Shown: one piece after another, positions 1 to 64,000 of the stretch
Position numbering within the stretch: position 1 is the first letter of the stretch
Layout of the letters: each line of letters opens with the position of its first letter
Origin: Chlorella sorokiniana
Lineage: Eukaryota; Chlorophyta; Trebouxiophyceae; Chlorellales; Chlorellaceae
DNA: 64,000 nucleotides
Reading direction: 5' to 3'
Assembly (NCBI GenBank): GCA_025917655.1
Contig: CP084609.1
Span: forward strand, 1,302,001-1,366,000
Made by a program: the position numbers and the translations under genes
Notes under the pieces: generated by a model
Told to the model about the DNA's origin: nothing
The model's database searches: none
The model's input: the letters and a program-made list of their open reading frames with translations, nothing else

Positions 1-3000
1 GCTGCAGCATGTCCCCCATCAGCCCCGACACATCCAGCGGCGGCGCCCGCCGCCCGCCGCCGCCGCTGCCAGCCAGCTCCACCAGCTGCTCGCTGACGGT
101 GCCCACGGCGTACAGCACAGCTTCCCGCAGTTTCCACCAGTCCGGGCGGCCCGCCGCCTTGGCCGCCCGCCGCTTCCTGCGAGAAGAGGCGGGCAGGGGT
201 GGTGTGTGTGTGTGTGTGTGTGTGGGATGCAGTAGAAGAGGAGTTACTCCACCAAGCACACGCATGCGCCTCGCCAGAAGCGGCATGACTTGCTGCATGT
301 TGTAGATGTAGGGTGTATACTTGCTGGCGTCAGCATGGCAGGATGGGCAGTGGCGGCCGGCTGCATGCGGGCGCCCCACCTGCAGCCGAGCGCTGACTGC
401 AGCCGCCAGCGGCGCCGCCACCTCCTCCCCAAACGCCTCAAACAGCTCATCCAGCAGCATCTCCCCCGCCGCTCTGCAGGGAGGGCGGCAGAAGGGTGCA
501 TACAGCGTCGGCTGCGCAAGCGGCAGGCAGCCGCGGCAGGCATTGGGGAAGGGCCGCCGCCGCTCGATTTTGAGGCAGCGCTGCACAGCACCGCAATGCC
601 ATGAGAGTCTGCCCCCCCCCACCTCCCCCACCCATGCAGCAACCCCCACCGACCTGACTGTGGAGAAGTCGTCCTCCTCATCGGCCACATACAGGTTGGG
701 ATCCCCGCCCCACCGCTCAACCTGGGGTTGGGGGAGGGCGCAAGGATGGCGAGGCAGGGTGTGCGGTGGGCGGGGAGGAGTGTGGGGCGTGGTCTGCCGC
801 CAGCGACCGCCGGCGACGGGGTTGAGCCCCCAGGGGGTGCCCCCTCCCTCCCCCGCCCCCCGCAGGGCAGAGCGCGCACCTGCGCCGCCGTCATCTGCAT
901 GTAGCCCAGGGTGAGGAGGAGCAGGTGGTGCAGCTGCGCCCGCAGCAGGGCCTGGTACCGCTGGTTCCCCACCAGCGCCAGCACCAGCTCCAGCAGCTGC
1001 GAGATGAGGTCGTCAAAGGACGGCGCAGCCTCGCCCTCTGCAGGGGGCAACAAAGGCTCCCCTGGCTGGGTGACTGGCGGAGGCCGAGGGCCGGGCGGTG
1101 TGTGGATGAGGCAGGGGGAGAGGGCGGCGGAGGCAGGGCACGCATGCTGCCGCGAGCAGCTGGGAGGCAGGGGCGCATGCGCGGCGGCATGGGCGGGGCC
1201 TCGCTTGGGCGGGCAGAGGGGTTGCAGGGGAGCGTGGAGCCGGGCAGCCGGGCAGCAGCAATAAACAGGGCGCCGCCTGCCCACCGCGTCCACATCCCCC
1301 TCCTGACCCTCCTCGCTGTCCACCACCAGCTCGCAGTACAGCGGCAGGCTGCTGGTGTACATCTGCAGTACAGCAATACGGGCCGCACGGCGTCAAGGGA
1401 CGTCGGTCGCCTCAGGCGAGCGGGAGCAGCGCCGGGGGCCCTGACAGGCGCACACCACACAGCACAGGGCAGGGCGCAGCCCCGTGGTCTCCTGGCCGAC
1501 CGCCGGCGCCCCACCTGCCAGGCAGCGGTGAGGGCGGGGCCAATGTGGGGGGCCGCCAGGCGCGAGAAGCCTGTGACCAGCAGCATCATGCACTTCAGGA
1601 TGGCCATGCGCAGGCCCCAGGCCTCTGAACCCTGCAGCGCGGGCGGCGGGCGGGCAAGCGGGCAAGCAGCAAGTTTTTCTTCTTCTTTTGTGTGTATTTC
1701 TAGAGGGCAGGGCCTGACGGTCAGCTTCACGCAGCAGGCAGGGCGGACGCCGCTGCTGCTGTCATGTCGCCGGCTTGCTCGGCCCCCGCCACGCGCCCCA
1801 CTCCCAAGCACACAGCCCAGCCCGCCGGCTGGGCAGCGCGCCGCCCGCTTGCCTCTCGCTCCACAGGCTTGCCCAGCAGCCGCGCGCACTCGGCCAGCCA
1901 GCCGGGCAGGATGGCGGCCAGCAGCTCCTTGACCGCCGCCAGCGTGGCGCCGCTGGCCAGCTCCTGCAGCGCGCAGCTCAGCGGGCAGCCGGTCGGCGCA
2001 AGCGGAAACCTGCGCTGGCAGCCCAGGCGGGGGCGGCATGCCCCTGCTGCCTGGGCGGCGCAGCATGCCCCGCGCAGCCAGGCCCAGCACTCCGTCCTTT
2101 CTCCTTCCTGACACTGCTGACACGGTCGCTGATGTGCGCAGCAGGTCCCTTCATGCCCGCACCTGCAGCACCTCCAGTATCGTGTGCAAAATGGCCAGGG
2201 CACGGCGCTGCAGCCCCGCCCCAAACTCGTCCGCCCGCAGGATGGCCAGCAGCTCGGGCAGCAGCGCGGGAGCGATGGCCATTATCTGCAGCCCAGGGCG
2301 GCATTGTTTTGTTCTATTCGAGTGTACGTTTGCGGGCGGCTGTGCGACCGGGGTGGATGCAGGAGGGTTGCAGGTCGGGCGGGCGCTGGGTGGGTGGACG
2401 AGCAGGCGGGGCATCATCGGCAGTGCCCGCCCGGCCAGGCTGGCGCAACGCTGGCGCTGAGGGCGAGCGGGGGCTGCAGCGGCTGCCCACCTGTTCGTCG
2501 CCCTGCTCATCCACAAACATGGCCAGGCAGCGCACGGAGCCGTTGACTGCCGGGAGCAGGGCGGAGCAGGGGACGGAGCAGGGTGCAAGGCGGTGGGCAG
2601 CGGCGGACACAGCATGCAGCGCGGAGCGGCAGCGCAGGCACCAGACATCAGAGCCCCTGCCTGGCCAGCAGCATCGCCCGCTTTCCAGCCGAATCAGCTC
2701 ACCCAGGTTTGCGTTCTTCTTGGCGGTGATGGCTTGCACCAGCCCCGGGATGAGGCCTGGCCACTGCTGCGGGCAGTCCCAGCGCGCGATGGCCGCCACC
2801 GCCATGGCCACCGCCGTGCGCACCTTGCTGCTCTCGTCGCCCAGCCCCTCGGGCAGCCGCTCGCGCATCGCCGCCTTCTCCTCCTCCCTTACGCCCGGGC
2901 CCCGGTACTGCGGCGACTCGGGCGTCCAGTGCTCGCGCACCAGCTTCTTCAGCACCGTGGCCGCCAGCTGGCGCAGGGCCGGGGTCCACGTCGCCGCCCG

Positions 3001-3153
3001 CCGCCAGCAGCACCGCCACGAGCGCGGAGCCGAAGCCGGGGCGGCCGCACCCGCCTCCAGCGCGGCCTCGGCTGCCCGCCGCGCGCCCGCGTCGGGGCTC
3101 AGCGACGCCTGCAGCAGCTGCAGCAGGTGCGCCACCTGCTCGTTGGAGGCCAT
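1..3153 (-). CDS. IPO9: Importin-9-like nuclear import receptor, 3' end outside window
   Basis: Karyopherin-beta family carrier that would take basic cargo such as histones and ribosomal proteins through the nuclear pore. The start ATG is at 3153-3151. The N-terminus reads as an importin-beta N-terminal domain, with motifs such as LRQLAATVLKKLVREHW and AIARWDCPQQWPGLIPGL. Later exons on the minus strand carry HEAT-type helices: VNGSVRCLAMFVDEQGDEQ (about 2500), ALLPELLAILRADEFGAGLQ (about 2250), MAILKCMMLLVTGFSRLA (about 1590), and the importin-9 signature WGGDPNLYVADEEDDFSTVR (about 650-715). The gene runs off the left edge, so the C-terminus is missing. In exon 1 the frame leaves at about 3038-3041 and returns near 2975-2985. 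The intervening frame (GFGSALVAVLLAAGG) is the one that resembles plant importin-9, so the sequence there probably lacks bases. Confidence 0.85.
202..223. repeat. (GT)n microsatellite in importin-9 intron
   Basis: A GT tract of about 11 units on the plus strand, so CA in the sense of the gene. Similar sense-CA tracts are at 10974-10991 (2H-phosphoesterase gene) and 45473-45484, directly before a prolyl 4-hydroxylase acceptor AG. Confidence 0.85.
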
Positions 3154-3799
3154 GGCACTTGATGCGGCCTGCAGCGAGGACAGCAGGCACTCGTGGGGAA
3201 GGCAGCAAGGAACTGCCGCCGCCTGGACGGCCAGAGGGCGGCAGTGACACTGGGGAACAGGGTGCCCCCACCCTTTGCATGGCTTGCATCGCATCGGCCA
3301 CCGTATGTTTATTGTCGCTACCATGTACCGGGCCTTTCGCTGCAGCAGCTCTCGCTGGAGCTACTGCTGCCTATTCCAGTGGCCTGCCTCTTCCCGCACC
3401 TTGCTTGTCTATTCAAAAGTTATAACAGACGATACTAAATTGCTCAAGCCATCAGTTGGCGAGCCGCCTGCCCCCGGGTGAATCGATCACTCTTGACAGC
3501 GCTTCCATGCATACACACGCGTGCCAGACGCTGACTCTGCTGAACACCGAGTGGGCATCAGTTGGCAGGGGCTGCCGCCCACACGACCAGACTGCATTTG
3601 AAGTACCGCCGAGCAGGACGAGCAGGACCCCCACTGCCACTGTCCAGTTGGCAGCACGCACGAGCAGCTCAAGAGGCCATGGTCAGGTTTCCAGTACTGG
3701 GGCCAGTCCTTCCTTACACGCAGTGCATTGCAAGCCTTGCATGGTGTGGTGTCGCAACGGCCTGATATGCACGCTGCCGCCCCGCTGCTGTCGGGCTGC
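3154..3799. other. Intergenic spacer upstream of importin-9
   Basis: This 646-bp spacer lies between the importin-9 start codon and the stop codon of the next minus-strand gene. It should hold the importin-9 promoter and 5' UTR and the neighbour's 3' UTR. Its GC is visibly lower between about 3300 and 3480. I found no conserved coding segment in it. Confidence 0.5.
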
Positions 3800-5425
3800 T
3801 CACTCGTCCCCGCCCTCGCCGTCCTCCTCCAGCGCGGCCCCCTCCGCCTCCGCGCTGTACCCGCTGCGTAGCGTGAGCACGTCGCGCTGCGTCACCCCGA
3901 AGATCTTGCCCAGGTCCACGGCGGCGGCGGCCTCAGGCCCCAGCAGCTCCCGCGACTCGCTCAGGCTCAGCAGCTTCATGAACAGGTTGCGCGACGCCGC
4001 CTTGCGCTCAATGCCCGCCTGCCCGAGGTGGGATGGGGTGGCAACAGGGGGAGGAAGCTTCGCCGGGGGGCAGGCAGAGGCAGGCGGCTGACACAGGCGA
4101 GCTGCCCTGGGAGCGTCAGGCCGGCAGCTCGGGCCAACCGCGCTCGCTCATGGGCTCCTGGGCAGCAGCAGCAGCAGCCAGGAGGAGGAGTGGGCGCACA
4201 CCTGCGACATGCCCTCCATGTTGACCATGACGGTACCGTACCGCTCGTACACGCGCTGCGCGCGCTCCCGCAGTGCCTCCGCCACCTGCCACAGCAGCCA
4301 GGCACGGGGGCTGCGTGAGCTGGGGCCCTGGTGCGGCAGCCCCAGTTTCCAGGGCTGCACCGGCCACGCCTGACGTTTGTACACTCCCTCGAAAACAAGC
4401 ACTTGCGCACATACCCTGCCCTTCCCCCTCCCAACAACACACACACACACACCGTCCCCGCCACAAGCAGGCGTCTGCCCCCCCAACACCCACCCACCTG
4501 CTCGTCAGTCAGGCCCAGGCTGGCCTTGAGCGCCGCCATGTCGGCCACCGCCTCCTCGTCAAACAAGCGCTCGCGCAGCAGGAACCAGAGGTACTTGCGG
4601 AACACCTCCACGCCGCTGAACCCCGTCTGCAGCTTGAGCAGCGACAGGGATCCGGGGCCCAGGGCGCGCCGCGCCGGCCGGGCAGGTACTTGGATATGGC
4701 GTCCACCACCATCTATGGGGGCAGAGAGCAGGGCGGGATGAGGCGGGTTAGGGGGCAGCCTGTGGGCACACAGGGGCGTCCAGGGCGCCCCTTCCTGGGC
4801 TGAGGTGCGCCCTGCTGCCCTGCCGAGCACACAGGGCCTGTTGCTTGACAGATGACGGTACCGCCACGCTGCGGCAGAGAGGCAGGCGCGGGCAGGCAGG
4901 GACGACGCCCTCGCCAGCCAGCCCCACCTTGTTCTTGCTCATGCGCTTCTTGCGCTTGCGCTCGGGGTCGGTGCGCATGCGGAAGAGGGTGACGAGGAAG
5001 GTGCCGCCCAGGAACACTCCCGCCGCGATGCCCGCCAGCCGCGCGTACGGGTGCTGCAGCAGGTCGAGCGGGGAGCCGCCGCTGCGTGGCCCCGCGGGCG
5101 GCGGCGCCGCCTGCTGCACAGCGGCCATCTGCTGCTCAAAGGCTGCCAGGTCAGCGGGGTAGCTAGCGTCAGACTCCACCGCGGCAAACTCATCGTACTC
5201 CTGCCGCTGGGGCTCCTGCGAGGCTGCTTCAGACGCTGTGGGGTAGGGCGCCACCTGCTGCTCCGCTGGCGCTGCGCCTGGGGGTGCCGCCGCCGGGTCG
5301 GCACCTTTGCCTCCCGCCTGCTGCGCCCGCACGAGCACGGCTCGTCTGCAGCTGCTGGTGCCGCGGTGGTGGGCAGCCAGCCTGCCGGGGGCTGGCTGCG
5401 CAAGCAGCATGCTGGACAAGCGCAT
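3800..5425 (-). CDS. Plastid-targeted single-pass membrane protein with helical C-terminal domain, family not recognised
   Basis: The ATG at 5425 opens exon 1 (4928-5425, exactly 166 codons). The first ~35 residues are rich in Ser, Arg and Ala and nearly free of acidic residues, as in a chloroplast transit peptide. A Pro/Ala/Gln-rich stretch follows, then one hydrophobic helix (LAGIAAGVFLGGTFLVTLF) and a strongly basic tail (RKRKKRMSKNK). Exon 2 (4498-4712) carries an alpha-helical domain with VFRKYLWFLLRERLFDEEAV. Two further exons give AEALRERAQRVYERYGTVMV and a C-terminal segment with KIFGVTQRDVLTLRSGY, ending at TGA 3800 after an acidic EEDGEGGDE tail. Exon 2 is 215 nt where the phases need 216. 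Plastid targeting is inferred from composition. I cannot name the family. Confidence 0.7.
4437..4452. repeat. (AC)n microsatellite in intron of the plastid-protein gene
   Basis: A dinucleotide tract that reads GT in the sense of the minus-strand gene. Similar sense-strand GT tracts lie in introns at 19381-19401 (URB1), 24609-24625 (URB1), 28919-28934 (Ala/Gly-repeat gene), 38619-38630 (PHOT), 50788-50814 (ankyrin-RING) and 63469-63488 (galactosyltransferase). Confidence 0.85.
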
Positions 5426-5731
5426 TGCTGCCGTCAGGGCTTCCAGTACAGTCAGAGGCCTCAGATAAAATGTTTGCAGCCGTCTGAGCTCCCCTTACGG
5501 CTTATCTGGGGCCGCTTTCCACCATCGCAAGCTGCCACCTCTTAGTCTTTCAGGGGGTCTTGCAGCCCACCATCGCCCTGCCTATATGCAGATCTAGCAT
5601 GCAGAAATTCAATTGAATATCAAAAATCACAGTACGCACCCCTTCTCAACACTTCACGCCGACAGCTCCACCACCCTTGCCTTCGCTTCAGAAACGCGCC
5701 CCTTGCTGGGCCCCCAGTTGGCCCTGAAGCC
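5426..5731. other. Divergent promoter region between plastid protein gene and ALG3
   Basis: Only 306 bp separate the two start codons (ATG 5425 on minus, ATG 5732 on plus), so both promoters and 5' UTRs must fit here. The middle (about 5590-5640) is distinctly AT-rich for this genome. No motif can be called with confidence. Confidence 0.5.
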
Positions 5732-8546
5732 ATGGCACGAACACGCTTGCAGTCCGCCCGCACCAGGAGAGCGGGCGGGCTGGACCGCTTCGTCACAGCG
5801 CTGGCTACTGTCCTGGCGCGGCTGAACGACCCCGCCGACAGCGCAGCGCAGCTGATGGTGGCGGCGGTGCTGCTGGCCTTCGAGGGCGTGCTGTGCCTGC
5901 TGATCATCCGCCGCGTGCCATGTGGGTGCTGCCGCCTAAGCGCACGCTGCTTGTCTCCTGCCAGACTCTGCGCCGCCGCTGGGCCCCGCCCGGTCCAGGG
6001 CCACCAGGCGGTGCTGCTCCACCAATCAGCCTCCGGTTTGCTGCAGACACCGAGATAGACTGGGTGGCGTACATGCAGGAGGTGTCGGGGTATTTGGAGG
6101 TGTGCTGCTGCCGCCTGCAGCCCTGACTGGGATCCAGCCACGCGGCTGTCCCAACCTGGCCCTGCCCGACTGTTGGCTGGCGGCCAGTGGACCTGCCGCT
6201 CTGGCCGCCCCCATGCCCCGCCTAAGTGCAGCATCGCCTTCTGCCCTTTGAGGTGCAAATTCACGCCGGAAATGGCCGCCCCGCAGCCCGGGCGGTGCTG
6301 CCGCCGCCGCCAGCCAAGCTGCAGCCAACCTGCCTCCCCGCCTGCCTGCCTGCCGCCTGTCAGGGCGAACGCGACTACGCCAAGCTGCGCGGCGACACAG
6401 GCCCCCTCGTCTACCCCGCCGGCTTCGTCTACCTCTTCGCCGCGCTGAAGCGGCTGACCGGCGGCAGCGTGGCGGCCGCGCAGGTGCCGCCGCCGCACCC
6501 CCGTCCTGCCTGACCCCTCTCGCTGCTGCGGCAGGGTGACGCGCACAGCACCCTTGCAGCACGAACTCGGCCAGCTGACAGCCCCCGCTCGCCGCGCCCC
6601 GCCCTGCAGTACGTGTTTGCGGCGCTGTACCTCGCCACCCAGGCGGCCGTGCTGGCGCTGTACGTGCGCGCCGCCTCGCTGCCGCCCTGGACCCTCGCGC
6701 TGCTGGCCGCCTCGCGCCGCCTGCACTCCATCTTCGTGCTGCGCCTCTTCAACGACTGCTGGGCCATGGCGGCGGCCTACCTGGCCACGCTGGCGCTGCA
6801 GGTGGGAGCCCAGAGGGGGGCGTGCGTGGCTTGATAGCGGGGCCAGCAGGGCAGGGCTGCACGGCAGGCAGGCTCAAGCAGGCTCAAGCGGACGCCAGTG
6901 AGCATGCAGGCAGGGCCGCCGAGCAAGGCGCCGCTGCCTCAGCCTGCATCGGCAGGGCAGCCATCGCTGTTGCGCACCCTTGCCGCCCCGCAGAGCCGAC
7001 GCTGGGCCTTGTCTGTACTGCTGTACAGCCTGGCTGTGTCAGTGAAGATGAACGTGCTGCTGCTGGCCCCGGCGTGCTGGCGGTGCTCATCAAGGCAAGC
7101 GCTGCTGGGCCTGCGGCGGCGGGCGGAGCCCGCGCAGCGGGCGCTGTGCTGATGTGGCAGGGTGGGCGGGTGTGTTGCAGAACAATGTGCGAAGCGGGGA
7201 GGAAGGGGTGCGCCGCCCTCCCGCTGCGCTGCCGCGTGGGTGTCGGCGGCGCTGCCCAGCAGGCCGGGAGGTGCTGCCCATGCTGCATACCCCCTCGCCC
7301 CCGCCTGCAGCATGCACCGCCGCGCTCGGTGCTGGCGGGCGTGGCGGGCGGCGTGGCGTTGCAGGCGGCCCTGGGCGCGCCCTTCCTGGCCGCACACCCC
7401 CGCTCCTACCTCGCCCGCGCCTTTGAATTCTCTCGGGTGAGGCTGCTTTGACTGCTCTGCCCCGCCACAGCGGACCCCTCCGCCTCCGAAGGCTGCCTGG
7501 CCGGCTGCCAGCGCAAGCAGCGGCGAGCGGCCGCCCATGCTGCGCTGTGCTGCGCTGTGCTGTGCTGCGCCGGCGGAGGTCAGCAGGGTGGTGGCTGGCA
7601 CCCTGCTCCCCCTCCCCGCCGCCCCGCCACATACTGCCACCACGCATTGCTCCCGTACGCACTGCCGCAGCCCTCACAGTGACGCCGTGCGCATGTGCAG
7701 GTGTTCACCTACAAGTGGAGCGTGAACTGGCAGTTCCTGCCCGAGCCCGCCTTCCTGTCGCGCCAGCTGGCGCTCTTCCTCCTCCTCCTCCACCTGCGCC
7801 TCCTCTGGGCCCTCGCACGCGCGCTGGCTGGCCCCCGAGGGAGGGCTGGCGCCCGCGCTGCGCGCCTTCTTCGCGCAGCGGCGGCGGCGGCGAAGCGGGC
7901 GCGGGGGCAAGCGGCGTCGGGGGCCGGACTGCCCGTGGCGGCGACGCCGACTCGTTCGAGGACAGCGTCCTCTTCCTGGTCCTCTCCTCGGGCGTGGCGG
8001 GCATTGTGGCCTCCCGCACCATCCACTACCAGTTCTACTCCTGGTGGGCTGGGGGCGCGGTGGTGCGGGGCGAGGGTTGTGCGGCGCAGGGGCTTGTGCG
8101 TAGCTCGGCAGCCCCGGGCGGCCTTCACGCCTCTGCCGTTGGTCCCCTACCCCATGTTAAGCGCCGCGCTGTGGGCCCCCTTCCCCTCCGTTCCCCAGGT
8201 ATTACCACGCCCTGCCCTTCCTCCTGCTGCGCTCGCCGCTGCCCCGCTGGGTGGCGGTGGCAGTGCTGGCGGGCATTGAGGTGGGTGGGCGGCCTGCTTG
8301 CTGGTCGGCGCAGCATGGCCGCGCGGTTCAACGGTTTCCGAGGTGTTGGTGCTACTCACGCTTCAGCCACGTATACCAACCCATGCACCCTCGGCAGGTG
8401 GTGTACAACGTGTACCCCCGAGGGCCTGGGCCTCCCTGCTGCTGGCGGCGCTGCACGCGGCGCTGATGTGGGCGACGCTCAAGTCGCGCTGCCTGGCGTC
8501 GGCGGCCGCAGACCCGCAGGCACGGCCAGCAAGAAAAAGCACGTAG
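5732..8546 (+). CDS. ALG3: ALG3, Dol-P-Man:Man5GlcNAc2-PP-dolichol alpha-1,3-mannosyltransferase
   Basis: ER-membrane enzyme that adds the first dolichol-phosphate-mannose-derived mannose to the lipid-linked N-glycan precursor in the lumen. Exon 1 is 5732-5921. Splicing to about 6047 gives [17 protein letters not shown], and the next exon gives [20 protein letters not shown], both ALG3 family signatures near the luminal active site. Further exons carry [10 protein letters not shown], several hydrophobic helices, [20 protein letters not shown] (about 7700) and TIHYQFYSW followed by [10 protein letters not shown], as in known ALG3 proteins. In the last exon the frame carrying VVYNVYP must change at the C5 run 8415-8419 to reach the final membrane helix ([15 protein letters not shown]) and a stop at 8546. 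Read literally, the protein stops at 8466 and loses that helix. Confidence 0.9.
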
Positions 8547-9058
8547 CCATGCTTCCAGTGCTTAAAGCTTTTGTACCAAGCAAAGGCGCTTTTGTATCAC
8601 TGCCAAGCGAGCTCCTTGGCTTGGCCACAGGCAAGAGGCATCGGTGTGGGAGGAGGAGCCGGCTGCAGCGCTCCAGGTCATGCACGCGAGCGACATGCAG
8701 CAACATTGCGCTTCATGGCAGGGTTGGCCAGATTGCCCTGCCCCTCCACGCAACCTGAATCCAACTTGATGCTTGCTGAGCGGTGAGTGAGGGCACGGTG
8801 AGCTTGGCAGGCGGCTGGGCAGCGCCTCCAAACTGAACCGCGGCACGAGAGCTGGGGAAGCGGGGCGGGCGAGGCGGGGCTCATCCGCCAGCTGCGCGGC
8901 CTGTGTCTGGCGTTGACCAAAAGTATTACAGGTGCTGAGTGTTTCATGTCAAGAACTTGAATGCATCTACGCCCTCAAACGAAAATAATAACTACCTACT
9001 CCCTCAAAAGAAAAAACTGCTTGCAATAACTGCATCATGCGGCTGTGCTGGGTAGCTA
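8547..9058. other. Convergent 3' spacer
   Basis: This spacer lies between the ALG3 stop and the stop of the convergent Cys/Pro-rich gene. It should be 3' UTR sequence of both. An AT-rich, A-run-containing stretch sits at 8960-9040. No coding signal was seen. Confidence 0.45.
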
Positions 9059-10166
9059 TTAACCTTGGCTGCCTTTGAACGAATGGAGACTGGGTATGAA
9101 AGTAGTTTGAAGGTTCTGGTACGAGAGCAAGAGCTGCAAGAATGGGGGCATGAAGTCCGAGCTAGACGGCATCGCGGCTAGAGCTGCGCAAAGAATCAGT
9201 GCCGCCAGGCAGGCAGCTGGTGCTGCCCCGGCCGATGGCGGGGCTGCCACCGGCGGAGCTGCCGCCAGGGATGGGACAGCTTCAACTGTGCTGATAACGT
9301 CGATGCCGCTGGGGGTGGCAGGCGCTGGTGCGGGTGCTGCCGCCGCGGCAGGTGCCACGGCTTCCGGCTCAGGCGCGGGGCCTCCGCCGCCGGCGCCGGG
9401 GCAGGGGCTTCCAGCGCAGGCTCTGCCGCCGGCGGCTCTGCCGCGGGCGGCGGCGGCGAAGGCTGCGGCGGCGGGGGGAGGGCAAGTCGCGGGGCGCCGC
9501 CTCCTGGGGCGGCTGTGCAGGCTGCAGGGAGGGCGGAGAGTGGACGGGCGGCTCGCCGACGCTCTGCCCCGGAGCGCGCTCCGCGCAATGCCGGTACAGC
9601 GTCGCCTGCTCCTCGCCGCACTTGCGGCTGCGGAAGCAGGAGCGGCAGGTGTGCGCCGGCACATCCAGCAGCTGGTCTGTTGCGCCTGCCGGGCACGCGC
9701 TGCAGCCATGGGTGGTGTTGAACTCGCCGTCGCCGCGCCACTGGCAGGCCCCGGGCGCGCAGCCGGCGGCGCAGCACGGCACGCAGCGCCAAGCATACGG
9801 GTACCACTCCGCGCAGTTGGCGAAGAACTCGTACGGGACTGCAGGCAAAGAGTCGGGAGGCGCAGTTGGCGAAGCCACGCAGCAGGTCTGTTGGCAACGA
9901 GGCCGGCTTGCGGTCGGCTGCCAGCAGGGGCCCCGCTGCTCACCCGGGAAGTAAGCGCCGTCGCCGCCGCACGGGTTTTCGGGCACTTGGGTGCTGCCGC
10001 TGCTGTCCATGGTGAAGTTATCTGTGGAGATGCGGAACTCTGTGCAGCCGGCGCAGGTGGACGGGTTGCAGCCGGGCGGCCTTGCCCAAGGCAGCTGCGC
10101 CGCCGCTTCCGTGGCCAGCGAGGCCGCTGCTAGCAGCGCCATCAACGCCGGCGCAATCGGCGCCAT
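9059..10166 (-). CDS. Secreted Cys-rich protein with Pro-rich stalk and hydrophobic C-terminal segment
   Basis: ATG at 10166. The first ~24 residues (MAPIAPALMALLAAASLATE) form a clear signal peptide. The next ~150 residues hold more than 20 cysteines, including CVPCCAAGCAPGAC and a CxxC-type run ending in RSCFRSRKC, with possible N-glycosylation sites (NFT, NTT), so an extracellular disulfide-rich domain is likely. Downstream the initial frame turns Arg-rich and stops at 9369. One frame over, the same DNA gives PPPPQPSPPPP followed by Ala-Pro repeats, and the third frame gives Ala/Pro sequence, then the hydrophobic run CLAALILCAALAAMP, stopping at 9059. I infer two missing bases and one protein with a hydroxyproline-rich-type stalk. 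About 30 residues follow the hydrophobic run, so a GPI signal is doubtful. Family not recognised. Confidence 0.6.
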
Positions 10167-10528
10167 TGTCGCGCCACCCGTTTCGGTCGACTGCAGCGCG
10201 CTCTCTGACGAATCAGGATGCAGCCGTGACCTTCACACGGCGATAGATCTGGTGGCGCTCTCTTGAACTCCGGGTGCAGGCGACAGGTTTCGGAGGCACT
10301 AGGTGCTGCTATAAGATGAACAACATGGGCATGCTCCCGCCGCTTGAGACAATCGCCGGCCTGGGGGTCCGCCGCAGCATTCGCAGCGTGCGAGCTCAAC
10401 TGAGCTCACTGATGCCAACGCCCTGCTGCGGCCCCCATCCGAGCCGCATGGGCCCTTCGAACTCACAAAAATGCCCAATTACAAGGATTGTCAACAGGGA
10501 CATGTTTGGGCCGCCCCGCAACGTGCTG
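10167..10528. other. Spacer between Cys/Pro-rich gene and 2H-phosphoesterase gene
   Basis: This 362-bp spacer holds the promoter and 5' UTR of the Cys/Pro-rich gene and the 3' UTR of the next minus-strand gene. No coding exon is evident. Confidence 0.4.
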
Positions 10529-13302
10529 CTACCGCCGTTCGGATAGCAAGGCGCTGCCGCTGGTGCCGCCCGTCTGGAACGTCTGGAAGGGCAGCGGCAC
10601 GCGTGGGCCCTCCACGGTGGTGAATGTGCGCTCCTGCAGGGGCAAAAACCAGGTCAGGCCGAGGCACGCTGCACATTAGCGGCAGTGGCCAGCGGGAAGG
10701 CCCACCGAGCGTGTACAGCCCGGCGACACGACGCCGCGGACGCATGTGCAGGGGCAGGTGGGAGCAGGCGGCCACAAGGCGGCGGCGGCAGCGAGACGCA
10801 CGCATCCCAGCGCGCATGCCTGGATGTGGTAGCAGCGGTCGGGGTCGAACCGCATGCCCCGCAGCCGCTCCGTCCACCGGTCGCACACAGCCTGCACGGC
10901 GGCGGCGGGGGGGGTGCGGTGTGCAGGTCATGCGTGCTCGCAGGCAGCGCTGCGGGCACAAGGCACCTGGCTGGGTGTGTGTGTGTGTGTTTGCCAAGGG
11001 CGCAGGGGGAAACGGAGCGTTGGATTTCTCGGGCTGCGTCACCTGCACCCTGTCGATCTCCTCGCCGCTGAGCTGGCGCGGCGTCAGCAGGCGGGCGATG
11101 GAGGCGTGCACGATGGTGCTCTGCTTGGGGGCCGCCCGGGAATGCGTCGCGCAGGCGCTTGCGCAGCTGCGGAGGGGTGCGTGCACCTCAAACAACGGTG
11201 GGCGCTCAACAAAACATGGGTCGCATCCCGACAGGCCAGGACCTGTCAACGGCACGAAGCCGAGTGCGCTGCAGCGGGTGCATACCACGCGGCGCGGGCC
11301 ACGGCTGCACCCCCTCAGGCTTGACAGGCCCCACCTGCGCCAGGTGGCCGGTGTGGTCCACGCTGCACAGCAGCAGCGTGCCGCTGTCCGCCATCAGCAG
11401 GCGGTGCACTTCGAAGCGCGGGGGGGGTGGCGGCGGCGGCCGAGCGGAACGCCTCCACCTCGCGGCCCAGGGTCTGGGGGTTGGGCTGCGGGGCGCGGCA
11501 TGGCGGGCGGGATGAACAGGGCAAGGGCGTGCGCACAGGAGAGGGTGATGCAGCAGTCTGATTGCAGCCATCAATGTGCATGCCTGCCGGAGCGGCTCAG
11601 CAAACTCCGGTGGTTGATGGGAACTTGCCGAGCCGCCCCGACAAAAAACGCGCAGCCGCCGCCAGCGCAGACGCCGCCCGCACCGACCCCCCGGGCTGCC
11701 CTGCCCCTGCCGCCGCCCACCCGTGCCGACTCCGCCTGTTCATGCGGGGTGCCGTCGAGGCGCAGCCCCCCGCCGCCGGGTCAAAGGGGTCCGGGCGCAG
11801 CGTGTGTGGCTGCGACGTCATGTAGACGGTGATGTGGTAGTGGGAGGGCTTGTTGGCGTGCGCCTTGGCGCCTGCTGGCCAGTCGAGCGCGAGGAGCAGC
11901 AGAGGAGGTGGGTGGTGGGGGCTGCGGGTTTTGCTAAGAGGGAATGGAGAGCGGGGATGACGTGACAGCCAGCAGCACCGGTCGACGAGGGATTGGTGAT
12001 CTCACGCCGCCCCCCGCAGCAACAGCAGCAGCGGCGCCCAGGGCGGGGCATGGCCAGCTGCGCACCCTCGGGCAGCGCTGCCATGACCTCTTGCGCCGCC
12101 TGCCACACCAGCTCCGCCAGCGGCTGGTTGCACTCCTGCGGCGGCGGCGAGGCATGGGGGCAAGGGGGAGGAAGCGGGGCCGTGGTGGTGGCTGTCCTGC
12201 AGGAAACTCGGGCCAGCGCCCTTGAAGTGGGCCATGCCTCGAAGCACTCTGGATCCGGGGCACGGGAGAGCGGCAGCAGCATCGCCCTGGGCCGCTCCCC
12301 AAACCGTCCGTGGCCAGCCCCACCGCTGGGCTCTCAACAGCTGGTCCTCGCCGCACCTGGAAAAAATCACCCCCAGCCTCACCGCCCCAGGCGGCAGCGG
12401 CACCGGGAAGGCGTCATAGTCGAGCGGCACGGCCTCGCCTGCGGCAGGGAGGGGGGCGGTGCGCAGACAGAGGGTGCGTCGCAGGGTTGCCCAGCACAAC
12501 GCGGGACAGGGAGGCTGCTGCCACAGGGGCGGGGTAGCCACTGAGCCTTGCCCTTGACCAACGCACTCGCAGAAGGATCGGGCCACATTGCGTGGGCCTG
12601 TGACGCCATCACCCGCGCCACCCACCCGCACCCTCCAGGTTTGTGAAGTACTGGCGCATCGCTTCCACCGCGGGCAGGTTGAGCCCGTGCTGCTGGAACT
12701 TGGCCGCCATGTCGTCATACACTGCCGCCAGCAGGCTCGGGTCGCTCTGCTGCTCCTCGCTCACTGCGCAGTGCCGGGACGCGGACGAAGCGGCCGCAGG
12801 CAGCGCGGCGTGGAGCGTGCAACCAGGGGCGGCGGTGGGCTCGACTCTTTGGCGTGCGGCTGCGTGTGATGTGCCTACATGGGCCGCCCACCTGTCACCT
12901 TGGCCCTCAGGTTGGCGCTCATGTCTGGAATGTTCACGCTGGAGCCCACGATGCTCACCCTGGACCGTTTCAACAGGGGCAGGCATGCCGGCGACCAGGA
13001 TGCAGCGACGACGCGCGGGAGTGCGGCACGCGGCTGCGACGAGCCGATGCCCCAGAGGGGCTGGGCCACCCCCGCGCTACTCCCTCCCTCCCTCCTTCCC
13101 GCCATGCTCACTTGCACTGTGCTTCCTCCTCCGCGGCATCCACAATCGCGTGTGCAGCTGCATCAACACCAGGCGCATCCTGTGCCGCGAGTGGCTCAGA
13201 CGTGCCGTTGGCGGTCAGGCGCCGGGCGGCGGTTTTATGGCGGTGCCACTGAAACCAGGCCAGTGTACCGAGCAACGCCCTGCGACGCACTTCGCAGGGC
13301 AA
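10529..13302 (-). CDS. 2H-phosphoesterase-superfamily-like protein (LigT / cyclic phosphodiesterase type)
   Basis: The exons contain two His-x-Thr/Ser motifs in the order expected for the 2H superfamily: HYHITVYM (about 11845) and VHASIARLL (about 11095). Members of that superfamily hydrolyse cyclic phosphodiester bonds, often in RNA. Between them lies LRFEVHRLLMADSGTLLLCS. N-terminal exons read VSIVGSSVNIPDMSANLRAK (about 12900-12960), DDMAAKFQQHGLNLPAVEA (about 12700) and LPPGAVRLGVIFSRCGE (about 12390). The 3' exons read WTERLRGMRFDPDRCYHIQ (about 10850) and ERTFTTVEGP, ending at TAG 10529-10531. The junction from the first recognisable exon (ending EEEAQCK, about 13110) to VSIVG keeps phase. 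That first exon has no ATG before an in-frame stop at about 13303, so the 5' end is unresolved. The fold assignment rests on motifs only, and the substrate is unknown. Confidence 0.6.
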
Positions 13303-14435
13303 TCAGTCCAATGGGTTGATGGCAGCGTTACAAACCGAGAAAAGGCAATTAAGTTCGGCTGGAGGCCGCACCAAACTGCCGCCTCCACTGCCGCTGCCGG
13401 TGCACCCTGCAGCATAGCTTCAAGTACAGCTGATCCAAGCCAAACTTTGAGCGGAACAACAGGGTTGGCACAAGGTGGTTCAAGCGACACTCCCGCAGAC
13501 AAGCATAAAGGAGCTACAAAACTGTAGCAAACACATGAAAATAGATCTCCAGTCATGAGAAATAGCATCGTTTTCCAGGAAGGCCTGGGTTGCTAACCTG
13601 GCCGCAGGCCAGGCCCGTCAAGCGACGCAAGGGATAGCAAGTCTCAATAGCTTGTCCAGCCGCAGATCTTCATCACCGAGCCTAAACCTCAAGAATCTAA
13701 TATCTTTGCATCATACATGTGTCATAATGCAGCAAGAAGTCTTTATGAGCCTAGCGGCGCTGCCCGCTGCCCGCTGCCCGCTGCCGCTGCCTGCAGTTGC
13801 CAGCAGTGGGCGCGCCAGTCCACAAGTGGCAGTCTTGCCCGTGCTGCAGAGATATCTGCACAGAGGCTCCCTTGTCCCAAATGTCTCGTGCTACGATATC
13901 GTACTTGCGCAACACCACCACGACAACAGGAACCCGCATCCCAGCATGGCCGCTGCTCAGACCACCAGTGCATCACCAAGCAAGCATATCTGGCACTTTG
14001 GACTTTGTTTGTTGTCGTTGAAGAAAGACGCGAGCAATATCGGGACGTCAGCCCCCAATTTTCTCCGCCTTTCTTCGTCGCTTGGCAGGGCATTTTCTGC
14101 CCAGCCGGGCGGTTGCCCTCGTTCATGACCGTGTGCTAGTGCATCTTACATCTCTTAGGTAGCTGCTGAACGCGCCTGGGGCCTACATGCTGTGAACCTG
14201 GGGTAGTTGGTGCTTGGCTCTTCCCCCTCAGCCCCTTTCTGACGCAGCACGCTTCGACCCAACTGAGCGCCAAAGCGGCTTTCATCAACTTAGCAGGCAA
14301 GCGATGTGCAGTCGGACGGCTGGTACGCGTAGGGCGCCAGATGCGGCTACCAGACATGGAGCAGCACCTGCGTGGGGTGGTTGGGGCCGCGCTGGCCGCT
14401 GCGTTTCGCTCGGGAACGCATATAGAGTGTTTTGC
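13303..14435. other. Intergenic region, no supported gene
   Basis: About 1.1 kb of lower-GC sequence between divergent genes. It probably holds the unresolved 5' end of the 2H-phosphoesterase gene and the promoter of the downstream membrane-protein gene. A short perfect palindrome-like hairpin (CTGGCC-GCA-GGCCAG) lies at about 13598-13612. The open frames at 13652-14139 overlap each other on both strands and look like chance frames. Confidence 0.4.
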
Positions 14436-17400
14436 ATGCAGCTCAACGCCTGGCCGCTGCTCCTCGCTGCCGCCGCCTGCAGCCCAACCATGCGGCAACA
14501 GCGGCGCTGCGGCAGCCTGCGCTTGGCTCTGCTCGTCTGCCTGCTGGCGCTGTCCCATCGCGCAAATGGGCAGGGTGAGTCAGCATCCAGTGGTGCATGC
14601 GGACGGTGTCTGCAGGCAGGGGGCAGCCTGGTGCATGGTGGGGTGCCTGGCTGCACCGCTGGCCGGCGTGGGGGCCGAACCCGACAGGGAGCAAGGGGTG
14701 CAACGGAAGCTCTGATGGTCTCCCTGCTCACGGATCTACACAACACCCTGCAGGCCTCCTAGATATGCTGCTTGAAGGAGCTGGTGCAGCTCCTGCCACC
14801 CCCACCGGCGATGCCACCACCGCCCCCGCCACTGGCGAAGGCCAGCCTGTGACCACCCCTACCACTGGGGAGGGCCAGCCCGTAACCCCCACCCCCACCA
14901 CCGCGGACGGCCAGCCTGTGACTACCCCCACCACTGGGGAGGGCCAGCCCGTAACCCCCACCCCCACCACTGCGGACGGCCAGCCTGTGACCACCCCCAC
15001 CACTGGGGAGGGCCAGCCCGTAACCCCCAACCCCACCACCGCGGACGGCCAGCCTGTGACAACCCCCTCCACTGGGGAGGGCCAGCCCGTAACCCCCACC
15101 CCCACCACTGCCGACGGCCAGCCTGTGACGACCCCCACCCCCACCACCGCGGACGGCCAGCCCGCAACCACCACTCCCACCACTGCCGACGGCCAGCCTG
15201 TGACAACCCCCACCCCGGCCACCACCGCCCCTGCCACCACCACCCCGGCCACCACCACCACGCCCGCTGCTCCAGTTGCAGCTGCTCCAGGGGGCAGCCA
15301 CGCCCGTGGCAGGCGGCGCCACCACCCTCAGCCGCTGAATGCCGGCGAGGTGACGACTGGCACGCCGCCGGTCGCCCTGCCTCCGGGCGCCGACTCGTCA
15401 GGAGGTGGGCGGGGCAGCTGGACTGCGCTGGGAGGGGAAGGGCCTGCGAAGTTGATTGCCCCCGGCACAGCGCCGGAGGGCAAGGGTACCGACACACCGC
15501 CTGCTGCTTGGCTGCCGCTGCCGCCCTGACAGCCTCCCTTCCTGCCGCCCTGCGCAACACGGCGCTTGCAGTCGCCAACGTGGGCACCATCGGCATCGAG
15601 GACCTGCTGCAGCAGGAGGACCAGCTGCCGCCCGCCCCCATGAGCTGGCAGACGCTGCAGAAGGTGCGCTGCCCGCGGGGCATTTGTTTGAGGACCCTGT
15701 GGGTAGGGGGAGGGGGAGCGAGGCTCCGGTGGAAGCGCGGTCCGTGGCCGGGAGACGTTCGTGGCAGGGCGCTGAGATGCCGCGTCCTGCTCCGACCAGC
15801 CTGATGCGTCAGTCGATGCCTCCGGCCCACCACCTCTCCGCCTATGTCACACCCGAACAACCCTGCCCTTCCACACACACTCAGACACACACGCCCGCTG
15901 CCCTGCGCAGGACTGCCAGCTGGTGTTCTCACTGGTGATCCGTGGCTCTTTCATCGCGCCCTTCACCTCGCCCAAGGCCACCGTCATCGCCCGCGTCCTG
16001 CGCGACCGCTACCTGCGCTCCGCCCAACTCCCGACATCTCCGTCGCCGCATTGAACACTTTCCCGGTGCGGGGGAGGGGGTGCCACAGCGGGTGCAGACG
16101 GGCGTGTTGGTGGTGGTGGGGCAGGCGGGCGGCTTGCGCTGCCCGTGGCGGGCACCGCACACCGCACCGACCCATCTTGACGGTGCGCGCGGGCGTGCGT
16201 GTGGTGGCATCCCTTGTTTACCCTCCCCCTTGGCCCTCCCCACCGCTTGCTTCCTGCTGCAGTACCTCTCTTACGACACCATCAACGGCTCGGACCTGGC
16301 ATCCCCCACCGACGAAGCTCTCGCAGCGTCGGGCGCGCTGGGCACCGCGGCTTCGGGCAACCGCCGCCTGCTGGCCCGCGCCGCCGCCTCCCGCCGCCTG
16401 CTCCAGATTGAGAAGAGCGGGGCGGAGCTTAAGATTGTGGTGGCCACTTCCTCTCTGCGCACCGACTCCGAGATTGCGACGTTTGAGGAGGGGGTGGACA
16501 GCGGGCGCATGGCGCGAGACTTCACGCTGGCCGGTGAGCTCCCTTGGATTATGGGGGGAGGGGGGCGTGTGTGTAGAGGGCTCGGGTGGAGGGCGCAGGG
16601 GCGGCGTCCTTGCTCCTGTGTCCTCAGACGCTGTCTGCGCCATGCATGGCGGGAGAGCACCCCGCTGTAGGGGGTGCACCCCACCGACAGATTCCCCGGA
16701 GGGTGGGAGGCAAGGGGGACAGGCTCCCATCCCCGCTTTCGTCCTCATCTCCCCCCTTTCCCCTCCCAGGCATCGACACCGAGAACCTGACCCTGCTGAT
16801 GCCGCCGTACCAGGAGGACCTCATCGGCCCCGGCAACCTGGACCAGGAGGGCAGCGGCGGCACGCAGGTGCACACCGCCGCGCCGCCCGCCCCTCCCGCG
16901 CCCCCGCTCCCCGGGCCTCCGCCAGCCGCACCGCGCTGCTTGCTACCCCCTGAGATTTGAGCCTGCTGAGCCTTGAGCCCTCCCCCCCCCGCCCCTCCCC
17001 CTCCTGCCGTGCAGTCCTGGGTGATTGGCGTGGTGGTGGGCGCGGTGCTGCTCATCCTGCCGGGCCCGCTCTTCCTGCTGGTGCGGTGGCGCAAGCGCAA
17101 GAACCGCGAGGCGCGCGAGGTGCAGGCGGCGGAGGCGGAGGCGGCGCGGCAGCGCATGCACTCCAAAATGATGCGCCCGGGCAGCAAGAGCTTCACCATC
17201 CGGCCGGGCTCGTCAGCTGACATCATGGTGAGGCCGCGGGGGGCGGGGGGGGAACGGTGCTTGCTCTCTCATGCTGTGATGCTGTGCGGTTTGAGGGGCT
17301 GCCCACTGGCAGTGAGCCGAGGGGTGCTTCTGTGCACGCTTTGCCAGTTGCTTCGCTTGCGCATCACGCGTTGCGCTGCCCGGAGCATCACCAAAGCTCG

Positions 17401-17781
17401 TTCACCAAAGCTGGGGGCCGCCGCGCCGAGCCGCTGCCTCATCAACAACCCTGCATGCCGCGCCTGCTGCAGGTGCGGTCTGGCAGCGTGGGCGGCCTGG
17501 CCGGCTACAACGCCAACGGGCGGCTGCAGTCGTGGAGCGGGTCTCCGGAGCGGCAGTACGGGCAGTACAACGCGTACGGCGTGTCCCGCCAGACCAGCGT
17601 CACCTCCCTCGGCTCCACGCTGCCCTCCGCCCGCGGCGGCTCCTACTCCGCTCGCTCTTCGCTGCCGGGCACCGCCCGCACGCCCTACATGGCGCCCGTG
17701 GCGCTGCCGCCGGGCGCATACGAGGAGGAGCTGCAGACGGCGCGCTCGGTGCGCAGCCAGAGCCAGCATGGCGGAAGCTGA
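14436..17781 (+). CDS. Type I membrane protein with Pro/Thr tandem-repeat ectodomain
   Basis: Exon 1 is 14436-14574. A second ATG at 14490 begins a good signal peptide (LALLVCLLALSHRANGQ). Exon 1 joins in phase to exon 2 at 14754 (GLLDMLLEGAG), which encodes the repeat block QPVTTPTTGEGQPVTPTPTT. Later exons give SLPAALRNTALAVANVGTIG, LVFSLVIRGSFIAPF and ELKIVVATSSLRTDSEIATF, an unrecognised extracellular region. A single transmembrane helix (WVIGVVVGAVLLILPGPLFL, about 17020-17085) is followed by a stop-transfer RWRKRKNR and a Ser/Tyr/Gly-rich cytoplasmic tail ending at TGA 17781. Near 16030 the frame must change to reach ISVAALNTFP and the next donor site. This is a surface protein with a mucin- or hydroxyproline-rich-like stalk. 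Its function is unknown. Confidence 0.65.
14840..15190 (+). repeat. Coding minisatellite, 69-bp units
   Basis: Four full 69-bp units start at 14840, 14909, 14978 and 15047, followed by shortened units of 39 bp (15116) and 36 bp (15155). Each full unit encodes 23 residues, GQPVTTPTTGEG plus QPVTPTPTTAD. Every unit length is a multiple of 3, so copy-number change keeps the frame. Confidence 0.95.
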
Positions 17782-18302
17782 GCGGCACCTGGCGGGACGG
17801 AGCCAGCCGCAGCGATGGCAGCTGCACGCCCGCCTCGACTCATCCCCCTAGCCGCACAAACGCAACGTGAAGCCCCCCGTCAGACCCTGCACCTTCCCAT
17901 GTACAGCCCAGCCCAGCTAGAGTAGCCTTTGCAGCAGACGGCGAGCAACCCTGTCCAACCCGAGCGGCGGCGCATAATGGTGCTGCGCAGCTCGCGGTGC
18001 CTCATCCTCCAGGTTGACTTTCCTTAGAGCAGCGTCCACGACTCTCCGCCCTTTCTTCTCCCCCGCTTCTTTCTGCACTGCTGGCTTCTAGAGCCCATTG
18101 CCACTGATGGGCCGGCCAATTGTCGCCCCCAAGCCCTGCTGTTGTGTCTGCTGGGAGGGCCCTCCTCTCTCTGGGGCCTGCAACCGCTTCCAGCCTCAAG
18201 TTTTGTGTAACAAAGCAACACCTCTACCGCAGAGCAGCTGAGGCCATTTTTGCGCCGCTGGAGCCAGGTGTTGCAGTGTTGCCTGCGTCGGTTACACGGA
18301 GG
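17782..18302. other. Convergent 3' spacer
   Basis: This 521-bp spacer lies between the stop codons of the type I membrane protein gene and URB1. It should be 3' UTR sequence of both. I see no conserved coding sequence. Confidence 0.45.
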
Positions 18303-21300
18303 TCACTCCAAAGCCTGGTCTGTGTCAAAACGAGCTCCAAGCTTTTCGTTGACGGCGGAAAGCGCCGCCAGGCTGCCTGCCGCCTCGCGAAGCTGCACGG
18401 GCACGGCGGCGCCGCTGCCGCCCGCGAGCTGCTCCACCTCTCGCAGGAAAGCCAGCAGGTGGCGCAGGGGAACGGCCGCCAAAGAGTCCCCCTCCCAGCC
18501 AAAGCGGCGCTGCTTCCAACTGCTGCCAGCGCGGCGGCGGCCAGCTGGAGGGCCGCCGCAACCATTTGCTGCGCTGCGGCGGCGCCGCCGCTGCCCCGCA
18601 TCACCGCCCGCAGCTGCAGCAGGCGGCGCAGGGCCTGCAGCGCTGCCGCAGACGCGTCGGCAGCGGCAGCACCGCCGCCGCCAAGCCGCTGCGCCTCTGC
18701 GGGTCGCAGCAGGGCACGCAGCGCGGAATCTGCGGCCGCAGCCAGCCAGGGGATGAGGCCAGACTGGTGCGCCAGCTGGCGGGCGGCGCGGGGGATGCAG
18801 GCCGCCACGCACAGCATGCGCAGCGACAGCGCCTTGGCTGCGGGCTCCGCGACTGCGCAAGAGGGCGGGGCGGAGGGCAGAGGGGCAGGCTCAGCCAGCA
18901 GCCCTGTCCCCAGCGGGCAGGCTCAGCCAGCATCCCCGCACCCAGCTGCTGCCCCACATCATCCGCTCGCAGCGCCGGCTCAGCGCCACATCAGCCCCGT
19001 CCGTCCGCCCGGCGCCTCACCGCAGGAGTCTGCCAGGCTCATGGCCAGCTCGGCGACGTGTTGGCGGCGGTACAGCGCGGCGTCCTCGGCGGTACGCAGC
19101 CCGGCCAGCAGCAGCGCCAGCAGCCAGCGCCGCTCCGCCGCCGCCGCCTGGCCGCCCGCCAGCAGCAGCTGGCCCAGCAGCGGGACCTCCTGCGAGGGTG
19201 GCGGATGGGGTGTGGACAGGGTGGGTGGGTGGGGTGAGTGGTAGGGGAGTGGGGACTGAGAACCGAAGTAACAACTTGATCCCCAGAACCGCTCCAAGGC
19301 ATGACGAGCTGACTGACCGGGGGAGCAAGCAGGGCTGCCCAAGCATGCGCATGTGCTCCAGCCCCCCTCCTCCCCCAACAAACACACACACACACACACA
19401 AGCACACGTGTTGCCATGCAGTCCCCGCCCACAGCTTACATACCCCCAGGTTCAGCACCGCCCTGCGCGACAGGTGCTTGCACACAGCCGGGTACATCGC
19501 CTCGCCGGGGTGGAGGCACAGCAGGGCTGAGGGGGGAACGGGCGGCGGGGGCTCACAGCGTGAGGCACAGAGGGCAGCAAGGTGCAGGCTGGTGCGGGCT
19601 GCCCCCTTTAGGCTGCGGACCAGGTCCCAGTCGCTGCGCGTGTCACAACAACTGCCCCCGGCCCCCAGGTTGGAAGCAGGCAGCCATCGGGAGGCTGTGC
19701 TCAGCTCAGAAAGAATGCAGGAGAAAGTGGGATGCTGGCTGGCGGTCAGGTGCCGCCGCCGCATCACCCCCCTCCCCCGGGCTCACCAGCTTCAGCAAGG
19801 AACACAGCGTGCACGGCGGGCAGGCGCTGGAAGGGGCGCGTCACGGCGGCGCGCAGCGCACCCAACAGCACGCTGCGCCACGGAAGGAAAGCGCGGCGGC
19901 GGGTGAGGGCCGGGAAGTGGCAGGGCGAGCGGCCGCTGCTGGTGGTGCATATCACGGCAGACCGCTGCGCAGGGCCCTCTCTTTGCACATAACACAGGCC
20001 CCACGGCAACACAGCTGCGCAGACCCACAGCTGGGCAGCAGGCGCCCTTTCCCCCGCCAAAACAGACAGACACACGCCACTCTGAAGCCCTCCCTGCCCA
20101 CCCGCCCACCACACACACACGCACCTCAGCTGCTGCTTCTCGCGGAAGTCCGGGCGGCGGCCGCCGCCAGCTGCGCGTCGAACAGGGCCAGGGCCTGGTA
20201 GGCGGCGCCGCGCAGCCCGGGGTCCGCGGCGGCCAGGCCACGCAGGCTCGCTGCAGAGCAAGGGTTGGGGGGGGGTGTGTGTGTGGGGGCGCTGAGGGGG
20301 CAGTGGAGGGCTGAAGGGAGGGGCTGATGAGTTTGGGGGCGATGCAGAGGGGCACAAGGAGGGGGGCCAGACAGCAGGCCGCGCACAGCAGCAGCCAAAG
20401 CCGGCCGGCCGGGCAGCCCGCACTGGGCAGCCCCTGCTGGCAAGCCTCTGAGGAAAATGTCAAGCGGCGGCCACGCTGCGCCCGCTGTGCCAGCAAGGGG
20501 CCTCACCAGAGAGCAGCCCAGCCTCCACAAACGCGGGGGGCAGCAGGCGCCGCCGCAGGCAGGAGCAGCAGAAGGGGAGGAGGAAGCCGGGGTCGTAGGC
20601 GGCGGCGGCGGCGGGCAGCGGGGCCACCGTCGCAGCGCCGCCCCGGCGTCGCCGTCGCCGCCGCTGCTGCAGCTGCCGGGGTCGGCCAGGGCGCAGGCCT
20701 CTGGCCAGTGGCAGACGGTGAGGGGGCGCGCAGGGGGTCCAGCGGCAGGCGCTGCCGCAGCACCGCCCACTGCTGCTCTTCGCCGGCGGCGACGGCGGGA
20801 GCTGCTGCCTGCTGCAGCGCCGCGGCCGCAGGGCCCCAGGCAAAGCTGCAGGGGAGGGGGGGGGGGTCAAGGGGCAAGTCGGAACGGAAGGGGGTAAACA
20901 TGATAGAAGGAGCGCTGCAATGCCCCAGGAATGCTTCAAGGGGCAGATCGCAGCATAAAGCAGCACAGAGCAGCACAGCGCAGCGCAGCGCAGCGCAGCG
21001 CAGCACGCGGGCCGCACCACGAGTCGCTCAAGGGGCCGTGCAGCAGGGCAGCCAGGGCGGCGTGCTCGGCGCCCTCCGCAGCCGCGGCTGCGTCGCCGCG
21101 CCGCGCCCGCTCCCACTGCCGCCGGTTGATGGCGGCAGCCAGGCTCCAGGCGGCGGCGTCGGCGGGAGAGCAGGAGGCACCGTATGAGGCCATGAGCAGC
21201 GGCAGCAGCGCGCCCTCAGCCGCCTCCACCACGCGCAGCTGCTCGGCGGCGGCGGCAGCCGTCGCACCGCCGCCGCCGTACCGCTGGTGCAGGTCCAGCA

Positions 21301-24107
21301 GCGTCTCCAGCAGCTCACAAACTTCTTTCTTCAGCTCGGCGGCGCTGCCCCACCGGCTTGTCGGCTCAGCTGCCGCGGAGTCATCCGCCGCCGCGGCCAA
21401 CGGCAGCAGCGAGGGCAGCGGGCGCGCCAGGCGCGCCGCGGCGGCCGGCAGCGGCGGCGGGCAGGCGGCGGCGGCGCCGCGCAGCGCGGGCAGGAAGCGG
21501 CTGTGGGCCAGCAGGCGCTGCACCAGCTGCAGCGCCGCGCCGGCCACCTCCGAGCTGCCGAGGCTGCGCTGCCTGGGCTGCCGCGGCTCGCGCGCCGCCG
21601 CCTCGCCGTCGCTGCTGCCGCCTCCCTCGCCGTCGCTGCTGCTGGCATCGCTGCCGGACGCCTCGCTCCCCTCCCCTTCCCCCTCCTCCTCCTCCTCAGG
21701 GAGCAGAGCCGCCATGAAGCGGCGCAGCACCCGCACAGCCGCCACCCCCGCCCGCTCTGCCGCAGCGCCACCCCCGCCGCCGCCGCCGTCGTCGCCCCGG
21801 CAGCAGCTGCCAGGCGGTGCCGCAGCACGGCGGTGCCCAGCTCGCCGGCGGCGGCGCACGCCAGCTGCGCAAAGGCGCCGCCCGGCGCGCTGCGCGGGGG
21901 CAGCGCCGCCACGGCGTCGCCGACGGGGCCGTCCAGCAGCGCCAGCAGGCGGGCCTCCTCGGGCGAAGCCCCCGCAGGCTGTCTGCAGCGGGAATAAAGC
22001 GTAGGTTGACAGACTTGGCCGACAATCGATGGCAGGGCATGCATCCCCCCGCGCAGCAGGCTGGGAGGTTAGGCTGCCTGCAGCAACCAGACACGCGACA
22101 GGCGGAAGGGTGAGCGGCGGCACGCGCTGCGGCGCTCGCCTGAGCAGCGCCGCCAGCGTGGCCGCGAAGCAGCGCACGCAGGTCGCCAGCTCAGACACGC
22201 TGGGGCCGCTCCGCTGCACAGCAGCAGCACGGCGGCTTCCGCGGTGTCGGCAGCGCCGGGCTGGAGAGCCGCCGCCTCGCAGCTGCTGCCGCCTGCGGCG
22301 CCGCCAGGCGCCGCTCCCTGCCAGCCCCGCTCCGGCAGCAGCTGCGCCAGCAGCTGCTGGCGGCGGGCCGTCGACAGGGGCCGCCGCTGCAGCGTGAGGC
22401 GCAGGCAGGGCAGCGCGTGGCGCTGCAGCAGCTGCCGGGCAGCTGCGTCTGCCTGACCGTCGCAGGCGGCTGCCGGCTCGCCGCCGTCGCTGACCCGCCG
22501 CTTCTTCTTCTTCTGCTTGCGCTGCTCGGCCTCCTCAACCGCGCGTTCAGGGCCGCCAGGGACGCCCGCAAAGAGGGACAGAAGCTTCTCCCCCAGGGCA
22601 GCAGCCAGCTCGGCTTCCGCCTCTGCCGCCGCGTCGTCGCTGCCCGCCTGCTGTGCCTGCTGCTCCAGGCAGGCAATCGCCGGCTGCAGCGCCAGAGCCA
22701 GCCCCGCAAGGCCACCGCCGCCGCCCAACAGGGCTGGCAGGAGGTCGGCGGCGGCGGCCTGGCGGCAGGTGGCGCTGCCGCTAATCAGACGGGCCGCCAG
22801 CTGGCTGCGCGCCGCCAGGCTGGCGTCGCCAGCTGCTGCCGGAGCAGCCAGGCAGCGGCGCAGCAGCCGGGCCTGACCGTCCTCCTGCAGCGCCGCAAGC
22901 GCAGCTTCCTGCTGCGGCCCCTGCAGAAGCTGCTGGAAGCAGGCAGCGACGGCCGCCAGCGCAGCGTCGCTTGAGGCATCCGCGGCGCAGCAGCAGCCCG
23001 CAGGCTGCCTTCAGCTGTCCGCCGCGCAATGCAGGCTGCGAGCCGGCGGCATCCAGGTGCCGCCCCAGCACGGTGGCCGCCGCCGTCGAGAGCCAGCTTG
23101 GCGGCGAGGCCGTGCCGGCAGCCGCCTCCCCCTTCCGCGTCTTCTTCTTGCTGCTGCTGCTGCTGCTGCCGTCCTTGCCGCAAGGGCTCAAGGTCTCTAG
23201 CAGCAGCCCGGCCACCTCTTCCACCGCCGCAGCCGGCATCACGGGCAGCAGCAGGAGGAAGCGGCGCACCGCCGGCGGCAGAGCGTCGCCGACGTCGCCC
23301 CCGCTGCTCCGCGTCAGCGCCTGCGTGGTGCAGCACGCGGCGGCGGAAGGCTGCCGCCGCCCGCTCCAGCAACGGCTGGCAGTCGGGAGAGAGGCCGCCG
23401 CCCGCGGGAGCGCGCTGCAGCGTGTCGAGCAGGTGGGCCGCCACGGCTGCCGCAAGCGCCTGCTCGGCTTCCCCGCTCGCCGCGTCCCCCGCCAGCGCCG
23501 CCGCCACCAGCCCGCTCCCCGCCAGCAGGCGCAGGCAGCGCCGCTCCTCCGCACCGCTGCCCCTGGCCGCCGCCAGCGCGGCACGAAGCGCTTGCAGCGC
23601 CGCCGGCAGCGGCTCGGCTGCCGCCGGCTGGCCCAGCCAGTGCAGGCAGCGACGCAGCACGGCGGCGCAGGTGCCGGCGGCGCCGCCTGACAGCCGCTGC
23701 TGCAGGGCGGCCAGCAGGCGTGCGCTGTCCCCGCCGTTGCCGCCGCCGCAGGCAAGCTGATCGATGAGCAGCAGGCTGGCGCCGAGATCGGAGGTCGCGG
23801 GGCCTGTCAAATCTGCCGCCCGAAGCCCCCACCGTTGCCCAGCCCGCTCTTCCGGCGCTTCTTGCTGGCCTTCTGGCCATCCACACCCTCCTGCCCCGCC
23901 CGCCGCTCCAGAATGGACAGCAGTTCCGACAGCGGCCCGCCCTCCGGCAGGAGGGCTGACAGGCCCTCCGGCGGGAGGGCTGACAGCGCCGCTGCTGCGG
24001 CGCCCTCGGCTGCAGCAGCGGCGCCGCCATCCGCAGGCACCTGCTTCCGCTTTTCTCCTTCTTGCCCTGCTTCCCGTTCGCGGGCTGGCCGGCTGGCAAC
24101 TTCTCTT

Positions 24108-24138
<31 letters not shown>

Positions 24139-27100
24139 CTCGGCCTCGGCCTTCGCCACGCCCAGCAGCACGGCGGCCAGGGAGGCGGCGGCGGCAGGGC
24201 CCAGCTGCTGCTGGGCCAGCGCGCGCAGCACGCCCGCCACATAGGCAGCCACCGCCGCCTTGTCCTCTGCTGCTATCTTGGCGGAGGGCAGCATGCGCAG
24301 CGCCTGTCGCAGCGCGCACAGCGCCAGCAGGCTGAACTGCGGCGGCTCGGCCGCCACGGCGGCGTCGCCGCCACCCGCCGCAGCTGCCGCCGCCAGCAGC
24401 TCCTGCTGCTGCTCGAAGAACTCGTGAGGGCGGCGCAGCAGCAGCAGCATCGCCTCAGACAGGAAGGCAGCCAGGGGCTCGCTGGCGGGGCCGCCGCTGC
24501 GGGGGCAATGGAGCACAGAAGGGCACACTTATGTGCAGGGGCTAATGATCTTGGCAAGCAGAATGCAGGCTGACCACAAACAAGCGGGGTTGCACGAGGC
24601 AGCTCAGAAACACACACACACACAGCGCAACACCAAGAAAAAGATGACTACCCGGTGACCCTCCCCCGCATCCCCGCCCCCACCTGGGCAGCAGGTCCAG
24701 CCAGAGCACCGCCTCCTCCTCGTTGCCGCCAAACGCGCCGCAGCCCAGGAGCCAGCGCAGCAGCCAACCCCGCGCGGCGCCCGCACCGCCGCAGCCACCC
24801 CCGGCCCCGCCAGCAGCCGCAACACCGGCAGCAGCAGCTGGGGGGGCCGGGAGCCGCCCGCCGCTGCGTCCTGCCCCGCCGTTGTCGCCGTCGCTGCGCC
24901 GTTGCTGATGCCTGCATCGGCTTCCGCCCGGCTTCCGCTGCGTCGGCCGCCGCATGCAGTAGCTCCAGCAGCAGCAGCTGGTGGGGCGGACGCAGCGCCA
25001 GCGGCTGCGCCGGCAGCAGGCGGGCGGCGTCCACGTGTGCCTCGGCCAGCGCTGCGGGGAGTGTGCGCTGCCACAGCAGCAGCGCGCGCAGCACGGCGCT
25101 GAGCTGCAGCTCGTTGGCTGCGGGGGCAGCAGGAGGGGAGGAGCCCGGCGGGCACACGGTGTGGTGAGGAAAACCCGATACAACATAAAATTCAGGCATG
25201 AAGCACCAAAAGCGTGCTGTTGCTGAGACGACTGAGCCTGGCGCCTCACCCGCCTCCCAGCCCTCCTTCTCTGCCGCCACCAGCAGCGCCAGCAGGAGCG
25301 TGGGGTCTGGCAGGAGCCGCCGCACACCCGCCCGCAGCCACTCCGCCAGTGCCAGCCAGCCCTGACTGTCCTGCCGCCCCTGCTGCTGCTGCTGCTTCTG
25401 GGCCGCTGCCAGCTGGGCTGCCGCAGCGCAGTCTTGCAGCACGGCTTGCAGCGCCGACAGGCAGCTGATGAGGAGGGAGAGGGTGCCATGCCGCACCAGG
25501 GCACCGCTGTGCTGCAGCCCCGGCTCAGCGCCGCCTTCGACAGGCAAGGGGGAAGCAGCAGCGCAGCAGGGCCTGCGCGCGGCGGCCGCCGGGGGCGGGC
25601 GCTGCGGCGCCGCCGCCCGCCGCCGCGGCCAGCCCGGCGGCGCGGCTGCCGGCAGCAGCTGCAGCAGGCGGGCGGCCACAGCCGCATGCACAAACCAGCG
25701 GCCCGCCGCCGCGCTTCCCGCCGCCGCGCTGGCTGCTGCGGGTTCCAGCGAGTAGGGCAGGGCCAGCAGCAGCGCGGCCGCCACGGGGGCGTCCGCCGCC
25801 GCCGCCGCCAGCAGCAGCTGCAGGTGCGCCGCCGAGTCGGCGGGGCGCAGGCGCAGCAGCAGGCGCAGCAGGCGGCGCTGCCCCGGCTGCAGCTGGTGCC
25901 TGCCGGTCTCCTCCAGGGTGAATCGTGGGGCGCAGGGGGTCGCCGCAGGAGGGGCCACCAGGCCGTGGGCGGGCTGCGTGGCCAGCGCCAGCAGCAGCGA
26001 ATGGGCTGCGGCCGCCGCCTCGCGCGCCCGCCGCCCCTCCTCCTTCCCCCGGCCCGCCCTCCTCCCCTGCCTCGCCCCCTTCTGCTTCCTCCCCTTCCAC
26101 GGCCGCCGCAGCAGCGATGGCGGCCAGCTGCTGCAATGCCGCATCTGTGAACACTTCTGCCTGCGTGGCTGCGGCCAGGCCTGCCCTGGGGCCAGCACGC
26201 GCCGCTGCAGCACCCGCAACACCTGCAGTGAGGAAGGGAGCGCCGGCGGCACGGGCTGAGAGAGCAGCGGTTCTGTGGGGAGGCGTGTCTGGCGGGGAGC
26301 AGACGAGGCAAAAAAAAAAGCGCCGCACCCAGGCAGGGCGTGTTGAGCTTGCTGGGTGGATGCAGCGTGGTGCCTGCTGTGATGCGCTGCAACACGCCAC
26401 CCCTTTAAGCACACAGGTCTCCTGGGAACACCTCCCCGCTCAACCCACCTGCAAACAGCCCCCCACTCAACCCACCTGCAAACAGCCCCCAGCCAACCCA
26501 TCCAACCCACCCACCCACCTCCAGCTGGTGCTCCGGCGGGTCAGCTGCCAGGTGGTGCAGCAGCCCGCCCAGCAGCGGCCGCAGGCGCAGCAGGCGCGCA
26601 GCCAGCAGCGCGTCGCCGGCGGCGGCGCCGCGCCGCAGCAGGGCCAGCGCCAGGGAGGAGAAGGCGGCGCGGGTGGGGCGCTTGAGCGGGTCGCCCAGGG
26701 CCCAGAGCTGCCAGTAGCGGCGTCGGGCGTCCGCGGCGGACTCCCCCTTCTTCTCCCTGCACCAAGCAGACCGTTCAGAGCGGGTGGGCAGCGGGTGGAC
26801 AGGCTGGGAATGCGCAAAGGGAGCGCAAAAGAGGAGCGCACAGACGGCGGAGGGAAACACTTGCAATGGGTGCACGGCCCAGCCCCGCCCCACCTGGGTG
26901 GCCGCGCCAGGCCCGGTAGCGCCGACAGGCTCCAGTCGAAGGCTCGCACAAAGTCGTGCAAGCTGGGGGAGCGGCTGCGCCGCTGCTGGCCGCCAGGTCG
27001 CCGCCGCCGCCGCCGCAGGTCGCCACCACGGCCTCTAACAGGGCCAGGGCGGCGTTGGCCTTGCCGCGCATGTCTGACGACAGGCAGAAGTAGAGGGCCT

Positions 27101-27557
27101 TGAGGCGGCGCTGCAGCACCGCGGCCGCCAGGTGGGCAGCACCCGCCGCCAGCACCTCGCCCCGCTGCCGCCCGTCGGCGTCGGCGGCGGCTGCGGCAGC
27201 TGCGGCAGAGGATGCCGCCCGCAGCGCGTCTGCCAGCGTGAGCAGCAGCGTGACGGTCACGTGGTAGTGTTGCACCTGGCATGGATGAGGGCGGCAGCGA
27301 AGGGTGAGCAGCTGGTGGACGCTGCAGGTGCGGCGACGGCAGCAGCAGCGGCGGCAGAGCGGCCTCACCGTCAACTGCGTGTCCCAGACGGCCTGCAGCT
27401 CCTGCCATTCCGGAGATTGCCGCAAGTAGCGAGCAAGGAATGAAGGGCCCTCCTCGCCGCGCAGCGCCTGCCTAAACAGGTTGAGGCCCCGCAGGCAGCT
27501 GTCGGGGTCTCGCGTGGCGCGGAGACCATCCAGGATCTGCAAATAGTCGATTGACAT
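18303..27557 (-). CDS. URB1: Nucleolar pre-ribosomal-associated protein 1 (URB1/NPA1-like)
   Basis: A large helical-repeat protein of the early 60S pre-ribosome. The ATG at 27557 gives MSIDYLQILDGLRA, followed by the Npa1 N-terminal region (LFRQALRGEEGPSFLARYL, LHDFVRAFDWSLSALPGLA, GDPLKRPTRAAFSSLALALL). The central region has GLQHSGALVRHGTLSLLISC, and the C-terminal domain has GEAMYPAVCKHLSRRAVLNL and EVPLLGQLLLAGGQ with LYRRQHVAELAMS. Stop TGA at 18303. It is by far the longest gene here, with more than 15 exons. Spacers of poly-Gln (24105-24140 in DNA), poly-Ala and acidic residues enlarge it relative to yeast or human. The frame changes in several exons (about 26965, 26180, 24055 and 23820), each needing one extra base. 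The sense of the whole remains intact, which argues for sequence error over decay. Confidence 0.8.
26428..26520. repeat. Short tandem repeat in URB1 intron
   Basis: The phrase CTCAACCCACCTGCAAACAG occurs twice about 26 bp apart, followed by decayed CAACCCACC units up to the exon boundary. It is an intronic tandem repeat with no coding role seen. Confidence 0.75.
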
Positions 27558-28476
27558 CGCCAAACGTGCCGGCTGCGCGCAATTGCCCAGTTCGCCTGCA
27601 GTGCATTAAAAGCACAACCCGCATGCGAGGCTCATCATGCTTGCAAAATACAGTTGAGATACATGTGATTGCATGCCATTTGCCGGGTTGCTAGTAAGAG
27701 CCAGCAAGGTGGGGCCCGCCCGTCCGCCGCAGTACTGCCAGCCATGCACACCAGCGGCACAAGAAGGAGTGGACACCTGATTCTGCATGGCAGCAACCAA
27801 GACATGCTGCTCACTTCACTGAGAAGGTGATGATAGACGGGATTGATGCTGATGCTCTCCTCCTGGATTTCTGCATCTGCCAACGACGAGCCCGGCGGCC
27901 CCCTCTCCCCTTGCATGCTGCACCTGATCTTCGCATGCCGCCATGCATTTCTTGCGCTGCGCACGCCTCGCTGCAGACCCGCAACGCATGGCAGACGCCG
28001 CACTGCGGCTACATGGCCCCCGGATCCAAGTCGGCGTTGCGCACGCCGGCGGTAGTTCCACCATCCACCAAGTTTCGCATAGTTGATGGTTGGAGCTTCT
28101 TGAAGTGTATACGATGCTGTGAATTGGACAGCTGCTGCCTGCATGCAAAGAGACTCCAGCCTGGCGAACCATTCGAACTTGCTGCGGGCTGCTGGCGCCA
28201 TCTCTGCCCACCCTTTGCACAACAATGTTGAGCACCGTCACAGCGGCCGGTTCTAGTGGGGAAGGCTTAGCAGGGGTGATATGTTTGCGCTAGGCGTGGA
28301 AGGGGAATAATCAGGAGACGGATCGGGACAGATCAGGCAAGCAGCCGATGAGCATAACACCAGCTGGAGGGAATCTTGGCAGGTGGGGAGGAAGTTCAGT
28401 TCCATGAGCTCAGCACAAGGGCTGCACCTCGGAGCACTGCAAAGAAGCATTCCGGGTTCACCAGCACGCCGCCGCC
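27558..28476. other. Spacer upstream of URB1, no supported gene
   Basis: This 919-bp region holds the URB1 promoter and the 3' UTR of the Ala/Gly-repeat gene. Open frames of 134-196 codons exist on both strands (about 27635-28240), but they overlap each other, match no family I know and have no convincing intron or start context. Confidence 0.4.
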
Positions 28477-29157
28477 TCAGAAGCAGGCAGCAAAGGCCTG
28501 CGCTGCTGCCTGCGCAAACGCGCCGCTGCCCTGCGCCACAGCGGTGGCCTGAGCAGCGGCCAGGGCCTGGCACAGCGGCGCGGTGTTGCTGCCAAAGGCG
28601 TGCGCCAGCGCAGACGCATATGCGGAGGCAAAGCCGCCGCCGGTGGCCAGGGCGGTGGCCAGAGCGTCCGCGGTGGCAACGCCGCTGCCCATGGCGGTGG
28701 CGGTGGCGTGGGCCAGGGCGACGGCGGCGCCGGTGTCGCCGGCGGCGTAGGCGCTGGCGGCGGCCTGCAGGCGAAGGAGGGAGGGTTGAGTGGGCAGCGG
28801 CTGATGTGACACAAGCTTTGGAGGTGGATCATTGTGGAGACCATCAGGCACCCAGCACCTTATACCTCAAGCCAGCACCCAGCATGGCAGCCACCCGCCA
28901 AGCCTTCCGCCCAGCCTGAAACACACACACACAAAATCACACCTGAGCAAGCGCGGCGCCCTGGCCAGAGGCAAAGGCCTGGGCCGAGGCCTGGGCAATG
29001 GCGGTGCTCCCCCGCGGGCAATGGCCTGAGCGTCGGCGGTGGCCAGCGCCGCGCCGTGGCCGGTGGCGACTGCCTGGGCGCGAGCGTCGGCCAGGGCGCT
29101 GCCGTGGCCGCTGGCCTGTGCGTTGGCGTTTGCGGTTGCCAGGGATCCGCGGCCAAT
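28477..29157 (-). repeat. 48-bp / 16-residue coding repeat array
   Basis: About ten degenerate 48-bp units span exons 3 and 4 of the Ala/Gly-rich gene, interrupted by one intron (28765-28942). Units are conserved in protein pattern (Gly-x-Gly, then Ala every second residue) more than in DNA. Confidence 0.8.
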
Positions 29158-29659
29158 CTGTGGGGGATGGTGTGGGGAAGCGTGTTGGGATGTAGAAGGA
29201 GCAGGGGAGGCACCAATCAAGCGAGGCACGCGTGCGTGGCATCGATGTGTCAAGCACGCGCCCATCCGTCAGTGCCGCCACCCCAGCCCCTCACCGCGGT
29301 GGCGTCGCTGTTTGCGATGGCTGTGCCGCGGCCCGTGGCTGCGGCCTGGGAGTTGGCAAGGGCGGTGCCGCCGTTGGCTGCCTTGGCGTTAGCGGTTGCC
29401 ACGGCGGTGGCCAGTAGCTTGCGGCCTGCAAAGGTGGGTGGCGAAGAGGGGTGCTCTCGAGCTTCACCTTGTCTGATGAAATGCAGCGCTTGATCACCAC
29501 CCGGAGTCCCGGCCAGCCACCAGCTGTCGGCACAGCACTACCACCGCTGCCGCCGCTGCTCCCCAACCCTGACTCACTGGCGATGGGGTCAGCAGAGGTG
29601 CATCCAGCAAACAGCACCAGGCAGGCCAGCAGCAGGGAGCAGGCAGGGCAGACCCTCAT
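28477..29659 (-). CDS. Secreted Gly-x-Gly / alternating-Ala 16-residue repeat protein
   Basis: Four exons: 29578-29659, 29295-29425, 28943-29157 and 28477-28764. Exon 1 encodes a signal peptide (MRVCPACSLLLACLVLFAGC). The mature protein, about 210 residues, is almost entirely repeats of about 16 residues. Each starts with Gly-x-Gly and continues with Ala at nearly every second position, for example GHGSALADARAQAVAT, GHGAALATADAQAIAR, GSGVATADALATALAT and GGGFASAYASALAHAF. Only two Cys lie outside the signal peptide, both in the C-terminal part. Introns fall at or near repeat boundaries. Exon 3 is 215 nt. Adding one base at the C5 run 29009-29013 restores the repeat register and gives exactly 72 codons. 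The alternating small-residue pattern predicts beta strands, as in silk or a beta-solenoid. The family is not recognised and the function is unknown. Confidence 0.75.
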
Positions 29660-30378
29660 GGCGAACGTAGGGGGAGCGAGTGGGCAGGGGGCCTTGCGGC
29701 TGGTTGCTGGCCTGGAATGAACAGGAGAGCCGGAGAAAGGAAGCAAGGAGCGAGGAGTGGTGACCAGCCGAGCGCGGAGCGTCCGTTTATGTTGCTGCCG
29801 ACTGGCAGCTGCTGGCAGCTGCCGCTGCCGCGGCGTGCCTGCCTGCAGCTGCACTCAGCCCCACAGGCAGTTGCAAGCGGGTGCCCCCTCGCATGCAGGG
29901 AGCTGCTGCGCCTTCACAGGCCCGCTGCTTGTCTTTCCACAGCATCCGACGGCTTTCTGGTGGGGCGGTGGATGGGCAGTGGACGGGTGCTGCCGTGCTG
30001 GCTGTGTCTTTTGCCTCAGAAGTCGCCCTGCTGCTGCCCCTCTTGGAACCTCTCTCATGCAATCTGACAAACCAACAGGGTCCGTCTCGTGCAGCAACCT
30101 GACATGGCTGCCATGACAACCCCATGCCCTTCAGCAGTGCATGCCTGGCCCTCGCCACCCTCGCATTCCCTCCCCTTCTCCAGCCTGACTGGTTCTGGCG
30201 CTGGACGCAACAACACAGCCTCTGCAGCGCATGCGCCTGCTCTTCACATGCCGCTCTGCATTTGAACATATGCTGTGCTTTCAGGCAGGACATGTTTCCG
30301 CCATGCACAAGGGCATAACAGGGGCAGAAGCAGCTCCCGCGCATTGAGGAGCAGGCTGCACAGAGGCGGTCAGAAACT
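29660..30378. other. Spacer between Ala/Gly-repeat gene and MYND gene
   Basis: This 719-bp spacer contains copy A of the dispersed repeat (29811-29988). The rest is expected 5' flank of the repeat-protein gene and 3' UTR of the MYND gene. No coding exon was seen. Confidence 0.45.
29811..29988 (+). repeat. Dispersed repeat, copy A
   Basis: Starts GCTGGCAGCTGCCGCTGCC and aligns along its whole length with 34212-34381 in the same orientation. Shared blocks include CAGTTGCAAGCGGGTGCCC and TTTCCACAGCATC. By eye the two copies agree at roughly three quarters of positions with a few small gaps. It lies about 390 bp past the MYND gene stop. Confidence 0.8.
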
Positions 30379-33300
30379 TTAGCGGCCCCCTTGCCGCTGC
30401 AGCAGCCGGCACGTCGCCTTGTGCACCTCCCAGTCGGCCCGGCTGCACGCCTCGCTGCAGTACCGCACCAAGTGGCAGCCTCCGCACCGCCGCCCCCTGG
30501 CCCCCGGATCCCCTGCCAAGTTGGCGCAGCGCAGGTTGGCGCAGCCCAGCTCTGCCACGGCGTGAGCGCAGCGCAGCGCCACTTGCTGCGCCTCTGGGCT
30601 GAGGGGCTGGCGTGGGTGCTGCCGTGGCTGCTGGGCTGGCTCGGCGGGCAGCGCAGCCTCGATGTTTCGCAGGAGTCGGGTGACGGCTTGCACATCAGTT
30701 GGCCTGTCCAGGAGCTGCCGCTGCAGGCCGGGGTCCAGGGCCGGCACTCGCGGGACCAGCAGCTCCAGAGCTTCCAGCACCAGGCTCAGCGGGGCATTCG
30801 CCTGCACAGCAAGCATGTGTGTGTGTGGGTGGGGGGGGCTTCACCGCAGCAGCCCGTCACTTCAGCCTGTTGCCGTTGTGAAGCAGCATGCTGTTGTGAA
30901 GCAGTAAAAGGAACAGCATGGAAGCAGCTGAGAGCTGCGCGTCACACCTCGGCATTGACCTCTGCTGCCACCGCTGCCTGCCTGCCAGTCGTGCACAGCG
31001 TGCGCAGCAGCTCGCAGTCGCCGGCCACAGCCGCGACCGCAGCTGCTGGGACTGGCTCGTGGCACAGCGCCGCGACAAGCACCTCCAGCGCGGGCATGCA
31101 GCAGCTGCCGGTGTGCTGAAGCACAGAGATCTACACAAGGGGGCAGGGCTGTGCAGCGGGATGTCACACAAGCACTGCAGCTACGAAGAGATCACCTGCA
31201 CGGGCCGCACAACCCGCCGTCCCTCACCCCAACACTCGCCTGCAGCAACTCCAACGTCGCTTGCGCAAACGTCGCCGCGACCGCCGCCCCAAGCGGGAGG
31301 CCGCCGCCGCTCTGCAGCAGCCGGCGCAGCAGGTTGCCATCGGGGTGCCTCACGGGGCTGAGCTTGTGCAGCAGCGAGGCGCAGCGGGCCCTCCCGCACT
31401 TCGCCCACTCCTCCAGCAGCTCGGCGTCGCTGTCTGCGCTGCCGCTGGGGAGGGCCCTGGCCGCGCTCAGGGGCAGCGCGAGCAGCGCAGACACGAACAG
31501 CAGCAGCGCGCAGTCCAGGCGCCTGCACAGGGGTTTCCTGCTGCTGGCTGAGCAGCCGCGCGGAGGGAGGGGGCACTGCCATCTGGCGCCAGGCGAGCCG
31601 GACAGGTGGGCGGGCAAAGAGGGGGCTGGGCTGGGCCCACCACTGCCCACCTGGACTGGTCAGGGTTTGTCGCGGCAGAGCGCTCATTGCACTGCTCATA
31701 AAATTGCCAGGCTGTCTCTAGCAGCTCGGCAGCTTCAAAAGCCACGGCCCCGACGGGTGGCGCCATCAGCCGTGGCACCGCCTCGCTGCCCAAGGCCTCA
31801 GCATCCCCCAGGCCTATCGCCGCCGCCACTGCATGTGCGTGGCGGCACGCGGCGGCCAGGGCGGTCAGCGCGGCGGCGCCGTCCCCAGCGCATGGAGGAG
31901 CGCCACGGGCGGCCGCCTCTCGCGCAAGCCCAACAGAGTGGCGAAGCAGGTTAGCCGCAAGGGCGGCACGGCGGCCGTGAGCATCGTAACGGCCACGCCC
32001 GGCTCCTCAACCAGCGTCTGCGCGCCTCCAGCCACGAAGCACGTGTACAGAGCGGTGACGCCATCCCCCACCGCCGCCGCCGCCGCCGCAGTCGCAACGC
32101 CCGTGCCTCCCCTAGGCCTCACAGGCTGCGCCGGCAGGAGGGGCAGCAGGCGCAGCAGCGCAACGACGGCTGTGCAGGCCGCCACGGCTGCGCCGCCGGG
32201 GTCTGGGTGGCGGTCCAGGGCGGGGCTGAAGTCTAGATAGATCAGGCAGGAGGCTGACATCATCCACATCGCCAGCACGTTTTCCCACTGCTGGGGCCAC
32301 CGCCAGAAGGCGCCGCCCAAGCGCGGCGGGTCCTGCCCTACAGCAGGCGGCGCCGCTGCCGCCACGGCCGTCGCTGCGTCGTGCAGCGCATGCGCCATCG
32401 TGCACAGCGTGCTGACCACCGCCCTCAGCAGGCCAGGGGGAGGGTGGTGCCGCCATTCTGCTCGTCCGCTGCATCCCGCATCAGCTCCAACGCCACTAGA
32501 TGGCTGTGCACCAGGCGGGAGTGCACCCGGGCATCAGGTGCCTGCGACAGGCCCCCGGCGACGCTAGCTCAGCGGCACGAAGGAGCACGCTGGGCGTCAC
32601 GCCGCTGCCGCTGCCGTCGCCGCTGCCGTGCCACGCCGCCAGCTCACGCTGCCAGCGCGCTGGGAATGCGATTCTGGCAGTCAGGACGGAGCCTGCCGCC
32701 TCTTCCTGCATCCACGCCGCGATGTCGTCTGGCAGCGGCTGCCCGCCCGGCGTCAGCAGGCCGCAGTAGGCCGAAGCCGCCGCCCCAACCAGCTGGCGGA
32801 GAGCCTCGGGAGCCTCGTCCCTCATGCGAGCCATAGCCTCGCCAGTGCGCTCGTTCATCGTGTTCATCGTGAGCCACGCCACGGCCAACAGCAGCGGCTG
32901 CAGGACCCCGGCCGTGGGCCCGTCGCCGCCGCGGCCTGCATGGGGCGTGCGCAGGGTCGGCTGCTGCTGAGAGGATGCTCGCAGAGCGATGGCGACCGGC
33001 ATGGGACCTCTGACAGGGCAGGAGCATTGCGGCTTGCGCATGCAGCAGGCAGGGTCTGTCAGCCCTGCATGCTGCCGCATGCTGCCCCGCGCCCTGTCCA
33101 CGCCCTGCCCTCACCCTGGGGCCAGCACGCAAAGCGGTGGGCAGCCGCGGAGGAGGCCCGCAGCCAGCCCTGCAAGGAGGACGGCCGCAGCGCCCGGCAA
33201 ACAGCACTCTCTGCACCCGCGCGGCCAGGAGTGAATCGGGCGACACGCAGGCCAACAGCCGCTCCACGCCCAAACCGCTGGAGTACAGCAGCTCGGCCAG

Positions 33301-33721
33301 CTCGGCCCTCATGTCGTCCAGGTCAGCCCTGTGCTGCCCGCTTGATGGCCGCCTCTGCAGCGCCTCAGCTTGCTGCACCAAGGCCTGCAGCCGGCTGGCG
33401 GACAGCTCAAGGGGCACCACTGCAGGCGACACGAGGGAGACGAAGAGTCAGCAGACAGGCTCGTGGCAGCGGTGACGGCTGGCCGCGGCGCCCACGTGCC
33501 TGCCGTGGTGAGGAGCCGGACGCAGTCGCCATCGTGCAGCGAGAACTGTCCCGCTTGCAGCAGAGCCAGCACAGCGGCGAGGCCGACTGAGATGGCGCTC
33601 AAAGTCGCCAGGGGTTGCTCTTGCCGCCGCCGAAGGTCGACCGCTGCCGCCGCCAAGCGCTCGCACAGCTTGGCGCACGAACTACGGGCGTGACCGAGGG
33701 CACAAGGTCTCGGCAACGCAT
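30379..33721 (-). CDS. MYND zinc-finger protein with long helical N-terminal region
   Basis: The last exon ends in a MYND-type zinc finger, RRCGGCHLVRYCSEACSRAD followed by WEVHKATCRLL, close to TGA 30379. MYND fingers bind zinc and usually mediate protein-protein contacts. The upstream ~2.9 kb encodes Ala/Leu-rich helical sequence with no catalytic motif I know: CAKLCERLAAAAVDLRRRQ (about 33660), LQALVQQAEALQRRPSSGQ (about 33370), GEAMARMRDEAPEALRQLV (about 32800) and EAAELLETAWQFYEQCNERS (about 31720). The ATG at 33721 gives MRCRDLVP but enters the conserved frame only if one base is added at the GGG (plus strand) 33698-33700. Exon limits are uncertain. Direct repeats flank the whole gene. 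Confidence 0.65.
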
Positions 33722-34932
33722 CTTGGCGCACTCAAAACACCAGCCAGACAGGCCTCGCTACCTGGCGAGGCTGGGCGGCAGGGTTTGGCCAGGCGTCAAG
33801 GCGTGGACATACGAACAAACTTGATTTGTGCTGCGTTGTAATTGTGCGAAATTGGTTTGCGCCGGACAGGCCAGAGCCGTGTCAAGGCTGGTAACCAAAC
33901 CCGAGAAGGGGTCGGCCATATGAGGGGATGAGACGGGGTTTGGTCAGATAGCAAAGGTGAATGAGAAGGAAAACGACACAGAGGGTAGAACAGGTCGATG
34001 TTGTACAGGGTGAGCGCAGCGCGAAGCGCCGCCATGTCATCTCGCTGTCCCGAAAAAGGTGTCCTTCGAGAATGACAAGCACTGGGATGGGGTACTACAG
34101 AATGCACACATGCCACCATCACGACTTCTGCTTAGACCGATGAGCACTGACACTGAATACGCCAAAGCTCTGTCGGAACTGGAGCAAGCAGTGGCGGGGT
34201 CCTCTGGGCGCGCTGGCAGCTGCTGCTGCCACGGTGTGCCTACCTGCAGCTGCACCCAGCCCCACATGCAGTTGCAAGCGGGTGCCCTTCGCGCGCATGC
34301 AGAAACTGCTGCACCTTTGGAAGTCCGCTGCTTGGCTTTCCACAGCATCTGACGGCTGTGTGATGGGGCAGTGCATGGGTACCGGTACCAGTGGTGCACC
34401 TTGTGCTTTACACAAACACGCCTGTCTTAACGTCCTGTTGATATGTTGTGGTGCCCGACATCTGAGAGTCGGGCGCCCTGGGCCATCCGGCGGCATGCTC
34501 GGGAGGGAGGGGCGCACATCCCAATTTGGTAGTCACGTTAAAGCAAGAAATATGAGGTCTACGCACATCAATAGCCGTTTTCATACGTGAACTGACCGTT
34601 CACAAGGCTGCACTGCTGTGAACCAGGCAAGGAGGTCGAAGAGTTGATTGCCAAGAAGCTGCAACCTGTGGAGGCTGAATCGCACGATAATTAATATGGG
34701 ATCCACACCCTTAAAAGGAGGTAAAGAACCACAGCCATCGCACAATGCGAAAACCTCCTTCGTGCTGCGCCCTTCACAGCAGGGGCGCCATGTGCGCGAG
34801 GGGCGCATCCCTTCGTCGTCACCTGCAACCTTCCGTACATTTATTTATCCTGAAAGGTCCTCCCGACATTGTTGAGCGTGTTACAGAGCAATAGTAGACC
34901 CCGTACTCAACCAGGAAACTCCAACCCCCGCG
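33722..34932. other. Long spacer between MYND and phototropin genes
   Basis: About 1.2 kb, lower in GC than its surroundings, between two divergent genes. It should contain both promoters. Copy B of the dispersed repeat occupies 34212-34381. No open frame here has family resemblance. Confidence 0.5.
34212..34381 (+). repeat. Dispersed repeat, copy B
   Basis: Starts GCTGGCAGCTGCTGCTGCC and shares with copy A blocks such as CAGTTGCAAGCGGGTGCCC, CCGCTGCTTG and TTTCCACAGCATC. Same orientation, about 4.4 kb away, roughly 490 bp upstream of the MYND start codon. Confidence 0.8.
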
Positions 34933-37900
34933 ATGCTGCAGCCTGGGGACCTGACGGCACCGGAGGTGAGCCCTCGATATAGGTCATGCTGTAGTTATGC
35001 TGACGACCGGCGCTGCAGACTGTGGGTGGACCCTCCAACGTTTCTGGCTGTCCTGGCCGTTGCCGCCTGCTCCGCAGGTGCCGGCGCCCCAGGCCCAGCT
35101 CACCTCTGCGCTGGCCAAGGTAGGGACCTTTTGCAGACAGCACGCACCTAGAACTGGAGTCTCTCAGCTGGGCTCGCAGCCGGGGGCAGCATCGCGCAAC
35201 CTCCAACAGCGCCGCCGCCCGCGCCGCCCCACGCCGCCCGCCTGCCCGCCCCGCAGCTGCGCCAGACCTTTGTGGTGGCGGACGCCACGCATCCCGACTG
35301 CCCGCTCATCTACGCCAGCGAGGGGTGAGGCTGCTGCCTGGTGCTGAGCCCCTGCCTGCCTGGCTGGAGCCTCCCACCCTCCGGGCCGCCAGCTTCCCAT
35401 CCGGCTCCACCGCTGCCGCTCCACGTGCACCCTTTCTAAACCCTCCGCCCCCCCAACCCCAGGTTCTACGCCATGACCGGCTACTCCAAGGAGGAGGTGA
35501 TTGGGCACGGCTGGTTCTCCCGCTTCCTGGGCGGCCCCGGCACCAGCCCCGAGGCGCTGCGCCGCGTGCACGAGGCGGCCGAGGCGGGGCAGCCGCTGAC
35601 GCTGCGCCTGCTCAACTACCGCAAGGACGGCTCCCCCTTCTGGAACATGCTGACCATGACGCCCATCCGGGACGCGGAGGGGCAGCTGGTGAAGATTGTG
35701 GGGGTGCAGGTGGGCGGCGGGGGGGGATGGGTTGGGGGCCAGGGATGCCTCGGTGGCGGGGGCTGGCGAGACTAGGAAGCCGGCGGGAGGTGCATGCGCG
35801 GCCGACCGTTTGGCCGGCGCAGACTGGCTATGCTGGCCGTCGGCAAGCAATCCGCAGGGCTCTTCTGCGCGCCTCTGTGTGTCAGGACCAGCGGGAGCTT
35901 GACTGATGAGCTCTGCACCCTTCGGGGCATGCCAAACGTAATTGCGGTAGTAATAGCGCCGGCCGCCCTTCCTCCCCTGGTCCCACCCAACCTCCTTCCG
36001 CCAGGCGGACGTCAGCCGCGCCACGGAGGGCCGCGCCGTCACGCTGTGCCCCCGCGGCCTGCCCCTGCTGGTACACTACGACGAGCGGCTCAAGGAGCGG
36101 GTGGCGTTCCCGGCGGCGGAGGAGGTGCTGCAGGCGGTGTCGCCGCGGTATGCTCGCGCCTCCCGAGCCTCCCGCGCCTCCCGCGCCTCCCGCGTCTCGG
36201 GCCCCGGCAAGCCCAGCCTGGGGGCGCCGGGGGCGAGGAGGGCGAGCCGCTGCACCGAGAGGCGCTGGATCTGGCCACCACGGTGGAACGCATCCAGTCG
36301 GTGAGGCGCCAGCCCTGCCCCTTTGCGCGGCGGCAGCCCTGCATTGATGCAGGGGCACGGCTTGTTCACGTCACAACTGGAACGGGCGCCCCACGTTTGC
36401 GCTGCTCCAGCTGGCGGGTCGCAGTGGGTGGCCGGCAGGGCTGGAGGTGCCGGCATGCTGACCATGGCTGCCCTCCCACTCTCCCCCTGTTCACCCGGCC
36501 GCCGCCGCAGAACTTTGTCATTTCGGACCCCTCCCTGCCCGACTGCCCCATCGTCTTCGCCTCAGACGCGTTCCTGCAGCTGACGGGGTTTGCGCGGGAG
36601 GAGATCCTGGGACGAAACTGGTGGGTGGGTGCGTTGGTGGTGCGGATGTCTGTGTGTGCTGCGGGCTGTGTGTGGGGGGGGGGGGGGGGGGATGGCCTGG
36701 CCTCGGCCCCTGGCAGCTGCGGTAGGTTGGGTACCAATCTGCTGCGAGCTGTGCTTCGGGTGGCATCAGCCCGAGCACTTATCACTCGCTGCCTTCAAAT
36801 CATATCAGAACCATCCCCCACCCCCTCTCCGGCCCACCACCCCCAGCCGCTTCTTGCAAGGCCCCGGCACCGACCGCGCCGCCGTGGCGGGCCTGCGTGC
36901 CGCCATCGCCGAGGGGCGCGAGTGCACCGTGCGGCTGCTGAACTACAAGAAGGACCGCACCCCCTTCTGGAACCTGCTGACCGTGGCGCCCATCCGGGAC
37001 GGCGGCGGCGCGCTGCGCTTCATGGTCGGCATCCAGGTGTGCCCAGTGGGTGGGGCGGCGGCGGGAGAGCGTGGATGTTTTCCTGTTGTTTTCGTTGAGG
37101 CAGGCCTTTCTTTTGTGGGTGAAAGGCACCCACATGCTGGAGGTCCCTGCTTGCCGAGCGAGGGGTAAATGCCTGGCTGCGCTCGTCTTGATTTTTGGTG
37201 TGCTGGGCGGCGCAGGTTGATGTGACTGACCAGGGGAACGACAGCGGCGAGGGCTCCGCGCTGGGCGCCGCCACCCCCGGCGGCCTGCGGGAGGCGGGGC
37301 GGGTGGGGGCGCGCTGCGGCACATGGGCTATGAGGGGGCGGGAGAGGAGGGGGAGCTGTGGGCTGGCTTCGACGGCCGTGTGGCGCCCATCAAGCCACAC
37401 AAGGCGAGCGACCCGGCCTGGGCGGCCCTGCGGGCTGTGGTGGAGGTGAGATGGGTGGGGGAGGGGGCGTGCTTGCTTGGATCTGGCTTTGCGGTGTGCG
37501 GATGTTGTCGGGTAGAGGACAGGCAGAGCGAATGGCGGCTCTGCATCAAGCAGCCCGACCTGGATGGCGGCAGCTACTTGGCGGGCATGCGCGGCAGCAG
37601 CGGCAGCAGCAGCGCTGCAGGCGCTGCCTGACGCACCCGCCGCCGTCCCGCTGCCTGCGCAGGCGGAGGGCCGGCTGTGCGACCGCCACTTTGAGCGGCT
37701 GCGCCCGCTGGGGGCGGGCAACGTGGGTTCGGTGGAGCTGGTGCAGCTGGTGGGCACCCCGCACAAATTTGCGCTCAAGTCTCTGGACAAGCAGGAGATG
37801 CTGGAACGCAACAAGGTGGGGAGGGCTGGCGGGCAGCGCCTGCGCACCAATGTGTGTGGAGGTGTTTTGTTGCTGGAGGGGAGGGGGCCGGGCGCAACGG

Positions 37901-40601
37901 TGCGAGCTCAAGATGCACCGGGTGCAGGCGGGGACCCTGCTTCGCCGCCAGCTGCTCTGGGCCGCTCATTTTGTGCCCCCTTGGAAGCCTTTCGGTGAAG
38001 GGACAGCCCGCAAACGCTGCCCGCCCCTCCCCCTCCCCCGCTCCTGCGCAGGTGGGGGCGCGTGCACACCGAGCTGCTGGTGCTGCGCGGTCTGGACCAC
38101 CCCTTCCTGGTCACGCTGTACGCGCGCTGCAGACGGGTGGGTGGGGGCGATATGTTCGAGGGAGGGGAAAGGGCAGAGGAGCGCCTTCCCTTGAAGAAAA
38201 GTTGGGAGCAAATTGGTGATGCTTAGTGGGCGCGTGGGGGATGAGGGTGTCTTGCAGCTGTCAGCCTGTGTGCTTGCCAGCTGGCAGGGCGCTGCGGCAG
38301 CGCGAGCCCCGCTTCCTCCCCTGCCTGTGCCTGCACCCTATTTCCAAACCGCATCCTTTCCCACACGCTGCCCAGCTTGCCCCTCCCTCTCAGGCTCCCT
38401 CGCCCGCTCCCTCACACACACACTCTGTGCATGGACCCCCCTCTCTGCCCCCGCAGACACCCACGTCCAGTTCCTGCTGGAGTACTGCGAGGGCAGCGAC
38501 CTGGCGGCGGTGCAGTACGCCGCACCGTACCGCCGCCTGCACGAGGACGAGGTGCGGCGGTACGCGACCGAGATCCTGGCGGCGCTGCAGTACCTCCACC
38601 TGCACGGGGTGGCCTACAGGTGTGTGTGTGTGGTGGTGATGTGGGTGTGGGTGTGGTGGGTGGGGGGCCACGTGCTGGATGTGCACGCATCTGCGGCAAG
38701 CGTGAGTTCTTCTGGGAGAGGGTGGGGTGTTTGTGGCGGTGTGGGCCGGCTCTGTCTACTCCCTTCATCCCACCCGCTCCCGCTCCCCTGCTTCTCCCCG
38801 CAGGGACCTCAAGCCGGAGAACATCCTGGTGGACTCCCAGTCCGGCCACTGCCTGCTGACCGACTTCGACCTGTCGTACCTCCAGGCGGGGCTGGAGGCG
38901 GAGCTGGTGCCGCCCACCCCGCCGCCGCCCGGCCGCGGCGGCGGCGCTCCCGGCCCCGCCGCCCGCCGAGCCCCTGCCGCGGCCGCCAGCAGCGTGGCCC
39001 CTGCGCACTCCGCCTCCTCCCTCTCCCGCACCAGCCTGAGCAGCAGCACCGCCAGCCTGGCCAGCCTGGCGAGCGCGTCGAGCGCCAGCGTGGGCGGCGG
39101 CGCGCGGCAGCCCGCGCGGCGGCTGGCTGCTGGCCGCTGCGCCGGGTGGCGGGCGGGCCAACTCGTTCGTGGGCACAGAGGAGTATCTGGCGCCGGAGGT
39201 GGTGCAGGGCACAGGTGCGGAGGGGTGGGGGGTGGGGGGTTGAGGGGGCTTGATGTCGAAGGCTGCGCTGCAGCCGCAGGCACATGCCTGGCAGGGTCTG
39301 CCAGGCATCCCAGCCAGCCCAGGCAGGGGTACGGCTGGGCCTGTAGGAGTGCTGAGCGGACCACCATTGCCTGCATTCCGCCCCCTCCGCCCCCTCCCAA
39401 ACCCACATGCGCGCGCACACCCCTCCCCACCCTCCCACCCACCCGCCCACTCGCAGGCCACGACAGCTGCGTGGACTGGTGGTCGTTTGGCATCCTGCTC
39501 TTCGAGCTGCTGTACGGCTACACGCCCTTCAAGTGAGGCGCCAGCTGCCCGCCCCCTCCCGCGCAACAGCCGCCAAGCTGCCGCCCCGCTGCGATGTGGC
39601 TGCCGTGGCCCCAACGAAAAGCAACAACAAGAGAGCGTGCCCAGCTGCACGTCTGGGCCTGGCTGAAGTGCCTGCTCATGCCCGGCGGGCCTGCCGAGTC
39701 TTGCTGCCGTACCGCTCCGTACTGCAGGGGTCTGCGGCGGGACGAGACCTTCGACAACATCGTCAAGATGGAGGTGGCCTTCCCCGGGTGGCCCCGCGTC
39801 AGCGCCGAGTGCAGGGACCTGATCACCCGCCTGCTGGTCAAGGTGGGGCAGATCCGCCCGCTGGCATGGGAGTGTGTGCGGCGATGGGTGCCGCCGGGTG
39901 ACGGCGTGCATGCCCAGCTTGGGGAAGAGGGGCAAGGCAGCCAGGTGGCGGCTTGCGGCTGCTGACCGCCTGGGGAGCACCTGCTGGCAGCCACCCTGGC
40001 GAGGCGGGGCGCACGTGGCCTGACTGATGAGAGTCAGAGGCAGCACGGGGCTGGAGTCAGGAGCTCAGCCGCAGTCAGGAGCTCAGCCGAATGCCCCCGC
40101 CCGCACCCTCCGCAGGACCCGCGGCAGCGGCTGGGCGCCCGCGCCGGCGCCGCCGAGGTGAAGCAGCACCCCTGGTTTGCGGGGGTGAATTGGGCGCTGG
40201 GCCGGGCCGACCAGGACCGCGCCGCTGAGATGGCGGCTGCCGGGGCCCCGCAGCGCGCGCCCCTCGCAAAGGCGGCCGCAAAGTCCTCGCGGGGGAGGGC
40301 GGCGGCGCCCAGCGCCGCCATCAACCGACAGCTGTCGGCGCTCCCGAGCAGCGGCGCGGGGAGGGAAGGCCGCCATTGGCTGCTTCATGTTTGGCAGGAG
40401 CAGGAGCCGGCAGTGAGCCTGCACAGAACGGCAGCCCACCTTTGCTTGGGCTTGGGCACGGGGCTTGGCACAGCCGCTCCTCCCCTCCTAACAACCCAGC
40501 TTGCTGCTCAACGAACGGCCACCCGTACGACGCTTCGCTTTAAACGCCCTGCATGCCCAGTGTGTACGAATCTCGCCGCCATTATTATGTCATCAACATA
40601 A
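34933..40601 (+). CDS. PHOT: Phototropin: two LOV domains and an AGC-type Ser/Thr kinase
   Basis: Blue-light receptor kinase. Exon 1 (34933-34965) encodes [14 protein letters not shown]1 spans about 35250-36050 ([19 protein letters not shown], then [17 protein letters not shown]), and LOV2 spans 36511-37240 ([20 protein letters not shown], with EEILGRNC joined to RFLQGPGTD across an intron). LOV2 has the flavin-adduct Cys; LOV1 has Ser in its place. The kinase begins near 37663 ([20 protein letters not shown]) and shows [12 protein letters not shown], the phototropin-type LTDFDLSYL, an Ala/Ser-rich insert, [37 protein letters not shown] and DPRQRLGAR. Linker exons 36005-36300 and 37216-37445 are each one nt short of their phases. 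The stop at 40601 follows an unusually long tail after [13 protein letters not shown], so the 3' end is uncertain. Confidence 0.93.
36674..36691 (+). repeat. G18 homopolymer in phototropin LOV2 intron
   Basis: Eighteen consecutive G on the transcribed-sense strand, preceded by GTGTGT. It lies in the intron (36621-36846) that splits the LOV2 cysteine codon. The true run length is uncertain in any assembly. Confidence 0.9.
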
Positions 40602-41268
40602 TAGCTTGCAATACTGTCCCTGCCTCGATATGCTCCATTTGATTCCAGCGTCAGTTTTAACTGATTTGCCCGCTCCATTATCGCTTGATGCCCCTGCCAA
40701 GAACGCATGCGCGCCCTATGCACTGTACGAAGCGCTGGGTCCAGCATGCATCGTGCTCTGGCGCCATTAACCAGGCCATAGCCTCTCCAGCAAGCTGATC
40801 CACCAACCCCTGCGACAACCCTTCGTCCTTCATGCTGTGTGCTTCCCCTGCCCCTGTGTGCCCCTCGCCTTTCCACCGCCGAGTGTTCTCCACTGAAGTA
40901 TGCGATAGCCCTGATTCATGTAAGATATCCTCTTCAACAGAGCCCTGCAGGGCACCTGGCACGTAAACTTGAACAACAGCAGATGTTGCCGCCGCCGCTG
41001 CTGTGGTCGCCCCTGCTTCGACGCCAGGGCTCTGGGGTGAGGAAAAACTTCGCTTGCTGACAGTTTCCTCTCAACTGTCATAAGCCCTAAGCAAACCTGG
41101 TCAAATGCTCCTTGGAAATGCAGCTGGTCGACAGCTTGCTAAAGCGCAGTACGCCGGTCACCACGTACCTCATGGCTCCCTTAGAGAAACGCAGCAGCTT
41201 GGCAGCTTGTGCTCATGATCTCGCGCCTTGGGACTGGCAGCGCCCACAGATCACTTCGATTTGCCGCG
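40602..41268. other. Spacer between phototropin and MutY genes
   Basis: About 670 bp of lower-GC sequence. It probably holds the phototropin 3' UTR and the MutY promoter and 5' UTR. The short overlapping frames have no family resemblance. Confidence 0.45.
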
Positions 41269-44200
41269 ATGCCGCCCAAGAGGAGCCGGCAGGCCGGGCA
41301 GGGCACCGAGCGCGCTGCCAAGAGTGCCAAGAGCGATGGGAAAATCCCCGGCGACGAGGCGGTGGCAGTCGCAGACATTGAGGACTTCAAATTCGAGCCG
41401 GCCGAGGTGGAGCAGGCAAGTAGCCGCCGCCGCCATTCGCCTGCCACATGCGGCTGCATCTAGCTGCGTGGCCTCCCCTTGCCCAGGTCACCCGTGCAAC
41501 GAGCAGCTGCTGCGCTCCGCATGCTATCCAGATAAGGAGCAGCCTGCTGGACTGGTACGACCGCAGCCACCGCATCCTGCCCTGGCGCCGCAACCCGCAC
41601 TCCAAGCTGGCGGCGGCCGCGGTGGCGGCGGCGGCCGCCGAGGGCAGCCACCCCGCGCCGGCCGACCTGCACCAGAACGACTTCATCTATTACGTTTACG
41701 TGTGCGAGATCATGTCGCAGCAGGTGCGTGGGCGCTGCTGTCGGGCACCGAGGCAGCATGAAGGAGAGGAGTCGCCGGCGCAGCTTGGCGAACCGACTCT
41801 GCGCAGCTCCAGGCTCCCGCCTCAACGCCCATCTGCCGTGGCCCAGCCAGCTAACAGCCCCCATCCTGGACACCCCTCCTTCATCCTCCCATAGACCCAG
41901 GTGTCCCGCGCCGCCGACTACTTCCGCCGCTGGGTGGCGCGCTGGCCCAGCGTGGCGGCGCTGGCGGCGGCCAGCCAGGAGGAGGTGAACGAGGCGTGGG
42001 CGGGGCTGGGGTACTACCGACGGGCGCGGTACCTACTGGAGGGAGCACGGTACATCATGGAGAAGCTGGACGGCAGCTTCCCCACCACCGCCAAGGAGCT
42101 GCAGAGCATCCCGGGTGGGGGCTTAGGGCGGGGGCTTGGCGCCTGATCTGGCTGCGTGCATGCTGCAGGCGAGCCTGTGCTGGCTCTGCGCATCAGCCGC
42201 GCCTCATCTCTCCCCCAGCAGCACCCCCTCGCCCCTCCCCTCCCATCTCCTGCATCTCAGTGCCCGCATCCGATCCCCGTCTGTCCATTCCCCCGCAGGC
42301 GTGGGGGCTTACACCTCCGCCGCCATCGCCTCCATTGCGTGCGGCGAGCGGGCAGCCGTGGTGGACGGCAACGTGATTCGCGTGCTGGCCCGCCTGCGCC
42401 GCGTGGCGGGGACCCGCGCTCGGGTGGGCAGCTCACGCTGCGCACGCTGCGCCCCTGCCCGCGCTGCTGCCCGGCCGTCCTGGCTACGCGCCGCATCGTT
42501 GCCGTCCTGCCTGCTCAGCCCGCCTTCTCCCTCTCTACCTGCGCACCCCCCGCCTCCATCGCCGTCGTGGGCGCAACAACGCCCACGTGCCCACCCAGCC
42601 TCCATCCACACCCACACGCTCCTCCGCCGCCACACACCCCTCCCCCTCTTTTCCCCCCGCTGCAGGCCCCCTCACCAAGCTGTGGGCCCAGCTGGCGGAT
42701 GCGCTGCTGGACCCTGGCCGCCCGGCGACTTCAACCAGGCATGCCGAGGGGTGGCGGAGACCACACAGCCCTTGCCAGCCAAGCTGCATCGGCAGCCTGC
42801 TTCTGCCGCCCCTGCCTCCAGTCCATGCTGTGCCCGCCCGGGCCGACGCCGGCAGCCCCCCTGCTGCCCCTCTCTGTCTGGACACACGCCGCACGACTGG
42901 CACAACCACGCGCACGCGCACACACACAACCGACCGCCTGCCGCCGCGCCCGCCTGCCCAGGCCGTCATGGAGCTCGGGGCCACTGTGTGCGTGCCCAAC
43001 GCGGAGCCCAAGTGCGGCGAGTGCCCCATCGCCTCCTGCTGCGCCGTCCACCGAGCGGTCCGTGCACACGCAGGGGCGGGCGGGCAGCCCGGGAGGCGGG
43101 TGCCCCCGAGCTTCCGACTATCCCACCAAGGTGCGGCGGTGCTGCAGGGGAGGGAGGGGGTCTGCGGCTGCGCTCTGGCGGCCTACTTGGAGCGGTTGCG
43201 TGCTACATGCAACGTCGGCGTTTTCACTCCTGGCAGGCATCGGCGGAGTTCCAGGCGGCCATGCCTGTGTGTTTTGGAACCACTAGCTTATTCGCTCCGC
43301 CCTCCCTTTTGCTCCCTGCGCACACACGCGCCGCCTGCTCAGGTGGAGAAGGCGGAGAAGCGGGAGGAGACGGTGGCGGTGGCGGTGGTGCGGCTGCTGC
43401 CGCCGGGCGCGGCAGCGGGCGCGGGCGCTGGCGGCAAGGCCGAGCCTGCGGGCGCGCGATTCTTGCTCGTGCAGCGCCCGCCCGCGGGTCTGCTGGCTGG
43501 GCTGTGGCAGTTCCCGCTGCTGCCGCTGCAGCCTGGGGCGCAGGAATCGGCGGCGGCGGCGCAGGCGCTGATGGACGGATACCTGCAGGAGCAGCTGGGG
43601 GTGGAGCTGCGGGCGGCGCAGGCGGCGCAGCAGGAGGACTCGCCCGACGACGGCCCGGGTGCGCGGGGCAGCCGCGGCTTCCATTCCTGCCCGCACGCCG
43701 CGCCGGCTGAGGCGCCTGCCTGCCTGAAAGCAGCGCTGGGGGCGTCGTCTGCCGTGGCCTGCAGCTCTGGATGCTGGCCTGCTCAATCACCCATTTAACA
43801 ACCCCCGCCCCCCAGGCGTGCTGCGGGTGGTGGAGCGGCGGCCACTGGGCTCCCTGGTCCACGTCTTCTCCCACATCCGCATGACCATGAGGGTGGAGGC
43901 GCTGACACTGCAGGTGGGCGATTTGATGTGTGGTGTGGGGTGTAAGTGCGGTGTGGGGGCGCACCGCTGTCGCGAGAATGCTGCTTGCGCGGCCCAGGGG
44001 GTGCTGCTGGGTGGGGCGGCCCGTGGCGGGCAGGGGAGGCGCTGGCCGGCTGGTGCCAACCATCGGGATGAGGCTGCTGCGCCCAGCGCTGCCCATCTTT
44101 CAAGCCAGGCTCGTGCCTCCCTGCTGACGCCCGCCGTGCCGCCGCCCCTCCCCATGCCACGCGCAGGGCGAGCTGAGCGTGTCGCCCGCGCCGCCGACGA

Positions 44201-44527
44201 ACGTGCGGGGCTGGCGGCGCTGCAGTGGGTGCCCGCTGCCGAGATGCAGGGCAAGGGGCTGAGCAGCGGCGTGAAGAAGGTGGGCAAGGAAAGCCAGAAT
44301 CACGGGAGAGGGAGGGAGGTGGGAGGGGCCCGCGTGGCTGCACCTCCACGCCATGTAGGCAAGGCAGGCTGTATCGTCAGCTGAGCCCCCCTTCCACCAC
44401 ACCCCTCTTTCTTTCTTTCCAGGTGTATAAGCTGTTTACGGACTCGCGAGCCAAGGCGGGCAGCAAGCAATCCATCACCGCCTTCTTCAAGCCGAAAGCG
44501 GCGGCTGGCGATGACGCCAGCAGCTGA
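41269..44527 (+). CDS. MUTYH: Adenine DNA glycosylase MutY/MUTYH with C-terminal PIP-box
   Basis: Base-excision-repair enzyme that removes A opposite 8-oxoguanine. The ATG at 41269 opens a basic, nuclear-type N-terminus (MPPKRSRQAG). Core motifs in order: DRSHRILPWRRNPHS, CEIMSQQTQVSRAADYF (the Glu is the catalytic-acid position), WAGLGYYRRARYLLEGARYI, the helix-hairpin-helix IPG-VGAYTSAAIASIACGE, and VVDGNVIRVLARL with the catalytic Asp. The iron-sulfur cysteines are CVPNAEPKCGECPIASCC. The C-terminal NUDIX-like domain has RFLLVQRPPAGLLAGLWQFP and LVHVFSHIRMTMRVEAL. The last exon (44423-44527) ends with KQSITAFFKPK, a PCNA-binding motif. Exon 42299-42423 is one nt short, after which GDPRS appears as expected. 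An Ala-rich insert precedes the catalytic helix. Confidence 0.93.
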
Positions 44528-44822
44528 CGGCGGCCGGCTGCCAGGGTCCCTGCACTGCAGGGCTGGCCCGCACGCGTGCGTGACCCTCCTTGCTTTATTC
44601 CCTGTTGTTGGCAATGGCCTGCATGAAAAGCTGCACTCATGTTTGCACTCATGATGGCAACGCAATGCACAAACCGCACAATGCTAAATTCTTGTCCCTG
44701 ACCCCTTGCACTGACAGTCAAATCTGTTTTCTGGCCATCCTTGAGCTCACTGTGACACTGGTCCAAAGCTACCGCTGCGCTGCTGCGCCGTTAGTGCCTT
44801 GCCGCATGCGCGCCGCCGCCGC

Positions 44823-47214
44823 TCAGGGTCCGCCGTTTGCCGCCGCGTCTGGCTCGCGGCACCAGCGCGTGGCGATCCACTTTGTGCCCCGCTCCACAGC
44901 GCACGCCTCATGCAAGCTGCTCTTGTCCTCCTCCCCGCTGGGCAGCCGTGACCTGCGGCGGCGGCGGCAGCGGCGGCGCGTATCGTTGTGCGTGCGTCTG
45001 TCTGTGCTGGCAAGCTGTGTGCGTGCATGCCGCCATGGTTTTCACTGGTTTCGCCGCTGGCAGGGCATGGCAGGCCAGGAAGGGAGCTTCCCGGGTCGGC
45101 TGCAGCCACGGCTGCTGCAGCCGCGGCGGCATGTCCCCCAATCTCACCAGAAGAGCACCGCCCGCCCCTCTTCAGGCTGCACTCGCAGCCCCTCCAGCCG
45201 CCCCCCCGCCCCTCTCCCGAGCGGCCCTGCAGCGCCGCTCTTGGGGGCGCCGCCACCGCCGCCGGCTCGTGTCGCCAGCCGGGCGCCGCCACCGCCGCCG
45301 GCTCGTGTCGCCAGCCGGGCGCCGCCGACTGCAGCGCTCGCTCCAGGGTCAGGCCCGGCGAGCGCGGGAAGTGTGTGTCGCCGCCCGCCGCCACGTCTGA
45401 GAGGTAGGCCATGAAGGTGGCGGCGCGCTTGGCGCAGTCGCCCGCTCGGTTGTCCAGGTGCAGGGCGTAGAACTGTGTGTGTGTTTGGAAGTTGGGTGGG
45501 TGGGCGGGAGGGCAAAACATGAATGGTGGAAGGCGGGACGACGCTCGCGCTTGAAGAAAAGGGTGGCAGGCGACAAGAGGGAGCCCCTCCGGCGGGCCGC
45601 TCAAGCCGCCCCTCAACCCGATGCGCCCTCCGGCGTGCTCCCATGCATACGCAGCGCTGCGCAGCAGGGCTGCACCCCGAGCATTCACACGCGCTCCCCT
45701 TCTGGCAAAGCGAACCCGCCATAACCAAGCATGGTTTTTGTTGAGCCAGGCATGAGCTGTGCTCGGTGGCATCAGCTTAGAAGCCGGCGCGCACCTGTCC
45801 CGGATCGTACCGCACCACCTGCGTGGCTTCTCCCAGCTGCAAAGCGCGCCGCCCCTCCGCCGCGCACGCCCGCACCGCCAGCCCCTCCACCCTTGCATCC
45901 AGGGCGCGTGCGGCGGGGTGCTGGGCTGCGTTGCCGGTGAGGAAGCCGCCCCACGAGGTGCGCAGCGGCGTCTCGTCTCCTGCGGCAGGGAAAGACGCAA
46001 GGAGGGGCCGCAGGGTTGCTGCAGCCGGCGAGAAGCGAGCGGAGTGGCGTGGGCAGAGCTGCGCGGCGCCTGGCGGGCCCCCTGGAGAGCTGCAGGCTTG
46101 TTGGAGCAGGCGGAAGGGCCCTGCTGTCTGCTCCCCCGCTACCATCCACGCTACCAATGCACCTGTTGCACAGCCGCCATCCCCACACTGGCCATTGTCC
46201 CCCCCCGGGCGCTCACCGGCCGACACCTTGGATCGCTTGAGCAGCGGCCCGCCCAGCGCACGCAGCTCGGCGCACTCGCAGCGCGACAGGAAGCGCTCTG
46301 CCAGCAGCAGGCACGGCTCCTCGCTGACCTTGAGCAGCAGCGGGGCCTCACCCAGCACCAGCCCCGGAAGCGGCGACTGCGCGCGGGCGGGGCAGCAGCG
46401 GCGGTTTGTGCACACAGGGCCGGCTGGACGGCAAGAGCACTGCTGTGAAAGGTGGCCCGCATTGTGTTGCCTTTCCACAGCAGCATGCCATGCACGTGCC
46501 GCCGCATGCAGCACCTGCACGTGTACCGCCGCGCCCTCAAACCGCAGGTGAACCTCCAGCACCAGCCGGGCGCCCAGGCACTGCAGCCATCCTCGCCGCC
46601 GCCAAGACCCCGGCCCGCGTGGCTACCCCCTTTGCCCCCAGCAGGGGCAGCGCCGGCAGGCCGGCCTCCGGCGAGCGCTGCGCAAAGGCATGGCGCAGCC
46701 AGCGGCGGCCGGCAGCCAGCTGGCGCGGCCCATCGTCGCACGGCGCAGCGCAGGGGCTGCCGCCGCCTCGCTCCCCTCCTCCCGCTCATCCCCGGAAGCC
46801 CCTCGTAGCCCGCCGGGCAGGGTGCTTGCTCCGCCGCCAGGCAGCGGGCAGACAGCACGAAGTCGCAGCAGACGGCGGCTCCGCCTGCGCCCTCTGGCTC
46901 CGGGCCACCGAGCCACTGCACGATGTGGGGGCCAAGGCACGGTGAAAGTCAGCTGCTGGCCTCTGCACAGCGGCAAAAGAGGCTGCAGCCAGCCAGGGTG
47001 GGTGCCGGTGTTGTAGGTGGGCAGCCACAGACAGTAATGCAGCTTGGGACGGCCCCCTGGGCGCCCCCTGCGAGCTCACCCTGAGGGACACCTCCAGCCC
47101 TGCACCGCTGGACTCGCGCCGCCCCTTGGCTGCCGGAACGCCCGAGCCACCAGGCACCAGCGGTGCTTCTCCAGCAGGCGGGGGCAGGAGGGCGGGCAGC
47201 GCCGCGCGGGGCAT
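44823..47214 (-). CDS. Prolyl 4-hydroxylase (2-oxoglutarate/Fe(II) oxygenase)
   Basis: Hydroxylates proline in secretory-pathway proteins such as hydroxyproline-rich wall glycoproteins. The catalytic part runs from an acceptor at 46376 down to TGA 44823: CLLLAERFLSRCECAELRAL, LLKRSKVSAG, TPLRTSWGGFL, ATQVVRYDPGQ joined to FYALHLDNRAGD (first Fe ligands His-x-Asp), ATFMAYLSDVAAGGDTHFP, LRVQPEEGRAVLFW, and after the last intron (44953-45147) SLHEACAVERGTKWIATRW (second Fe His and the Lys for 2-oxoglutarate). Exon 45148-45472 holds a 36-bp in-frame duplication and is one nt short of its phases. Exons upstream of 46376 (for example RLVLEVHLRFEGAAVHVQ near 46540 and GAGLEVSLR near 47080) do not resemble the family. 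I include them tentatively to the ATG at 47214; they could belong to another gene. Confidence 0.8.
45247..45318. repeat. 36-bp direct duplication inside prolyl 4-hydroxylase exon
   Basis: Two adjacent identical 36-bp copies (45247-45282 and 45283-45318). On the minus strand each encodes 12 residues containing GWRHEPAAVAAP, placed in the loop between the GGDTHFP strand and the LRVQPEEGRAVLFW strand. Confidence 0.9.
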
Positions 47215-48366
47215 GGCGAAGGGGCGGGAGGCGGCCACTGCCGGGCGCAGCTGCCTGTGCCGCTCGCCCGATGCTGGAGGTCTGTCACGGCCAGACACCA
47301 GGTAACGCACCCATCTTCTGCACCCATGGGGGAGCGGGCAGGCTGTGTGCAGCATGGGCCTGAGCTGTATGTCTGCTGATGCAGAGGGGAGGGCTTGACA
47401 GGCAGGCAGGGGAACCGCATCGAGCGCTGGCAGCCCGGCCGTCGTCCAAGGTCGCCATGTCTGCAGCCCCCTTCCCCTGCTGCCTTCCCCGGCTGCCTTG
47501 TTTCGGGGGCCTCCACCTGGCCCTGAATGCTTTTCATTGCCTTTTCTGCGGGCCGCCACGCCCTGGTTGCCTCCCACCTGCGCAGAGCTCCACGCTGCCT
47601 ACACTGGGTTGGCGGGGATCCAGGCTGTTCTTTCCAAATAGGCCCCAGCTGCCACCCTTCAGCTGCTGAGGCAGCAGCATGCCTGACACCCTCCCCCAGC
47701 GCCCTCTCCCGGCTGCTGGGCCGGGGAGGAAAGGGAAGACCCCATGTCTGGCAGACCACTCAACAAGGCAGGGAGCCACAGGGTGGGGCAGCCACAGGGC
47801 ACAGGGCGCCCTGAAGCCAGGAGCTCTAGCGGCGCCACCTTGTGCCAGCGCGGCAGCGTTAGGAAAGGTGCGGTTCATTGTCAACAGGTCAAAACGAGGC
47901 CTTGAGGCAGGTAGAGGCAGTCAGCAGTTTGAGAAGAAAGGAACAAAATGCAAGTTCAGTCAACCAAGTAGCGAGGGGGCAGCCACCGACGACGCGCCCT
48001 TGGGCAGCACCACGGTTTCAGAAACCTGGTCAAGACTGCTCCTCTTCCTAAGCGTTTCGCTTGCGTGCGCCGATGAATCTGGCTGCAGCTGGCTGACAGC
48101 TAGCTGCATGGAGCTGCGGCGGTTCAGCCGTGACTCCAGCGGCCGGCGAGCGCCACCAGGCAGGCGGGCGTCGCGACAGGCGCCCCGGCGTCACGTGGCC
48201 TCCAGCGGCTGTGGGTTGCAGCCAGGCTCGCCCAGCCTTGTGGCGCACTCGAGCTACGGGAGGATGCCACAGCGCAGCCAACGTTTGGGAGTGCAGGGCA
48301 AGCCAGGGCATGAGCGCATGCGCGCAGCGGTGGATGCCGATGCATGGACCAGCAGAGGCAAGGGGC
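47215..48366. other. Region without a supported gene
   Basis: About 1.15 kb. It may include the true 5' end of the prolyl 4-hydroxylase transcript and the 3' end of the next Cys-rich gene, whose last exon could extend to about 48050. Open frames overlap on both strands and match no family I know. Confidence 0.35.
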
Positions 48367-49305
48367 TCAGCGCAGCACACACCCAGCCCGCGATGCAAAC
48401 AGCTGCCCGGCAAGCTGCGCCAAACCAGCCCAGCCCAGATCGGAGCAGCGCACCTCTGGCTGCTCGCCCGCTGGCAGCTGCACGCACTGGCCGCGGTCCA
48501 GGCGCCGCCCTTCCAGGCACGCCTTGCAGCGGCCCAGCGTGGTGCAGCCGTGCCGCAGGTCGCATCCATCCACGGCACACTGCACCGCGGCGCGGGATGG
48601 CCGGCAGGGCACAGGGGGAGGTCACTGGGCGACGACTCGTTGCTGCCGAGCTGCCAAGATGCCACCGGGACGGCTGGTGTGTGCCCGCGAAGCGAGCCGG
48701 CGGCGGCTCACCCTGCGACACCGCCCGTGCGCGTCGGCATACAGCTCGTTTGGTGCCTGGCCTGCCTTGCACCGGGTGCAGCGCCTGAAGTGGTTGCCGC
48801 AGTCGTCGCACAGGGGGTCCACGCACGGGGTGCAGTGCTGCTGTGAGTTGAGGCCGTGCCGTGGAGGGCAGTCGATGCATCGTCCCGTAGCACGATCGCA
48901 GCTAAGGCAGCTAAAGTGGCAGGGCTGCGTGGCAGGTTGAGGGCAGGTTGGTTGTTGGACAGGCACGCTGGCACGGAGAGCAAGCCCGGCAAGCGGGAAG
49001 GAGCGGCGCCGGCAGGAACAGCGGCGGCCGGAATGGCCTGCGGCAGGCTTACGTCCACTGTCGTTTGTCCTTCATCGAGCATGGCTGCAGGGTATGATCG
49101 AGATGCCCCGGTAAGCGAGCGGGTGCCAAATGTCTTGAAACTCAGCCACGGCAAACAAGCAGCAAAATGCACAGACTAGTCGAGTGCGCAAGTCAAAACA
49201 GTTGTTTCCCTGGTCACCTGCGACCGCAGCGCCCTCCACCGCCCAGCTCGCGAGCACGCAAGTCGTTAGGGCTGCCGCAAGTAGGGATATGCCGCTGATA
49301 CTCAT
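48367..49305 (-). CDS. Small secreted Cys-rich (furin-like/EGF-like spacing) protein
   Basis: The ATG at 49305 starts a signal peptide (MSISGISLLAAALTTCVLAS, cleaved near AVEGA). Exons about 48721-48925 and 48470-48590 encode closely spaced CxxC pairs: CHFSCLSCDRATGRCIDC, CTPCVDPLCDDCGNHFRRC, then CAVDGCDLRHGCTTLGRC and CKACLEGRRLDRGQC. The spacing recalls furin-like and growth-factor-receptor Cys-rich repeats, which are extracellular and disulfide-bonded. The signal-peptide exon does not join the first Cys exon in phase as written, so a small exon or a missing base lies between them. The reading frame stops at 48367 if the exon is not spliced further. The function is unknown. Confidence 0.5.
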
Positions 49306-49596
49306 GTTGTGGACATCCAAGTGACATTTGAACGGGTTTACCGGCCCTGTTCTCGAGCCGGGGGTCGCAAGGATCCAGCTCTCCCGCCGCTCTGGCGCCA
49401 GCCTGGCGCAACAAGCACAATGAATCATCTTTGGAAGCCCAGTCTTTTAGGGTTCACAGCCATGGACTCCTCATTACAGCGAAAAAACTCAACCAGGGAG
49501 GGTTGCAAGGAGGTTCAAAGGCTTGACGCCGCGGCACACTAATCGCGCCTGGCCGCTGCCGCCAGTGCTGGGTTAGCCCGTGGCCACCAGCCGGCC

Positions 49597-52500
49597 TCAA
49601 AACAGCTGAACCAAGTCTTGCAGCTGCATGCGGCACAGCGGGCACTTGCCCGCGGCCTGTACCTTGGGCAGGCAGTTGGAGCAGAGGCACATGTGGCCGC
49701 ACGGCACGCACAGCACCCGCCTGCAAGCAGCAGGAGGGAAGAGGCGCAGGGTCAGAAGCTGGTCCAGGGCGGTGGCACTGACAGTGCATCGCAGCAGCAG
49801 CACCGCCTTCGACGCGTGCACGGCTGCCGGTTGGCGACCTTGGCAGCAGCCCTGCCTGCCACGCGGCCTCAACGCAGGCCCAAGGCACCCAAAACCACCA
49901 GCTTGCCTGACGTCCGACATGCACACACAGCACTCGTTGTCGGGGCAGAGGGCATCCAAGGGGCCGGCCTGCGCCGCAGCCCCTGCTGCGCCGTAGGAAG
50001 CAGCGGCGGCGCCGCCGGCGCGACGGAAGGCAGCGCCGCCACCTGCGACAGCAGCGGCAGCTCCGCCAGGTGCCCGTTGGCGGGCAGCAGCGGCTGCAGG
50101 CCCGGCAGCGCCAGCTGCGGCGCGGCGGCAGCGGCGGCCGCCGCTGCCGCAGCCGCTGCGGCCGCCGCGGCCGCCTGCTGCTCGCGCCGTCTGCGCCGCT
50201 GCTGCAGCGCGGCCAGCGCGCCCTCCGCCTCCTCCAGCGCAGCCTCCTGCAGGAACGCGCGCAGCGAGCGCGCCTCCGCCAGTGCCGCCTCCAGCGCCGC
50301 CTCGGCCTCGCCCGCGCGCCGCTGCGCCACGCTGGGCTGCCGCGCCGCCACGGGTGGCTCATCTGAGAACAGATCGTCGGGCAGCGCCGCCGCGGGGTTG
50401 GCCCGCAGCTCCGCGGCCTCCTCCGCCGCGCACGCCTCGTCAAAGCCGGGGCCAGCACGTCGGCGGCGCCGTGGCAGGCCGCCGCGAGCGCCGCGCGGCG
50501 GCGCGGGGGCGCGCTGCAGCTTCCCCAGCAGCTTCTTGCCGTACTTGACAGACACCCCGGCTGCAGGGGGCAGGCGGGGCAGCAGGGAGGGCAGCCAGGT
50601 CGGAACAGGTGCTTCTTGGTGCCGCCCTGTGAGCCACCAGCAGAGCCGGGGCGGTGCCGCAGCGCGGCACGGCATGCACCAGCCAGCCGGCCCCGGGTAG
50701 GACCCTACCACACTGCACAACCCGGCAGCGCAGCTGCAGCCGGGCGCCTGGCCCTGCTGCCATCAGCTGCCCTGGGGCCCTCCTGCCACACACACAAACA
50801 CACACACACACACACCTTCCGCCACCCCCGGCATCTGCTCCTCGATGAGCCCCGCCAGGCGCTGCTGCTGCGCTGGGTCGGCGCCGCAGGCCGCTGCCTC
50901 AGCCAGCAGCGACTCCCACTGCCGCCTGCGCGGGGGAGAGAGACAAGCATGTGGGTGGGTGGGTGTGGATGTTAAGGGAGGAGAGGGACATTGGCTCCAA
51001 GCCCAAGACAACGAAACACACGGCCTTGCATGAGCCGGGGCAGGCAAGGGAGGAGAGCAGGCGTTGCAGGAGGCGAGGCACGGCAGCAAGCGGGGGAGGG
51101 GGTGCCAGCGGCGGCGGCCGCAGACGTGCCTGAGCTCGGCGTTGGGGTCCTCCCTCTCTGCGGGCGCCTCCTCGCTGGGCGGCGACCCAGGGTCTTGAGC
51201 CGCGGGGCGGCCCCCGCCGCCGCAGCAGGCGCTTGAGGCGAGCTGTCGTGCCGGCCGTTGGCGGCGGCGCTGGCGCTGCGCTTGGGCCGCCCCTGCCGCC
51301 GCCGCCGTCGGCGTCGCAGCCGTTTGCGGGTGGTGGGCAGGCCGCCTGGGTCGCCGACATCACCACCGCCTCTGACTGCGGGTGCAGCACGGCGATGAGC
51401 GAGGCGAGCGGGCCGCTGCTGGCGGGGCTCAGCAGCCGGGTGGGCGTCGGCGGCTGCACCTGCTCCTCCTCATCCTGCTGCGGCTGCGCTGCTCGAGGCT
51501 GCTGCTGCTGCTTGGCGCTGCCCTGCGCTCTGCCCTGCTGCGTCCGCGGCCGCTCGGGCCGCTGCCGCCGATTCGCCTCGTCGTGCTGCTGCTGCTGCTG
51601 CTGCTGCTCATGCCGAGGGGGCTGCTGCTGGCCGCCCTGCTGCCGCTCGGCTTCCTGCGCAGATGCCGCCTGCTCCTGCGACGCCTTTCCCTGCTGCGGC
51701 GCCGCCTGCTGCTGCTGCTGCTGCTGCTTGGCCTGCTGGCGCTTCTTCGCCTTCTTGCCGCCGCCACCGCCGCCGCCGCCGCCGCCGACCGAAGACGCCT
51801 CCAGCTCTGCCAGCAGCGCCGCCATTGCCGCATCCGCCTTCTGCTGCTGCCGCCGCAGCTCCTGCTCGCTGGGGGCCCCCGCTGCTGTGCGGCCGCCGCC
51901 GCGCCGCCCGCCGCATTCTTCTGCCGCTCGCGCATGCGCTGCCGCTGCTGCAGGCGGCGCAGCGCCTCCGCCGCCCGCGTGTAGCCTTGCTTGGTGGCGG
52001 CCTGCAGGACGAGCAGGAGGAGGGGGCAAGCGCGTGACAGGCTGGCATTAGCGTTGTTGGGCGGCCGTACCAATCTGGGTAATCTGTGGCGATGCAGCGG
52101 TACGTTGCAGTACCGCACCTCCACCGGGTCGTCCTGGGTCTGGGGGTCCACGTGGAAAGCGTCGGCGCCATGCAGCCCCAGCACTGCGCCCCAGGCAGCC
52201 GAGGAGGGGCGGGAACGCGTCGGCAGCACGCAACCAAGCTCCCCAACACCAGCAGGGGCCCCTGCTGCCGCTGCCCTGCCACCGAGGCTGCAGGCGGTGC
52301 TGCCTGCCGTGTTCCCGCCTGTCGACATTGCCCGCGCTTGCCGTCTGCGGCATGTCCCGGCAAGCACCTCTCCCTGACCGGGACGCGTTCACCTCTGCGG
52401 CCTCCTCGCAGACGGAAGCCGCCCCGGGCAGCGGCACGGCACCCCAACCACAGCTGAACAGCCCCCACCTGCAGCTGAACGGCAACGCGTATCAAATCCC

Positions 52501-53757
52501 CTTCAACCTTTCCCCCTCCGCGCAACCCCCTGCCCGCCCCCGGCCGACGCCGCCCGCCACCCACCCGGGATGCAGTCCAGGGCGTTGAACTGGCCGCAGT
52601 ACCAGATGGGGGTGGCCCCGAACGAGTCGGCGCGGTTGGGGTCAGCCCCCGCCGCCAGCAGCACCTCGGCCACCGCCGCGCGGTCTGCCAGCACCGCCAC
52701 AATCAGCGCCGACTGGCCCCGAACGTCCTGCTGGTCGGGAGGCGCCAGCCTGGCCAAGAAATAGGGGGAGGAGCGGCGTCAGCAGCGCGGCGTGCGGCGC
52801 AGGGAGAGGAGGCCGCCGAGCAGCAGGCGGCCTTGGAGGCGACGGGCGCTCCCGGCCGTGCAGCAGCCGCAGCCGCCCTGGCTGATCGCCGATGCAGGCG
52901 ATCTCCCTGGGAAGGCGGCACGGGGGCTGCTGCGCGTCACCCCCGCCCGCACCTCCAGCAGCGCGCGCACGACGTTGACGTTGCCGCCGCTGGCGGCGTG
53001 CAGCAGGGCGGGCCCCTGGTGCCCGTGCTCGTCGACCGCGTCCAGCGAGGCGCCCAGCGCGAGCAGCGGGCGCAGCACGCCCGCCTTGCCCAGCTGCGCC
53101 GCCAGGATGAGCAGCTGCCCCGCGGCTTCCCCCGGTAGTAGTCGTCGATGTGCTCCTCCAGCTGCGCCGCCGCCCACGCCGCCGCCAACCGGTCGGCGTC
53201 GCCCGCCGCCACGGCGTCCACCAGGCGCGCGCCGCCGCCGTGTTGGCGTCGAAGATCCAGGAGGGCGTGCCGGGCTCGATCTCCGGGTGGTCCTCGTAAC
53301 GGAAGTCGCCTGGAGGCAGCGGGGGCAGCGTGGGTACGGGGAGCAGCGGCAGGCGGCAGGGGCGAGCGAGGCGGGCGGGGGTGCGAGGGGGGTGCGGGGC
53401 GGCAGGCGGCGACCCCCGCACCCTGGTCCAGCAGGTCTGCCACATCCTCGGCCAGCAGGTCCAAGTCCTCAGACCGCAGCCCCACGTTGCGCTTCTTGTT
53501 GCAGTTGGCTGCGGGCGGCAGGGCAAGCGTGCGGCGCGCGTCAGCAGCGAGCAGCGCGATGCGCAACGCCGCACGCCGCAGCCGCCCGGCAGGCGGGGGT
53601 GCAGGCGAAGGCTGCCTGGGGCTGCCCGCGGTGTGCTACTACATTTGCGTTTGATATGCAATCGTTTCACGCTGGCAGCGCGCAAAAAAACTGCTGCTCA
53701 CCGCAGCTGCACCCGCTCCAGCTCCCCCGACGCCTGCCGCCCCCGTGAGCGAGGCAT
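49597..53757 (-). CDS. Ankyrin-repeat RING-finger protein, probable E3 ubiquitin ligase
   Basis: ATG at 53757 (MPRSRGRQASGELERVQL). N-terminal exons give RSEDLDLLAEDVADLLDQG and then ankyrin repeats between about 53280 and 52500: LLILAAQLGKAGVLRPLLAL, GNVNVVRALLEVRA, and SALIVAVLADRAAVAEVLLA with AGADPNRADSFGATPIWY. A middle region has YTRAAEALRRLQQRQRMRER followed by Gly-, Lys- and Gln-rich low complexity (51480-51800). Next come further coiled Ala-rich exons, and finally a C-terminal C3HC4 RING split by an intron: ECCVCMSDV, then VLCVPCGHMCLCSNCLPKVQ and CPLCRMQL, ending at TGA 49597. RING domains recruit E2 enzymes; the ankyrin repeats probably select the substrate. Exon borders in the middle are approximate, and frame changes suggest missing bases. 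Confidence 0.75.
51480..51800 (-). repeat. CAG-rich (poly-Gln) and GGC-rich coding low complexity
   Basis: Several CAG runs of 7-8 units (51580-51608 and 51700-51728, CTG on the plus strand) and a GGC run near 51765-51787 encode Gln-rich and poly-Gly stretches of the ankyrin-RING protein. Confidence 0.85.
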
Positions 53758-54811
53758 GGTCCCTTGTCCCTCTCAAACTCCCGGGGCCTCACACCGCGCC
53801 CTCAACCAACAGCATGCGCCGCAGCGTGTGCAGCCAGGGCGCCTCGGGGACAGCTCTGCAGCGCTGCCCGACTTGTAAATCTGCAAAGAGCAACGGCGTT
53901 TTCAACTTTGCAGCAAACAGCGTTGCCTGAAAAGGGGCATGCCTTTGGAAAGGGGCTCGGTGATCTGAGTGTGTTTAGCGCCCCGTTCGCCATTCCGATT
54001 GACCGCTGCAGTAAAGCACTCTGCATGCATGCCGCCAACTTATTGCGAGCTATGACAGGAACGACATGTTTGCAGGCCTGCACCTATGGGCCCCATTCCC
54101 TCCCAGCTTTGGTTGTATGATTTAAGAAAAGCCCTCGATCTACTTTCGTGCGATGCTGGTGGGCAGATCGCTCCGAGCAGGAGGGTTGTGCCGCTGTGCC
54201 GCCGGCAGGGCGGCACGCAGGCTCCTGCCGCTGGCAGCAATCCTAGACAGCCTGCATTGCTGTGCAACACATCAAGCTGCAGGGCTCTGTACCTGAAAGT
54301 GATTCATGAATTAGTGCTTTGCGTGTTTCTGTGTGCATTTGGCACTGACACCCCACCAAATTTGAAACGCAATTGAACTTTGTGGCAACCGACGTCCGAC
54401 CGTCGCACCGCTGTCCACTTCTGTTATGTGTTCGTCCTTATATTTCCCCATTACTTGGAAATCCTTGTTTGGGAGCGAGACTGAGGGCTAAAGGATGCTG
54501 CTGAGCGTAGCGCGAGACCCTACTCGCCGCCGCTGTGGCGACGTCGGGCGACTCTCTGCAGTCCAGGCTGCGACTTCATGCTGTGCCCAGTGTGGTGCTT
54601 GATTGATGAACACAGGTGCAACGCAAGTTTTAAAGCACGAGTCTTCTGCGAGGCGCGCCCGGGCGCGCCCATTCTATGACGTGTCGCCCCGTGACAGAGA
54701 GGTTTGCCAGCACCAAGGCTGTTGCCTGCTTCTACATTTCGTGCCAAGTGATTCCAGTGCAGCAGAATTCAACTTCCCTTTTAAACCTCGACCCTCTCCA
54801 ACCCTTGCGGA
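53758..54811. other. Divergent spacer, no supported gene
   Basis: About 1.05 kb of low-GC sequence between the ankyrin-RING gene (minus) and the small membrane-protein gene (plus). It should contain both promoters. I found no coding segment. Confidence 0.45.
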
Positions 54812-55233
54812 ATGGCGCGCTCCACGGCCCAGGGCACTGCTATTGTGCTTGCAGCAGCGACAGCACTCACCTTGAGCGGCTACGCCGCTTACAAGTTCGG
54901 CTACAAGAAGCAGCCGCTCCCTCTTTTCAGGTGAGGTTCAAGCCGGCGCTCAGCTGTCCCAGCGGGGCTGGCAGGCTGCTCACGCTGTTAGAGGATGAGC
55001 GCTTCTTGAGCCGGCTTCATGGGGGTGCCCGCAGCTGGGCGGACAGCGTGCTGAACCGCCAGCGTCTGTGCCTAGCAGCAGCAAGGTCGACACAGCGGTC
55101 TGCGTTTGGGGCTCAACTGGTTACCCTGACTCTCCATCCCACCTTTCTGCTGCAGAATATCAAGGTGCCGGACTTTGCAACCCTGAGAAGCAAGCTTCCA
55201 AGCCTGCCCAAGTGGAAGACGGCTGCTGCATGA
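54812..55233 (+). CDS. Small single-helix membrane protein, unrecognised
   Basis: Exon 1 (54812-54930) encodes MARSTAQGTAIVLAAATALT, then LSGYAAYKFGYKKQ: one N-terminal membrane helix followed by a basic stretch. After a GTGAGG intron, exon 2 starts at about 55156 with NIKVPDFATLRSKLPSLPKW and stops at 55233. The total is about 65 residues. As written, the two exons are out of phase by one base (119 nt where 120 is needed), the same defect seen in other genes here. Such short one-helix proteins are common in plastid and mitochondrial membrane complexes, but I cannot assign this one. Confidence 0.45.
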
Positions 55234-55981
55234 GGCGCCTGCCTGAGCCGCGCTGCCTCGGCTGCACACATTTGCCAGACCCATTGGTCCTCTTCCAACC
55301 CTCCAAGTGCATGAGCTGCCGGGGCATGGCGCTTTTAGATTGATTCCTACCTGCCCGGTCACGCAGTATCCCAGGGTTTGAGGGCCTCGCTGCCGCCCAT
55401 TCATGCGCACAGCGGGGCTGCCACCTTAGCGTCCCTTTTTCCGACTGGTCTGTTGTTCTTCCACCAAACCCCATGCCTGATCTTAGTATTGCTCCATTGC
55501 TAGTTTTCACTGCACCGTGCAGTTTGAATGAACGTTACCCTGGGCTTTTATGTGGCCTGCCGATACCCATGCTCTTTTTAGCGTGCGGGCCAGCAAGGGG
55601 ATCCAGCACCAACCCTCCTCTAAAATGCCATTAGCTTCCACCGTGCCTCTGCAGATCAACACTGTAATTGATCTATTCCCTGCTGCTGTTTTGGACTGAA
55701 CAAGGGCAGCGCACAGGCCACTTGGGTGCAGGGTGCTCCTCATCACAGAGCAAGTACACAGGCTCGACAGAGCCGGAGGAAGTTTACATGGGTCACAGCG
55801 CTTGCATCCCTTGGGCAGCGCGCAGGCTGGCGGACGGGATGGAAAGGAGGCAGGAGTGAGGGCAGGCAGAGGGGCAAATGAAGTTCATGCGGGGATGGAG
55901 GAGGCCATCAGGTTCTACCTGACGCCTCAAGATTTATCTCAGGATCATCTCATGAGTCACATTTCCTCTCTGCTGTGTGGC
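55234..55981. other. Convergent 3' spacer
   Basis: About 750 bp between the small membrane-protein stop and the fasciclin gene stop. It should be 3' UTR sequence of both. No coding signal was seen. Confidence 0.4.
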
Positions 55982-56921
55982 TTATGCAAACGGCATGGGC
56001 ACTGCGGCGCGCAGCACATTCACCACCGAGGAGCAGACCATGTTGTTGGCGGAAACAACAATGGCGTCGGGGGTGAGGGAGGAGCCGTCGCTCACGGTGA
56101 TGGCCTCCGTCCCAGCCAGCACCTGAGGCAAACGCACGGAAGAGGGGGAGGTGGCCAGTTAGGGTGGCAGAGGGAGCGTAGAACAACTTTCCTTGCCAGC
56201 AGCCACAAGCGTTGTTGACTGATGCAACCCAACTGCCCAAAGCAAACGGCCACTTGAGCACAAAATCACATGGAGCGTGGCGCCGTTGAGTGTGTCTACC
56301 GCAAGAGCCACGCCGCCGTTTTGCAGATCCTCGGGCAGCAGCTGGGAAGTGCTGGGCACGGTTACCTGGCCCTGCAGGGATGTGATCAGAGGTGTGCACA
56401 CCGCGCCTATAACTCCATGGTCTGCCTCAGCAGCTAACACGGCCGGCGGCACTGCCTGCTTGCATTCACAAGGAGAGCACAAGCCCCCGCCCAGCCCCAG
56501 CCTTGCCTGCGCCACCAGGAAGGTCAGGATCTGCTGAAGCGTCTCCAGGTCACCCAGGTCGACCTGCCCAGGACGCACTGCCAGCCACGCCTCATCGGCA
56601 GGCGCGAAGAGGGTCACGGTGGCCGTGGTGTCGCTCAGCAGCGGCGCCACACCTTCGAGGGGAAACAGCGGACGTTGCAGTGTGAGCACAGGATGCGCTG
56701 CACTTGGCGGCAACTGGTCCGTTGCGGCGGGGCATCGCCGGCCATCGCCATCGCCACGCACCAGCTGTCTCCACCAGCTTCAGCAGGGTGCTCAGGTCGG
56801 GGCTGCGCTGGAGGAAGGCCAGGATGGTGTCGTTGCAGGAGCTGGATGCGGCGGGAGCGATGGACTCGGTGGTCACGGCCTCAAGGATGCCTGGGGCCCC
56901 TGCAGCAGCAGAGGGAGGCAT
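55982..56921 (-). CDS. Fasciclin (FAS1) domain protein
   Basis: Extracellular adhesion-type domain. From the ATG at 56921: SSSCNDTILAFLQRSPDLST, LLKLVETA, then the FAS1 H1 box TATVTLFAPADEAWLAV, LETLQQILTFLVAQ, QVTVPSTSQLLPEDLQNG, VDTLNGATLH, and the last exon VLAGTEAITVSDGSSLTPDA with the H2-like box AIVVSANNMVCSSVVNVLRA, ending at TAA 55982. The intron after FLVAQ has a GC donor (CAG|GCAAGG at 56506). One FAS1 domain fills the protein. No good signal peptide follows the ATG at 56921, so an upstream first exon may be missing from this model. Known family members act in cell adhesion and wall architecture. Confidence 0.75.
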
Positions 56922-57244
56922 GGCAGGCAGCAAGGGCAGGTGGAGGGCAGTGCATGCCAGCTTCGACACCCCAGCTGTCAGAAACTGGCTGCTGAACTAG
57001 CTCGTTTTGAAGGCTCTGTGAAGGGTGTGTGCAGCGCATCGTGGTTGCGTTACAAGGAGCAACACGAGCGGGCGCGCACACACACCCTCACAGGCCCCGC
57101 TCTATTGCCAGCATTGCAAATGGCAGATGTTGGTGGGTTGCGGCGAGTTGGAGGTCAAGGTGCGAAATGCAGGGATGGCAGGATAGGCAAGAGAGGCGCA
57201 ATAAATGAAGGAGTACACGAAAAGGACTAATCCTTGAGCAGATC
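56922..57244. other. Spacer between fasciclin and expansin-like genes
   Basis: This 323-bp spacer lies between two same-strand genes. It should hold the expansin-like 3' UTR and the fasciclin promoter, and possibly a missed first exon with a signal peptide. Confidence 0.4.
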
Positions 57245-59290
57245 TCAAGGGCTCGCTGCGGGAGTTGAGTGGGTGGCGGCAACCCCCGCCGCCACCGAGC
57301 CTGCGCTGGCAGAAACCCAGCTTGCAGCTCCTGGAGAATCGAGCATGCCGCTGACAGTTGATGCAGCAGGCGCAGAGGCGGGCGAGGGGCTGAGGAAGGG
57401 GTCGGGGGAGGGGATGAGGTACTGCAGCTGCTGGCGGAGCGCGTCCCCCGTCAGGGGCTTGACGAGCGGCGGGCCCGCCCCCATCCCAGGCGCACCCTCT
57501 GTGCCGAACTGGACGCCAGTGGTGACCTTGCCGGTGACGCCAGCCTCCTTGATGGCCTCCCTGCAGCAGGCAACAGGGCCAGCCGCCGGCTTTAAAAGCC
57601 TTGCGCGGAAAGCAACGAGGGCGACGATCCTCTGTGTCTGTGTCGATTGTAGTGGAGGAGAGGCACCAGCAGTGCCCTGAAATGCACCTGGCGGCACCTC
57701 CTCGCCCAGCAGCGCAGCATGAGCATCCACCTGGCCACCAGACTCTCGCCGCCGTCGGAAGTGATGCGCATGTCCAGGGGGCCGTCGGGAGGCCGCTGCG
57801 GTTGTGAGATAGCAATACAGCTCACGATCTGGTAAGATTCGAGTCTGGGCAGGTGATGCACAGCCCAGCCCATTTTTGCCAATGAAAGAAGTCAAGCAGG
57901 CACAGGCAGCCCGGACCACCCTCCGCTGTACCTGAGCTCCCACACGGCACCCCAGCTGTTCCTCATCTCGGTCCACGTGGTTCCCGCCAGGCTCAGGCGG
58001 TCGCCCTGCAGAGACAAAAGCAAGCTACGTATGCCAAGGCTCAACAAACTGGAACACCTCACAAGTTGAGGTGATTGCTTGACGCCAGCACAATGACGCA
58101 GTGGTGGCTCACCGCCAATGGAGCCCTGCGCAACTCGACGCTCTGGATCCCGCCGCCGCCTGCAACGTTCTCCAGCGACAGCCGCAGGTAGCCTCCCTCT
58201 GTAGCGGTGCAGCGGTGCAGCAGAGCCCCGGGGTCAATGCCCTGGCATCCATGGCACGCCACAGGGGCAGTCCCACACCCAGCCAGCAAGCTGTCTGTCG
58301 CAGCTGTCGCTGCAGTGTATGCGACGGAGCGGCGGCACCCACCAGCAGCGCGGTAGGTGTCGATGTCAGCGGTGATGGCTCCGGGCGCAGGGCACTCCAC
58401 CTGGCGCCAGCGGATGCCCACCTCGCCCTGGTCGGGGCTGGCCAGCCTCTGCTGGAAAGCCAGGTGGTGCAGGGTGAGCTGCGGGGCGATGGAGGAGGGG
58501 AGGAGGCACAGAGGAGGGGTGGGCGGGTGGGGCCCTGGGTGCTGGAGGAGGTCCCTGCCAAAAGCTAATGGCCAGTATAAATAAAGCCTGTCGGCTGCGC
58601 TTGAAGGACTGGCCTTGGTTGCGTTGCAGTCGCGGCAGGTGTCGGTGACGAGGGCCACGAGGGATGAGCTGGCGGCGGTGTCGGGGCAGCGACCCTGCAG
58701 CAGGGGTTGCATGGGGCAGGCCACGGATGACGTTTTCTTGCGCATGCTGCGGACGAGCCAGGATGAGGCGCTGCCCAGCGTGGACAGGCCTCGTCAGGAT
58801 GATGCGCACCTCGTTGCCAGGGCGTGGGTCGCATTGCAGCTCGAGGCATGCGCCGCAGCCGCCCAGCGGGTGGCGGCTGGAGTTGGCGGCGAGCGGGTGG
58901 CTCGGCGAGATGGCGACCGCCGCCCCAAACGGCCATGCCTGCATGGGCAGCTCCCCGTAGCCTGCATGAGGAGGGAAAGAGGGAGGGTTGCCTGTCAGAA
59001 AGGGGGCGCATGTGCAGCGCATGGCAAAAACGAGCGCTGACGTACGCACGCATGCGCGGCAGCACACGCGCGCGCCAGACACCCTTCTGTCGGCATGCAT
59101 GGACCCTGCTCACCGCAGCTGCCCTCCAGCAGCCCGCCAGAGGTGAGATGAGGGTCCTTGCCGTCCTGAGGGCCCCCAAAGGGCACGGCAGTCCCAGTCT
59201 GCCAGTCGCCCAGGGGGCTGCGCTGCACATGGCAGCCCAAAGCAGCAATCCCATCGCTTTGACAGCTGCTGAGCGAGTTGAGGGCTGCAT
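57245..59290 (-). CDS. Expansin-like secreted protein (double-psi beta-barrel plus CBM63-like domain)
   Basis: Wall-loosening family. The ATG at 59290 gives MQPSTRSAAVKAMGLLLWAA and MCSAAP, a signal peptide. With one base added at the G5 (plus strand) 59213-59217 the frame continues as GDWQTGTAVPFGGPQDGKDP and LEGSCGYGELPMQAWPFG, the expansin N-terminal box. Exon 59114-59290 is 177 nt where its phase needs 178. Further exons: PLGGCGACLELQCDPRPG, LVALVTDTCRDCNATK, LYLYWPLAFG, EVGIRWRQVECPAPG (domain 1 end), then GGIQSVELRRAPLA and TEMRNSWGAVWELR (domain 2). After domain 2 an extra exon adds VTGKVTTGVQFGTEGAPGMG and a Pro/Ser/Ala tail to TGA 57245. The canonical plant HFD catalytic-type motif is not visible. 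Confidence 0.8.
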
Positions 59291-59713
59291 GGCAGCTCGG
59301 GCTGGCGCGCTGGCAGTAGAGCCTCAAATCAAAGCAACCGCTCAAAGTGTGCAGTGAGGACAGGGCGGAAGCAGTGTAAACTGTCGATTGAATAAAGAAA
59401 TCGAAGGCAATGCCATCAAGTCGGAGTTACGAAGTTGTCTGCATGCCACTTTGTTGTGGCAGTATCGCCGCCAGATCACCCACCATGCATGGCGCGACGC
59501 GCCATTCACTTTTCACATTGATGATAGCTGATGCTGCACAGCACAATGTGAACCACTATATCCATCCAAGCTCTTGAGAACGAAGTGGAATTGATTGAGG
59601 CATTGAATGGGCACACGGACAGACGCCGCTATTCCGCTGCGGCAAACTTTCGGCGGCAAAAGATCGCCTGGGGAACATTGCAGTCACTGCCAAAAGGCGG
59701 CCATGCGGTCGCA
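59291..59713. other. Spacer between expansin-like and NEK kinase genes
   Basis: About 420 bp of low-GC sequence between same-strand genes. It should hold the expansin-like promoter and the kinase 3' UTR. No coding segment was seen. Confidence 0.45.
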
Positions 59714-62482
59714 TCATGCCTCAAAGTACATCATCTTAAGCAGGAGATGCAGCGCCTCGGCGGCGTGCCCGCTGTAGCCCAGCTGCCTGAAGAGCTGGTT
59801 GCTCAGGTCGGCCAGCGTTGCGCCTGATGCGGCACCCTCGTCGCCCGCAGCTGCGCGTGCCAGGCACAGCAGCTCCTCGCACAGCTCCTCGGAGCCCAGC
59901 AGCGCCACGCAGCGCTGACACAGGCGCCCGGCGGCGGCGCGGTCGGCGCTAGCCTCTCGGCTCCCCTCGCTGCAGCCGTCATCGCTGCATTCCCCGTCGG
60001 AAGAGCCCGCCACCGCAGCTGCCGTGTCGAGCAGGCCGTCGCTGTCGTCGTCGCTGTTGCTGTCGCCGAGGGGGAGGGACACGCCGCCATCGCTCTCCAT
60101 CCTCCGCTGTGTAACGGCTGATTGACTACGGGCGGCCGTGGTGGCAGAGGTGCCTGGGCTGGCCTGCTGCCCGGCAGCTGCCGCTGCAACAAGCTGCGCC
60201 ACGCTGAAGCTGGTGTGCTTACAGGGCTGGGGCAGGGTTGATGACGCTGCGGGTGCTGCAGCGGCCCTGCCGGGGCTGGCGGGGCTGCCGGCAGGTGCCG
60301 CCGGCTGGGGAGCCAGGTCTGCCACACCCCGCTGCACCACAACCACTGTCTGCAGCTCAGCGCCAACTGGCACGTGTCCTGCCACATCTTCTGGATCATC
60401 AACCTTTGCGGCCGCCAGCCGTGCTGCCAGGTTGGCTGGTGTGCTGCGGCCTCGGCCCTGCGCTGTGCCTGGGGGCAGCGGCGGCCGGCCCACGCTGCGC
60501 CGCTGGGAGGACTGAGCAGCAGGGGGCGCCCCGAGGGCGGCGGGCAGCTGGGCGGTGCCAGCTGGCGAAGTTGCATCCTGGCGCGGCGAGCCCAGCTTTG
60601 TGCGGATGGGGAGCGCAGCGCCGGCGGGCTCGCAGCGCGCCGACGCCTCGGCCCGTGCGGAGCGACGGGCGCCGCCGGGCTCCCTTCGCCGCTCCTCAGC
60701 GGCGGCAGCTGGATGCCCAGCTCTGCTGCCTTGGCCCGCACGGCGGGCAGGCTGAGCAGGCGCTCGGCGGAGGGGCGGCGGGCGGCGGCGGTGGACAGGC
60801 AGCGGTGGATGATGGCGGTGAGCTCGGGGCCCAGCCCGATGAGGGGCTCGTAGCGGCCCCGCATGATCTTCAGGATGAGGCTGGCCTGCAGCAGGGAGCG
60901 GGATCCAGGCAAAGACTGAGCTGCCTGTACGTGTGCCCAGCAGCAGCCACAGAAACGGTGCGGTGTGCGGCATTTGCAAGGCGCTTGTCAATCAGGACCC
61001 GGAATAGCACAGCCTGCACTGCAGGGCGGGATCACACGCGCCCTGCGGTGCAGGCTCTGCTTAGGCTCTGCTCTGCTGCCCCAGCGGAGGCTGCCGCCGC
61101 CGCTGGCCGCACCCACCTGGCTCTGCCCGTCAAAGGGGTGCTTGCGGGTGGCGCACTCGTAGAGCAGCACCCCCAGGGCCCACATGTCGCTGGGGGCCGT
61201 ACGGCAGCTCCTGCGGTACCGGTGCAGGGCAGCGCAGGGCGGTTGGGGGACTGGCAAGGCTGCGGCTGCGAGGTGCGGGCCCCTGCGCCTCAGTTGCCCG
61301 CCGGGCAGGCTGCAACCCGACCAGGATTCGCAGCTTCCCTTTTTGCCACATCCTCCTAACCACAGATCCATGCCCCACCCACCCACTCTGCCACCGACCC
61401 ACCCCCAGTGCCCCAGCACACACTGACACACCCACAGCAATCAAGCCCCGCCCCACCTGCGCCAGCTCGGGGCTGAGGTAGTAGGGTGTGCCGATGAGGG
61501 TGGACGCATGGCTGCGCCCCTCCTCCAGCACCTTGCTGACCCCCACGTCGCCCAGGCGGAACTGGGGGCGGCGGCGGCGCGCGCCCGCGGGGGCAGAGCC
61601 GCCCTCCAGGCTGCCCACGATGAAGATGTTCATGGACTTGACGTCGCGGTGCAGCATGCGCCTGCAGGGAGACGAGGAGGCAGGGCAGCGGCGGAGGCCT
61701 GTGATGGGGAGAGCCGGAAGAGCGGAAGGGATGCTAGGGGAGGAGGCGGCTGGTGCTACTTTGCAGCTGTTACAGTGCGGCTGCGATCCTGCTCACTGCG
61801 GGGCCTACGAAAAGGCGGTGCAACGGCGCTGGGGGCCAAGCTGCCCCCATGGCTCCACACTTCAGCGTCGCCCCCTGAGCCGCTCGCCGCCCGCCCAGCC
61901 CACCTGCCGTGCATGTGGTGCAGCGCCAGCGCGACGTGCAGCAGAACCCTCCAGATGGTGTCTTCGTCCAGGGGCGGCGCGCGGCGCGGATGGCGGCGTG
62001 CAGCGAGCCGCCGCCGCAGTACTCCTGCACGATGTGGAGCTGGCCGTCGTGCAGGTACGAGTCGTAGTACCGCACTATGTGGGGGCTGTCCAGCGAGGCC
62101 AGCATCTGCAGGGAGGGTGGGTTTTACTCAGAAGCAGCCGTCAGCCCAGCTGTGGTGCTGACCCTGACAGCACTGGTCCAAGGCAGTGAATGCACACGCC
62201 TGCACGCTGGGAGAGGAGCGGCCAGAAACGGCCCCGCGGCGGCGACGGCGGCATGCATGCCAACCGATGCCCTGCCCCCACCTGAGCCTCCGCTACGGCC
62301 GCAAGCTGGTCCTTGCGGCTCAGGGAGGCCAGCATCACGGCCTTGATGGCGTACAGCTGGCCGTCTTGGCGGCGGCGCGCAACGTGCACGGTGCCCCAGG
62401 ACCCGCGGCCGAGCTCTTGCAGGAAGGTGAAGTCGGCGCGGCAGCTGCGCCCGTCGTCGCAGGTATTGTCACTTGCAGTCAT
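59714..62482 (-). CDS. NEK (NIMA-related) Ser/Thr protein kinase
   Basis: ATG at 62482. The kinase domain is at the N-terminus: FLQELGRGSWGTVHVARRRQ with the ATP-binding Lys in LYAIKAVM, then MLASLDSPHIVRYYDSYL, LHIVQEYCGGGSLHAAI, EDTIWRVLLHVALALHHMHG, MLHRDVKSMNIFI, LGDVGVSKVLEEG, LIGTPYYLSPELAQ, DMWALGVLLYECATRKHPF and LILKIMRGRYEPL with HRCLSTAAARRPSAERLL. The GTPYYLSPE box and HRDVKSMN are typical of NEKs, which act in mitosis and cilia/basal-body control. The DFG motif reads DVG, keeping the metal-binding Asp. A long Ala/Pro-rich, then Ser/Asp-rich tail follows, ending in LADLSNQLFRQLGYSGHAAE before the stop at 59714. Frame changes near 61960 and 60650 each need one added base. Confidence 0.85.
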
Positions 62483-62803
62483 GTTTGCAGCCGAGAGGGC
62501 GGGCTGCCGGCGCGAGGAGCAGAGTTGCGTGAGATGGTGGGCGGGGTTGCCCGAGGAGGCGTTACGGGAAGCCTCTGTTTGCCGAGGGTTTTATATGATG
62601 AAGTTAATGTGGATGTGTGAACTTTGGTGGCGAAGCACAATGCGCTATTGCCAGAGCTGACATGGCACCTGCTGCGGTCCCGACCACAGCGCAGCGAGAC
62701 AGGCTCGCTGCCAGCCACCTGTGGCCACCCAGAAGAGCCCCTCATCACGCAACGTACTAGTTGCAACGACGTGGATTGAAGTTTTCTTTTCATTGGATAT
62801 CCG
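62483..62803. other. Spacer between NEK kinase and galactosyltransferase genes
   Basis: This 321-bp spacer should hold the kinase promoter and 5' UTR and the 3' UTR of the next minus-strand gene. Nothing else was seen. Confidence 0.4.
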
Positions 62804-64000
62804 TCATGTTGGCTCAAGCAGCCGCTGCTTGCCGCCGCCGCCCCCGCCACCCGTGCCGCGCGCCGCTGCTGCCGCCGCCTCCAGCCCCAGCACCTCCTTC
62901 CAGCGGGAGGCCCCCACCTCCTGCAGCCCCGCGTTAAAAGTCTGCACCTCCAGCAGGATGAGGTCGTAGTCCTCCTTGGAGGTGGGGGCGCCCTTGGGGC
63001 CCACCCGGCCGGAGGGCGTGCGCCAGCCGGGCGCCACGGCGGCGGCAGCGCCTTCAGCGGAGCCTGCGGCGCAGAAACGCAGCGCGGCAGGGGTGAGGCA
63101 CCCGCGAGCACCAGCGTGAGGTGCGAGGGACCTTCGCGGGCTGCAACGCCCATCGCCGCTGCAGCTCCCGCAGCGCGGGAGAGGCCGCAGGCTGAGCATG
63201 CCCGCCCCGCCGCCGCCGCCGCCCAAGCACCTCGTCCTCGTACTTCTGCCCGCGCCAGTCGCGCTTCTCAAACCGCCAGAACTCGGTGTCGTTGCCCTCC
63301 TCCCTCAGCTTGGGGCCCCAAGTGTAGTGAAACTGCAAGGGGGGGGGGGACCCTTTCATAACAGCGGCGGGCTGCTGCGCGAGTGCTCCCCCTGCGGGGA
63401 GGTGGGTCGCTGCAGCGTGCCCCCAGCCCCAGTGGAGGACGCCGTCTGCCTCCTTCCCCTCTCCCCCAAACACACACACACACACACATGCACACAAGGA
63501 ATGTGATCGTCTCCCCGCTGCCCCAGCCTGCACCTGGGTGGCGCGGCCCATGCGCAGGTCGTAGGGGGCTGGATGATGAGGGTGGAGTTGGGCGGGGCCG
63601 CCAGCTCCAGGGCCAGCCGCTCCGCCGCGGCAGCCAGCGAGAAGGCGTACATCTCCCGCACCCACGACAGCGCCTGCACCGCCTGCGGGTCGCCCTCTAT
63701 CTGCACACAGGCGGGGCAGTGGCGGTGATGGTGGGCGGCGGTGTGCGGTTGATGTTGGTTGCTGTCCTGCTCAGAAACGCTGGGTTGCATGCTCGACAGT
63801 CACCAGCGCTGGGCCAACAACAAGGCGCATCTGGGACCATGCGGGTTGCCCTGCGGCACAGCCCTGCAGTGTGGGGGCGCAGGGCACCACCCGGCTTACG
63901 CAGCAGGCAGTCCCTCAACCCCCACCCTTTCTTGCCTGGGTGGCGTATCCCTCCCAGCGAGGCGCCACGCGCAGCCACTCCTCGACGCGAGCCAGCACGG
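62804..64000 (-). CDS. Peptidyl-serine alpha-galactosyltransferase-like, 5' end outside window
   Basis: Golgi/ER enzyme family that adds galactose to serines of extensin-type wall proteins (related to hydroxyproline O-arabinosyltransferases). Visible exons: VEEWLRVAPRWEGYATQ (from the right edge to 63936), IEGDPQAVQALSWVREMYAF and SLAAAAERL with NSTLIIQPP (63534-63700), YDLRMGRATQ, then FHYTWGPKLREEGNDTEFWR with FEKRDWRGQKYEDE, and a last exon with KEDYDLILLEVQTFNAGLQE ending in a Gly-rich KQRLLEPT and TGA 62804. Exon 63534-63700 is 167 nt where 168 is needed, at the G5 (plus strand) 63564-63568. The intron after GYATQ has a GC donor at 63935. The N-terminal part and start codon lie beyond 64000. 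Confidence 0.75.

Follow-up and report, generated by a model that had tools for sequence, protein, structure and literature searches.

Our question is what kind of protein is encoded on the minus strand at positions 28477-29659 of the window, the whole analysed stretch of 64,000 nucleotides from Chlorella sorokiniana (C8:1302001-1366000 of a 38.8 Mb genome in 15 contigs), where a preliminary description made from the letters reported a secreted protein built of Gly-x-Gly units with Ala at every second position. Our tentative answer, to which we give somewhat less than an even chance, is a secreted wall or matrix protein which would stack by its alanine faces and work like a cross-beta silk.

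The gene was found where it had been placed. It has four exons, with the ATG at 29659, the stop at 28477-28479 and three GT-AG introns of 152, 137 and 178 bases, and its product runs from the leader MRVCPACSLLLACLVLFAGCTSA (hydrophobic by eye) through DPIAS and RKLL into repeats that continue up to the stop. The start looks leader-like, judged by eye, in agreement with the signal peptide proposed before. The 210 residues after the leader contain only two Cys, both in the C-terminal segment of exon 4. The announced length of 238 residues is reached only by reading across a one-base break in exon 3, the repeat lying in one frame before the G-run break and in another frame after it, so that the assembly holds no continuous frame for this product. 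The features are the following:

29578..29659, minus strand: exon 1 (splice model), with the ATG, the hydrophobic leader MRVCPACSLLLACLVLFAGCTSA and the start of a short propeptide; its donor is GTGAGT, and the start and splice site are also present in the C9 copies (L007, L008)
29295..29425, minus strand: exon 2 (splice model, codon-position pattern), RKLL and the first units, 13-15 residues each
29412..29423, minus strand: RKLL tetrapeptide directly before the first repeat, a possible subtilase-type processing site
28943..29157, minus strand: exon 3, with units of the G-x-G/Ala type, 15-16 residues long, and the frame break among them
29009..29013, minus strand: G run where the reading frame is broken by one base, as in the C9:508k copy, while C9:1042k is continuous here (alignment and own-genome matches)
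28477..28764, minus strand: exon 4, last repeats, C-terminal segment and stop (28477-28479), 93% identical in both paralogues
30382..30816, minus strand: exon of the adjacent gene, encoding a MYND zinc finger (PF01753, E=1.8e-9) and belonging to the block of which C9 has further copies (L007, L008)

Two other features of the window were recorded. A 69-base tandem array at 14816-15258 (plus strand) codes for Thr/Pro-rich repeats TTPTTGEGQPVTPTPTTADGQPV of mucin- or wall-like appearance, and the frame around it gave no Pfam match at E<=0.01. At 24651-26510 (minus strand) a frame matches the Npa1 ribosome 60S biogenesis N-terminal domain (PF11707, E 4.8e-5) with 23.2 bits against a cut-off of 22.7.

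The repeat can be written as G-x-G-x-A-[LFIV]-A-x-A-x-A-[QT]-A-[LIVF]-A-x and occurs in 13 diverged units. Split by hand after RK, these are 15, 13, 14, 15, 16, 16, 16, 16, 17, 16, 16, 21 and 17 residues long; sixteen is the commonest length (6/13) and 12 of the 13 fall within 13-17. The period of about 16 residues claimed earlier therefore stands as the commonest length, and the three 16-mers quoted for it are present letter for letter, but units range from 13 to 21 residues. Ala makes up 40% of the product, Gly 11% and Ser 7%, with a net charge of +2, and the 210 residues from RKLL on contain 84 Ala, 23 Gly and 1 Pro. The register was tallied on twelve sixteen-residue units (six from the window, three from the homologue P0001, of which one was shortened by a single letter, and three from the relative C6:121k; one of 15 was dropped, and other lengths were left out). 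Ala occupies positions 7, 9, 11 and 13 in all twelve and Gly positions 1 and 3 in eleven, with a hydrophobic residue at position 6 in nine and at 14 in eight, and polar residues at 8 and at 12 in eleven each.

Such regularity exceeds what composition gives. In 20,000 shuffles of the 210 residues, A-x-A-x-A starts averaged 12.9 and Gly-Gly pairs 16 residues apart averaged 2.2; the actual sequence has 43 and 10, values which no shuffle reached. Its G-x-G count of 8 was reached by 21 of the 20,000. When strict alternation was scored per 60 residues in all six frames of the window, the three highest places (13, 11 and 4) were all in this gene and the next places scored 3, the maximum in 30 block shuffles being 5. 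By a looser count, a poly-Ala run near 50288 (minus strand) scored 15 against 14 in the repeat gene. Tandem Repeats Finder lists no array within 28477-29659, so it is in the protein that the repeat is maintained.

This is not a single gene, as the preliminary description had taken it to be: the same genome has two close copies of it, as well as at least one relative that is more distant. C9:508k and C9:1042k are certainly copies of the window gene, the former with the same break, the latter unbroken but with 18 residues fewer in exon 3. Around each of them the duplicated block measures 2.8 kb or more and includes the MYND-finger exon, the alignments reaching the edge of the compared slice. A protein collection search returned three matches. 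P0001, from a 2.1-kb contig, is a clear homologue without functional name and has the leader, RKLL and G-x-G/Ala units; the frame of P0002 reads through an apparent intron between leader and GRKLLATAVANAKAS; P0003 is the C9:508k copy again. The P0001 residues after ALAQ resemble an intron (GTGAG start, CTGCAG end) at the site of intron 3 of the window gene, which suggests, from protein letters only, that the position of this intron is conserved.

The relative at about C6:120.6-122.5k (C6:121k) combines a leader of its own with HRKLLQ and repeats of the G-x-G/Ala type, and by manual splice reading one of its exons codes for exactly 16 residues GQGSTVANAAAQASAQ and one for 14 GGAAAQASATAFAQ, both in phase 0. 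Its repeats as query found the window gene at E 2.9e-7, and P0001 found C6:121k at E 0.004; it is likely a more distant family member. Further along, C6 carries several Ala-rich secreted genes or fragments between 121k and 160k (L031, L053, L054; C6:116000-166500). C6:140k ends with a Gly/Gln-rich linker and a Cys-rich tail, and this tail, common to C6:140k and C4:842k at E 0.0021, recurs in L073 (C4:838500-844500). Ala-rich units are common to C6:140k, C6:157k, C6:160k and C4:841k, of which C6:157k and C6:160k look partial. With a composite query, E was 1.7e-4 for C6:140k and 0.002 for C6:160k; low complexity can inflate such scores, and these four loci are only weakly tied to the window gene. 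The latter was absent from the matches of the C6:140k query and of the C6:121k C-terminal half (both E up to 10) and of the C4 query (E up to 1), and the window product as query (E up to 10) matched neither the C6 nor the C4 loci. In the prokaryote genomes and viral contigs scanned no relative was confirmed.

The earlier remark that no described algal family with this pattern was known found support in the searches made. Pfam gave no match above cut-off for the products of the window, C9:1042k, C6:121k, C6:140k, P0001 or P0002 (for the window product none at E<=10), NCBIfam none for P0001, P0002 and the window product, the few rows shown being far below cut-off, and PDB sequences none in phmmer at E<=1 with the C9:1042k product as sole query.

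The preliminary description expected stackable beta strands and named structure prediction as the check, with a helical model as the contrary outcome; the predictions are divided. AlphaFold2 gave for P0001 one beta strand in each of seven repeats, with block mean pLDDT of 72-87, although 132 of the 262 residues were below 50 and the pTM was 0.45. From this model we predict, with moderate confidence, one strand per repeat in P0001. Exon 4 alone came out all helical (helices 2-7, 11-25, 29-41, 45-57, 61-78 and 81-94; pLDDT 65, pTM 0.50, three near-identical alignment rows). According to PMC11795689, AlphaFold2 predicts beta-solenoids too often when repeats are perfect, whereas the present ones have diverged. 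In Foldseek the nearest solved folds to the P0001 model were beta-helices and functional amyloids, with weak scores within the range that the program calls common for unrelated models.

A rather doubtful alternative is a secreted Ala-rich helical repeat protein in which every unit makes one helix, some 13-15 residues long, with G-x-G as the break, the whole forming an up-and-down stack, soluble at the surface or in the matrix. It has on its side the exon 4 model, helical throughout, and runs such as SGNAEAIAQATAIAAA in C6:140k and C4:841k, helical by eye. Residue propensities also lean to helix (1.10 versus 0.95 for the window), and hydrophobic moments lean at most slightly to 80-100 degrees over 180 degrees in C6:121k (0.27-0.31 versus 0.25), C6:140k (0.24-0.26 versus 0.23) and C4 (0.18-0.21 versus 0.21), those of the window product being close (0.17 at 100 and 0.22 at 180 degrees). 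Against it, the helical model is that of an isolated exon at low confidence, the seven-repeat P0001 model shows beta strands with block mean pLDDT as high as 87, and a nearly perfect alternation of Ala and non-Ala gives a helix no distinct face.

On either side of the frame break, all three copies change in the manner of coding sequence read in the Ala-x-Ala frame (dN/dS 0.09-0.24), and the repeat noted earlier is under selection at the protein level. In exon 4 they are about equally distant (19, 20 and 18 pairwise changes), and in the Ala-x-Ala frame 14, 15 and 14 changes fall on third positions against 0-1 on first and 3-5 on second positions. Pairwise dN/dS was 0.18, 0.17 and 0.09 after the break (Fisher p 1.8e-4, 7.8e-5 and 1.1e-6) and 0.14, 0.24 and 0.19 in exons 1 and 2, while the two wrong frames of exon 4 gave 2.2-8.1. 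It is unlikely that the window copy and C9:508k are decaying pseudogenes and C9:1042k alone works. The identical one-base break in both and the open frame of the third would fit such decay, but between the two broken copies 14 synonymous stand against 7 non-synonymous changes after the break (dN/dS 0.18), the three copies are roughly equidistant in exon 4, and the break lies in a G run, a place where assemblies often err. Since an old pseudogene would not give such a dN/dS pattern, the break more likely stems from misassembly of the G run or arose very recently.

Still less probable is a disordered, low-complexity secreted protein without fixed fold, part of an extracellular polymer. The composition (40% Ala, 11% Gly, net charge +2), the lack of a Pfam domain and the disagreement between the exon 4 and P0001 models agree with it; the regular register, the few amino-acid changes between copies and the single strand per repeat in the P0001 model do not. 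An ice-binding or ice-nucleating protein, a likeness raised earlier, is highly improbable, for although sixteen is the commonest unit length, P0001 has one T-x-T-x-T and several ice-binding proteins appear among its weak Foldseek rows (E 1.1 and worse), the window protein has only 13 units, no GYG[ST] and one T-x-T in 210 residues, and its Thr is spread over six unit positions in 7 units.

For the secreted, alanine-stacking protein that we prefer, we infer assembly, place and function as follows. Because of its leader the protein would enter the secretory pathway. RKLL, kept in the window gene, L007, L008, P0001 and P0002, and as HRKLLQ in C6:121k, may then be cut by a subtilase-type protease, exposing the repeats; such a cut is plausible because RKLL and RRLL stand among the cleavage motifs tabulated for flax pectin methylesterases (PMC4008260). 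Ala at every second position and G-x-G turns would produce extended strands with one nearly all-Ala face, molecules stacked face to face might build up insoluble fibres or layers of cross-beta or solenoid type in wall or mucilage, and cross-links between them may run through the two C-terminal Cys. More speculative, and unlikely in its full form, is a green-algal silk-like functional amyloid, cut at RKLL, whose alanine faces interlock to build a cross-beta layer in cell wall or mucilage and whose family multiplied by block duplication and includes one relative with an exon of exactly one 16-residue repeat. A term search of the main text of a 2023 review of the green-algal extracellular matrix (PMC10762512) found alanine, glycine-rich, silk and amyloid nowhere. 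If cross-beta, the protein would be a candidate for a structural layer made of protein in a green alga and would offer for study a silk-like repeat that is short and simple, and the exon-per-repeat layout of C6:121k would show how such a protein grows.

Among known systems, bacterial ice-nucleation proteins consist of tandem 16-residue units with GYGST and T-x-T in long arrays of tens of units. The 16-residue period and Gly at the unit start are common to both, whereas the window protein is without GYG[ST] and without the Thr row, and with the motif absent and 13 units it was not placed among these repeats; the Pseudomonas borealis protein has 65 units (PMC9418140) against its 13. The small-residue packing of Rhagium beetle antifreeze protein would suit the Ala-only interior, but the T-x-T-x-T rows are missing from the window protein. 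That antifreeze is a flat beta-solenoid with small residues between two close sheets. Hydroxyproline-rich wall glycoproteins of green algae and plants are likewise secreted, of low complexity and expected in wall or matrix. They carry many Ala/Ser/Thr-Pro or Ser-Pro-n motifs, and this class was set aside because the 210 residues contain 1 Pro; they also hold no N-x-S/T sequon. The functional amyloids FapC and CsgA are secreted beta repeats and appear among the nearest solved folds for the P0001 model, at scores within the range of unrelated models; their repeat length and residues differ. The cross-beta silks of lacewing egg stalks (MalXB1/2, ChryC1/2) are rich in small residues, with 16-residue periodicity and a C-terminal Cys motif (PMC5485732). 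The window protein likewise has a small-residue-rich repeat with 16-residue periodicity (6/13 units exactly 16), is Gly/Ala-rich and putatively secreted, and has Cys near its C-terminus, features that we liken without claiming kinship. The lacewing silks are Ser-rich animal proteins, ChryC2 and MalXB2 having a pronounced positive charge (PMC5485732), whereas the protein described here, from a non-insect genome, has 40% Ala, 7% Ser and a net charge of +2. By analogy, and as a likeness rather than a membership, it would work most like lacewing egg-stalk silk.
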